Assembly: GCA_947475765.1 (NCBI GenBank)
Contig: CANJMM010000018.1
Coordinates: 1 to 34,102 of the forward strand
DNA from: Legionellales bacterium
GTDB lineage: Bacteria; Pseudomonadota; Gammaproteobacteria; Berkiellales; Berkiellaceae
Reading direction: 5' to 3'
DNA: 34,102 bases
How positions within the stretch are numbered: the stretch's first letter is position 1; each line of letters starts with the position of its first letter. This document shows positions 1 to 34,102 of the stretch, in pieces. The notes under the pieces are model-generated. The model saw only the letters and a list, made by a program, of their open reading frames with translations. It did no database searches and was not told where the DNA came from. The translations under genes were made by a program, and so were the position numbers.

Positions 1-944
1 CACCATTCCTGTATTTTTTCGGGTGTAGCATCACGAATTTTTGTTAAATAGACAGCGGGCACTTGGCCAAATTTATTGATTAATAGCAGATTTAAAATTT
101 CTTTTTGGCCTTCCCACTTACCTTTTTCTAAACCTTGCTCTAAACCTTGTTCTAAACCTTGCTCTAAACCTTGCTCTAAACCTTGTTCTAACCCTTTTTT
201 TATGCCAATTCGCTCAGCTGACGTCACATAATGCTTTTCTTGGCTGTCTTCAAATTCGCGCATATTTTGCATAAAATCTTCCTCTAACTCATCTGGTAAA
301 GCGAGTACATAATCAATAAAAGTATACAATATCCTAATTTCTTCTCCAGTATAACCTAAGCCATATAACTTTTTAACCAAAGAAAGCTTATTTTCGTATT
401 CTAACTTAATATTGCCTTTTGCATCAAGAGCGGTTAAGTGAGCTTGGACGACCTTAGAAATAGGATTTTTACTGTATTCTAACTGTGCCATCTTATCTCG
501 AAAATCGATTAATTTTACAATTGGAAAAGCTAAATTAAGCTCACAGCCCCATAAACTACGATGAAATTTGTTGGGTCTCCAATTGGCATTTTCATCGGTC
601 AAGATAGCCATACTCATGATTTCTACTTTGTATTTATCATAAATGCGATAATAATACTCAAACATTCGGGCAGCAAAATCTTTTTCTTTCGCGCCTTGCA
701 CCTCAACATGCAAAATCACCCAGACTTCTTCTCCAGAAAAAGTAAAAACCTTGATGAGTTTATCGGCTATTTTGTTGCCAACTTTGGCTTTTTTCTGTAT
801 GGCGAGTAATTCTTTATCTAAAAATTGATAAGGTTTTTCCCAGTTAATTTCTTTGGCCACATTGGGCATAAAAAATTCAACCAATTGTTTAAAAAAATGG
901 TCGAAAATAATTTTCCAGGGGGTATCAAACTGTGCGCGTATCAA
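1..944 (-). CDS. Rpn-family PD-(D/E)XK putative nuclease/transposase, partial (runs off the left edge)
   Basis: The minus-strand frame is open from a TTG at 944-942 to the window edge, about 314 codons, and the end of the gene lies outside. The start [11 protein letters not shown] followed by YQFLDKEL is typical of the Rpn (recombination-promoting nuclease) group. A PD-(D/E)XK-like core is visible: D61 in IADKLIKVF and the strand HVEVQG with E81 and Q83. The TTG start directly follows an in-frame TAA, overlaps the TGA of the upstream membrane-protein gene, and is needed to include the conserved FDTPWK; the first internal ATG (residue 26) would cut the domain. Five LEQG repeats form a helical tail near the left edge. 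Members are mobile-element-associated DNases; activity here is inferred. Confidence 0.75.
   Translation of the reverse strand, partial: MIRAQFDTPWKIIFDHFFKQLVEFFMPNVAKEINWEKPYQFLDKELLAIQKKAKVGNKIADKLIKVFTFSGEEVWVILHVEVQGAKEKDFAARMFEYYYRIYDKYKVEIMSMAILTDENANWRPNKFHRSLWGCELNLAFPIVKLIDFRDKMAQLEYSKNPISKVVQAHLTALDAKGNIKLEYENKLSLVKKLYGLGYTGEEIRILYTFIDYVLALPDELEEDFMQNMREFEDSQEKHYVTSAERIGIKKGLEQGLEQGLEQGLEQGLEQGLEKGKWEGQKEILNLLLINKFGQVPAVYLTKIRDATPEKIQEW
131..190. repeat. 12-bp tandem repeat, five units, inside the Rpn-type gene
   Basis: Five tandem copies of a 12-bp unit (plus strand aaccttgctcta, with c/t variation at one position). Read on the minus strand each unit encodes Leu-Glu-Gln-Gly, so copy-number change would lengthen or shorten the tail without a frameshift. 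Confidence 0.9.
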
Positions 945-2125
945 TTAGTGGCATCCTTTTTTATATGATAGTTTGAGTGTTTCTGCTTTCTCATAGCTAA
1001 AAAAGCACTTAACAGTAACAAACCCAAAAACACACTCAATCCTAAGCGTAATGGCTCGGCAACCACAGGTATAAATTTCATCATCCACAATAAACTGCCC
1101 GAATAAAATAATAAAAGAAAACACATTAAGGGGTTGGTGTTGTTTTTGAGGTATTTTTCGTAAAACAGCATACCCGTGATTAAATATAAGGGCCAAATTC
1201 CTTGCATGGCAATGCGTTCAAAATTATTGCCGGTTAAATGATAAGATAAAAAGGGCTGTCCAACAGTAATGCCAGCATATAACAGCATATACCAATTTTT
1301 AAAATAAAAGATAAGCAAATCTTTTGTTACCCATAAAGCGATGGGCATAATCGGAATAATTAAGTTGAGTAATCCTGAATCTTGAATAACATACAAAATA
1401 TGCTCTGGGGTGAAAAAGTAAGGCACAGGGGTAATAGACGCCAGTAAGATGTCTCCCGCATGATAATACGAAACTAATAGCTGATAAGCTATGCCAGCTA
1501 AAATAATATAAAGTAGGTTGGCCTTTTTTTTATGGGAAATTAGGCCAAAAATCAAACATAATTCTCCCATAAAAAATAAGTTTTGCCTGGTGATTAAGCC
1601 TATTAAAGTTAAAATAAAGACCCAATGAAATTGTTTTTGATAATAGGTAAAATAAAATAAGCCTAAAACAATAGGATAGGTTAAGGCATCGGTGCTTTGA
1701 TAAACATTAACCAAAGCTTGAATGACGGCATGGTGGCTGCCCATGGCCAATAAAGTCATGCCCAATGTGAAAATTTTAGTATGTGGCTTAGTATTTGTAT
1801 TTAATAAAAAATAAAACCCCATAGAAAATAAAAAATAGCTTAAGCCCGATAATAAATTAAAACCTTGTTCTATGCTTAAACCGAGTATATGAACAAATCC
1901 CCTCACAATAAGGGCAGGTAAAATACGCATCGCATGGTGAGGCAATAAAGCCGGATCATAGGCAAGAGAATCGAGCATTTGGATATAGGCATTGCAATCC
2001 CAGTCTACAGGGCAGCCCTGTGAAGGCGCTAAAAATAGATACCCCAAGCAAATAAGCGTAATAACCAAAAAATTGCTTATATGATTTTGGGTATATTTTT
2101 TATATAAATCGCTTAATAAATCCAT
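941..2125 (-). CDS. polytopic inner-membrane protein, possible GT-C-like glycosyltransferase or polysaccharide assembly protein
   Basis: A 394-residue protein made almost wholly of hydrophobic segments, roughly ten by eye (for example [16 protein letters not shown] near the N-terminus). A short loop after the first segment contains DWDCNAY and [15 protein letters not shown]. The pattern of an acidic residue and a conserved Arg-Ile-Leu-Pro in the first outer loop recalls GT-C-fold and EpsG-like membrane proteins, but I do not recognise a specific family. The gene overlaps the end of the upstream GT2 gene by 26 bp and its own stop overlaps the start of the Rpn-type gene, so it looks translationally coupled. 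By context it probably acts in transfer, export or polymerisation of an envelope glycan. Confidence 0.7.
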
Positions 2126-2813
2126 ATTTTATAATGCAATAGATGGCCCTAAAGCCATCCCTCCAGCCGATTTTTTTGCCTTCTTCGTATGTTCTGCCAG
2201 AATAAGAAATACCGACTTCATAAATACGAATGTTTTTTAATTGAGAGAGTTTTGCCGTGATTTCAGGTTCAAAGCCAAAACGATTTTCTTGAATGTCTAT
2301 GCCTTGAATAATCTCACGTTTGAATATTTTATAACAGGTTTCCATGTCGGTTAAATTTAAATTAGTAAACATGTTGCTGAGTAAGGTTAAAAATTGGTTG
2401 CCTAAAGAATGCCAAAAATAAAGCACACGATGAGAATCTCCGCCTTTAAATCGGCTGCCGTATACCACGTCGGCTTTTTGGCTGAGTAAAGGCTCGAGCA
2501 ATTTTGGATAGTCTTGAGGATTATATTCTAAATCTGAATCTTGAATAATCACATAATCGCCGGTAGCATGTTGAATGCCTGTTCTTAAAGCAGCGCCTTT
2601 GCCTTGATTATAAGGGTGATGCACTAAAATATCGATTTTATTTCTAAGTGGGCCATCTAATAAAGCTTGCACCCCATCGGTTGATCCGTCGTTGACCACA
2701 ATAATTTCTAAATTACCCTTAATTTGCGATTGTCGTACAGAATCTAGGAGTAATTCGATGGTATTTTTTTCATTGTAACAAGGAATAATCACAGATAAGG
2801 TATAATTGTTCAT
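2100..2813 (-). CDS. GT2 family glycosyltransferase, polyprenyl-phosphate sugar transferase type
   Basis: A 237-residue GT-A fold protein. It starts with [13 protein letters not shown], has NDGSTDG at 41-47 and a DXD-like metal/nucleotide-sugar site in [16 protein letters not shown] at about 91-106. These match dolichyl/polyprenyl-phosphate mannose or glucose synthases (DPM1-like), which load a sugar onto a lipid carrier at the inner face of the membrane. There is no C-terminal membrane segment, as in the soluble members. The downstream gene encodes a multi-span membrane protein and overlaps it by 26 bp, which fits a lipid-carrier-dependent glycan pathway. The exact sugar cannot be read from sequence. 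Confidence 0.85.
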
Positions 2814-2815
2814 AT

Positions 2816-2835
2816 TTTATTTATTTATTTATTTA
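2816..2835. repeat. (TTTA)5 tetranucleotide repeat between two polysaccharide genes
   Basis: Five perfect TTTA units with further imperfect units on either side. The tract covers the stop codon of the UDP-glucuronate decarboxylase-like gene and the leader of the GT2 gene, whose ATG is at 2813. No Shine-Dalgarno sequence is visible there. Confidence 0.8.
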
Positions 2836-3811
2836 TTTTATTTAGTAAACATTGAAAATAATCGATGGTTTTTTTAAGGCCTGTTTCTAGGTTAATAGAC
2901 GGCTGCCAGTTTAAGGTTTTTTGAGCAAGTTGAATATCGGGACATCTTAATAAGGGATCATCTTGAGGCAAAGGCTGATAGATTAAGTTAGATTGGCTTT
3001 TGGTCAGGTTTAAAATTAACTCGGCAATTTGCTTGATTTGGAGCTCAGTTGGATTGCCTAAATTCACAGGAAAGTGAATATCTGGCGTGGCCATGAGCAT
3101 TATAAGCCCATTAACCAAATCGTCAACATAGCAAAAAGAACGTGTCTGTGAGCCATCGCCATAGAGCGTAATGGGTTGTTCTAATAGGGCCTGCATAATA
3201 AAATTACTCACCACTCGACCATCGTTTGGCTGCATTTTAGGGCCATAAGTATTGAATATTCGAGCAATTCGGATATCGAGGCCATATTGATGATGAAAAT
3301 CATACATTAACGTTTCAACAGCGCGTTTGCCTTCGTCATAGCAGGCTCTAGGCCCAAAGCTATTGACGTTGCCAAAATAATGCTCGGACTGAGGATGCAT
3401 TTTAGGATCGCCATAAACTTCACTGGTAGAAGCAAACAGAATGCGAGCCTCGGTTTTTTGGGCCAATTCTAGTATGTTCAGCCCGCCTAAAAAATTGGTT
3501 TTAAGCGTATATAAAGGATCTTTTTGATAGTGTACAGGGCTTGCAGGGCAAGCCAAATGGTAAATATGGCTAATTTCTAATATATTTAAATTATTTAAAT
3601 TCAAAATAGGACGAATAACATCGTGGTGAATAAAAGTAAATCGATGGCCATAAGATAAAGCAAGATGACTGATGTTGGCTTCTTGACCTGTATAGAAATT
3701 ATCTAGACAGTAAACAAAGCTATGAGGATCTTGTTCTAAAAGCGCTTCGCACAAATGCGAGCCTATAAAACCCGCGCCGCCTGTCACTAAAATCCGTTTC
3801 TTTTGCTGCAT
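2825..3811 (-). CDS. NAD-dependent UDP-glucuronate decarboxylase-like protein (UDP-xylose synthase type)
   Basis: A 328-residue short-chain dehydrogenase/reductase of the extended class. It has the NAD-binding GGAGFIG near residue 10, the UXS hallmark ACPASPVHYQ, the STSEVYGDP segment, and the catalytic tyrosine-lysine pair in ACYDEGKR. These are typical of UDP-glucuronate decarboxylase, which converts UDP-glucuronate to UDP-xylose, rather than of UDP-galactose epimerases. Divergent to it is ugd, which makes the substrate. It heads the minus-strand set with the GT2 and membrane-protein genes. A 4-epimerase or dTDP-glucose dehydratase relative is less likely given the ACPASP motif. Confidence 0.85.
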   Translation of the reverse strand: MQQKKRILVTGGAGFIGSHLCEALLEQDPHSFVYCLDNFYTGQEANISHLALSYGHRFTFIHHDVIRPILNLNNLNILEISHIYHLACPASPVHYQKDPLYTLKTNFLGGLNILELAQKTEARILFASTSEVYGDPKMHPQSEHYFGNVNSFGPRACYDEGKRAVETLMYDFHHQYGLDIRIARIFNTYGPKMQPNDGRVVSNFIMQALLEQPITLYGDGSQTRSFCYVDDLVNGLIMLMATPDIHFPVNLGNPTELQIKQIAELILNLTKSQSNLIYQPLPQDDPLLRCPDIQLAQKTLNWQPSINLETGLKKTIDYFQCLLNKINK

Positions 3812-3890
3812 AACTCACAACTATATTTTTTAGAAAGTTGGAGCACAGTCTAGCACAATGGGGGAAATTAGATCTATGATGTTTGTTTAA

Positions 3891-3925
3891 ATTAAATTAG
3901 ATTAGATTAAATTAGATTAAATTAG
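3891..3925. repeat. seven tandem ATTA(A/G) pentamers in the ugd leader
   Basis: The stretch just upstream of ugd is seven consecutive pentamers of the form ATTAA or ATTAG. It lies between the divergent decarboxylase-like gene and ugd and ends 13 bases before the ATG. No clear promoter hexamers were recognised in this spacer. Confidence 0.7.
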
Positions 3926-3938
3926 GTAGGTTATTAGG

Positions 3939-5270
3939 ATGAATATAACAGTTTTTGGCACAGGGTATGTTGGATTAGTGGCAGCGGCGTGTTTTGCCGA
4001 TTTTGGGCATCAAGTTTTATGTATTGATATTAATGAAGAAAAAATAGCCAACCTAAAAAAAGGGGTGGTGCCTATTTATGAACCGGGCCTAACTGAAATG
4101 GTAGAGCGGTGCATGGCATCTCATCATCTTCAATTTTCGACCGATGCCAAATTGGGCATAAAGCATGGGATCTGTATTTTTATCGCGGTTGGTACGCCAC
4201 CAGGTATAGATGGCGCGCCTAATATGCAATATATTGATAGCGTGGCAAATACGCTGGCTGAAAACATGGAAGAGTATAAAATCATTGTTCAAAAATCTAC
4301 GGTTCCTGTGGGCACAGCGCAAAAAATTCGTAAAATTATCCTTGAAAAATCCCCTAAAGCGGATTTTGACATCATTTCAAATCCAGAGTTTTTGAAAGAA
4401 GGTTGCGCCATTCAAGATTTTTTGTTTCCAGACAGAGTGGTGCTAGGCATGGATAATATAAAAACCAAAGCTAAAGTCGCATTAGAACAGCTTTACCAGC
4501 CTATTTGTGAGGAAAAAAACAATTTGATTTGGATGGATTGTGTTTCGGCCGAGCTGACCAAATATGCAGCAAACGGGCTATTAGCCACTAAAATTAGCTT
4601 TATGAATGAACTCGCTAATTTGGCCGAAAAACTAGGGGCAGATATACAACAGATAAAACGCGGAATTGGCACAGATGTTAGAATTGGGCCGCATTTTATT
4701 AACCCTGGTTGTGGCTATGGCGGTTCTTGTTTTGGTAAAGATATTGAGGCCTTAATTGACACGGCAAAACAGCAGGATTATCCTTTAAGTATTTTAACAG
4801 CGGTTCAACAAGTAAATAACAAACAAAAGCAAGTATTAGTCAATAAAATACAAAATTATTTTAAACAAGATTTAAACAACAAAGTAATTGCCGTGTGGGG
4901 TTTAGCCTTTAAGCCCAATACCGATGATATGCGCGATGCCCCGAGCATTGTGTTGATAAATGCCTTATTGGCACAAGGGGTCAGAATTCAAGCGCACGAT
5001 CCCGAAGCCTTAGAGGCGGCACGTCGTATTTTTTGGGATAAGGCCAATGTTTTGTTTTGTACTTCTCCAGAACAAGCCCTTGAAGGCGCAGATGCTTTGG
5101 TTATTTTAACCGAATGGAATGTGTATAAAAAACCGGATTTTGCTCAAATCAAACAGGCTTTAAATTATCCAGTTATTTTTGATGGCAGAAATGTTTATGA
5201 GCTTGAAACCATGCAACAAGAGGGTATAAGCTATTTTGGAATAGGGAGAAAAACATATGCGACGTCATAG
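3939..5270 (+). CDS. ugd: UDP-glucose 6-dehydrogenase
   Basis: A 443-residue enzyme that oxidises UDP-glucose to UDP-glucuronate with two NAD+. The N-terminal Rossmann motif is GTGYVGL (7-13), followed by VGTPPG, STVPVGT and SNPEFLKEG. The catalytic cysteine is C264 in GCGYGGSCFGKD, and the C-terminal nucleotide-sugar domain has VWGLAFKPNTDDMRDAPS. Length and all key residues are standard. The neighbouring decarboxylase-like gene would use the product, and the methyltransferase gene starts inside the last 14 bases of this one. Together they point to synthesis of a uronic acid- or pentose-containing envelope polysaccharide. Confidence 0.96.
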   Translation: MNITVFGTGYVGLVAAACFADFGHQVLCIDINEEKIANLKKGVVPIYEPGLTEMVERCMASHHLQFSTDAKLGIKHGICIFIAVGTPPGIDGAPNMQYIDSVANTLAENMEEYKIIVQKSTVPVGTAQKIRKIILEKSPKADFDIISNPEFLKEGCAIQDFLFPDRVVLGMDNIKTKAKVALEQLYQPICEEKNNLIWMDCVSAELTKYAANGLLATKISFMNELANLAEKLGADIQQIKRGIGTDVRIGPHFINPGCGYGGSCFGKDIEALIDTAKQQDYPLSILTAVQQVNNKQKQVLVNKIQNYFKQDLNNKVIAVWGLAFKPNTDDMRDAPSIVLINALLAQGVRIQAHDPEALEAARRIFWDKANVLFCTSPEQALEGADALVILTEWNVYKKPDFAQIKQALNYPVIFDGRNVYELETMQQEGISYFGIGRKTYATS

Positions 5271-5838
5271 TTTTCAGCCTAAATTTTTAGTAGACAAGTT
5301 GTTAGCCTTATTTAGGTTTAATAAAGTCTATCAAGCATTAAAAAATCATGGGAGAGCCCCTGCTCACATTAAAATAATCGACATGGGTTCGGGAAAGGGC
5401 TTGCTCATAAAAAAATTAAGAACACAAGGCTACGATGCTTGGGGTATAGATCTGAATTCGGATAACCATGTCATCTCAGCGGATTTAAATGGCCCTTTAC
5501 CCATAGAAACCGCCTCGATTGATGTGGTGACCTCATTAGCGAATATAGAGCATTTAGAAAAACCAGACATCAATTTAAGAGAAATTTATCGCCTGCTTAA
5601 ACCAGGCGGTAAGTTGATTTTAACCACGCCTTCGTTGGCGGCAAAGCCCATATTAGAATTTATTGCTTATAAACTAAAAATAATAGATGCAGCTGAAATA
5701 AGAGATCATAAGTTTTATTATACCAAACAAACGTTGAGTCAAGATTTAGCTAAAGCTGGATTTGAAAATTTTGAGCTTTCTACTTTTCAATTTGGTCTGA
5801 ATTTATCTGTAGTTGCACATAAAATTGTTGGTATGTAA
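5257..5838 (+). CDS. class I SAM-dependent methyltransferase
   Basis: A 193-residue protein with the SAM-binding motif I DMGSGKGLL near residue 42, the acidic motif II in WGIDLN, a SLANIEHLEKPD stretch, and LLKPGGKLILTTPS typical of UbiE/small-molecule methyltransferases. The ATG lies in the last codons of ugd (14-bp overlap) and has an AGGGAG ribosome site, so the two genes are coupled. By context it probably methylates a sugar or sugar-lipid intermediate. The substrate is not readable from the sequence. Confidence 0.8.
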   Translation: MRRHSFQPKFLVDKLLALFRFNKVYQALKNHGRAPAHIKIIDMGSGKGLLIKKLRTQGYDAWGIDLNSDNHVISADLNGPLPIETASIDVVTSLANIEHLEKPDINLREIYRLLKPGGKLILTTPSLAAKPILEFIAYKLKIIDAAEIRDHKFYYTKQTLSQDLAKAGFENFELSTFQFGLNLSVVAHKIVGM

Positions 5839-5846
5839 TCAATTTG

Positions 5847-5896
5847 ATGACATACAAGCAAAAATAATGGATAAATTTGTCCGTATGTCATATAAT
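5847..5896 (+). promoter_or_regulatory. candidate AbiEi operator (9-bp perfect inverted repeat) overlapping a TATAAT box
   Basis: ATGACATAC at 5847-5855 and its exact complement GTATGTCAT at 5883-5891 flank a 27-base spacer. The right arm abuts a TATAAT at 5891-5896, about 33 bases before the AbiEi start. AbiEi antitoxins are known to bind inverted repeats in their own promoters, so this is a plausible autoregulatory site. Confidence 0.5.
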
Positions 5897-5928
5897 TTGT
5901 TTATATATGCTTATGTACTGGGGGCATC

Positions 5929-6588
5929 ATGTCTATAGAGCCCGTTTTTTTGTTGAGAGATAAGACCTATCAGGAAGAAATTGATTATAACTTTGTGAAA
6001 TATGCGTTGAATCACTATGCGTCACCCCGAAATGTGTTAACCAAGTTGCTTGAAAACGGACAGCTTATTCGGGTTAAAAAAGGTTTATATACATTTGGCA
6101 GTCGTTACAGAAAGCGTTTAATCAGTTTAGAAGTGCTTGCTAATTTGATATACGGCCCTTCTTACGTGTCTCGAGAATATGCGCTTCAGTATCATGGCAT
6201 GATACCTGAAGCGGTATATGAAATAACGAGTATGTCTATTAAGCGTTATAAGCAATTTGATACCCCACTTGGCAGCTTTAGTTATCAGCCCATTAATAAA
6301 AATGGGTTTTCTGTGGGGGTTAATTTAATTCGTCTTTCAAATTATCATAGCGTGCTGATGGCTTCCCCTGAAAAAGCATTGGCAGATTATGTTTATACCA
6401 GAGAAGATAGGCTCAAAAGTGTGGATGAGATGACGCGAGTATTATTGGAAGACTATAGAATAGACGAAGAGAAATTGATTCAGCTCGATAGAAAGTTGCT
6501 TGAAAAAATTTCCATACAATATAACCATGTTAATATTAAACTGCTTGAATTAGCAGTGAGTGACTTAAAATATGCACGCATTAATTGA
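5929..6588 (+). CDS. AbiEi-type antitoxin/transcriptional regulator (type IV TA), module 1
   Basis: A 219-residue protein. An N-terminal winged-helix region (about 20-60: NFVKYALNHYASPRNVLTKL, then LIRVKKGLYTFG) precedes the AbiEi core with SYVSREYALQYHGMIPE and ASPEKALADYVYT. In AbiE systems AbiEi represses the operon and counters the AbiEii toxin without a stable complex (type IV). It overlaps the toxin gene by 17 bp. The pair sits between a methyltransferase and a glycosyltransferase gene of the polysaccharide cluster, with its own putative operator upstream, so it looks like a later insertion. Confidence 0.85.
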   Translation: MSIEPVFLLRDKTYQEEIDYNFVKYALNHYASPRNVLTKLLENGQLIRVKKGLYTFGSRYRKRLISLEVLANLIYGPSYVSREYALQYHGMIPEAVYEITSMSIKRYKQFDTPLGSFSYQPINKNGFSVGVNLIRLSNYHSVLMASPEKALADYVYTREDRLKSVDEMTRVLLEDYRIDEEKLIQLDRKLLEKISIQYNHVNIKLLELAVSDLKYARIN

Positions 6589-7441
6589 AGAGATGTTAGA
6601 AAAATATCATTTACAAACGATAGCAGATGGCACAACTGCACTCAGGGAAATCATACAAGAAATTGCTTTAGTGGGGTTATGGCGAGCCAAGTTTTTTGAA
6701 CATGCAGCATTTTATGGTGGCACTGCATTACGTATTTTATACGGATTAGATAGATTTTCGGAAGATCTCGATTTTTCTTTACTCAAGCCAGATCCTGTGT
6801 TTTCTTTAAGTAAATATAATCATGCAATTAAAGACGAATTATCCGCCTTTGGATTTGAAGTTACCGTAATAGAAAAGATTAAAAATATTGAAACACCCAT
6901 TGAATCGGCTTTTATTAAAGCCAATACTAAAACAGAGCTGATTCATATTGGATTAAGAAATCAATTGATTGCGACTATTCCAAAAGATGCCGTAATTAAA
7001 ATAAAGCTAGAAATAGACACGAATCCCCCAAGCCATTTTAAAACAGAAGCCAAGGTACTTAAAGAGCCTATGCCTGTGTTTATTAATGTGTATGCGCCAT
7101 CTGATTTGTTTGCAGGAAAAATGCATGCATTGCTTTTTAGAGGGTGGTCAAACCGCATCAAAGGGAGAGATTGGTATGATTTTGTTTGGTTTGTTAAAAA
7201 CGGTATTTCTTTAAATTTAGACCATTTAGAAAAAAGAATGTGGCAAAGTGGACATTTGCCTGAGCAAGAGACACTAACGAAAGAAAATTTTTTAGTCCTA
7301 TTGAAAAATAAAATAGAGGGGTTAAATGTAGAGAAAGCCTTGTTAGATATTAAGCCATTTTTAAAAGATCAGCAGATTTTGAAAAATTGGTCGAATCCGT
7401 ATTTTTTAAGTTTGATGGCAGATATTAAATATGAATCCTAA
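6572..7441 (+). CDS. AbiEii-type nucleotidyltransferase toxin, module 1 (intact)
   Basis: A 289-residue protein of the AbiEii/AbiGii (DUF1814) family. The nucleotidyltransferase core is complete: FYGGTALR at 48-55, the metal-binding DLD of FSEDLDFSL at 65-67, and a third acidic position in IKLEIDTNPP at 147-149. DLFAGKMHALLFRGWSNRIKGRDWYDFVW follows, as is usual for the family. Family members inhibit growth by nucleotidyl transfer, for example to tRNA; the target here is unknown. It overlaps AbiEi at its start and the following GT2 gene at its end by 11 bp. Of the three AbiE modules in the window only this one keeps an apparently whole toxin. Confidence 0.87.
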   Translation: MHALIEEMLEKYHLQTIADGTTALREIIQEIALVGLWRAKFFEHAAFYGGTALRILYGLDRFSEDLDFSLLKPDPVFSLSKYNHAIKDELSAFGFEVTVIEKIKNIETPIESAFIKANTKTELIHIGLRNQLIATIPKDAVIKIKLEIDTNPPSHFKTEAKVLKEPMPVFINVYAPSDLFAGKMHALLFRGWSNRIKGRDWYDFVWFVKNGISLNLDHLEKRMWQSGHLPEQETLTKENFLVLLKNKIEGLNVEKALLDIKPFLKDQQILKNWSNPYFLSLMADIKYES

Positions 7442-8219
7442 AATCAGCGTAATAACGGCAGCATTAAACGATCCCAAGGGCCTGCTTGAAACCATTGACA
7501 GCATTAAAAATCAAGTTTATGACAATCTAGAATATATTATAATCGATGGAGGTTCTGAGCAAGCATCTCTTGATATAATCAAAAAAAATAAGGCGGTTAT
7601 TTCTTGCTGGGTATCTGAGCCAGATAAAGGCATTAGCGATGCTTTTAATAAGGGCATAAAATTGGCCACAGGAGAATACCTCATTTTTTTAGGGGCAGGG
7701 GATGTTTTTTATGATAAGCATGTATTGCAAAATATTTTTGAGCATTTATCGCCTGAAGAGATAAGCGCTTATGATATTATTTCCGGAAAAATTCAACGTG
7801 TGAGTCTGAAAGGCGAGGCGTTGTGGACGGCGCCCAAAAACATCCAGAATTTTAGCAAAAATGATTTATTATTTAAATTAGGGCTGCCGCATCAGGGTAT
7901 GTTTATGCATAGGCGTTATTTTGCTCGATATGGAGTATTTGATTTAAAGTTAAAATATGCAATGGATTATGATTTATTATTAAGAAGTTTTCACGACTTT
8001 CCGAAAATAAAATTAGCAGATAAAATCATCGCCAACTGGATGGAAGGTGGGGTGGGGACAGGTAAAATTTTAGAAATCTACCAAGAATATCATGAAATTA
8101 AACTGCGTAATAAAATTGCGCCAGTATGGCTGTTAACGTGCATTCATTATTGGAATAGGCTTAAATATAAAATCAAAATTTATTTTTCAACTCACGTAAA
8201 AATAATAAAGCAGCAATAG
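7431..8219 (+). CDS. GT2 family glycosyltransferase (WcaA/colanic-acid type)
   Basis: A 262-residue protein starting PKISVITAALNDPKGLLETI, with EYIIIDGGSEQASLDI, EPDKGISDAFNKGIKLATGEY and GAGD in place of the usual N-A-D-D at the nucleotide-sugar/metal site. KLGLPHQGMFMHRRYF and YAMDYDLLLR follow. This is the pattern of GT2 enzymes that build O-antigen or exopolysaccharide units. Its ATG lies inside the last codons of the AbiEii toxin gene with no visible Shine-Dalgarno sequence, implying coupled translation. Its 3' end overlaps convergent gloB by 47 bp. Confidence 0.85.
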   Translation: MNPKISVITAALNDPKGLLETIDSIKNQVYDNLEYIIIDGGSEQASLDIIKKNKAVISCWVSEPDKGISDAFNKGIKLATGEYLIFLGAGDVFYDKHVLQNIFEHLSPEEISAYDIISGKIQRVSLKGEALWTAPKNIQNFSKNDLLFKLGLPHQGMFMHRRYFARYGVFDLKLKYAMDYDLLLRSFHDFPKIKLADKIIANWMEGGVGTGKILEIYQEYHEIKLRNKIAPVWLLTCIHYWNRLKYKIKIYFSTHVKIIKQQ

Positions 8220-8943
8220 CATGGTCGCCAGTATAGCCTTTGTTTTTTAGGGCGCTTAATATAGGCTTTTTGTCACAACGTAAAAAAGGATTAATTTCAA
8301 GTTCTGTTCGGAGTAATGCAGGCAAAGAGGGCAGGTTTTTGCTGATTAATTTTTCAACTTCGGATTTTCTAAAAGATAATTTTGTATTATCAGGATCCAG
8401 TGTTTGCGCGAAGCGAATATTGGCAAGCGTATATTCATGGCCACAATAAATTAAGGTATGAGGCGGTAAATTTTTTATTTTTTCAATAGACGCATACATT
8501 TGGGTCGCTGTGCCCTCAAAAATTTTACCCATGCCCACTGAAAATAGGGTGTCTCCACAAAATAAAGCATTTTCATACAAAAAAGCAATATGCCCTAAAG
8601 TATGGCCGGGAATAGCTAAAATATGAATAGGGGCGGATAAATTTTCTAATATAATCACCTCGTTTTCTTTTATAAAATGCGTGATCCCAGGAATTTCATC
8701 GAGTTTAGAGCCGTAAATAGCGATATCCGGGAAGTGGCTTAGCAAGCTTTGTACCCCGCCGGTATGATCCCAATGATGGTGAGTTAGAAGTATGGCGTCT
8801 AGCTTTAGATTATTTTTAGCCAAATAATTTAATATAGGTTTTGCTTCCCCCGGATCGACAATAATAATACGGGTGGCATCAATACCATGAATGGCCCAAC
8901 TATAATTGTCTGTTAAGACAGGAATGGCGGCAATAGTCGGCAT
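8173..8943 (-). CDS. gloB: hydroxyacylglutathione hydrolase (glyoxalase II)
   Basis: A 256-residue metallo-beta-lactamase-fold enzyme that hydrolyses S-lactoylglutathione to D-lactate and glutathione in methylglyoxal detoxification. LTDNYSWAI begins the fold; the binuclear metal site THHHWDHTGG is near 54-63, with HTLGHIAF, FCGDTLFSVGMGK and the glyoxalase II-specific YCGHEYTLANIRFA further on. Length is normal. Its final 47 bp overlap the end of the convergent glycosyltransferase gene. The spacer to the divergent glyS is AT-rich. Confidence 0.93.
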   Translation of the reverse strand: MPTIAAIPVLTDNYSWAIHGIDATRIIIVDPGEAKPILNYLAKNNLKLDAILLTHHHWDHTGGVQSLLSHFPDIAIYGSKLDEIPGITHFIKENEVIILENLSAPIHILAIPGHTLGHIAFLYENALFCGDTLFSVGMGKIFEGTATQMYASIEKIKNLPPHTLIYCGHEYTLANIRFAQTLDPDNTKLSFRKSEVEKLISKNLPSLPALLRTELEINPFLRCDKKPILSALKNKGYTGDHAIAALLFLRELKNKF

Positions 8944-9087
8944 CGTGGCCTCAGTAAAAAGTTAGTTAATTAATTATTGCGTTTTGTTATATTATAATAA
9001 GCTTAATGACATTGTGAACGAGAATAGATACAATTTAAATAAAATTAAATAAGATTAAATAAATTAAAATAATGAGAAAACACCCTT

Positions 9088-10470
9088 ATGCCAGCTAAAA
9101 GTTTAGATGAAATTATCTCCTTTTGTAAAAGACGCGGATTTATTTTTCAAAGTGGTGAAATTTATGGCGGCCTTCAGGGCGTATACGATTACGGCCCTTT
9201 AGGCGTTGAGCTTAAAAATAATTTGAAAGCAGCATGGTGGCGAGCCAATATTTATGAACGAGATGACATCGTTGGCTTAGATTCGTCTATTTTATCCCAT
9301 CAAAAAGTATTGAATTATTCAGGGCATGAAGCCACTTTTTCAGATGATATGGTAGATTGTTATGAGTGTAAGCATCGGTGGCGAGCCGATCACATCGTAG
9401 AGGGCAAATGCGAGCACTGTGGATCAACAAATTTAACAGAACCCAGGCCCTTTAATATGATGTTTAAAACAAGGGTAGGGCCGGTCGAAGACAGTGATGC
9501 TTTTGCTTATTTAAGACCAGAAACCGCACAAGGTATTTTTATTAATTTTAAAAATATCGTCGATTCTACTTTTCAAAAATTACCTTTTGGCGTGGCCCAA
9601 ATAGGGAAAGCGTTTCGTAATGAAATTACGCCCCGTAATTTTATTTTTCGTGTCAGAGAATTCGAGCAAATGGAAATTGAATTTTTTGTTAAGCCAGGAG
9701 AAGATGAAAAATGGCATGATACGTGGGTTGAAACGAGATTGGCTTGGTGGCATAAACAAGGTTTGTCATTAGACAATTTAAAATTAATCACACAAAATCA
9801 AGACGAACTAGCCCATTATGCTAAAAAAACCGTGGATATTTTATATAATTTCCCTCATGGCTTTGAAGAACTTGAAGGCATCGCCAATAGAACCGATTAC
9901 GATCTGGGGTCTCATTCAAAAGAGCAAGCTGCACTCAATATTCAATCAAAAGTGAATCTGAATACAGACAGCACCACAAAACAGCATATTTTAGACCCTA
10001 AGACCAATACTTTTATTGTCCCTTTTGTCATAGAACCATCTGCTGGGGTAGACAGAGGCATTCTCGCGATTTTAGCCGAATCTTATACAGAAGAAACCTT
10101 AAGCGACGGTAAAAGCCGAATTGTGTTAAAACTGAAGCCACATCTTGCACCAGTAAAAATAGCCGTCATTCCCTTGGCAAGAAATAATCCCGATATTGTG
10201 GCCAAAGCACAAGAAATTAGAAAAAAGCTGCAATCATTAGGCATCGGTAGAATGGCTTATGAAGATACAGGCAATATAGGCAAAAGCTACAGAAGACACG
10301 ATGAAGTGGGTACGCCATTATGTCTTACAGTTGACTTTGAAACCATTGGTAAAGATGGCAACATGGAGGCATTTCATACGGTGACCATTCGTGAAAGAGA
10401 CAGTATGCAACAAACAAGAGTACATCTAGATAAGCTCGATGATTTTGTCAGAACTTATTTTGCACAATAA
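9088..10470 (+). CDS. glyS: glycyl-tRNA synthetase, single-chain (alpha2 dimer) type
   Basis: A 460-residue class II synthetase of the eukaryote/archaea-like single-chain family, unlike the alpha2beta2 GlyQ/GlyS enzyme usual in gammaproteobacteria. It begins [20 protein letters not shown], then GVYDYGPLG, and has a zinc-binding CYEC...CEHC pair, [12 protein letters not shown], motif 2 in [19 protein letters not shown], motif 3 in [14 protein letters not shown], and an anticodon-binding domain from about 355 ([10 protein letters not shown]). It charges tRNA-Gly. It is followed after 40 bp by thrS. The family choice suggests lateral replacement of the usual enzyme at some point. Confidence 0.95.
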
Positions 10471-10510
10471 TCACGCGATATAATATAGAATATATAAGAT
10501 TGAGGATACT

Positions 10511-12421
10511 ATGCCAATTGTACGCTTACCCGATGGGTCTGAAAGAAAGTATGATGCCCCTGTTACGGTTTATCAGGTAGCCGAGTCTATTGGCACGAGT
10601 CTGGCCAAAGCCGCGTTAGCAGGCAAAATAAATGGCGCGTTAGTCGATACAAGCTTTTTAATTAGCTCGGATGTGACTTTACAAATTATCACTGAAAAAA
10701 ACCCCGAAGGCCTAGAAGTTTTGCGTCATTCTTGTGCGCATTTGTTAGCCCATGCCGTACAGGCCATTTACCCCACTGCCCAGGTGACCATAGGCCCAGT
10801 TATTGCAGATGGGTTTTATTATGACTTTGCTTTTGAACGGGCTTTTACGCCAGAAGATCTTGAAAAATTCGAAATAAAAATGCTCGAGTTGGCTAAAAAA
10901 GATTTTTCTATCACGCGCTCATTGATGTCTCGGCAAGAAGCGATTGCACACTTTAAGAAGCTACATGAAAATTATAAAGTTGAAATCATTGAAAGCATTC
11001 CAGAAGGCGATGATTTGTCTTTTTATCAACAAGATAGCTTTATGGATTTATGCCGAGGCCCCCATTTGCCCAGTACCGGTAAAATTAAAATTTTTAAATT
11101 ATTAAAAGTAGCCGGGGCCTATTGGCGAGGCGATTCTAAAAATGCGATGTTACAACGCGTATATGGCACAGCCTTTTTTAAAAAAGAAGAGTTAGAGGCC
11201 TATTTATATCGCATAGAAGAAGCAGAAAAGCGCGATCATCGTAAACTCGCCAAAAAATTTGAATTGTTTCATATGCAAGAAGAAGCACCTGGAATGGTTT
11301 TTTGGCACCCTAAAGGCTGGACGGTTTATAATCTAGTTCGAAATTTTATACGCCAAGCGATATTAACCAAAGGCTATCAAGAGGTAAATACGCCTCAAGT
11401 CGTAGACAGAAGCTTGTGGGAAAAATCTGGGCATTGGGACATGTTTGGTAAAGAAATGTTTTCGGTTCAAACGGAAGACAGAACTTATGCGGTTAAGCCG
11501 ATGAATTGTCCTTGTCATGTGCAAATATTTAATCAAGGTTTAAAAAGCTATAAAGACTTGCCTTTAAGATTGGCCGAATTTGGTTCATGTCATCGAAATG
11601 AACCCTCAGGGGCGCTGCATGGCTTATTAAGGCTTCGCAGCTTTGTTCAAGATGATGCCCATATTTTTTGTACAGAAGATCAAATTCAATCCGAAGTGGC
11701 TGAGTTTATTGAGTTATTATTTAAAGTTTATCAAGTATTTGGCTTTAGCCAAGTTAAAATCAAATTATCGACTCGACCAGAGAAACGGGTAGGATCAGAT
11801 GATATTTGGGATAAATCAGAACAAGCTTTAGCTGATGCACTAAATCAGAAAAACCTCGAGTATGAACTCAACCCAGGAGAGGGCGCATTTTATGGCCCTA
11901 AGGTCGAATTTTCGCTTCAAGACTCTTTAGGCCGAGTTTGGCAATGCGGAACCGTGCAAATTGATTTTTCAATGCCTACTCGATTAGGCGCTGTTTATAT
12001 CGATGAGCAGAATCAAAAGAAAGTGCCGGTCATGCTACATCGGGCTATAGTGGGATCGTTAGAGCGCTTTATCGGCATCTTAATAGAAGAATTTGCAGGC
12101 TCATTTCCTTATTGGTTAGCACCAATTCAAGTTGTGGTGATGAATATTACCTCTGGACAGGAGGATTATGTTAACTCACTTATAAAAAATTTGGCGTTTT
12201 TTGGGGTAAGAGCAATTGCTGACTTGAGAAATGAAAAGATAGGGTTTAAAATCCGGGAACATACTATTCAGCGAATACCCTATTTGCTGGTAGTGGGTGA
12301 AAAAGAGGTGGCTAACCAAACGGTGGCCCTTCGGACTCGAGAGGGTCAAGATTTAGGTACTTTGTCTATTCGTGATTTAGTTGAAAAACTTAAATCTGAA
12401 AACAAAGTAGCTAATCTATAA
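10511..12421 (+). CDS. thrS: threonyl-tRNA synthetase
   Basis: A 636-residue class IIa synthetase of normal bacterial length. Domains in order: TGS (1-60, [15 protein letters not shown]), editing domain with [10 protein letters not shown] and the [10 protein letters not shown] segment, the catalytic core with motif 1 around [14 protein letters not shown], the zinc/threonine-site cysteine in NCPCHVQIF, motif 2 in [12 protein letters not shown], motif 3 in [20 protein letters not shown], and the C-terminal anticodon-binding domain. It heads the widely conserved thrS-infC-rpmI-rplT-pheST-ihfA block. No clear tRNA-like leader operator was identified in the short spacer after glyS. Confidence 0.97.
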
Positions 12422-12453
12422 TATATAATTAATTTGATTTTTTTTATCCACTT

Positions 12454-12470
12454 AGGAGGAATGGCCAATT
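12454..12470 (+). promoter_or_regulatory. strong Shine-Dalgarno and AUU start of infC, with an overlapping AUG mini-ORF
   Basis: AGGAGGA at 12454-12460 stands 7 bases before ATT at 12468-12470, an ideal spacing. An ATG at 12461 lies directly against the SD sequence and opens only ATG GCC AAT TAG, whose stop overlaps the ATT in another frame. The AUU start is the classic discrimination signal by which IF3 limits its own translation. Confidence 0.8.
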
Positions 12471-12998
12471 AGCTCGAATAAAAAGTCGCGGGTACGTGTC
12501 AACGCTTCAATTACCGCACCCATTGTTCGTTTAGTTGATCCAGATGGTTTGCTTTTACCCGAAGAATTGGGTGTCATGAAGCGTCATGAGGCGCTTTTAA
12601 AGGCAGAACGTGCTGGTTTAGATCTGGTCGAAGTTTCTCCTAATGCCGAGCCACCTGTGGTTCGGGTAATGGATTATGGCAAGTTTATTTTTGAAGAGAA
12701 AAAAACCAAAAAGAAACAGCGTATCCAAAAGATAAAAGAAGTCAAATTACGTCCGGTAACGGACGAAGGGGATTATCAGGTAAAACTACGCAACCTGATC
12801 ACATTCCTAGACGAGGGAGACAAGGTAAAAATTACCTTGCGCTTTAAAGGTCGCGAAATCACACACCAAGATCTTGGCATGAAGGTCATGGACAGAATTC
12901 GCGAAGATATAAAAGACGTTGCTATTGTCGATCAAATGCCGCGCCTAGAAGGCAAGCAAATGATCATGATGCTTTCTCCTAAAAAAACGAAGGCGTAA
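12468..12998 (+). CDS. infC: translation initiation factor IF-3, AUU start codon
   Basis: A 176-residue protein when read from the rare ATT at 12468; a TTG or ATG inside the gene would remove conserved N-terminal residues. The N-domain carries IVRLVDPDG and [29 protein letters not shown]; a basic linker [14 protein letters not shown] leads to the C-domain with [35 protein letters not shown] and [14 protein letters not shown]3 prevents premature subunit joining and checks the initiation codon on the 30S subunit. No ATG or GTG lies between the in-frame TAG at 12453-12455 and the ATT, so AUU initiation is effectively forced by the sequence. Confidence 0.95.
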
Positions 12999-13034
12999 AA
13001 TAGCTTACATAGCTTAATAAATAGCGGAGTAAAA

Positions 13035-13238
13035 ATGAAAGTTAAATTAAAAACCAAAAAAAGTGCCAGCAAGCGCTTTAAAATCACCGGTACGGGTAAG
13101 GTGCGTTTTAGACGTGCAAACCGTTCACATAATATAAAAGGCCAACCAACCGCCAAGCAGTCGCGTCAGCGTCGTGGCAATGGCGTATTGAAAGATTGCG
13201 ATACACCATCTGTTATTCAGATGTTGCCCTACGCATAG
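13035..13238 (+). CDS. rpmI: 50S ribosomal protein bL35
   Basis: A 67-residue very basic protein, MKVKLKTKKSASKRFKIT, with the conserved AANRSH-like stretch RANRSHNIKGQ at about 28-38. Some C-terminal divergence is seen (VIQMLPYA). It lies 36 bp after infC, preceded by a GGAG ribosome site, and 35 bp before rplT. Confidence 0.95.
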   Translation: MKVKLKTKKSASKRFKITGTGKVRFRRANRSHNIKGQPTAKQSRQRRGNGVLKDCDTPSVIQMLPYA

Positions 13239-13273
13239 TTTTTTATTTATATTAGGTTATTAGGTGAGATAAA

Positions 13274-13630
13274 ATGGCAAGAGTTAAACGTGGTGTCGTT
13301 GCACACAGTCGTCATAAAAAAGTTCTTAAAAAAGCAAAGGGTTACTATGGTGCCCGTTCCCGTACCTATAAAGTTGCTAAGCAATCGGTTATGGCGGCAG
13401 AACAATATGCCTATGAAGGTCGTAAACAGCGTAAACGCCAGTTCAGAGCGCTCTGGATTGTTCGTGTGAACGCAGCCGCTAGAATATGCGGATTGTCTTA
13501 TAGCCGTTTGATTGCAGGTTTGAAAAAAGCAGCGATTGAAGTCGATAGAAAAATGTTAGCCGATTTGGCTATATTTGATATGGACGCCTTTAAAAATTTA
13601 GCAGATAAAGCAAAAGCGGCTTTAGTGTAA
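13274..13630 (+). CDS. rplT: 50S ribosomal protein bL20
   Basis: A 118-residue basic protein of standard length with [53 protein letters not shown] and [18 protein letters not shown]. It binds 23S rRNA early in 50S assembly and, in Escherichia coli, represses rpmI-rplT translation through the infC-rpmI mRNA region. A hairpin with a long T tract follows and separates it from pheS. Confidence 0.97.
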
Positions 13631-13645
13631 ATTTTTTTAGTTAAG

Positions 13646-13684
13646 AAAAGGGGGAAAATGGTGACATCTTTCCCCTTTTTTTTG
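13646..13684 (+). terminator. intrinsic terminator or attenuator between rplT and pheS
   Basis: A GGGGAAA/TTTCCCC stem (about 13651-13657 and 13669-13675) with an 11-base loop is followed by a run of eight Ts and further T-rich sequence. It is 16 bp after rplT and about 50 bp before pheS, the place where enteric bacteria have the pheST attenuator. Confidence 0.75.
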
Positions 13685-13734
13685 ATTTTTTTTTGATTTT
13701 TTTAATTTTTTAAAATCGCAATGCGAGAATAGAC

Positions 13735-14772
13735 ATGGCTTTATTAGATGATTTGCAATTAAAAACGATTTTAGCCTCAGCCCAAGAAGCAATTGCTAAG
13801 GCGAATAGTTTGGCAGAGTTAACGCATTGCCGGGTGACTTATTTTGGTAAAAAAGGTCATGTGACCCTTTTGTTAAAGCAATTAGGCAGCTTGAGCCCTG
13901 ACGAGAGAAAAGTCGCCGGTAAGCAAATCAATGATCTCAAACAAGAGCTAGAACAGCTATTAGAAGACAAAAAAAATACACTAGAAATATCCTTAGGCGA
14001 TACAGAGCTAAAAAAAACTTACCTGGATATTACCTTGCCGGGTCGGCAATCTTCGGTTGGTTCCTTGCATCCTATTACGCATACTAAGCATAAAATAATC
14101 AACATATTTGAAAAATTAGGCTTTGTGATATCTGAAGGCCCTGAAATCGAAAACGAATTTTATAACTTTGAGGCCTTAAATATTGGCCCCAATCATCCTG
14201 CCAGAGCCATGCAAGATACGTTTTACTTTGCTAACCAATTATTACTAAGAACCCATACTTCGCCGGTACAAATTAGATATATGCAAGAAAATCCGCCGCC
14301 AATTAAAATGCTTGCCCCTGGGCGAGTGTATCGCTGTGATTTTGATGTGACCCATACACCTATGTTTCATCAGGTTGAAGGCTTATTAGTCGACAAAAAT
14401 TGCACTTTTGGCGATTTAAAATATATTCTTAATTTATTTTTAAGTCATTTTTTTGAAAAAGACATTCCCACACGCTTTAGAGCCTCTTATTTTCCCTTTA
14501 CCGAGCCTTCCGCTGAAGTCGATATTCAGTGCGTACAGTGCCAAGGCGCGGGGTGCCGAATTTGCAAGCAAACCGGTTGGCTAGAAGTGATGGGCTGTGG
14601 CATGGTGCACCCAAAAGTATTAGAAAACGGGGGCATTAATCCAGAAGCCTATACAGGTTATGCTTTTGGTATGGGGGTAGAACGCTTTGCGATGTTAGAT
14701 TATAGCGTCGATGATATTAGGCTTTTTTATGAAAATGACGTGCGCTTATTAAAACAATTTTCAGGGGTATGA
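13735..14772 (+). CDS. pheS: phenylalanyl-tRNA synthetase alpha subunit
   Basis: A 345-residue catalytic subunit. An N-terminal coiled-coil arm (about 1-85) contains RVTYFGKKGHVT; the class II core follows with GSLHPITHTKHKIINIFEKLGF, FYNFEALNIGPNHPARAMQDTFYF, LLRTHTSPVQIR, APGRVYRCDFDVTHTPMFHQVEG, RFRASYFPFTEPSAEVDIQC and the motif 3 region GYAFGMGVERFAMLDY. It forms the (alpha-beta)2 enzyme with PheT. Length and motifs are normal. It ends one base before pheT. Confidence 0.97.
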   Translation: MALLDDLQLKTILASAQEAIAKANSLAELTHCRVTYFGKKGHVTLLLKQLGSLSPDERKVAGKQINDLKQELEQLLEDKKNTLEISLGDTELKKTYLDITLPGRQSSVGSLHPITHTKHKIINIFEKLGFVISEGPEIENEFYNFEALNIGPNHPARAMQDTFYFANQLLLRTHTSPVQIRYMQENPPPIKMLAPGRVYRCDFDVTHTPMFHQVEGLLVDKNCTFGDLKYILNLFLSHFFEKDIPTRFRASYFPFTEPSAEVDIQCVQCQGAGCRICKQTGWLEVMGCGMVHPKVLENGGINPEAYTGYAFGMGVERFAMLDYSVDDIRLFYENDVRLLKQFSGV

Positions 14773-14773
14773 T

Positions 14774-16885
14774 ATGCGTTTTAGTTTAGAATGGTTAAAA
14801 ACTTGGGTAAAAATAGAATTACCCCCTGAAGCATTAAGTTCAGCATTGACTTTGTCGGGATTAGAGGTAGATGCTATCGGTCAATATGCTAGTGTTGATA
14901 AAAAGATAGATAAAGATATATATATAGACATTGATTTTACCCCTAATAGAGGCGATTGTTTGTCTGTACAGGGCTTAGCCAGAGAAATAGCCGCCAAAAC
15001 AAATAGCGTATTTAAACCCGTCTATGATTTTGAAAAATTAGCGGAACTGGAATCAGACAGTAAAAAATTAGAGAGTAAAAAAATCACCCCTGATTTTGTT
15101 TTCCCAGTCACGATTATGCCTTCTGCCCAAACGGCTTGTCCCTTATATTTAGGCCGAGTGATACAAGATATTAATTTACAGGCACAAACGCCAGATTGGC
15201 TTAAATTAAAATTAGAAAAATCTGAGATTAAAAGCATACATCCTATTGTCGATATTTTAAATTATGTGATGATTGAATTGGGTCAACCCATGCATGCTTT
15301 TGATTTAAGCAAAATCGACTCAGAAATTAAGATTCGCCTGGCACAAAACCAAGAAAAAATAAAACTACTCGACGGCAAAGACATTGAGTTAAAAAATCAT
15401 ACCTTAGTGATTGCAGATAAAAATAACCCTATGGCCATTGCAGGCATCATGGGCGGCTTAGACAGCAGCATAACCGCGCATACTACGCAGATTTTTTTAG
15501 AAAGCGCCTGGTTTACACCAGAGGCCATAGCTGGAAAAGCCAGACAATATGGTTTGCACACAGATGCGTCTTATCGTTTCGAAAGAGGCGTAGATTATCA
15601 ACTCCCTTATCAGGCCATGCTCTTGGCCACGAGCTTAATTAGCACGATTTGTGGGGGAAAAATAGGACAGATCATTCGTTGCCAAACTCCTGAGTTGCCA
15701 ACCCAAGCTAAAAAGATAAGCTTACGCCTTGCCCAGGTAAAAAAAATATTAGGCTTGTCTTTAGAGGCGAATATCATCGCAGAAATCTTAAGCCGATTAG
15801 GGTGTGTTTGTTTATGGGAAGCCTTAAATCAGCAATGGCAGGTAACCATCCCAAGCTATCGCTATGATTTAAATATAGAAGTCGATTTAATCGAAGAAGT
15901 CGCCAGAATTTATGGCTATGAAAATATTCCGGCAACGCCCAGCTTAAGTACCCAAATAGTAGATAAAATCGAATCAGGCTTAACATTACATCGAGTCAAA
16001 CAGCATTTAGTTGGCCTAGGCTATCGAGAGGTTATTACTTATAGCTTTGTGCCCCCTAAATTAGAGGCTTTATTGAATCCAAAAGCAACAGGAATTAATT
16101 TAGCCAATCCCATTTCTCAAGAAATGTCGATGATGCGAACCAACTTGTTACCTGGATTAATTCAAACACTTCAGTTTAATTTGGCGCGTCAATGCTCAAA
16201 TTTGGCCATTTTTGAATCGGGATTATGTTTTTACTATCAAGCTGAAAAGCTTATTCAACAAAACAGAATCGCTGGATTATTATATGGTAAACGCCATGAA
16301 GAAAATTGGGCGAATTCTAGACAAACGGTCGATTTTTTTGATATCAAAGCAGATATAGAAAGCTTGCTCAAGCTCAAAAAAGGCGTGTTAAATGCCGTAA
16401 CTTGGGTGCGTGCCACACATCCTAGCTTTCATCCTGGCCAGTCTGCTGAATTGCATTATGACAATACGGTAATAGGCTGGGTAGGGGCAATAGCGCCTAG
16501 TTTGCTTTTAAAGCTGGATATTTCTGAGCCTGTTTATTATTTTGAATTAAAAACAGAGGCGCTATTAAAAACACCTCAGGTAATTTATAGTAAGTTTTCA
16601 TCTTTTCCGTCTATGCGTCGAGATTTGGCTTTTATTGTTCCAGAAGCGATTTCAGCACAAAGTATCTTAACTGAAATAAAAGAAACAGATCAGGCTTTAA
16701 TACAAGAAAGCTTTATTTTTGATGTATATAGAGGCAAAAATATTGAAATAGGTAAAAAAAGCTTAGCCCTAGGGATAATTTTTCAGCATCTTACTCGAAC
16801 ACTTGTAGAATCTGAAGTAGAGACAGTGATAACGGCTATTATCACTAAGTTAAAAAATAAATTTGGGATTGTATTAAGGGAATAA
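14774..16885 (+). CDS. pheT: phenylalanyl-tRNA synthetase beta subunit, short form without the OB-fold tRNA-binding (B2) domain
   Basis: A 703-residue subunit; usual bacterial PheT is near 790-800. The start [12 protein letters not shown] and LSGLEVD (27-33) are followed almost at once by [13 protein letters not shown] (52-64). In Escherichia coli about 120 residues, including the EMAPII-like OB-fold B2 domain, lie between these landmarks. The junction is a low-complexity Lys/Asp/Ile stretch. The editing B3/B4 region ([43 protein letters not shown]), B5, the synthetase-like core and the C-terminal FDX-ACB domain ([14 protein letters not shown]) are present. It should still pair with PheS. The frame is clean, so this is a domain loss rather than a pseudogene. 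Confidence 0.95.
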
Positions 16886-16890
16886 ATATT

Positions 16891-17217
16891 ATGACATTAA
16901 CTAAAGCAGAATTATCTGAATCATTAGCCTCACACCTTAAAATTCAAAAGGGCGAGGCCAAAGATCTGGTGGATGATGTTTTTGAAGAAATTCGACGGGC
17001 CTTAGAAAATGGCACTGAAGTTAAAATATCGGGTTTTGGTAATTTTGAGTTAAAAGACAAAAATCAACGTCCTGGTCGTAACCCTAAAACAGGTGAAGAT
17101 GTGGCCATTCAGGCAAGAAGAGTCGTGACCTTTAAACCGGGGCAAAAGCTTAAGGATAGAGTAGAACATTATGATCCGGCTCAGCCTGAAGTGGTGACAC
17201 CTGAAAAAGAAACCTAA
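16891..17217 (+). CDS. ihfA: integration host factor alpha subunit
   Basis: A 108-residue HU/IHF-fold protein: [14 protein letters not shown] at the N-terminus, [14 protein letters not shown] in the middle and the DNA-minor-groove arm [14 protein letters not shown], then [17 protein letters not shown]. With IhfB it bends DNA at specific sites for recombination, replication and transcription. Its position directly after pheT is the conserved gammaproteobacterial arrangement and supports the alpha assignment over HU. Confidence 0.95.
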
Positions 17218-17228
17218 AAAAGTTAACT

Positions 17229-17251
17229 AAGCAAATTATTGCTTTTATTTT
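17229..17251 (+). terminator. weak terminator after ihfA
   Basis: AAGCAA (17229-17234) and TTGCTT (17239-17244) form a short stem with a four-base loop followed by TTATTTT. The second arm coincides with the possible -35 element of the tRNA-Pro gene. Confidence 0.4.
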
Positions 17252-17266
17252 AAAATCCATTAGAAT
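17239..17266 (+). promoter_or_regulatory. candidate promoter of tRNA-Pro
   Basis: TTGCTT at 17239-17244 and TAGAAT at 17261-17266 are separated by 16 bp and stand 17 bp before the tRNA 5' end. Confidence 0.4.
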
Positions 17267-17283
17267 TCAAGATCTGCTTTTTT

Positions 17284-17360
17284 CGGGGCGTAGCGCAGCC
17301 TGGTAGCGTACATGCATGGGGTGCATGTGGTCAGAGGTTCAAATCCTCTCGTCCCGACCA
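17284..17360 (+). tRNA. tRNA-Pro (anticodon GGG)
   Basis: A 77-base cloverleaf with encoded CCA. The acceptor stem CGGGGCG pairs with CGTCCCG (one G-T), the D stem is GCGC/GCGT, the anticodon stem CATGC/GCATG encloses the loop ATGGGGT with anticodon GGG, and the T stem AGAGG/CCTCT encloses TTCAAAT. It marks the left boundary of the accessory island; tRNA genes are common integration sites, but no second copy of its 3' end was seen within the window. Confidence 0.95.
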
Positions 17361-17555
17361 AAAATATACTGATAAAATCAGTGAATTTAAAATCTTCTTT
17401 TTTAAGTCTTTCGACTAAAATTACAGCAGGGTACCACTGGGGTACCAGATTGCAACAGCTCAATCGTAAATCGCCAACAATGAGGCTGTACCTTCAAACC
17501 ACCCGCTCAAATTAATTTAGGTGCTTATACAACAAATCTTTACAGTTAAGACAGT

Positions 17556-17637
17556 AGTTTATTTTTTAATAAATAAGTAAACTATGAGTATCCCTAATAT
17601 GATTAAAATAAACTATACTATCTCTAAAGTTTATTTT
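17556..17637 (+). promoter_or_regulatory. duplicated leader with AGTTTATTTT half-sites, candidate AbiEi operator (module 2)
   Basis: AAAATAAACT at 17605-17614 and AGTTTATTTT at 17628-17637 are a perfect 10-bp inverted repeat with a 13-base spacer. A further AGTTTATTTT begins at 17556 and TAAACT lies at 17578-17583. The whole stretch, including an ATG-AGT start, looks like a diverged 72-bp tandem duplication (about 17556-17627 and 17628-17699). The arrangement fits binding sites for the antitoxin encoded next. Confidence 0.5.
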
Positions 17638-17655
17638 AGATTAAAAAAGATTACT

Positions 17656-18483
17656 ATGAGTGTACCTAATTCAATAAATATAAACTATCCTGTAAGAGCA
17701 GTTGGTCAAACGAAAATAAGCCAACTTCTCAAATGCTGGCCTCAGGGTACCGTTTCGGTTCAACCTTGGTTAAATTCGCAGCAAGTTTCTAGGCATTTAG
17801 CCGTGAGGTATATCAAGGGTAAATGGCTTACTAAGATAGGCAAAGGTGCCTACATCAAAGAAGGCGAGGAAGTTGATTGGACTGGGGGTGTTTATGCGCT
17901 TCAGAGTCAATTGGATTTCAAGATTCATGTTGCAGGGCTGACAGCGCTAGAGTTATTAGGCTATGGTCATTTTATGCCCATGGGATCGGGTAACCTAAAG
18001 TGGTTGTCAAAGCACAAATCAGATAAGCGACCTTTACCGGTTTGGTTTAGATATTATTTTAAAAAAGACAATGTAATGTGCATAGAGCAAGGTTTGTTTG
18101 ATGCTGCTTGGGATGAAGCACTAGTTGAGCATACCGTTGGTGACTATAAGATAATGGTCGCAAATCCAGAGCGAGCCATATTGGAATTCCTGCATTTTGA
18201 TTCAAAAGGATCTTCAGTCGCACATGGTTTATTACTGATGGAAAATCTCACAACCCTACGGCCAAAAATAATACAAGAATTACTCGAGTCTTGTCAGTCA
18301 GTTAAGGTTAAGCGGTTGTTTTTAGTGTTAGCAGAGCACCTTAATCATCCTTGGGTAAAAAGGCTTAATGTCGAGAAGATAGATCTCGGCAAAGGAAAGA
18401 GAGTAGTCGGTAAGGGCGGGTATTATAATTCAAAATACCAGTTATCCTTGCCAGTCGATTTAAAAGAGGTTAATCAGACGTAA
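17656..18483 (+). CDS. AbiEi-type antitoxin/transcriptional regulator (type IV TA), module 2
   Basis: A 275-residue protein from the ATG at 17656; an in-frame ATG at 17584 would give 299 residues. The later start is preferred because residues 1-24 of the long form (MSIPNMIKINYT...) are a diverged copy of the next ones (MSVPNSININYP...) and because the inverted repeat at 17605-17637 would then lie upstream. Neither start has a good Shine-Dalgarno sequence. The family pattern is clear: ISQLLKCWPQGTVSVQPWL, a winged-helix stretch with KGKWLTKIGKGAYIKEGEEVDWTGGVYALQSQ, HVAGLTALELLGYGHF and VANPERAILEFL. Its toxin partner is reduced to about 25 codons just downstream, so this is an orphan antitoxin or regulator. 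Confidence 0.82.
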   Translation: MSVPNSININYPVRAVGQTKISQLLKCWPQGTVSVQPWLNSQQVSRHLAVRYIKGKWLTKIGKGAYIKEGEEVDWTGGVYALQSQLDFKIHVAGLTALELLGYGHFMPMGSGNLKWLSKHKSDKRPLPVWFRYYFKKDNVMCIEQGLFDAAWDEALVEHTVGDYKIMVANPERAILEFLHFDSKGSSVAHGLLLMENLTTLRPKIIQELLESCQSVKVKRLFLVLAEHLNHPWVKRLNVEKIDLGKGKRVVGKGGYYNSKYQLSLPVDLKEVNQT

Positions 18484-18484
18484 A

Positions 18485-18598
18485 ATGGATAAAAAATATC
18501 ACCAACAAGTAAGACTATTATTAGAAGTGCTGCCCTTTGTGATGAAGGAAGATTGTTTCCCCCTGTGTCAGGAAAGTTGTCGCGTCTACTATTTTTAA
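18485..18598 (+). pseudogene. truncated AbiEii toxin, module 2
   Basis: One base after the AbiEi stop an ATG opens MDKKYHQQVRLLLEVLPFV and continues MKEDCF, the expected start of an AbiEii toxin that should go on into the L-K-G-G-T-A core. Instead the frame runs into PLCQESCRVYYF and a stop, 37 codons in all. The junction is near 18559, where sequence of a different character (ctgtgtcaggaaagttgtcg) begins; this could be an end of an insertion element. No catalytic residues remain. Confidence 0.7.
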
Positions 18599-18657
18599 AA
18601 AACCCCCTTCAATCTACTATCAGTTTCACTTTCATTATTTATGATTCCGATAAATTC

Positions 18658-18698
18658 CATGTCCTTAAGGTTGCATATAACATAACTTTAGGGACATG
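18658..18698 (+). promoter_or_regulatory. imperfect inverted repeat upstream of hipB, candidate operator
   Basis: CATGTCCTTAAGG (18658-18670) and CTTTAGGGACATG (18686-18698) pair at 11 of 13 positions around a 15-base spacer. It lies immediately upstream of the hipBA promoter. HipB proteins repress their own operons through inverted repeats. Confidence 0.45.
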
Positions 18699-18708
18699 AT
18701 CCCAAAGT

Positions 18709-18737
18709 TTGCCATTTTATATAACAGCCATTATAAT
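18709..18737 (+). promoter_or_regulatory. promoter of hipBA
   Basis: TTGCCA (18709-18714), a 17-bp spacer and TATAAT (18732-18737), with a start site expected near 18744. A second TATAAT at 18744-18749 arises from the direct repeat CCATTATAATA. Confidence 0.6.
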
Positions 18738-18773
18738 AACCATTATAATAGATTTTAAGGTATAAGAGACATT

Positions 18774-19079
18774 ATGATATCAGTTAACATGATAACGCCA
18801 CAAGAGATGCAAAAGGCAATAGCTAAGCAACTGCGTCGCTTACGACTTGAACTTAATTTAAGCCAGCAGACCTTGTCAGAAAAATCAGGGGTAAGTTACG
18901 GCTCTTTAAAAAAGTTTGAGCAAACAGGCCAAATCTCTTTAGCCTCTTTACTCAAGTTGGCGCTGGTTCTTGGGAGCATGGATGATTTTAAGATGCTGTT
19001 TGCTGAAAAAAGTGCGGAAAAAGCCTTATCCCTTGATGAATTGATCAAAGAGGAAAAAAGGGAAAGAGGAAGAAAATGA
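18774..19079 (+). CDS. hipB: HipB-like XRE-family antitoxin/repressor
   Basis: A 101-residue protein with a Cro/CI-type helix-turn-helix at about 19-70: IAKQLRRLRLELNLSQQTLSEKSGVSYGSLKKFEQTG and ISLASLLKLALVL. The C-terminal tail is charged (DELIKEEKRERGRK). The ATG overlaps nothing upstream and has a promoter and inverted repeat in front; its TGA overlaps the ATG of the HipA-like gene by four bases. HipB proteins bind HipA and repress the operon. An internal ATG at 18789 is also possible but no better supported. Confidence 0.85.
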   Translation: MISVNMITPQEMQKAIAKQLRRLRLELNLSQQTLSEKSGVSYGSLKKFEQTGQISLASLLKLALVLGSMDDFKMLFAEKSAEKALSLDELIKEEKRERGRK

Positions 19080-20278
19080 GTCTGATATCCCAAAATCTTG
19101 TGTATGTTTATTATCACGGATCCGTCAAAAGGCAGCTCATGGGCCGATTATTGCTAAAAAATAGACAGATATTTTTTGAATATGATTCTGCTTTTATCAA
19201 AACGATGCTTGAATTATCACCTTTTAAGCTTCCTCTTAAATCCGGCGTAATCGCTTCAAATGATCGAACATTTGAAGGGTTGTTTGGCGTGTTTAATGAC
19301 AGCTTGCCAGATGGTTGGGGGCGATTACTTCTGGAACGTAAAATAATGAATGAGGGGGTTAATCCTGGAATGCTTTCTCCAATTGATCGCCTTTGTTTTG
19401 TTGGAAATAGGGGGATGGGGGCGTTATCTTTTGAACCGGAAAATCCACATCCCGATTTGATCTTTTCTAAAAATTTAGATGAAATTGAGCATGAAATTCA
19501 AGCTACTTTAGGTGAAAATGAAAATGATCGTTACGTAGAGGATTTGTTGATTTTAGGGGGCTCTTCAGGAGGAGCTCGTCCTAAAGTTTTGCTCCATATT
19601 GATAATGAAGATTGGCTCATAAAGTTTAGGTCTAGCCTCGATCCTAAAGATATAAGCGCAATTGAATATGCGTATCACAATATGGCAAAAGAGGCTGGGC
19701 TGATTGTGCCAAAAGCAAAACTTTTCCCTTCAAGGAAGGGCGTAGGCTTTTTTGGCGTTAAGCGTTTTGATAGGCATGGTGATGAGCGTATTCATATGCA
19801 TACCATAGCAGGTCTTTTGCATGCAGATCATCGGGAACCCTCGCTTGATTATGAAAGCATCATGAAAGCAACTTTGTATTTGACAAGAGATGTGGGGCAG
19901 TGTGAGGTGCAATTTAGAAATGCTGTTTTTAATGTCCTCAGCCATAATCGGGACGATCATTCCAAAAACTTTTCATTTTTGATGGATTCAGGTGGTAAAT
20001 GGACGGTATCGCCAGCTTATGACTTAACTTTTTCTTCTGGCCCTTCGGGTGAGCATTCTACAATGATCATGGGCGAAGGAAAAAACCCGACAAAAGCGCA
20101 TTTATTAAAACTGGCAAGTGTTGGGAATATAAAACAAGATAAGGCTTTAGAGATTATTGGCCAGGTTTTATCGGCGACGGCGAAATGGTCTGGATTTGCA
20201 AGTGATGCGGGTGTTTCAAAGTTACAGATTAAAAATATTCGAGAGTCGTTGAGTTTGATTTATAAAAGCTTTGGCTGA
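19076..20278 (+). CDS. hipA: HipA-like serine/threonine kinase toxin
   Basis: A 400-residue protein with the HipA N-terminal subdomain (FEGLFGVFNDSLPDGWGRLLLER) and C-terminal kinase. GGSSGGARPK at 161-170 corresponds to the glycine-rich loop containing the autophosphorylation serine; LIKF carries the ATP-binding lysine; the catalytic loop is HNRDDHSKNF with D284 in the position of Escherichia coli D309, and PAYDLT with D306 is the metal-binding aspartate. All expected catalytic residues are present, so the toxin looks functional. HipA kinases phosphorylate aminoacyl-tRNA synthetases (GltX in E. coli); the target here is unknown. It forms an operon with hipB (4-bp overlap). Confidence 0.88.
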   Translation: MSLISQNLVYVYYHGSVKRQLMGRLLLKNRQIFFEYDSAFIKTMLELSPFKLPLKSGVIASNDRTFEGLFGVFNDSLPDGWGRLLLERKIMNEGVNPGMLSPIDRLCFVGNRGMGALSFEPENPHPDLIFSKNLDEIEHEIQATLGENENDRYVEDLLILGGSSGGARPKVLLHIDNEDWLIKFRSSLDPKDISAIEYAYHNMAKEAGLIVPKAKLFPSRKGVGFFGVKRFDRHGDERIHMHTIAGLLHADHREPSLDYESIMKATLYLTRDVGQCEVQFRNAVFNVLSHNRDDHSKNFSFLMDSGGKWTVSPAYDLTFSSGPSGEHSTMIMGEGKNPTKAHLLKLASVGNIKQDKALEIIGQVLSATAKWSGFASDAGVSKLQIKNIRESLSLIYKSFG

Positions 20279-20279
20279 A

Positions 20280-20302
20280 AAATGGCGACAGATAAATTTA
20301 GC
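20280..20302. repeat. 23-bp repeat with TGGCGACA core, copy 1
   Basis: This stretch directly after hipA matches 24068-24090 at 22 of 23 positions in the same orientation. It resembles a solo end of an insertion sequence; no matching transposase is present in the window. Confidence 0.5.
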
Positions 20303-20385
20303 CACAATTTTTTATTTTTTACATCCTGTTTTAAAATCACCTCTAAAACGATCACTATTAACCTATAAGATTACGAAAAGACTTT

Positions 20386-20784
20386 TTGATCAATTCAAAA
20401 CGAAATGACTTCATTCATCAAATATCTGCAAAACTAGCCGACAAAAACCAAGCGACGAGCTTTGCGATAGAAGATCTTCACATCAAAGGCATGGTCCAAA
20501 ACCACAAACTGGCGAGAGCCATATCGGATTGTGGTTGGCGGAGGTTTCTCAACGCCTTGTCTTATAAATGTGATTGGAATGGAAAAAATGTTATCAAGAT
20601 AGGCCGATTTGCAGCAAGTTCTAAAACGTGCAGTGCCAGCGGTGTCAAACAAGAAAAATTACCCCCCTCTATTCGAGAATGGGCATGTTCTTGCGGTGCC
20701 CAGCATGATAGGGATATCAATGCGGCTATCATGATAAAACAATTTTCCTTAGCACAACCGCCAGGACAATGCGCGGCTGCATAA
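20386..20784 (+). pseudogene. tnpB: TnpB (IS200/IS605 OrfB) C-terminal fragment
   Basis: About 130 residues corresponding to the C-terminal third of a TnpB RNA-guided nuclease. SFAIEDLHIKGM holds the RuvC-II glutamate, followed by NHKLARAISDCGWRRF and the zinc-ribbon region SSKTCSASG...WACSCG, then QHDRDINAAI with the RuvC-III aspartate. The N-terminal two-thirds, including RuvC-I, are absent; the frame is closed by a TAA near 20359, and 20386 is a TTG rather than a true start. The second zinc cysteine of the first C-x2-C pair is serine. The remnant keeps its own right end downstream but cannot encode an active nuclease. Confidence 0.85.
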
Positions 20785-20910
20785 AGTGTTCCCCTGTGGC
20801 AATACCCTTGTGTGAGGGGGCCGCAGCGAAAGGACAAATAATTTGTATTCATCGGGTCGCAGGAAGCCCCCACTAGAGTGTTTTAACACTTAGTGGTGGG
20901 AGTATGTCAC
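20785..20910 (+). mobile_element. right end of an IS200/IS605-type element, candidate omega-RNA scaffold
   Basis: After the tnpB stop the sequence holds several GC-rich stems and then a strong hairpin, CCCCCACTAGAGTGTT/AACACTTAGTGGTGGG (about 20868-20900), followed by agtatgtcac ending at 20910. This layout is typical of the IS605-group right end, which also forms the 3' part of the TnpB guide RNA. The next bases (20911 on) would be the guide segment and are the start of the relaxase remnant. The left end was not found. Confidence 0.65.
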
Positions 20911-20975
20911 TAATTATGCTCAGTATCTGTACTTTAAAATCAGCCTCCCAAGCATCCCAATATTATCAATCTGAA
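20911..20975. repeat. 65-bp direct repeat, copy A (start of a relaxase gene)
   Basis: Identical to 23096-23160 except for one base (c for t in the agcatc.caa context). Both copies begin taattatgctc and encode the first residues of a MobF-type relaxase. Confidence 0.95.
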
Positions 20976-21159
20976 AATTAGTCCAACTGGCAAGGGTCAT
21001 CGCCCTGGGTATGATTTAACTTTCTCAGCTCCAAAATCTACCTCTATATTGGGGATTGCGGGAGAAGATAAGCGAGTGATAGAAGCCCACCGAAACGCCG
21101 TTAAAAAAGTAATCACCAGCATTGGGTCGAGGGTCTGGCTTGTATTATTGTCTTTATAA
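20916..21159 (+). pseudogene. MobF/TrwC-type conjugative relaxase, degraded fragment A
   Basis: ATG at 20916 encodes MLSICTLKSASQASQYYQSE, the usual N-terminus of TrwC/TraI-type (MobF) relaxases, then meets TAG at 20979. From 20974 another frame continues KISPTGKGHRPGYDLTFSAP and KSTSILGIAGEDKRVIEAHR, a hallmark segment of the same domain, and then reaches a stop at 21157. The intervening residues of the real protein are missing, so this is an internally deleted and frameshifted gene. Relaxases nick the transfer origin of conjugative plasmids and integrative elements; its presence shows that such an element was here. Confidence 0.75.
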
Positions 21160-21324
21160 TAAATTAAGATCTTAATTTTATACCGTCTGTATTTTTGCCT
21201 TGCTATTGATCAGGGCGCCAATATTAGTCAGTTGAATCGCCACTAAAAGCTAACTTATTCATCCTGCCAGTTTTATCTCTACAATCCTCTAAAAATATAA
21301 AACCCTGATAAAAAGTTTGATGTA

Positions 21325-21363
21325 TTCTCCAATATATGCTATTTTTTAACATATAACGGAGAA
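21325..21363 (+). promoter_or_regulatory. candidate AbiEi operator (14-bp imperfect inverted repeat), module 3
   Basis: TTCTCCAATATATG (21325-21338) and CATATAACGGAGAA (21350-21363) are complementary at 12 of 14 positions around an 11-base spacer. The right arm includes the GGAGA used as ribosome site for the GTG at 21373, so repressor binding could cover the promoter. Confidence 0.5.
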
Positions 21364-21372
21364 AGTTTCAAA

Positions 21373-22188
21373 GTGAATATAAAAGAATTCATGTATGTGC
21401 ACCCAATTTTTCAGTTGAATGAATTTGAAAATTGGAAACGTGCAAAGGGAGAAATTAAAGACTCTTCGATTCATTCTTCTATCAACTATTTGATAGGATC
21501 CGGACAGATCAAAAGAATTCGTCGTGAGCTATTTGGCGTAATTCCACCTAATGAAAATGCTAATACTGTTAATTTTGATAAGTATTTGATTGCAGCTAAA
21601 ATTGTTGATGATAGTATTTTGGCATACCATACTGCGTTAGAACTGCATGGGTTGGCTTATTCTTCTTTCGAGCAATTAACATTTTTAACAAATAAAAAGA
21701 TTAAACCTTTAGAAATTTATTCAAATTGGTTTCAGTCCGTACAAACGCCTAAAGTTTTAAAAGATGAAAAATTAGAGAATTTTTTCACTCAGGAAATTGA
21801 TCGGCAAGGGGTTAAAGTCAAAATAACGAATATTTCACGTACATTTGTTGATGTTATCGATCGCCATGATTTAAGCGGTGGATGGGAAGAAGTGGTTCGT
21901 TCAGTAAGCAATATTGCGACATTAAATGTTGAAGAGGTATTTGAATATTGTTTAACTCGAAAAAATAATACGTTAAGCGCTAAAGTGGGTTATTTTTTAG
22001 AACAGCGAATAGGGGCTTTTTCTCCACCTATAGAGATAATTGAAAAATTAATAAAATTATCCCCATCTAAACCCCAGTATATTGGTAATATAGCTAAAGA
22101 AAAACATAAATTAATAAAAAAATGGAATTTAATGGTTCCAGTGAATGTGGTAAGTCAAATGTGGAATGAGCCGAATTATGATGTCTAA
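21373..22188 (+). CDS. AbiEi-type antitoxin/transcriptional regulator (COG5340-like), module 3
   Basis: A 271-residue protein from a GTG start with GGAGA about 11 bases upstream; the next in-frame ATG is at 21391. An N-terminal winged-helix region (SSIHSSINYLIGSGQIKRIRRELFGVI) precedes the AbiEi core with DDSILAYHTALELHGLAYSSF and ISRTFVDVIDRHDLSGGWEEV. It differs in subfamily from the other two AbiEi proteins in the window. It overlaps the AbiEii gene by up to 23 bp. Since its toxin partner has lost the DxD segment, it may now act mainly as a regulator. Confidence 0.85.
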   Translation: MNIKEFMYVHPIFQLNEFENWKRAKGEIKDSSIHSSINYLIGSGQIKRIRRELFGVIPPNENANTVNFDKYLIAAKIVDDSILAYHTALELHGLAYSSFEQLTFLTNKKIKPLEIYSNWFQSVQTPKVLKDEKLENFFTQEIDRQGVKVKITNISRTFVDVIDRHDLSGGWEEVVRSVSNIATLNVEEVFEYCLTRKNNTLSAKVGYFLEQRIGAFSPPIEIIEKLIKLSPSKPQYIGNIAKEKHKLIKKWNLMVPVNVVSQMWNEPNYDV

Positions 22189-22999
22189 AGAAACATTAAT
22201 AAGCCAGGCAAGAAAGTTTGATTATAAACCTGAAAATTATGAGAAGGTTTATAAATTACTGTTTGTTTTAGAGCAGTTTATGTCTGTTCCGTATTTAAAA
22301 GATCGGCTTGTTTTAAAAGGAGGTACGGCACTTATTGAACAACAACGTGCTCCAACACAACATGCCGGGGGAAAAAACGTTTGGAAATATGATAGTGCTT
22401 TAGGTCAAAAAGGTAATTTAGAAATTGACCTAAACTATATGTTCAGAAATCCTTTATGGCCAATAATCGAACTTGAATCTAAACTATCTTTTTCAAATTC
22501 ATTAAAAGTGCCTGTTTTAGATATTCATGAGTTGGCTTCAGGGAAGTTGTCGGCCTTGTTTGCAAGAAAGGTAAGCCGAGACTTTTTTGACGCGCATTAT
22601 TTACTCACGAAATGTAATTTAAGCAAATCAAAGTTGCGAGAAACATTTGTAGTTTATGCGGCCTTTTCTACTTCTTTAGTTGAAGATGTATCAATTAAAT
22701 CTGTACAATATGATGTAATAGATATTCGAAATAAACTTTTTCCTGTTTTGAAACAAAAAGAGACATCAAGAAAAAAGATTCATATTGAAAAATGGGCAAA
22801 TCAACTGCTATCAGAATTAAGGGGGAGCCTTTCTATTATATTACCACTTCAAAAAAATGAACTGGATTTTATAAGGCTTATACGTGAGCAGGGTGAAATA
22901 AAACCTGAATTGATAACGGATAATGAAAGTTTGATCGAATCTATTTTGATGCATCCTCTGCTAAAATGGAATGCCATGAAGGTACATATGAAAAAATAA
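22166..22999 (+). CDS. AbiEii-type nucleotidyltransferase toxin, module 3, with in-frame loss of the DxD segment
   Basis: A 277-residue protein of the COG2253/AbiEii group; the likely biological start is the ATG at 22181 (MSKETLISQARKFDYKPENY). LVLKGGTALI at 48-57 should lead into the N-L-F...R-L-S-V-D-I-D-L segment that carries the two metal-binding aspartates. Instead it jumps to EQQRAPTQHAGGKNVWKYDSALGQ, which belongs well downstream of them. The rest follows the family: NLEIDLNYMFRNPLWP, VPVLDIHELASGKLSALFAR and SRDFFDAHYLL. The frame is open, so the result is a deletion of roughly 50 residues and a probably inactive toxin. The antitoxin partner overlaps its start. Confidence 0.85.
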   Translation: MSRIMMSKETLISQARKFDYKPENYEKVYKLLFVLEQFMSVPYLKDRLVLKGGTALIEQQRAPTQHAGGKNVWKYDSALGQKGNLEIDLNYMFRNPLWPIIELESKLSFSNSLKVPVLDIHELASGKLSALFARKVSRDFFDAHYLLTKCNLSKSKLRETFVVYAAFSTSLVEDVSIKSVQYDVIDIRNKLFPVLKQKETSRKKIHIEKWANQLLSELRGSLSIILPLQKNELDFIRLIREQGEIKPELITDNESLIESILMHPLLKWNAMKVHMKK

Positions 23000-23095
23000 A
23001 ATCAATCACCAAGCGCAACCAATAACCCTGAAAAAACTCATAAATAATGCCATAATTACACTATCTTAAATCTAAAAGCTTAAATAGTGATTTAA
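23000..23095. other. short spacer with no recognised feature
   Basis: AT-rich sequence between the AbiEii stop and the second relaxase remnant. It ends gatttaa just before taattatg, and so may preserve the sequence that stood left of the TnpB-element insertion point in the other copy. Confidence 0.5.
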
Positions 23096-23160
23096 TAATT
23101 ATGCTCAGTATCTGTACTTTAAAATCAGCCTCCCAAGCATCTCAATATTATCAATCTGAA
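23096..23160. repeat. 65-bp direct repeat, copy B (start of a relaxase gene)
   Basis: Matches 20911-20975 at 64 of 65 positions. In this copy no transposon end adjoins the repeat. Confidence 0.95.
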
Positions 23161-23163
23161 TAA
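23101..23163 (+). pseudogene. MobF/TrwC-type relaxase, N-terminal fragment B
   Basis: ATG at 23101 gives MLSICTLKSASQASQYYQSE and then TAA at 23161. It is the same 20 residues as fragment A, with unrelated sequence after it. Nothing else of a relaxase was seen downstream. Confidence 0.65.
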
Positions 23164-23285
23164 AGGTTTTAAGCTCAAATATGCAACCAATATATCTATC
23201 ATTTGCGCTAAATTCAGGGAAAAACTGTTGCCAAAATTTTGCAAACAAACGATACTAATACAAGAAACTTACTAGGAGAAAACAA

Positions 23286-23351
23286 ATGGCATTGATAGCA
23301 AAAGAAATTAAAATAGAAAAGATCGACCTACGAATTAAAATCGACAGCTAG
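23286..23351 (+). CDS. 21-residue ORF, possible stub of a DUF1778-like antitoxin
   Basis: ATG at 23286 has a very good ribosome site (AGGAG at 23274-23278, 7 bases away) and encodes MALIAKEIKIEKIDLRIKI then DS and stop. The K-I-D-L-R-I pattern recalls the N-terminal strand of DUF1778/TacA-type antitoxins, but the ORF is too short to be sure. It may be a remnant or a small protein; the strong ribosome site is its main support. Confidence 0.35.
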   Translation: MALIAKEIKIEKIDLRIKIDS

Positions 23352-23370
23352 GATTAATAGAGGTTTTATT

Positions 23371-24023
23371 ATGGATTCAAATCTTAATACTATAAATTTT
23401 TCCGCACTCACCCAAGATGAGAAAAATACGCAAATTTTAAATGCCGCCCGGAATGGTAACACTGCCGTGGTGGAGCAATTAATAGCGGCCAAGGCGAATA
23501 TAGAAGCTGCTAACCGAAATGGCTACACCGCCCTGATATGGGCTGCCGATAATGGTCACACTTCTGTAGTGGAGCGATTTCAAATTATAAACATGCAGGT
23601 TTTCTATTATTAAATGCCCTATCTCCTGAACGTGTTGAGGTTCTTTCACGCGAGCCTGATCTTGCTTCACTCATACAATCATTTCGTCGTACTATCGCCA
23701 GGGCTAAAATTGACGCCATCCAAACTTACATGGCCCTCTTTTCTCATAAAGAACAACAAAGAATACCACTAGAGTTAATGAATCCAATTTTAGCGTTTAA
23801 ATTTCCCACTTGGCTAAGCTCTCGTGAAGATCTAAAAATTGAAGAGATTCCGGCATTAAAAAGATTGTTGGATAAAATGCCCAAAGCCGTTATTTCTACT
23901 GCAGCGGAAGAACCCCTTGCCCAAGCACCAGTGCCTGTCACTTTCAAACCTTCAGCTGCCGCTGAAGAACCAAAAGAAGAAGGGCCGTCAAGTAAAAAAC
24001 ACAACCCTAATAGCAATCGGTAA
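23371..24023 (+). pseudogene. ankyrin-repeat protein gene with a frameshift
   Basis: The first frame (23371-23613) encodes about 67 residues with two ankyrin repeats: QILNAARNGNTAVVEQLI then AAKANIEAANRNGYTALIWA and ADNGHTSVVER. At about 23571-23577 the reading changes by one base to the frame ending at 24023, which continues AISNYKHAGFLLLNALSPER and a C-terminal domain with PILAFKFPTWLSSREDLK, then a Pro/Ala/Glu-rich tail. Joined, they make one protein of about 217 residues; loss of one or more repeats at the junction probably caused the shift. Ankyrin proteins are often secreted effectors in intracellular bacteria, but no secretion signal is evident. A good terminator follows. Confidence 0.7.
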
Positions 24024-24037
24024 AGTCTATTTTTAAG

Positions 24038-24064
24038 GGGGCAATGTAGGTTGCCCCTTTTTTT
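24038..24064 (+). terminator. intrinsic terminator after the ankyrin gene
   Basis: GGGGCAA (24038-24044), loop TGTAGG, TTGCCCC (24051-24057) and a run of seven Ts. Confidence 0.9.
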
Positions 24065-24067
24065 AAC

Positions 24068-24090
24068 AAATGGCGACAGAGAAATTTAGC
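24068..24090. repeat. 23-bp repeat with TGGCGACA core, copy 2
   Basis: Matches 20280-20302 at 22 of 23 positions in the same orientation. The sequence from here to the tRNA-Arg gene holds no recognised gene. Confidence 0.5.
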
Positions 24091-24181
24091 TTCTTGAAGC
24101 GCTTAATATTGGTTATAAGACCAGCTTAAAAGAGAAGATAGTTGATCTTTTTTATTTCTTAGACTTAGACAAGCATAACGC

Positions 24182-24210
24182 TTGACTTTATCGTGACAAA
24201 TAGCAATAAT
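24182..24210 (+). promoter_or_regulatory. candidate promoter of tRNA-Arg
   Basis: TTGACT at 24182-24187 and AATAAT at 24205-24210 with a 17-bp spacer, 10 bp before the tRNA. Confidence 0.45.
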
Positions 24211-24220
24211 GCTTGCCATT

Positions 24221-24297
24221 GCGCCCGTAGCTCAGTTGGATAGAGTACCAGGCTACGAACTTGGTGGTCGGAGGTTCGACTCCTTCCGGGCGCACCA
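24221..24297 (+). tRNA. tRNA-Arg (anticodon ACG)
   Basis: A 77-base cloverleaf with encoded CCA: acceptor GCGCCCG/CGGGCGC, anticodon stem CCAGG/CTTGG around loop CTACGAA (anticodon ACG, read as ICG after deamination), and T stem GGAGG/CCTTC with one G-T pair around TTCGACT. It marks the right boundary of the accessory island. Confidence 0.95.
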
Positions 24298-24311
24298 ACC
24301 TTATTTTTAAA

Positions 24312-25070
24312 TCAAAGACATGATTGTCGACTTATCCAGTCTTGAATTAATTTTCTGGCTATACTTGCCCCAGTGGGCAAAATAGGTAAGTTATTTTTAG
24401 TAAACCATTGCGCATCTATAATTTCAATATTATCTATTTTAATTTCCCCACTTTTGTAATCTGCGAAAAATCCTATCATAAAGCTATTTGGAAAAGGCCA
24501 ATGTTGAGAGGCGACATAACGAATATTGTTTATTTTCAAGCCTACTTCTTCTAATACTTCACGCTCAAGTGTTTCTTCAGCGGTTTCACCTGGTTCTATA
24601 AACCCGGCAATACAAGAATAAAGTCCAGGTGCAAAGCGAGGCGATCTTGCTAACAAAATTTCATCTTGACGTTCAATAACCGCAATCACAGAAGGGGCTG
24701 TTTTAGGATAAAATAATTCGGCACAACTTTCACACTGCCTGGCCAGCTCAGGGCTTAAAATAAGCGTTGCTTGGCCACATAAGCCACAATATTGATGTAT
24801 TTCTAGCCAATGGAGCAAGGCTTTTGCCTTAAGGGCTAATTTAAAGATATCGGGAGACAGGACATGATAGCTTTGCTTAAAGGGTATAGGCTCTAAATTT
24901 TTTAGCTGCTTTTCTGAAAAAAGCCTTTTTTTAGCGACATAGCAAGGTTTCTGATTTATATGGCCTACAAGATAGAACAGATCTTGTTCTAACAAAGTGA
25001 ATTCTGGTAAGCCATTGCGCTCTAACCAAAGTGAATCGTGCTCAATAATAAACCAATAACCCGAGAGCAT
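24312..25070 (-). CDS. nudC: NADH pyrophosphatase / NAD-decapping Nudix hydrolase
   Basis: A 252-residue protein from the ATG at 25070, which has AAAAGG at the right distance; a TTG at 25097 lies in the preceding terminator and is rejected. The zinc ribbon is CGLCG...CESC at about 94-115, the Nudix box is GFIEPGETAEETLEREVLEEVGL (catalytic glutamates REVLEEVG), and the NudC signature is SQHWPFPNS, with His for the common Pro. NudC cleaves NADH to NMNH and AMP and removes NAD caps from RNA 5' ends. It is transcribed toward the tRNA-Arg gene. Confidence 0.93.
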   Translation of the reverse strand: MLSGYWFIIEHDSLWLERNGLPEFTLLEQDLFYLVGHINQKPCYVAKKRLFSEKQLKNLEPIPFKQSYHVLSPDIFKLALKAKALLHWLEIHQYCGLCGQATLILSPELARQCESCAELFYPKTAPSVIAVIERQDEILLARSPRFAPGLYSCIAGFIEPGETAEETLEREVLEEVGLKINNIRYVASQHWPFPNSFMIGFFADYKSGEIKIDNIEIIDAQWFTKNNLPILPTGASIARKLIQDWISRQSCL

Positions 25071-25098
25071 AGGATAATTTCCTTTTATAACAGACAAT

Positions 25099-25124
25099 AA
25101 AAAGCCGATTTACATCGGCTTTTT
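25099..25124 (-). terminator. intrinsic terminator after the HU-like gene
   Basis: AAAAAGCCGAT/ATCGGCTTTTT hairpin (arms 25099-25109 and 25114-25124) with a TTAC loop, symmetric and so active on either strand; it ends the minus-strand HU-like transcript. Confidence 0.85.
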
Positions 25125-25167
25125 ATTTAAAATAACTAACTTATGACTTATAACTTAAGGTTTTAAA

Positions 25168-25692
25168 TTAAGCAGCCATTTCTTTGAGTTTTTTCAATGA
25201 ACGAATTTTCACTTTACGTGAAGCAGGTTTTGCTTTAAACATCATTTCTTCGCCATTAAAAGGATTAAGGCCTTTACGGGCTTTAGTTGCTGGCTTTTTA
25301 ACTACTTGGATTTTGACAATACCAGGCCAGATAAAAGTTTCAGGACCTTGTTTGCTTAAATGTACTTGAATCACTTCTTGAAGGGCATCTAATACTTGTT
25401 GAATCTGTTTACGAGCAAGACCCGTTCTACCTGAAAGCGTCAAGATAAGTTCAGCTTTGCTATAAGGCTTATCTCCAACTGACACTTTAGTGAGCGTTGG
25501 CATACCTACGGCGCTAGAAGCCCGTGTTGCTACGGCGGCTTTTTTAACAGCCGGTTTTTTTACGGCAGGTTTTTTCACTGCGCGTACAGCAGTAGATTTT
25601 GCTTTGGCTTTAACCACTTTAACGGCTTTAACCGCTTTAACAGCAGGTTTTTTAGTTACTTTTTTTACAACTTTAGATTTACGAATGGCCAT
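25168..25692 (-). CDS. HU-family DNA-binding protein with a lysine/alanine-rich histone H1-like tail
   Basis: A 174-residue protein in two parts. Residues 1-60 are a basic, low-complexity tail of K-K-P-A-V-K type repeats. Residues about 75-174 are an HU/IHF-like domain: YSKAELILTLSGRTGLARKQ, ETFIWPGIVKIQVVKKPATK, and GLNPFNGEEMMFKAKPASRK with a basic C-terminus. Proteins with this plan occur in several gammaproteobacteria and probably compact the nucleoid. A GGAG ribosome site precedes the ATG and a terminator follows the stop, so it is monocistronic. Confidence 0.88.
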   Translation of the reverse strand: MAIRKSKVVKKVTKKPAVKAVKAVKVVKAKAKSTAVRAVKKPAVKKPAVKKAAVATRASSAVGMPTLTKVSVGDKPYSKAELILTLSGRTGLARKQIQQVLDALQEVIQVHLSKQGPETFIWPGIVKIQVVKKPATKARKGLNPFNGEEMMFKAKPASRKVKIRSLKKLKEMAA

Positions 25693-25750
25693 ATGCTCTC
25701 CTTTATTAATAAGCAGGTAATTTACAACGTAACAACCTTACCATAACTGT

Positions 25751-27031
25751 TTAGTCTTTTGCTAGCATTTCGGCAAATAAACTTATGGGATGGCAAACGC
25801 GAATAGGCTTGTTTTGCTGGGTAAATCGTTTTTGAAAATGTAAGGCACAGCCTATATTCGAGGTCACGAGTCTAGTGGGGGCCATTTTTTCTAAGTTAAT
25901 TAAGGCCTTATCTAATAATTGTTCTGAAGTCGTTAGATGAGAAAGCATATAGGTCCCAGCTGATCCGCAACATTGTTCCGGGCCTTGTTTTAGGGAGGGT
26001 AATGGCTGACAAGATAAGCCGAGCTTTTCAAGCATATTTTGGCTAACTAACGGTTTTTTAAGGCTATTTCTTAAAGTGCAGGGGGTATGGACGGCTATTT
26101 TTTCATGGGAAAATTGTGCTTGCTTTAAGCTCAGCGTGCTTAAAATAGTTTCAGGCCAAGTGATTTGGCAGATAAAATCACTGATATCGATAATGTTAGC
26201 AATTTTACTATGAAGCAACATTGAGGCACAGCCACTTGCGGTGGTAATAATATGCGTAATATTGTTAGAGATTAAATTTTGAGCAGAAAAGGCCTTTAGA
26301 TTTTGCTCTAATAAGCTTGTTGCCTGCTTAACATTGCCAGAATGGCGCGCAATTGCCCCACAACAGGTTTGGCTTTGAGGGATATATATGGCGTAGCCAA
26401 GATGCTGTAATACCGTAATGGCATCTTGATGGGTTTTTGCATCAAATAGCGTAGACAAACAGCCTGTAAATAGCGCAACGGTGCCTTGTTGAGGTCCTAT
26501 GGCAGGGTAAAAAGGCAAGATAGCTTTGGGAAAGGCTAAAGCTTTGGGCAAGAGCGCGTTGAGTCTAGTTAGACCCAGTCGTTTTATTAACCCCACTTTT
26601 TTTGAAAGGGTTTGGATGCCTAATGTTTGAATACCCCAGAGTAAGACAGCTAGGCTTCGGAGGATTTTTGGATGAGCGGCGATATATTCAAAAAAATGTG
26701 CGCTAAAGCTTATTTTAGAGTGAAGCGCACTGAGCTTGGGCTTTTCCCATGCACGGTAGTCTAATAACAGCTGCTCATAAGAGACTTGAGCAGGGCAAAC
26801 TCGCTCACATTCTTTACAACTGAGACAATTATCGATATGGCTATGAGCCTTAAGGCTAAGCGATAAGGCCTCTGTGGCGATATTCTGCATTAAGGCAATA
26901 CGCCCTCTAGGAGATTCGTTTTCGTTTTGTGTTAGAGTATAAGTAGGACAATAGGGCAAACATAAGCCACATTTAACACATTGGCTTGCTTGAGATTGAA
27001 TAGAACTGGCTAGATCTAGGTCTGTCAGCAT
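25751..27031 (-). CDS. glcF: glycolate oxidase iron-sulfur subunit-like protein
   Basis: A 426-residue protein with two 4Fe-4S ferredoxin clusters near the N-terminus (CVKCGLCLPYCP at 18-29 and CLSCKECERVCP at about 69-80) and two cysteine-rich CCG domains, marked by FTGCLS with CCGAIARHSGN and HTPCTLR with CCGSAGTYML. This is the layout of GlcF, which passes electrons from the GlcD/GlcE flavoprotein of glycolate oxidase to the quinone pool; related lactate-utilisation proteins (LutA, LldE) are shorter. No glcD or glcE is in the window. It is divergent from the ferredoxin-like gene. Confidence 0.88.
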   Translation of the reverse strand: MLTDLDLASSIQSQASQCVKCGLCLPYCPTYTLTQNENESPRGRIALMQNIATEALSLSLKAHSHIDNCLSCKECERVCPAQVSYEQLLLDYRAWEKPKLSALHSKISFSAHFFEYIAAHPKILRSLAVLLWGIQTLGIQTLSKKVGLIKRLGLTRLNALLPKALAFPKAILPFYPAIGPQQGTVALFTGCLSTLFDAKTHQDAITVLQHLGYAIYIPQSQTCCGAIARHSGNVKQATSLLEQNLKAFSAQNLISNNITHIITTASGCASMLLHSKIANIIDISDFICQITWPETILSTLSLKQAQFSHEKIAVHTPCTLRNSLKKPLVSQNMLEKLGLSCQPLPSLKQGPEQCCGSAGTYMLSHLTTSEQLLDKALINLEKMAPTRLVTSNIGCALHFQKRFTQQNKPIRVCHPISLFAEMLAKD

Positions 27032-27098
27032 AATTAAGTTCGCCTTATTTTATTAAACATAATTAAGAATAATATAGTGAAATAGAGCATAATACAGA

Positions 27099-27419
27099 AT
27101 GAGTTATTATCATAAACATGTCTTTTTTTGTCATAATATACGAGATCTCAAAGAAGGTGAAAGCACTAAACCTTGTTGTGGTAAACAAGTAGACGTAAAA
27201 GCCCTTAGAGAATATGCCCGAAAAAAACTCAAGCATTTAGGAGTGTCTGCGATTAGAACCACACTTGCGGGTTGTATGGGACGCTGCAATGAAGGGCCGG
27301 TATTAGTTATTTACCCAGATGGAGTTTGGTATAAATATGCAAGTGAACAGGATATTGATGATATTATCCAAGCAAGCATATTAAACTCTAATGTAGTTAA
27401 TAAACTTATATTAAGTTAA
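27099..27419 (+). CDS. thioredoxin-like [2Fe-2S] ferredoxin family protein
   Basis: A 106-residue protein of the small thioredoxin-fold ferredoxin family. Candidate cluster cysteines are C11 (VFFCHN), C26 or C27 (TKPCCGKQ), C58 and C62 (GCMGRC). The ending GPVLVIYPDGVWYKY is the family hallmark. Redox partners are unknown; the divergent glcF suggests, but does not show, a link. It is separated from rplM by a promoter region. Confidence 0.85.
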   Translation: MSYYHKHVFFCHNIRDLKEGESTKPCCGKQVDVKALREYARKKLKHLGVSAIRTTLAGCMGRCNEGPVLVIYPDGVWYKYASEQDIDDIIQASILNSNVVNKLILS

Positions 27420-27486
27420 TTATTTTTTAGTGTTTTTTAATATTCTATAGTTGGGTAACTATTCTAGAACTTACTTAAGCAGCGTA

Positions 27487-27515
27487 TTGTAAGTTGGCTT
27501 AAGGTTCAGTATAAT
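27487..27515 (+). promoter_or_regulatory. promoter of rplM-rpsI
   Basis: TTGTAA (27487-27492), a 17-bp spacer and a perfect TATAAT (27510-27515), 41 bp before rplM; AGGAGC precedes the start codon. Confidence 0.65.
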
Positions 27516-27556
27516 TTGCCTTTTTTAAGGAACTGTGGATTAGGAGCCATCTCTAC

Positions 27557-28000
27557 ATGACAACGACTAAAAGTGCCAAAGCTCACGAAGTAAAGCGGGC
27601 TTGGTTTATGGTAGATGCCGGTACAGCGAATGTAACTTTAGGGCGTCTTGCTACCAGAATAGCCACTGTACTCAGAGGCAAGCATAAGCCGATATATACG
27701 CCTCATGTGGACACAGGTGATTATGTTATCGTCACGAACATACAAAATGTTAAGGTTTCGGGTAATAAAGAAGATACAAAAACTTATTTTACACATAGTG
27801 ACTATCAAAGTGGCGATCGTCATACACCGCTAAGAGTGCTTCGTGAAAAGCATCCTGAACGTATTCTAGAAAGAGCGATTAAAGGCATGTTGCCTAAAGG
27901 CCCTCTCGGTAGAGAAATGTTTAAAAAATTAAAAATTTATGCAGGTGGCGAACACCCTCATAGTGCACAACAGCCAACGCCTTTTGAAATCACTCGTTAA
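27557..28000 (+). CDS. rplM: 50S ribosomal protein uL13
   Basis: A 147-residue protein of usual length with [62 protein letters not shown] and the C-terminal [15 protein letters not shown]. It is co-transcribed with rpsI, 20 bp downstream. In E. coli uL13 represses its own operon translation; a comparable leader structure was not resolved here. Confidence 0.97.
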
Positions 28001-28020
28001 TTTGTTGAGAAAATTAGATT

Positions 28021-28551
28021 ATGAAACTAGCTGAACAATACCAAGGAACAGGACGTAGAAAAACTTGCACAGCCCGTGTATTACTTCGTCCAGGCACAGG
28101 AAAAATTACTGTCAATAAAAAGACAGTTGAAGCGTATTTTGGTGGCCGTAAAACCGCACATGTTATGGTACGTCAACCGCTTAAATTAGTGGATATGGAA
28201 CAAAAGTTTGATGTCATCGTGAATGTTTCCGGCGGAGGCCCTATGGGCCAGGCGGGCGCAACACGTCATGGTATTACGCGCGCGTTATTGCAATATGATG
28301 AATCAGGTTTAGCCCCTCAAATGACCATTACGGCTCAAATGCTGGGTCAAACTTTGGGTGAGTCTTTACATGGCGATGAAGAACTCGCCGTTGAAGGTGA
28401 AGGTGAGGGAGATGCAGCTTCAATGGGGGCGATGTCGCTTCGTCGCGTATTAAGAAAAGCAGGCTTTGTGACTCGTGACAGCCGTAAGGTAGAACGGAAG
28501 AAAGTCGGCCATCGTAAAGCGCGTAAAGTGGAACAATACTCTAAGCGTTAA
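28021..28551 (+). CDS. rpsI: 30S ribosomal protein uS9 with a 44-residue acidic insertion
   Basis: A 176-residue protein; bacterial uS9 is normally near 130. Residues 1-95 ([48 protein letters not shown] up to YDES) and 140-176 ([20 protein letters not shown] and the C-terminal QYSKR that reaches the P-site tRNA) align with ordinary uS9. Residues 96-139 are extra. They begin [20 protein letters not shown] and continue through [13 protein letters not shown] to GAMS, and are clearly acidic within an otherwise basic protein. The frame is unbroken and both conserved flanks are complete, so it should be a working ribosomal protein with an added loop. Confidence 0.96.
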
Positions 28552-28581
28552 TTTGTTTATATTTAGTTATCAAGATTTTAA

Positions 28582-28607
28582 GGGCACAAAATATGTGCCC
28601 TTTTTTT
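28582..28607 (+). terminator. intrinsic terminator after rpsI
   Basis: GGGCACA (28582-28588), loop AAATA, TGTGCCC (28594-28600) and seven Ts. Confidence 0.92.
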
Positions 28608-28617
28608 ATATTTTATT

Positions 28618-29886
28618 TTAGCCAAACAAACAGCTTACTGCTGTTACGGCACAAGTTACGCCAATAATATCTGCTATAACTGCTGCAAGAACCGCATGTC
28701 TAAATTGTTTAATTTGTACGGCGCCAAAATAAACGGCTAAAACATAAAACGACGTTTCAGTGGTGCCCATTAGGGTGCTGACTAAATAACCAACGTAGCT
28801 ATCTGGTCCTATATTGGGATCATTTAGCACAGAAGCCAATAAACCAAAACTGCCCGAGCCTGAAAAAGGCCGAAGTAAGGCCATAGGCAAAGCTTCAGCC
28901 GGTAGGCCTAAATGCTGCGTATATTGCCCTAAAAATTGAGTAAGATAATCGAGGCCGCCACTTGCTCTAAACATAGCCACTGCTAAGAGTATCGCGACTA
29001 AATAGGGCATGATTTTGACGGCAACATCAAAGCCTTCTTTGGCACCTTCAATAAAACACGCATATATTTTTATTTTTTTTAGCATGCCAAAACTAAAAAT
29101 ACCAACGGTCATGCTCGGAATAACCCAGGGGGAAAAAGATTGGCCATAATAAATGGTCAGTGGAATTAAGCTGATTAAAACAAAAAAGCTTAATACAGTC
29201 GCCCATATAGGCATAGGCCTAATAGCGGCACCAGCAGGCGTCGTAGCAGGTATATTATTAGATATTAGGGGTAAAGGAAAAAAGCGTTGAATGAATTTGG
29301 TTAATAACACGGCTAAAATCGTTGCAATTAAGCTTGCCGTTAAGATAGCGGGGATGACACCAGCAGGATCGGCTGAGCCAGCGGCTGCACGCATAGCAAT
29401 AATTTTGGTAGGCAGCACTGTGACACAAGTAGTATTGATAACCAAAAATAAAATCATGGCATTTGTAGCGGTACCGGGATTAGGATTGAGTTGATTTAAG
29501 CTTTGCATGGCACGAATACCAAATGGTGTGGCGGCATTGCCTAGTCCCAAAATATTGGCAGAAAGATTCATCATCATGGCACCCATAGCAGGATGATCAG
29601 ATGGAATTTCAGGAAATAGGGGTTTAAACAAAGGAGACATGAGTCTGGCCATTGCGGTTAAGGCACCCCCTTGCTCTAAAATTTTAATTAAGCCTAAAAA
29701 TAACATCATGATGCCAATTAATCCTATGGCAAGGGTAATGGCTTGAGAGGATGCTTCTAGCATGGCCAGATTCATTTGTTGCATAGGAGAAATAGCATGA
29801 TGTGCTTGGCCTGCAGTCCATCCGAGTTGTTCCCAACCTGTTATTAAATAGGCTAACAAAACCAATAAAAATAATACCCAATTCAT
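28618..29886 (-). CDS. nucleoside-recognition (Gate) domain membrane protein, SpmA/SpmB-like fusion
   Basis: A 422-residue polytopic membrane protein with two Gate-type halves. The first half (about 1-200) has the SpmA-like ALEASSQ-type AMLEASSQAITLAIGLIG, PSDHPAMGAMMMNLSANILG and LGLGNAATPFGIRAM. The second half (about 225-422) has SpmB-like EGAKEGFDVAVKIMPYLVAI, RPFSGSGSFGLL and STLMGTTETSFYVLAVYFG. In spore formers these are separate proteins; fused forms occur in non-sporulating proteobacteria, where the role (a possible transporter) is not settled. It is encoded against petABC and separates rplM-rpsI from them. Confidence 0.85.
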   Translation of the reverse strand: MNWVLFLLVLLAYLITGWEQLGWTAGQAHHAISPMQQMNLAMLEASSQAITLAIGLIGIMMLFLGLIKILEQGGALTAMARLMSPLFKPLFPEIPSDHPAMGAMMMNLSANILGLGNAATPFGIRAMQSLNQLNPNPGTATNAMILFLVINTTCVTVLPTKIIAMRAAAGSADPAGVIPAILTASLIATILAVLLTKFIQRFFPLPLISNNIPATTPAGAAIRPMPIWATVLSFFVLISLIPLTIYYGQSFSPWVIPSMTVGIFSFGMLKKIKIYACFIEGAKEGFDVAVKIMPYLVAILLAVAMFRASGGLDYLTQFLGQYTQHLGLPAEALPMALLRPFSGSGSFGLLASVLNDPNIGPDSYVGYLVSTLMGTTETSFYVLAVYFGAVQIKQFRHAVLAAVIADIIGVTCAVTAVSCLFG

Positions 29887-29960
29887 GAGAGATAGCCTTT
29901 TTTTATATTTATATTTATATTTACTGCTATTTTGTTATATATGTAATTAATCTTATTCTC

Positions 29961-29980
29961 AAATTATTTTTAAATAATTT
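29961..29980. promoter_or_regulatory. 9-bp palindrome in the spmAB-like/petA divergent spacer
   Basis: AAATTATTT, two bases, AAATAATTT: a perfect dyad in the 220-bp divergent intergenic region. It is entirely A/T, so it may be chance or a regulator site. The rest of the spacer shows a TATATT-type repeat near the spmAB-like start and nothing else recognised. Confidence 0.3.
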
Positions 29981-30106
29981 AAACTGTCCTTCTTACTAAG
30001 ACTATATCAGAAAATTATTTTTGGGGTTAATAACAAGAATGCCAAACTTTATGATAGGATTGCCAAGCCAAATGGACAATTTGCCGCTATTGGAGAGACT
30101 TAAAGC

Positions 30107-30712
30107 ATGAGTGAAAGTGGCCAAGATCAACCTCAAAAAATTAATTTAGAAAGAAGACGTTTTTTAACGACCTTAACCTCTGTTGTGGGAGGAGTAGGAG
30201 CCGCTTGTGCAGCCGTGCCTTTTATTGGCTCGTGGTTGCCTAGTGCCCGAGCCCAAGCAATGGGGGCGCCAATAGAAGTCGATATCAGCAAACTTGAGCT
30301 CGGTCAGCAATTGACGATTGAGTGGCGAGGTCAGCCTATTTGGATTATTTATCGTACGCCCGAGTCACTCAATAAGCTACCTAAACTAAACGATTTGTTA
30401 AGAGATCCTAATTCTACTGAAGAGCAGCAACCTAGCTATGCAAAAAATAGTTATCGATCAATTAAAGATCAATATTTAGTTTTAGTGGGCTTATGTACGC
30501 ACTTAGGTTGTGTGCCAACTTACCGGCCAGATATTGGCGGCGTCGAGCCAAATTGGCCAGGTGGCTTTTTTTGCCCTTGTCATGGTTCTAAATTCGATTT
30601 AGCTGGGCGAGTCTATAAAGGCGTGCCGGCTCCTATAAATTTATTGGTTCCACCTTATCAATTTATCAGTGACACGCTTTTGTTAATCGGACAAGACGAA
30701 AAGGCAGTATAA
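30107..30712 (+). CDS. petA: ubiquinol-cytochrome c reductase Rieske iron-sulfur subunit
   Basis: A 201-residue protein with a Tat-like N-terminus (ERRRFLTTLTS at about 15-25) and one membrane segment to about residue 40, then the Rieske domain. The [2Fe-2S] ligands are C130 and H132 in CTHLGC and C156 and H159 in CPCHGS; the disulfide cysteines are C135 and C158. It takes electrons from quinol at the Qo site of the cytochrome bc1 complex and passes them to cytochrome c1. It is the first gene of petABC, 4 bp before petB, with a GGAG ribosome site. Confidence 0.96.
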   Translation: MSESGQDQPQKINLERRRFLTTLTSVVGGVGAACAAVPFIGSWLPSARAQAMGAPIEVDISKLELGQQLTIEWRGQPIWIIYRTPESLNKLPKLNDLLRDPNSTEEQQPSYAKNSYRSIKDQYLVLVGLCTHLGCVPTYRPDIGGVEPNWPGGFFCPCHGSKFDLAGRVYKGVPAPINLLVPPYQFISDTLLLIGQDEKAV

Positions 30713-30716
30713 GCAA

Positions 30717-31943
30717 ATGAAAAAAAAATCAGCATCGACTTTAGGTGAATGGATTAATCATCGTTTTCCCTTGAATAAATTGTTTCGTGAGCATGTATCT
30801 GAGTACTATGCCCCCAAAAATTTCAATATTTGGTACTACTTTGGTTCTTTAGCATTGTTTGTGTTGATTAACCAAATTGTGACAGGTATTTGGTTGGCGA
30901 TGAGCTATAAGCCTTCGGCCCAAGAAGCCTTTCATTCTGTTGAATATATTATGCGCGATGTGAATTTTGGTTGGTTGCTACGATATTTACATTCAACCGG
31001 GGCGTCTGCTTTTTTTATAGTGGTTTATTTGCATATGTTTAGAGCGCTGTTATATGGCTCTTACAAACAGCCTCGTGAGCTATTATGGGTTGTGGGGATG
31101 TTAATTTATCTTTGTTTAATGGCAGAAGCTTTTTTTGGTTATTTACTTCCCTGGGGACAAATGTCTTTTTGGGGGGCAAAAGTGATAACATCTTTATTTG
31201 AAGCCATTCCGTTTGTAGGCTCGACCTTAGTAGAGTGGTTACGGGGTGATTTTACGGTTTCAGATGTGACTTTAAATCGGTTTTATGCCATGCATATTGT
31301 CCTGATGCCGATGTTATTACTTGGTTTAGTTGTGGTGCATATTTTAGCTTTACATGAAGTTGGGTCAAATAACCCCGATGGTAATGACATTAAAAAAATA
31401 AAGGGCTCAGATGGCAAGCCACTGGATGGCATTGCATTTCATCCTTATTATACGGTCAAAGACTTAATGGGATTGGTCGTTTTTTTAATCGTTTTTCTAG
31501 GGATTGTATTTTTCTGGCCAGATATGGGCGGGTATTTTTTAGAGGCCCCTAATTTTATTCCGGCTAATCCTTTGGTCACACCGGAACATATTGCCCCGGT
31601 ATGGTATATGACGCCATTTTATGCCATTTTACGCGCTATCCCCAGTAAACTAGGCGGCGTATTATCTATGGCAGGTGCCATAGCTATTTTATTTGTACTG
31701 CCTTGGTTAGATAAAAATCCGATACGATCCATTCGATATCGTGGCTGGCAATATAAATTAGCCTTAACCTTATTCACAGTGAGTTTTGTGACTTTGGGGT
31801 ATTTAGGCTTAATGCCGCCGTCTCCTGCTAGAATGATAGCGGCTCAAGTATGTTCTGTTTTATATTTTAGTTTTTTTATATTTATGCCTATTTACACCAG
31901 CTTAGAGGTGAGAAAACAGGTGCCAGACAGAGTAACAGGTTAA
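30717..31943 (+). CDS. petB: cytochrome b of the bc1 complex
   Basis: A 408-residue polytopic protein with the heme-ligating histidines in LRYLHSTGAS with VVYLHMFR and in FYAMHIVL with LVVVHILALHEVG. LPWGQMSFWGAKVIT marks the Qo-site region, and the second Qo motif is PVWY in HIAPVWYMTPFYAILRA, where mitochondria have P-E-W-Y; variants here are known among proteobacteria. It is fused N- and C-terminal domains as in other proteobacteria. It forms one operon with petA and petC. Confidence 0.97.
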   Translation: MKKKSASTLGEWINHRFPLNKLFREHVSEYYAPKNFNIWYYFGSLALFVLINQIVTGIWLAMSYKPSAQEAFHSVEYIMRDVNFGWLLRYLHSTGASAFFIVVYLHMFRALLYGSYKQPRELLWVVGMLIYLCLMAEAFFGYLLPWGQMSFWGAKVITSLFEAIPFVGSTLVEWLRGDFTVSDVTLNRFYAMHIVLMPMLLLGLVVVHILALHEVGSNNPDGNDIKKIKGSDGKPLDGIAFHPYYTVKDLMGLVVFLIVFLGIVFFWPDMGGYFLEAPNFIPANPLVTPEHIAPVWYMTPFYAILRAIPSKLGGVLSMAGAIAILFVLPWLDKNPIRSIRYRGWQYKLALTLFTVSFVTLGYLGLMPPSPARMIAAQVCSVLYFSFFIFMPIYTSLEVRKQVPDRVTG

Positions 31944-31957
31944 TATTGGTGTTAAAG

Positions 31958-32695
31958 ATGAACAAACGGATTTTGGGTAGCTTGTTTGCGGCTATCATGA
32001 TACTCATGGCGCATGTAGCGAAGGCAAACACGACGCCTGTCGTTTTACAAAAATCCCCTAATCAGCTATGCGATCAAGCTTCTTTACAACGAGGCGCGAA
32101 GCTGTATGTGAATTATTGTCAGTCTTGTCATGCCATGCGTTATGTACGCTTTAAAACCATGGCCAAAGATCTTGGCATCGTAGATGAGAAGGGCGAAGTA
32201 CTAGAAGAGCAAGTTAAGACACATCTTAATTTTATTTCAGATAGTATTTATGACTCAATGATAAATAGCATGGTGCCAAAAGAGGCTGAGAAATGGTTTG
32301 GCATTGCACCACCCGATTTAACTTTAGAAACGCGTGTGCGAGGCACAGATTGGGTGTATACCTATTTAAAGTCATTTTATATTGATCCCACTAGGCCATG
32401 GGGGGTGAATAATACGGTTTTCCCTAGTGTGGCCATGCCACATGTTTTGCTTGGCTTACAGGGTGAGCAAATACTCGATCCCAAAACACATCAACTGACT
32501 TTGATAAAGCCAGGAAGCTTGTCTACCCAGGAATACGATCAAGTTGTGACAGATTTAGTTAATTTTCTTGACTATTCTGCAGAACCGATTAAACTAAAGC
32601 GTCAAAAAATGGGTATCGGCGTGATGATATTTTTAGTTGTTTTTCTTGTGTTTGCGTACTTATTAAAGCGCGAATATTGGAAAGATGTTCATTAG
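31958..32695 (+). CDS. petC: cytochrome c1
   Basis: A 245-residue protein from the ATG at 31958; the upstream TTG and GTG codons would add four residues before the signal peptide and are less likely. A Sec signal (NKRILGSLFAAIMILMAHVAKA) precedes the c-type heme site CQSCH in VNYCQSCHAMRYVRF. The sixth heme ligand is probably the methionine of VAMPHVLLG. A C-terminal anchor (GVMIFLVVFLVFAYLL) holds it in the inner membrane. It completes the bc1 complex and passes electrons to soluble cytochrome c. Confidence 0.94.
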   Translation: MNKRILGSLFAAIMILMAHVAKANTTPVVLQKSPNQLCDQASLQRGAKLYVNYCQSCHAMRYVRFKTMAKDLGIVDEKGEVLEEQVKTHLNFISDSIYDSMINSMVPKEAEKWFGIAPPDLTLETRVRGTDWVYTYLKSFYIDPTRPWGVNNTVFPSVAMPHVLLGLQGEQILDPKTHQLTLIKPGSLSTQEYDQVVTDLVNFLDYSAEPIKLKRQKMGIGVMIFLVVFLVFAYLLKREYWKDVH

Positions 32696-32718
32696 CAGTA
32701 CATTAAGAGAGGTTCATA

Positions 32719-33357
32719 ATGGCAGTCGTGAGCAATAAACGTTCAGTAATAACCTTGTTTTCTGGTTCTAACGATCCTTATAGTCATCGGGCTAGAATTG
32801 TACTTGCTGAAAAAGGCGTGACATTTGATTTGCTGGAAGTGGATACCACCCTTCAACCTCAAGGGTTAGTAGAAGTGAATCCCTATAATACGGTCCCTAC
32901 GCTTCTAGATAGAGACTTAGTGCTTTATGAGTCGGGCATTATTATGGAGTATTTAGATGAGCGCTTTCCTCATCCACCGCTTATGCCAGTGTATCCTGTT
33001 GCAAGGGCCAGAACCCGATTGATGTTCTATCGTATCGATAGAGATTGGTATAAGTTAATGGATAAAATTCTTCAGCCTAATTTGTTAGAGTCAGATAAAG
33101 ATATATTTAGAACAGAACTCAAAGAGAGTTTGACCAGTGTGGCAGCATTGTTTTCAGATTCTCCTTTTTTCTTAAGTGAAGAATTTTCTTTAGTCGATTG
33201 TTCTATGGGGCCTTTATTATGGCGATTACCCTCATTAGGTATTAAATTGGGCGCAGAGGCAAAAGTAATTAGTGTTTATGCACATAAAATTTTTTCTCGT
33301 GAGTCTTTTCAAGTCAGTTTAACTGATGCTGAGCGGGCTTTATCCGAAATACGTTAA
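32719..33357 (+). CDS. sspA: stringent starvation protein A
   Basis: A 212-residue glutathione S-transferase-fold protein: ITLFSGSNDPYSHRARIVLAEKGV, the DLLEVD and NPYNTVPTLLDRDLVLYESGIIMEYLDERFPHPPLMP thioredoxin-like part, and an all-helical C-domain. SspA binds RNA polymerase and alters transcription under starvation and acid stress; it lacks GST activity. Its place after petABC and before sspB is conserved in gammaproteobacteria. Confidence 0.95.
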   Translation: MAVVSNKRSVITLFSGSNDPYSHRARIVLAEKGVTFDLLEVDTTLQPQGLVEVNPYNTVPTLLDRDLVLYESGIIMEYLDERFPHPPLMPVYPVARARTRLMFYRIDRDWYKLMDKILQPNLLESDKDIFRTELKESLTSVAALFSDSPFFLSEEFSLVDCSMGPLLWRLPSLGIKLGAEAKVISVYAHKIFSRESFQVSLTDAERALSEIR

Positions 33358-33387
33358 TATTAATTATACTAGAGAGAGTCATCGCTT

Positions 33388-33819
33388 ATGACACCAAGTC
33401 GGCCTTATTTATTAAGAGGGTTTTATGACTGGATAGTAGATAATCACTATACCCCATACATAGTCATTAATACTGAACATCCAGATGTACATGTGCCTGA
33501 AGAATACATAGAAGAGGGTAGAATTGTTTTAAATATCGACCCTAATGCGGTCAGAGGCTTATTACTTGCCAATGATCATATGGAATTTAATGCGCGTTTT
33601 TCTGGTATTCCTTATGATATTTGGGCGCCTATTAAAGCAATAACGGCCATTTATGCTAAAGAAAATGGTCGTGGTATGGTTTTTAAAGAAGAAGAGGAAG
33701 ATGATCAACCACCTCCTCATGGCTCTAAAGATAAAGACTCAGCATCTGGCACGTCTTCTGATGGTGGGGATAATAAAAAAGGCGGCGGCGGACGTTCTCA
33801 TTTAAGTTTAGTGAAATAA
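33388..33819 (+). CDS. sspB: SspB, ClpXP specificity-enhancing adaptor
   Basis: A 143-residue protein with the SspB substrate-binding domain in the first 95 residues: RPYLLRGFYDWIVDNHYTPYIV, VLNIDPNAVRGLLL and NDHMEFNARFSGIPYDIWAPI. A disordered acidic/Gly-rich linker follows, and the C-terminal GGRSHLSLVK matches the ClpX-binding tail. SspB tethers ssrA-tagged proteins to ClpXP for degradation. It is 30 bp after sspA. Confidence 0.95.
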   Translation: MTPSRPYLLRGFYDWIVDNHYTPYIVINTEHPDVHVPEEYIEEGRIVLNIDPNAVRGLLLANDHMEFNARFSGIPYDIWAPIKAITAIYAKENGRGMVFKEEEEDDQPPPHGSKDKDSASGTSSDGGDNKKGGGGRSHLSLVK

Positions 33820-33912
33820 AAAATAAAAATAAATAAAACTTATTTTGTTTTTATCCTATCTAAGGTGCATAGAGTCAGTGTTTTTATTGCGTAATGCGAT
33901 AAAGGAGGGGTT

Positions 33913-34102
33913 ATGCACCGTTTATGTTTACTTATACCCGATATTTCAACGATGAAACGAATTTCTGAGCATATTCAAACCAATGGTGTTTCTAATCGCC
34001 ATATTCATGTGTTAGGGAAAAGCTCCCTTGCGATAGAGCATCTTCATCTGCACCCAGCTAATTTGTTACAAACTACTAATTTGCCTCAAATATTATTAAA
34101 AG
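33913..34102 (+). CDS. conserved hypothetical protein, partial (runs off the right edge)
   Basis: An ATG at 33913 with AGGAGG at 33903-33908 opens MHRLCLLIPDISTMKRISEH and continues IQTNGVSNRHIHVLGKSSLA without a stop to the window end (63 codons). The pattern of L-I-P-D, a helix and R-H-I-H-V resembles the N-terminus of proteobacterial membrane proteins of the DUF1269/general-stress 17M-like kind. Function is unknown. Confidence 0.65.
   Translation, partial: MHRLCLLIPDISTMKRISEHIQTNGVSNRHIHVLGKSSLAIEHLHLHPANLLQTTNLPQILLK

Follow-up and report, generated by a model that had tools for sequence, protein, structure and literature searches.

The β subunit of the essential phenylalanyl-tRNA synthetase (PheRS) encoded by pheT in the window, the whole stretch of 34,102 nucleotides analysed here, lacks the B2 domain, and the loss of this domain is vertically conserved in the bacterium's family and recurrent in mostly small-genome Gammaproteobacteria. 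B2 is usual, though not universal, in bacterial-type PheRS β subunits, where it is nested as an insertion within the B1 domain. The gene likely encodes a functional bacterial-type β subunit whose B2 was lost before the family diversified, with ordinary charging of tRNA-Phe and with editing that is kept and probably weaker. This is a real, largely expected simplification of an already described kind.

Domain content and predicted fold of PheT

The pheT gene (14774..16885, forward strand, as are its parts and the pheS and ihfA-like genes given below) encodes a protein of 703 aa that scores 676.4 bits against the TIGR00472 equivalog model (cut-off 402.65), identifying it as a bacterial-type PheRS β subunit. 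It is the only PheT match in the genome from which the window derives, a draft in 90 contigs with an estimated completeness of 98.9%, and is therefore single-copy there. Four downstream domains were recovered above their Pfam gathering cut-offs, namely the B3/B4 editing domain (residues 121–294, 15134..15655; PF03483, E 6e-69), B5 (residues 315–382, 15716..15919; PF03484, E 9e-24), the catalytic-like module B6/B7, or CLM (residues 389–593, 15938..16552; PF17759, E 2e-60), and the B8 anticodon-binding FDX-ACB domain (residues 609–702, 16598..16879; PF03147, E 5e-28). The N-terminal half of B1 occupies residues 1–37 (14774..14884), ending in a strand at about residues 31–37, as placed by alignment to E. 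coli residues 1–38 and by the AlphaFold elements. Its C-terminal half, supported by PF18262, the E. coli alignment and AlphaFold, comprises residues 49–75 (14918..14998), with a strand at about 49–54, the TPNRGDC motif and a helix at 65–75. The PF18262 profile for B1 aligns in a single stretch (residues 8–73 to profile positions 11–78) at a sub-threshold 22.0 bits against a required 26.8, and the presence of B1 is indicated by this contiguous match together with the correspondence of both halves to E. coli PheT and the modelled fold.

The Pfam scan of this protein found no tRNA_bind domain (PF01588), the EMAPII/OB fold that constitutes B2. The same scan applied to a B2-containing relative (L008) returned tRNA_bind at residues 45–145 with an E value of 5e-25, so the missing match is not a problem of sensitivity. 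In the alignment to E. coli PheT (3pco_B), residues 1–38 pair with 1–38 and residues 44–702 with 152–794, leaving E. coli residues 39–151 absent and about six residues standing in their place. The LSGLEVD motif lies at residues 27–33 and an 11-residue motif begins at residue 54; the distance from GLEVD to TPNRGD is 27 residues, compared with about 134 in B2-containing relatives. The joint itself (residues 38–48, 14885..14917), situated where other PheT proteins carry the B2 insertion, is assigned by the alignments and by AlphaFold to a predicted hairpin loop. The initial annotation, which had proposed that PheT lacks its B2 OB fold while keeping all remaining domains, editing included, in a clean loss, was thus borne out by the Pfam matches, the E. 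coli alignment and the L008 control.

Structure prediction, which the initial annotation had suggested alongside alignment to full-length PheT, agrees with this picture, E. coli residues 39–151 being missing and B1 closed. An AlphaFold model of residues 1–300 reached a pTM of 0.88. Its superposition on E. coli PheT, with a TM score of 0.84, extends across about 410 columns, as expected if about 110 residues are missing relative to the E. coli protein. In this model, strands at about 32–37 and 49–53 close B1 with the loop 38–48 between them, and B1 is accordingly predicted to close as a β-hairpin in the absence of B2. As B2 is inserted into a B1 loop, its removal rejoins two adjacent B1 strands and leaves the parent domain intact. 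A model of the whole subunit showed good local confidence (pLDDT 87.5) with a pTM of only 0.59 and a TM score of about 0.5, probably because the domains of the isolated subunit float relative to one another.

The gene stands in ordinary surroundings. It follows an intact pheS (13735..14772; PF01409, PF02912, TIGR00468), encoding an α subunit with an N-terminal coiled coil, and an ihfA-like gene taken from the table of open reading frames lies directly downstream (16891..17217); this is the usual order, the canonical E. coli arrangement being thrS-infC-rplT-pheS-pheT-ihfA. Comparison with the congener (G001) gave a nucleotide identity of 75%, a dN of 0.155, a dS of 1.49 that is near saturation and a dN/dS of about 0.10, and the gene is under purifying selection. 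Elsewhere in the window, AbiEi/AbiEii-type toxin–antitoxin or defence gene pairs occur at 5929–7441 and 21373–22999, the AbiEii of the latter (22166–22999) apparently missing an internal segment, as its alignment from residue 60 corresponds to the profile from position 103, and a lone AbiEi lies at 17584–18483. A helix-turn-helix gene paired with a HipA-like kinase gene (HipBA-type, 18774–20278) is found downstream of a tRNA-Pro gene (17284–17360), which suggests a variable island beside this tRNA gene, and a C-terminal fragment of a TnpB/OrfB-type protein (IS605 family) with a Cas12f-like TNB domain is present at 20386–20784.

Distribution and recurrence of the B2-less state

The survey of relatives, also among the checks first suggested, placed the loss in a wider context. 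Within the family, 11 of the 12 genomes with a PheT match are B2-less, with PheT proteins of about 680–700 aa. The twelfth (G002, locus L059) has 92 aa inserted where B2 would lie, at about residues 36–127, without a PF01588 match; a decayed B2 was considered for this insert and dismissed, as it has no detectable homology with an HMM built for B2. At the level of the class, genomes were searched with a profile of contiguous B1, a match spanning the joint being scored as B2-less; 22 of the 360 matched genomes, from 13 families, were B2-less, and nearly all others matched in two pieces. Across the phylum, 393 genomes gave matches in a sample of mostly very complete genomes that is biased to well-assembled, mostly large ones; here the joint was spanned, among the matches listed, by the window's genome only. 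The loss is associated with small genomes: 20 of the 22 B2-less genomes in the class sample measure 2.0 Mb or less, compared with 62 of the 338 others (Fisher p 3e-12, relatedness being ignored and size classes having been transcribed by hand from the class-sample listing). Two B2-less genomes of the window's family are large (G004, 3.0 Mb; G005, 3.6 Mb), and the loss is therefore not accounted for by genome reduction alone. The domain loss first noted is real and precise and spares the other domains, but it is not isolated, as it is the normal state of the family and recurs in further Gammaproteobacteria, most of them with small genomes.

Whether the B2-less state reflects repeated loss, or instead a form of PheT shared across families through deep ancestry or horizontal spread, was weighed with an rpoB tree covering 54 genomes. 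The second reading draws on the identical joint length in many families and on the grouping of the window's family with two other B2-less families, represented by G134 and G317 (support 94, under the threshold for starred branches), from which the loss in this part of the tree appears to be older than the family. Against it, the B2-less state requires at least eight changes on the tree, three of which follow necessarily from branches with strong support, and an AU test rejected a single clade for all B2-less genomes (p-AU 2.4e-5), from which it follows that the loss is recurrent. The clearest independent event is that of G100, which lacks B2 and is sister to the B2-containing G208 of the same family with 99% SH-aLRT support; the operon order, native in the window, also speaks against horizontal spread. 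The exact number of losses is uncertain, since the tree has long branches and its inner ones are mostly weak, and an ancestral or horizontally acquired form without repeated loss is considered improbable.

Two further readings would leave B2 in place, in the gene or elsewhere in the cell. An assembly or sequencing artefact, in which a deletion collapsed in the draft conceals a true pheT with B2, might be entertained given the 90 contigs and the low complexity of the joint DNA, but it is refuted by the B2-less PheT of the 11 independently assembled genomes of the family, two of them in 2–3 contigs; the same 20-residue joint recurs in most of these genomes, the reading frame in the window is intact, and the artefact retains a practically negligible probability. 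A transfer of the B2 function to a separate OB-fold protein acting in trans, the alternative that the initial annotation had raised against its own reading, has in its favour a second, free-standing PF01588 match in three genomes of the same family (G004, G005 and G006). In the whole 98.9% complete genome of the window, however, the single PF01588 match is the C-terminus of methionyl-tRNA synthetase (MetRS), which argues that no copy of B2 is available in trans; most B2-less genomes likewise have one match and two have none, and the free-standing proteins match CsaA models rather than PheT, making a relocated B2 very improbable. Recurrent loss of B2, vertically conserved within the family, is thus the preferred reading.

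The free-standing tRNA-binding OB proteins of G004, G005 and G006 (L182, L183 and L184) are absent from the window's genome; NCBIfam typing assigns L182 and L183 to the CsaA-type tRNA-binding proteins, and the G004 protein is encoded on a 70-kb contig. In four small genomes (G340, G174, G141 and G044), the best PF01588 match is a free-standing open reading frame of 111–115 aa, while it is a MetRS-sized one in other genomes, which suggests, from sequence, a split MetRS in these bacteria.

The joint and the editing site

Most B2-less enzymes have exactly 20 residues from GLEVD to TPNRGD, and longer joints of 22 and 33 residues are found in the congener and G004, respectively, in addition to the 27 of the window. 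The low-complexity DNA that the initial annotation had described at the joint is present, but it is genus-specific, and the congener lacks five of the residues concerned. A deletion scar, considered as its origin, can be ruled out, since the joints of relatives that share the deletion are short and plain; judged from these sequences, the low-complexity joint is best described as having expanded later, within the window's genus, in a loop that tolerates such growth. One B2-less protein of the survey (L049 of G238) has as its joint a 35-aa low-complexity linker rich in Asn, Asp and Glu.

At the editing site, for which the roles of the residues have been described in T. thermophilus numbering (PMC3275996), residues 163, 174, 224 and 243 correspond to Asn250, His261, Gly315 and Glu334 and are all kept. 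In the alignment, the position of Thr249 in the editing pocket is occupied by Leu162 (15257..15259). Across 54 sequences, the equivalent of Thr249 is a residue other than Thr, most often Leu, in 25 of the 28 B2-less enzymes compared with 6 of the 26 B2-containing ones, a difference that would fit a link to editing but, with too few independent pairs on the tree, may equally reflect shared ancestry. Two B2-less enzymes depart further at the conserved positions, with Asn250 replaced by Ala and His261 by Gln in G317, and His261 by Gln in G085. It is conceivable, although on balance unlikely, that repeated B2 loss is coupled to a remodelling of the editing pocket and would mark the visible onset of a repeated, stepwise loosening of Phe/Tyr proofreading in these bacteria. 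An unusual tRNA-Phe was considered as compensation for the loss of B2 and rejected, the tRNA-Phe gene of the window's genome (GAA anticodon) being ordinary by inspection of its sequence.

Comparison with known systems and functional outlook

The bacterial PheRS β subunits of E. coli, P. aeruginosa and T. thermophilus (TIGR00472) share with the window's PheT the gene, the operon and the domains B1, B3/B4, B5, B6/B7 and B8, and differ from it in possessing B2 (PF01588); in structural alignment, the protein is 36–37% identical to the E. coli and P. aeruginosa subunits. Archaeal and eukaryotic cytosolic β subunits (3l4g, 2cxi) of about 590 aa have the N-terminal and editing regions in common with it, but they belong to another subfamily without B8 and match only partially (TM 0.40–0.43). 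The closest precedent for a natural absence is provided by the PheRS β subunits of CPR bacteria, many of which lack B2 (PMC5370408, e.g. OGE14653.1). These are known here by description, and the described trait, with nothing between the halves of B1, is found in the window's PheT; CPR ancestry is not, one relative being an uncultured gammaproteobacterium, with which gene order and relatives agree. The same B2 domain was the subject of a laboratory study of another enzyme by Roy & Ibba (2006), whose title, as cited in PMC5370408 for B2, calls this RNA-binding domain of PheRS ‘dispensable’ and credits it with a contribution to editing. Considering this description and the absence of B2 from many CPR enzymes, its loss here is unsurprising. 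Loss of editing is common in host-restricted bacteria (PMC10057733), and the editing-defective PheRS of Mycoplasma likewise illustrates the erosion of a fidelity module in reduced, host-restricted genomes; there, however, loss or mutation affects the editing domain or site itself, whereas the window's PheT keeps the key editing residues.

Structures of the M. tuberculosis PheRS–tRNA complex place the tRNA contacts in α1, β6 and β8 and the editing site in β3/4 (PMC12447630). In the explanation we favour, the nested B2 would have dropped out of the B1 loop before the window's family diversified, and the two adjacent B1 strands would have rejoined as a hairpin, the rest of the fold remaining unchanged. 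Aminoacylation of tRNA-Phe would proceed normally through contacts with the α coiled coil, B6 and B8, and post-transfer editing at B3/B4 would persist, probably less efficiently because B2 normally contributes to it. Small-genome lineages, probably mostly host-associated, may tolerate such a loss.

The present understanding of tRNA charging by PheRS is unchanged by this finding, which adds one more fidelity-related module to those worn away in small-genome bacteria. The natural, repeated and independent losses lend themselves to a comparative study of the part that B2 plays in tRNA handling and in the proofreading of Tyr-tRNA-Phe.
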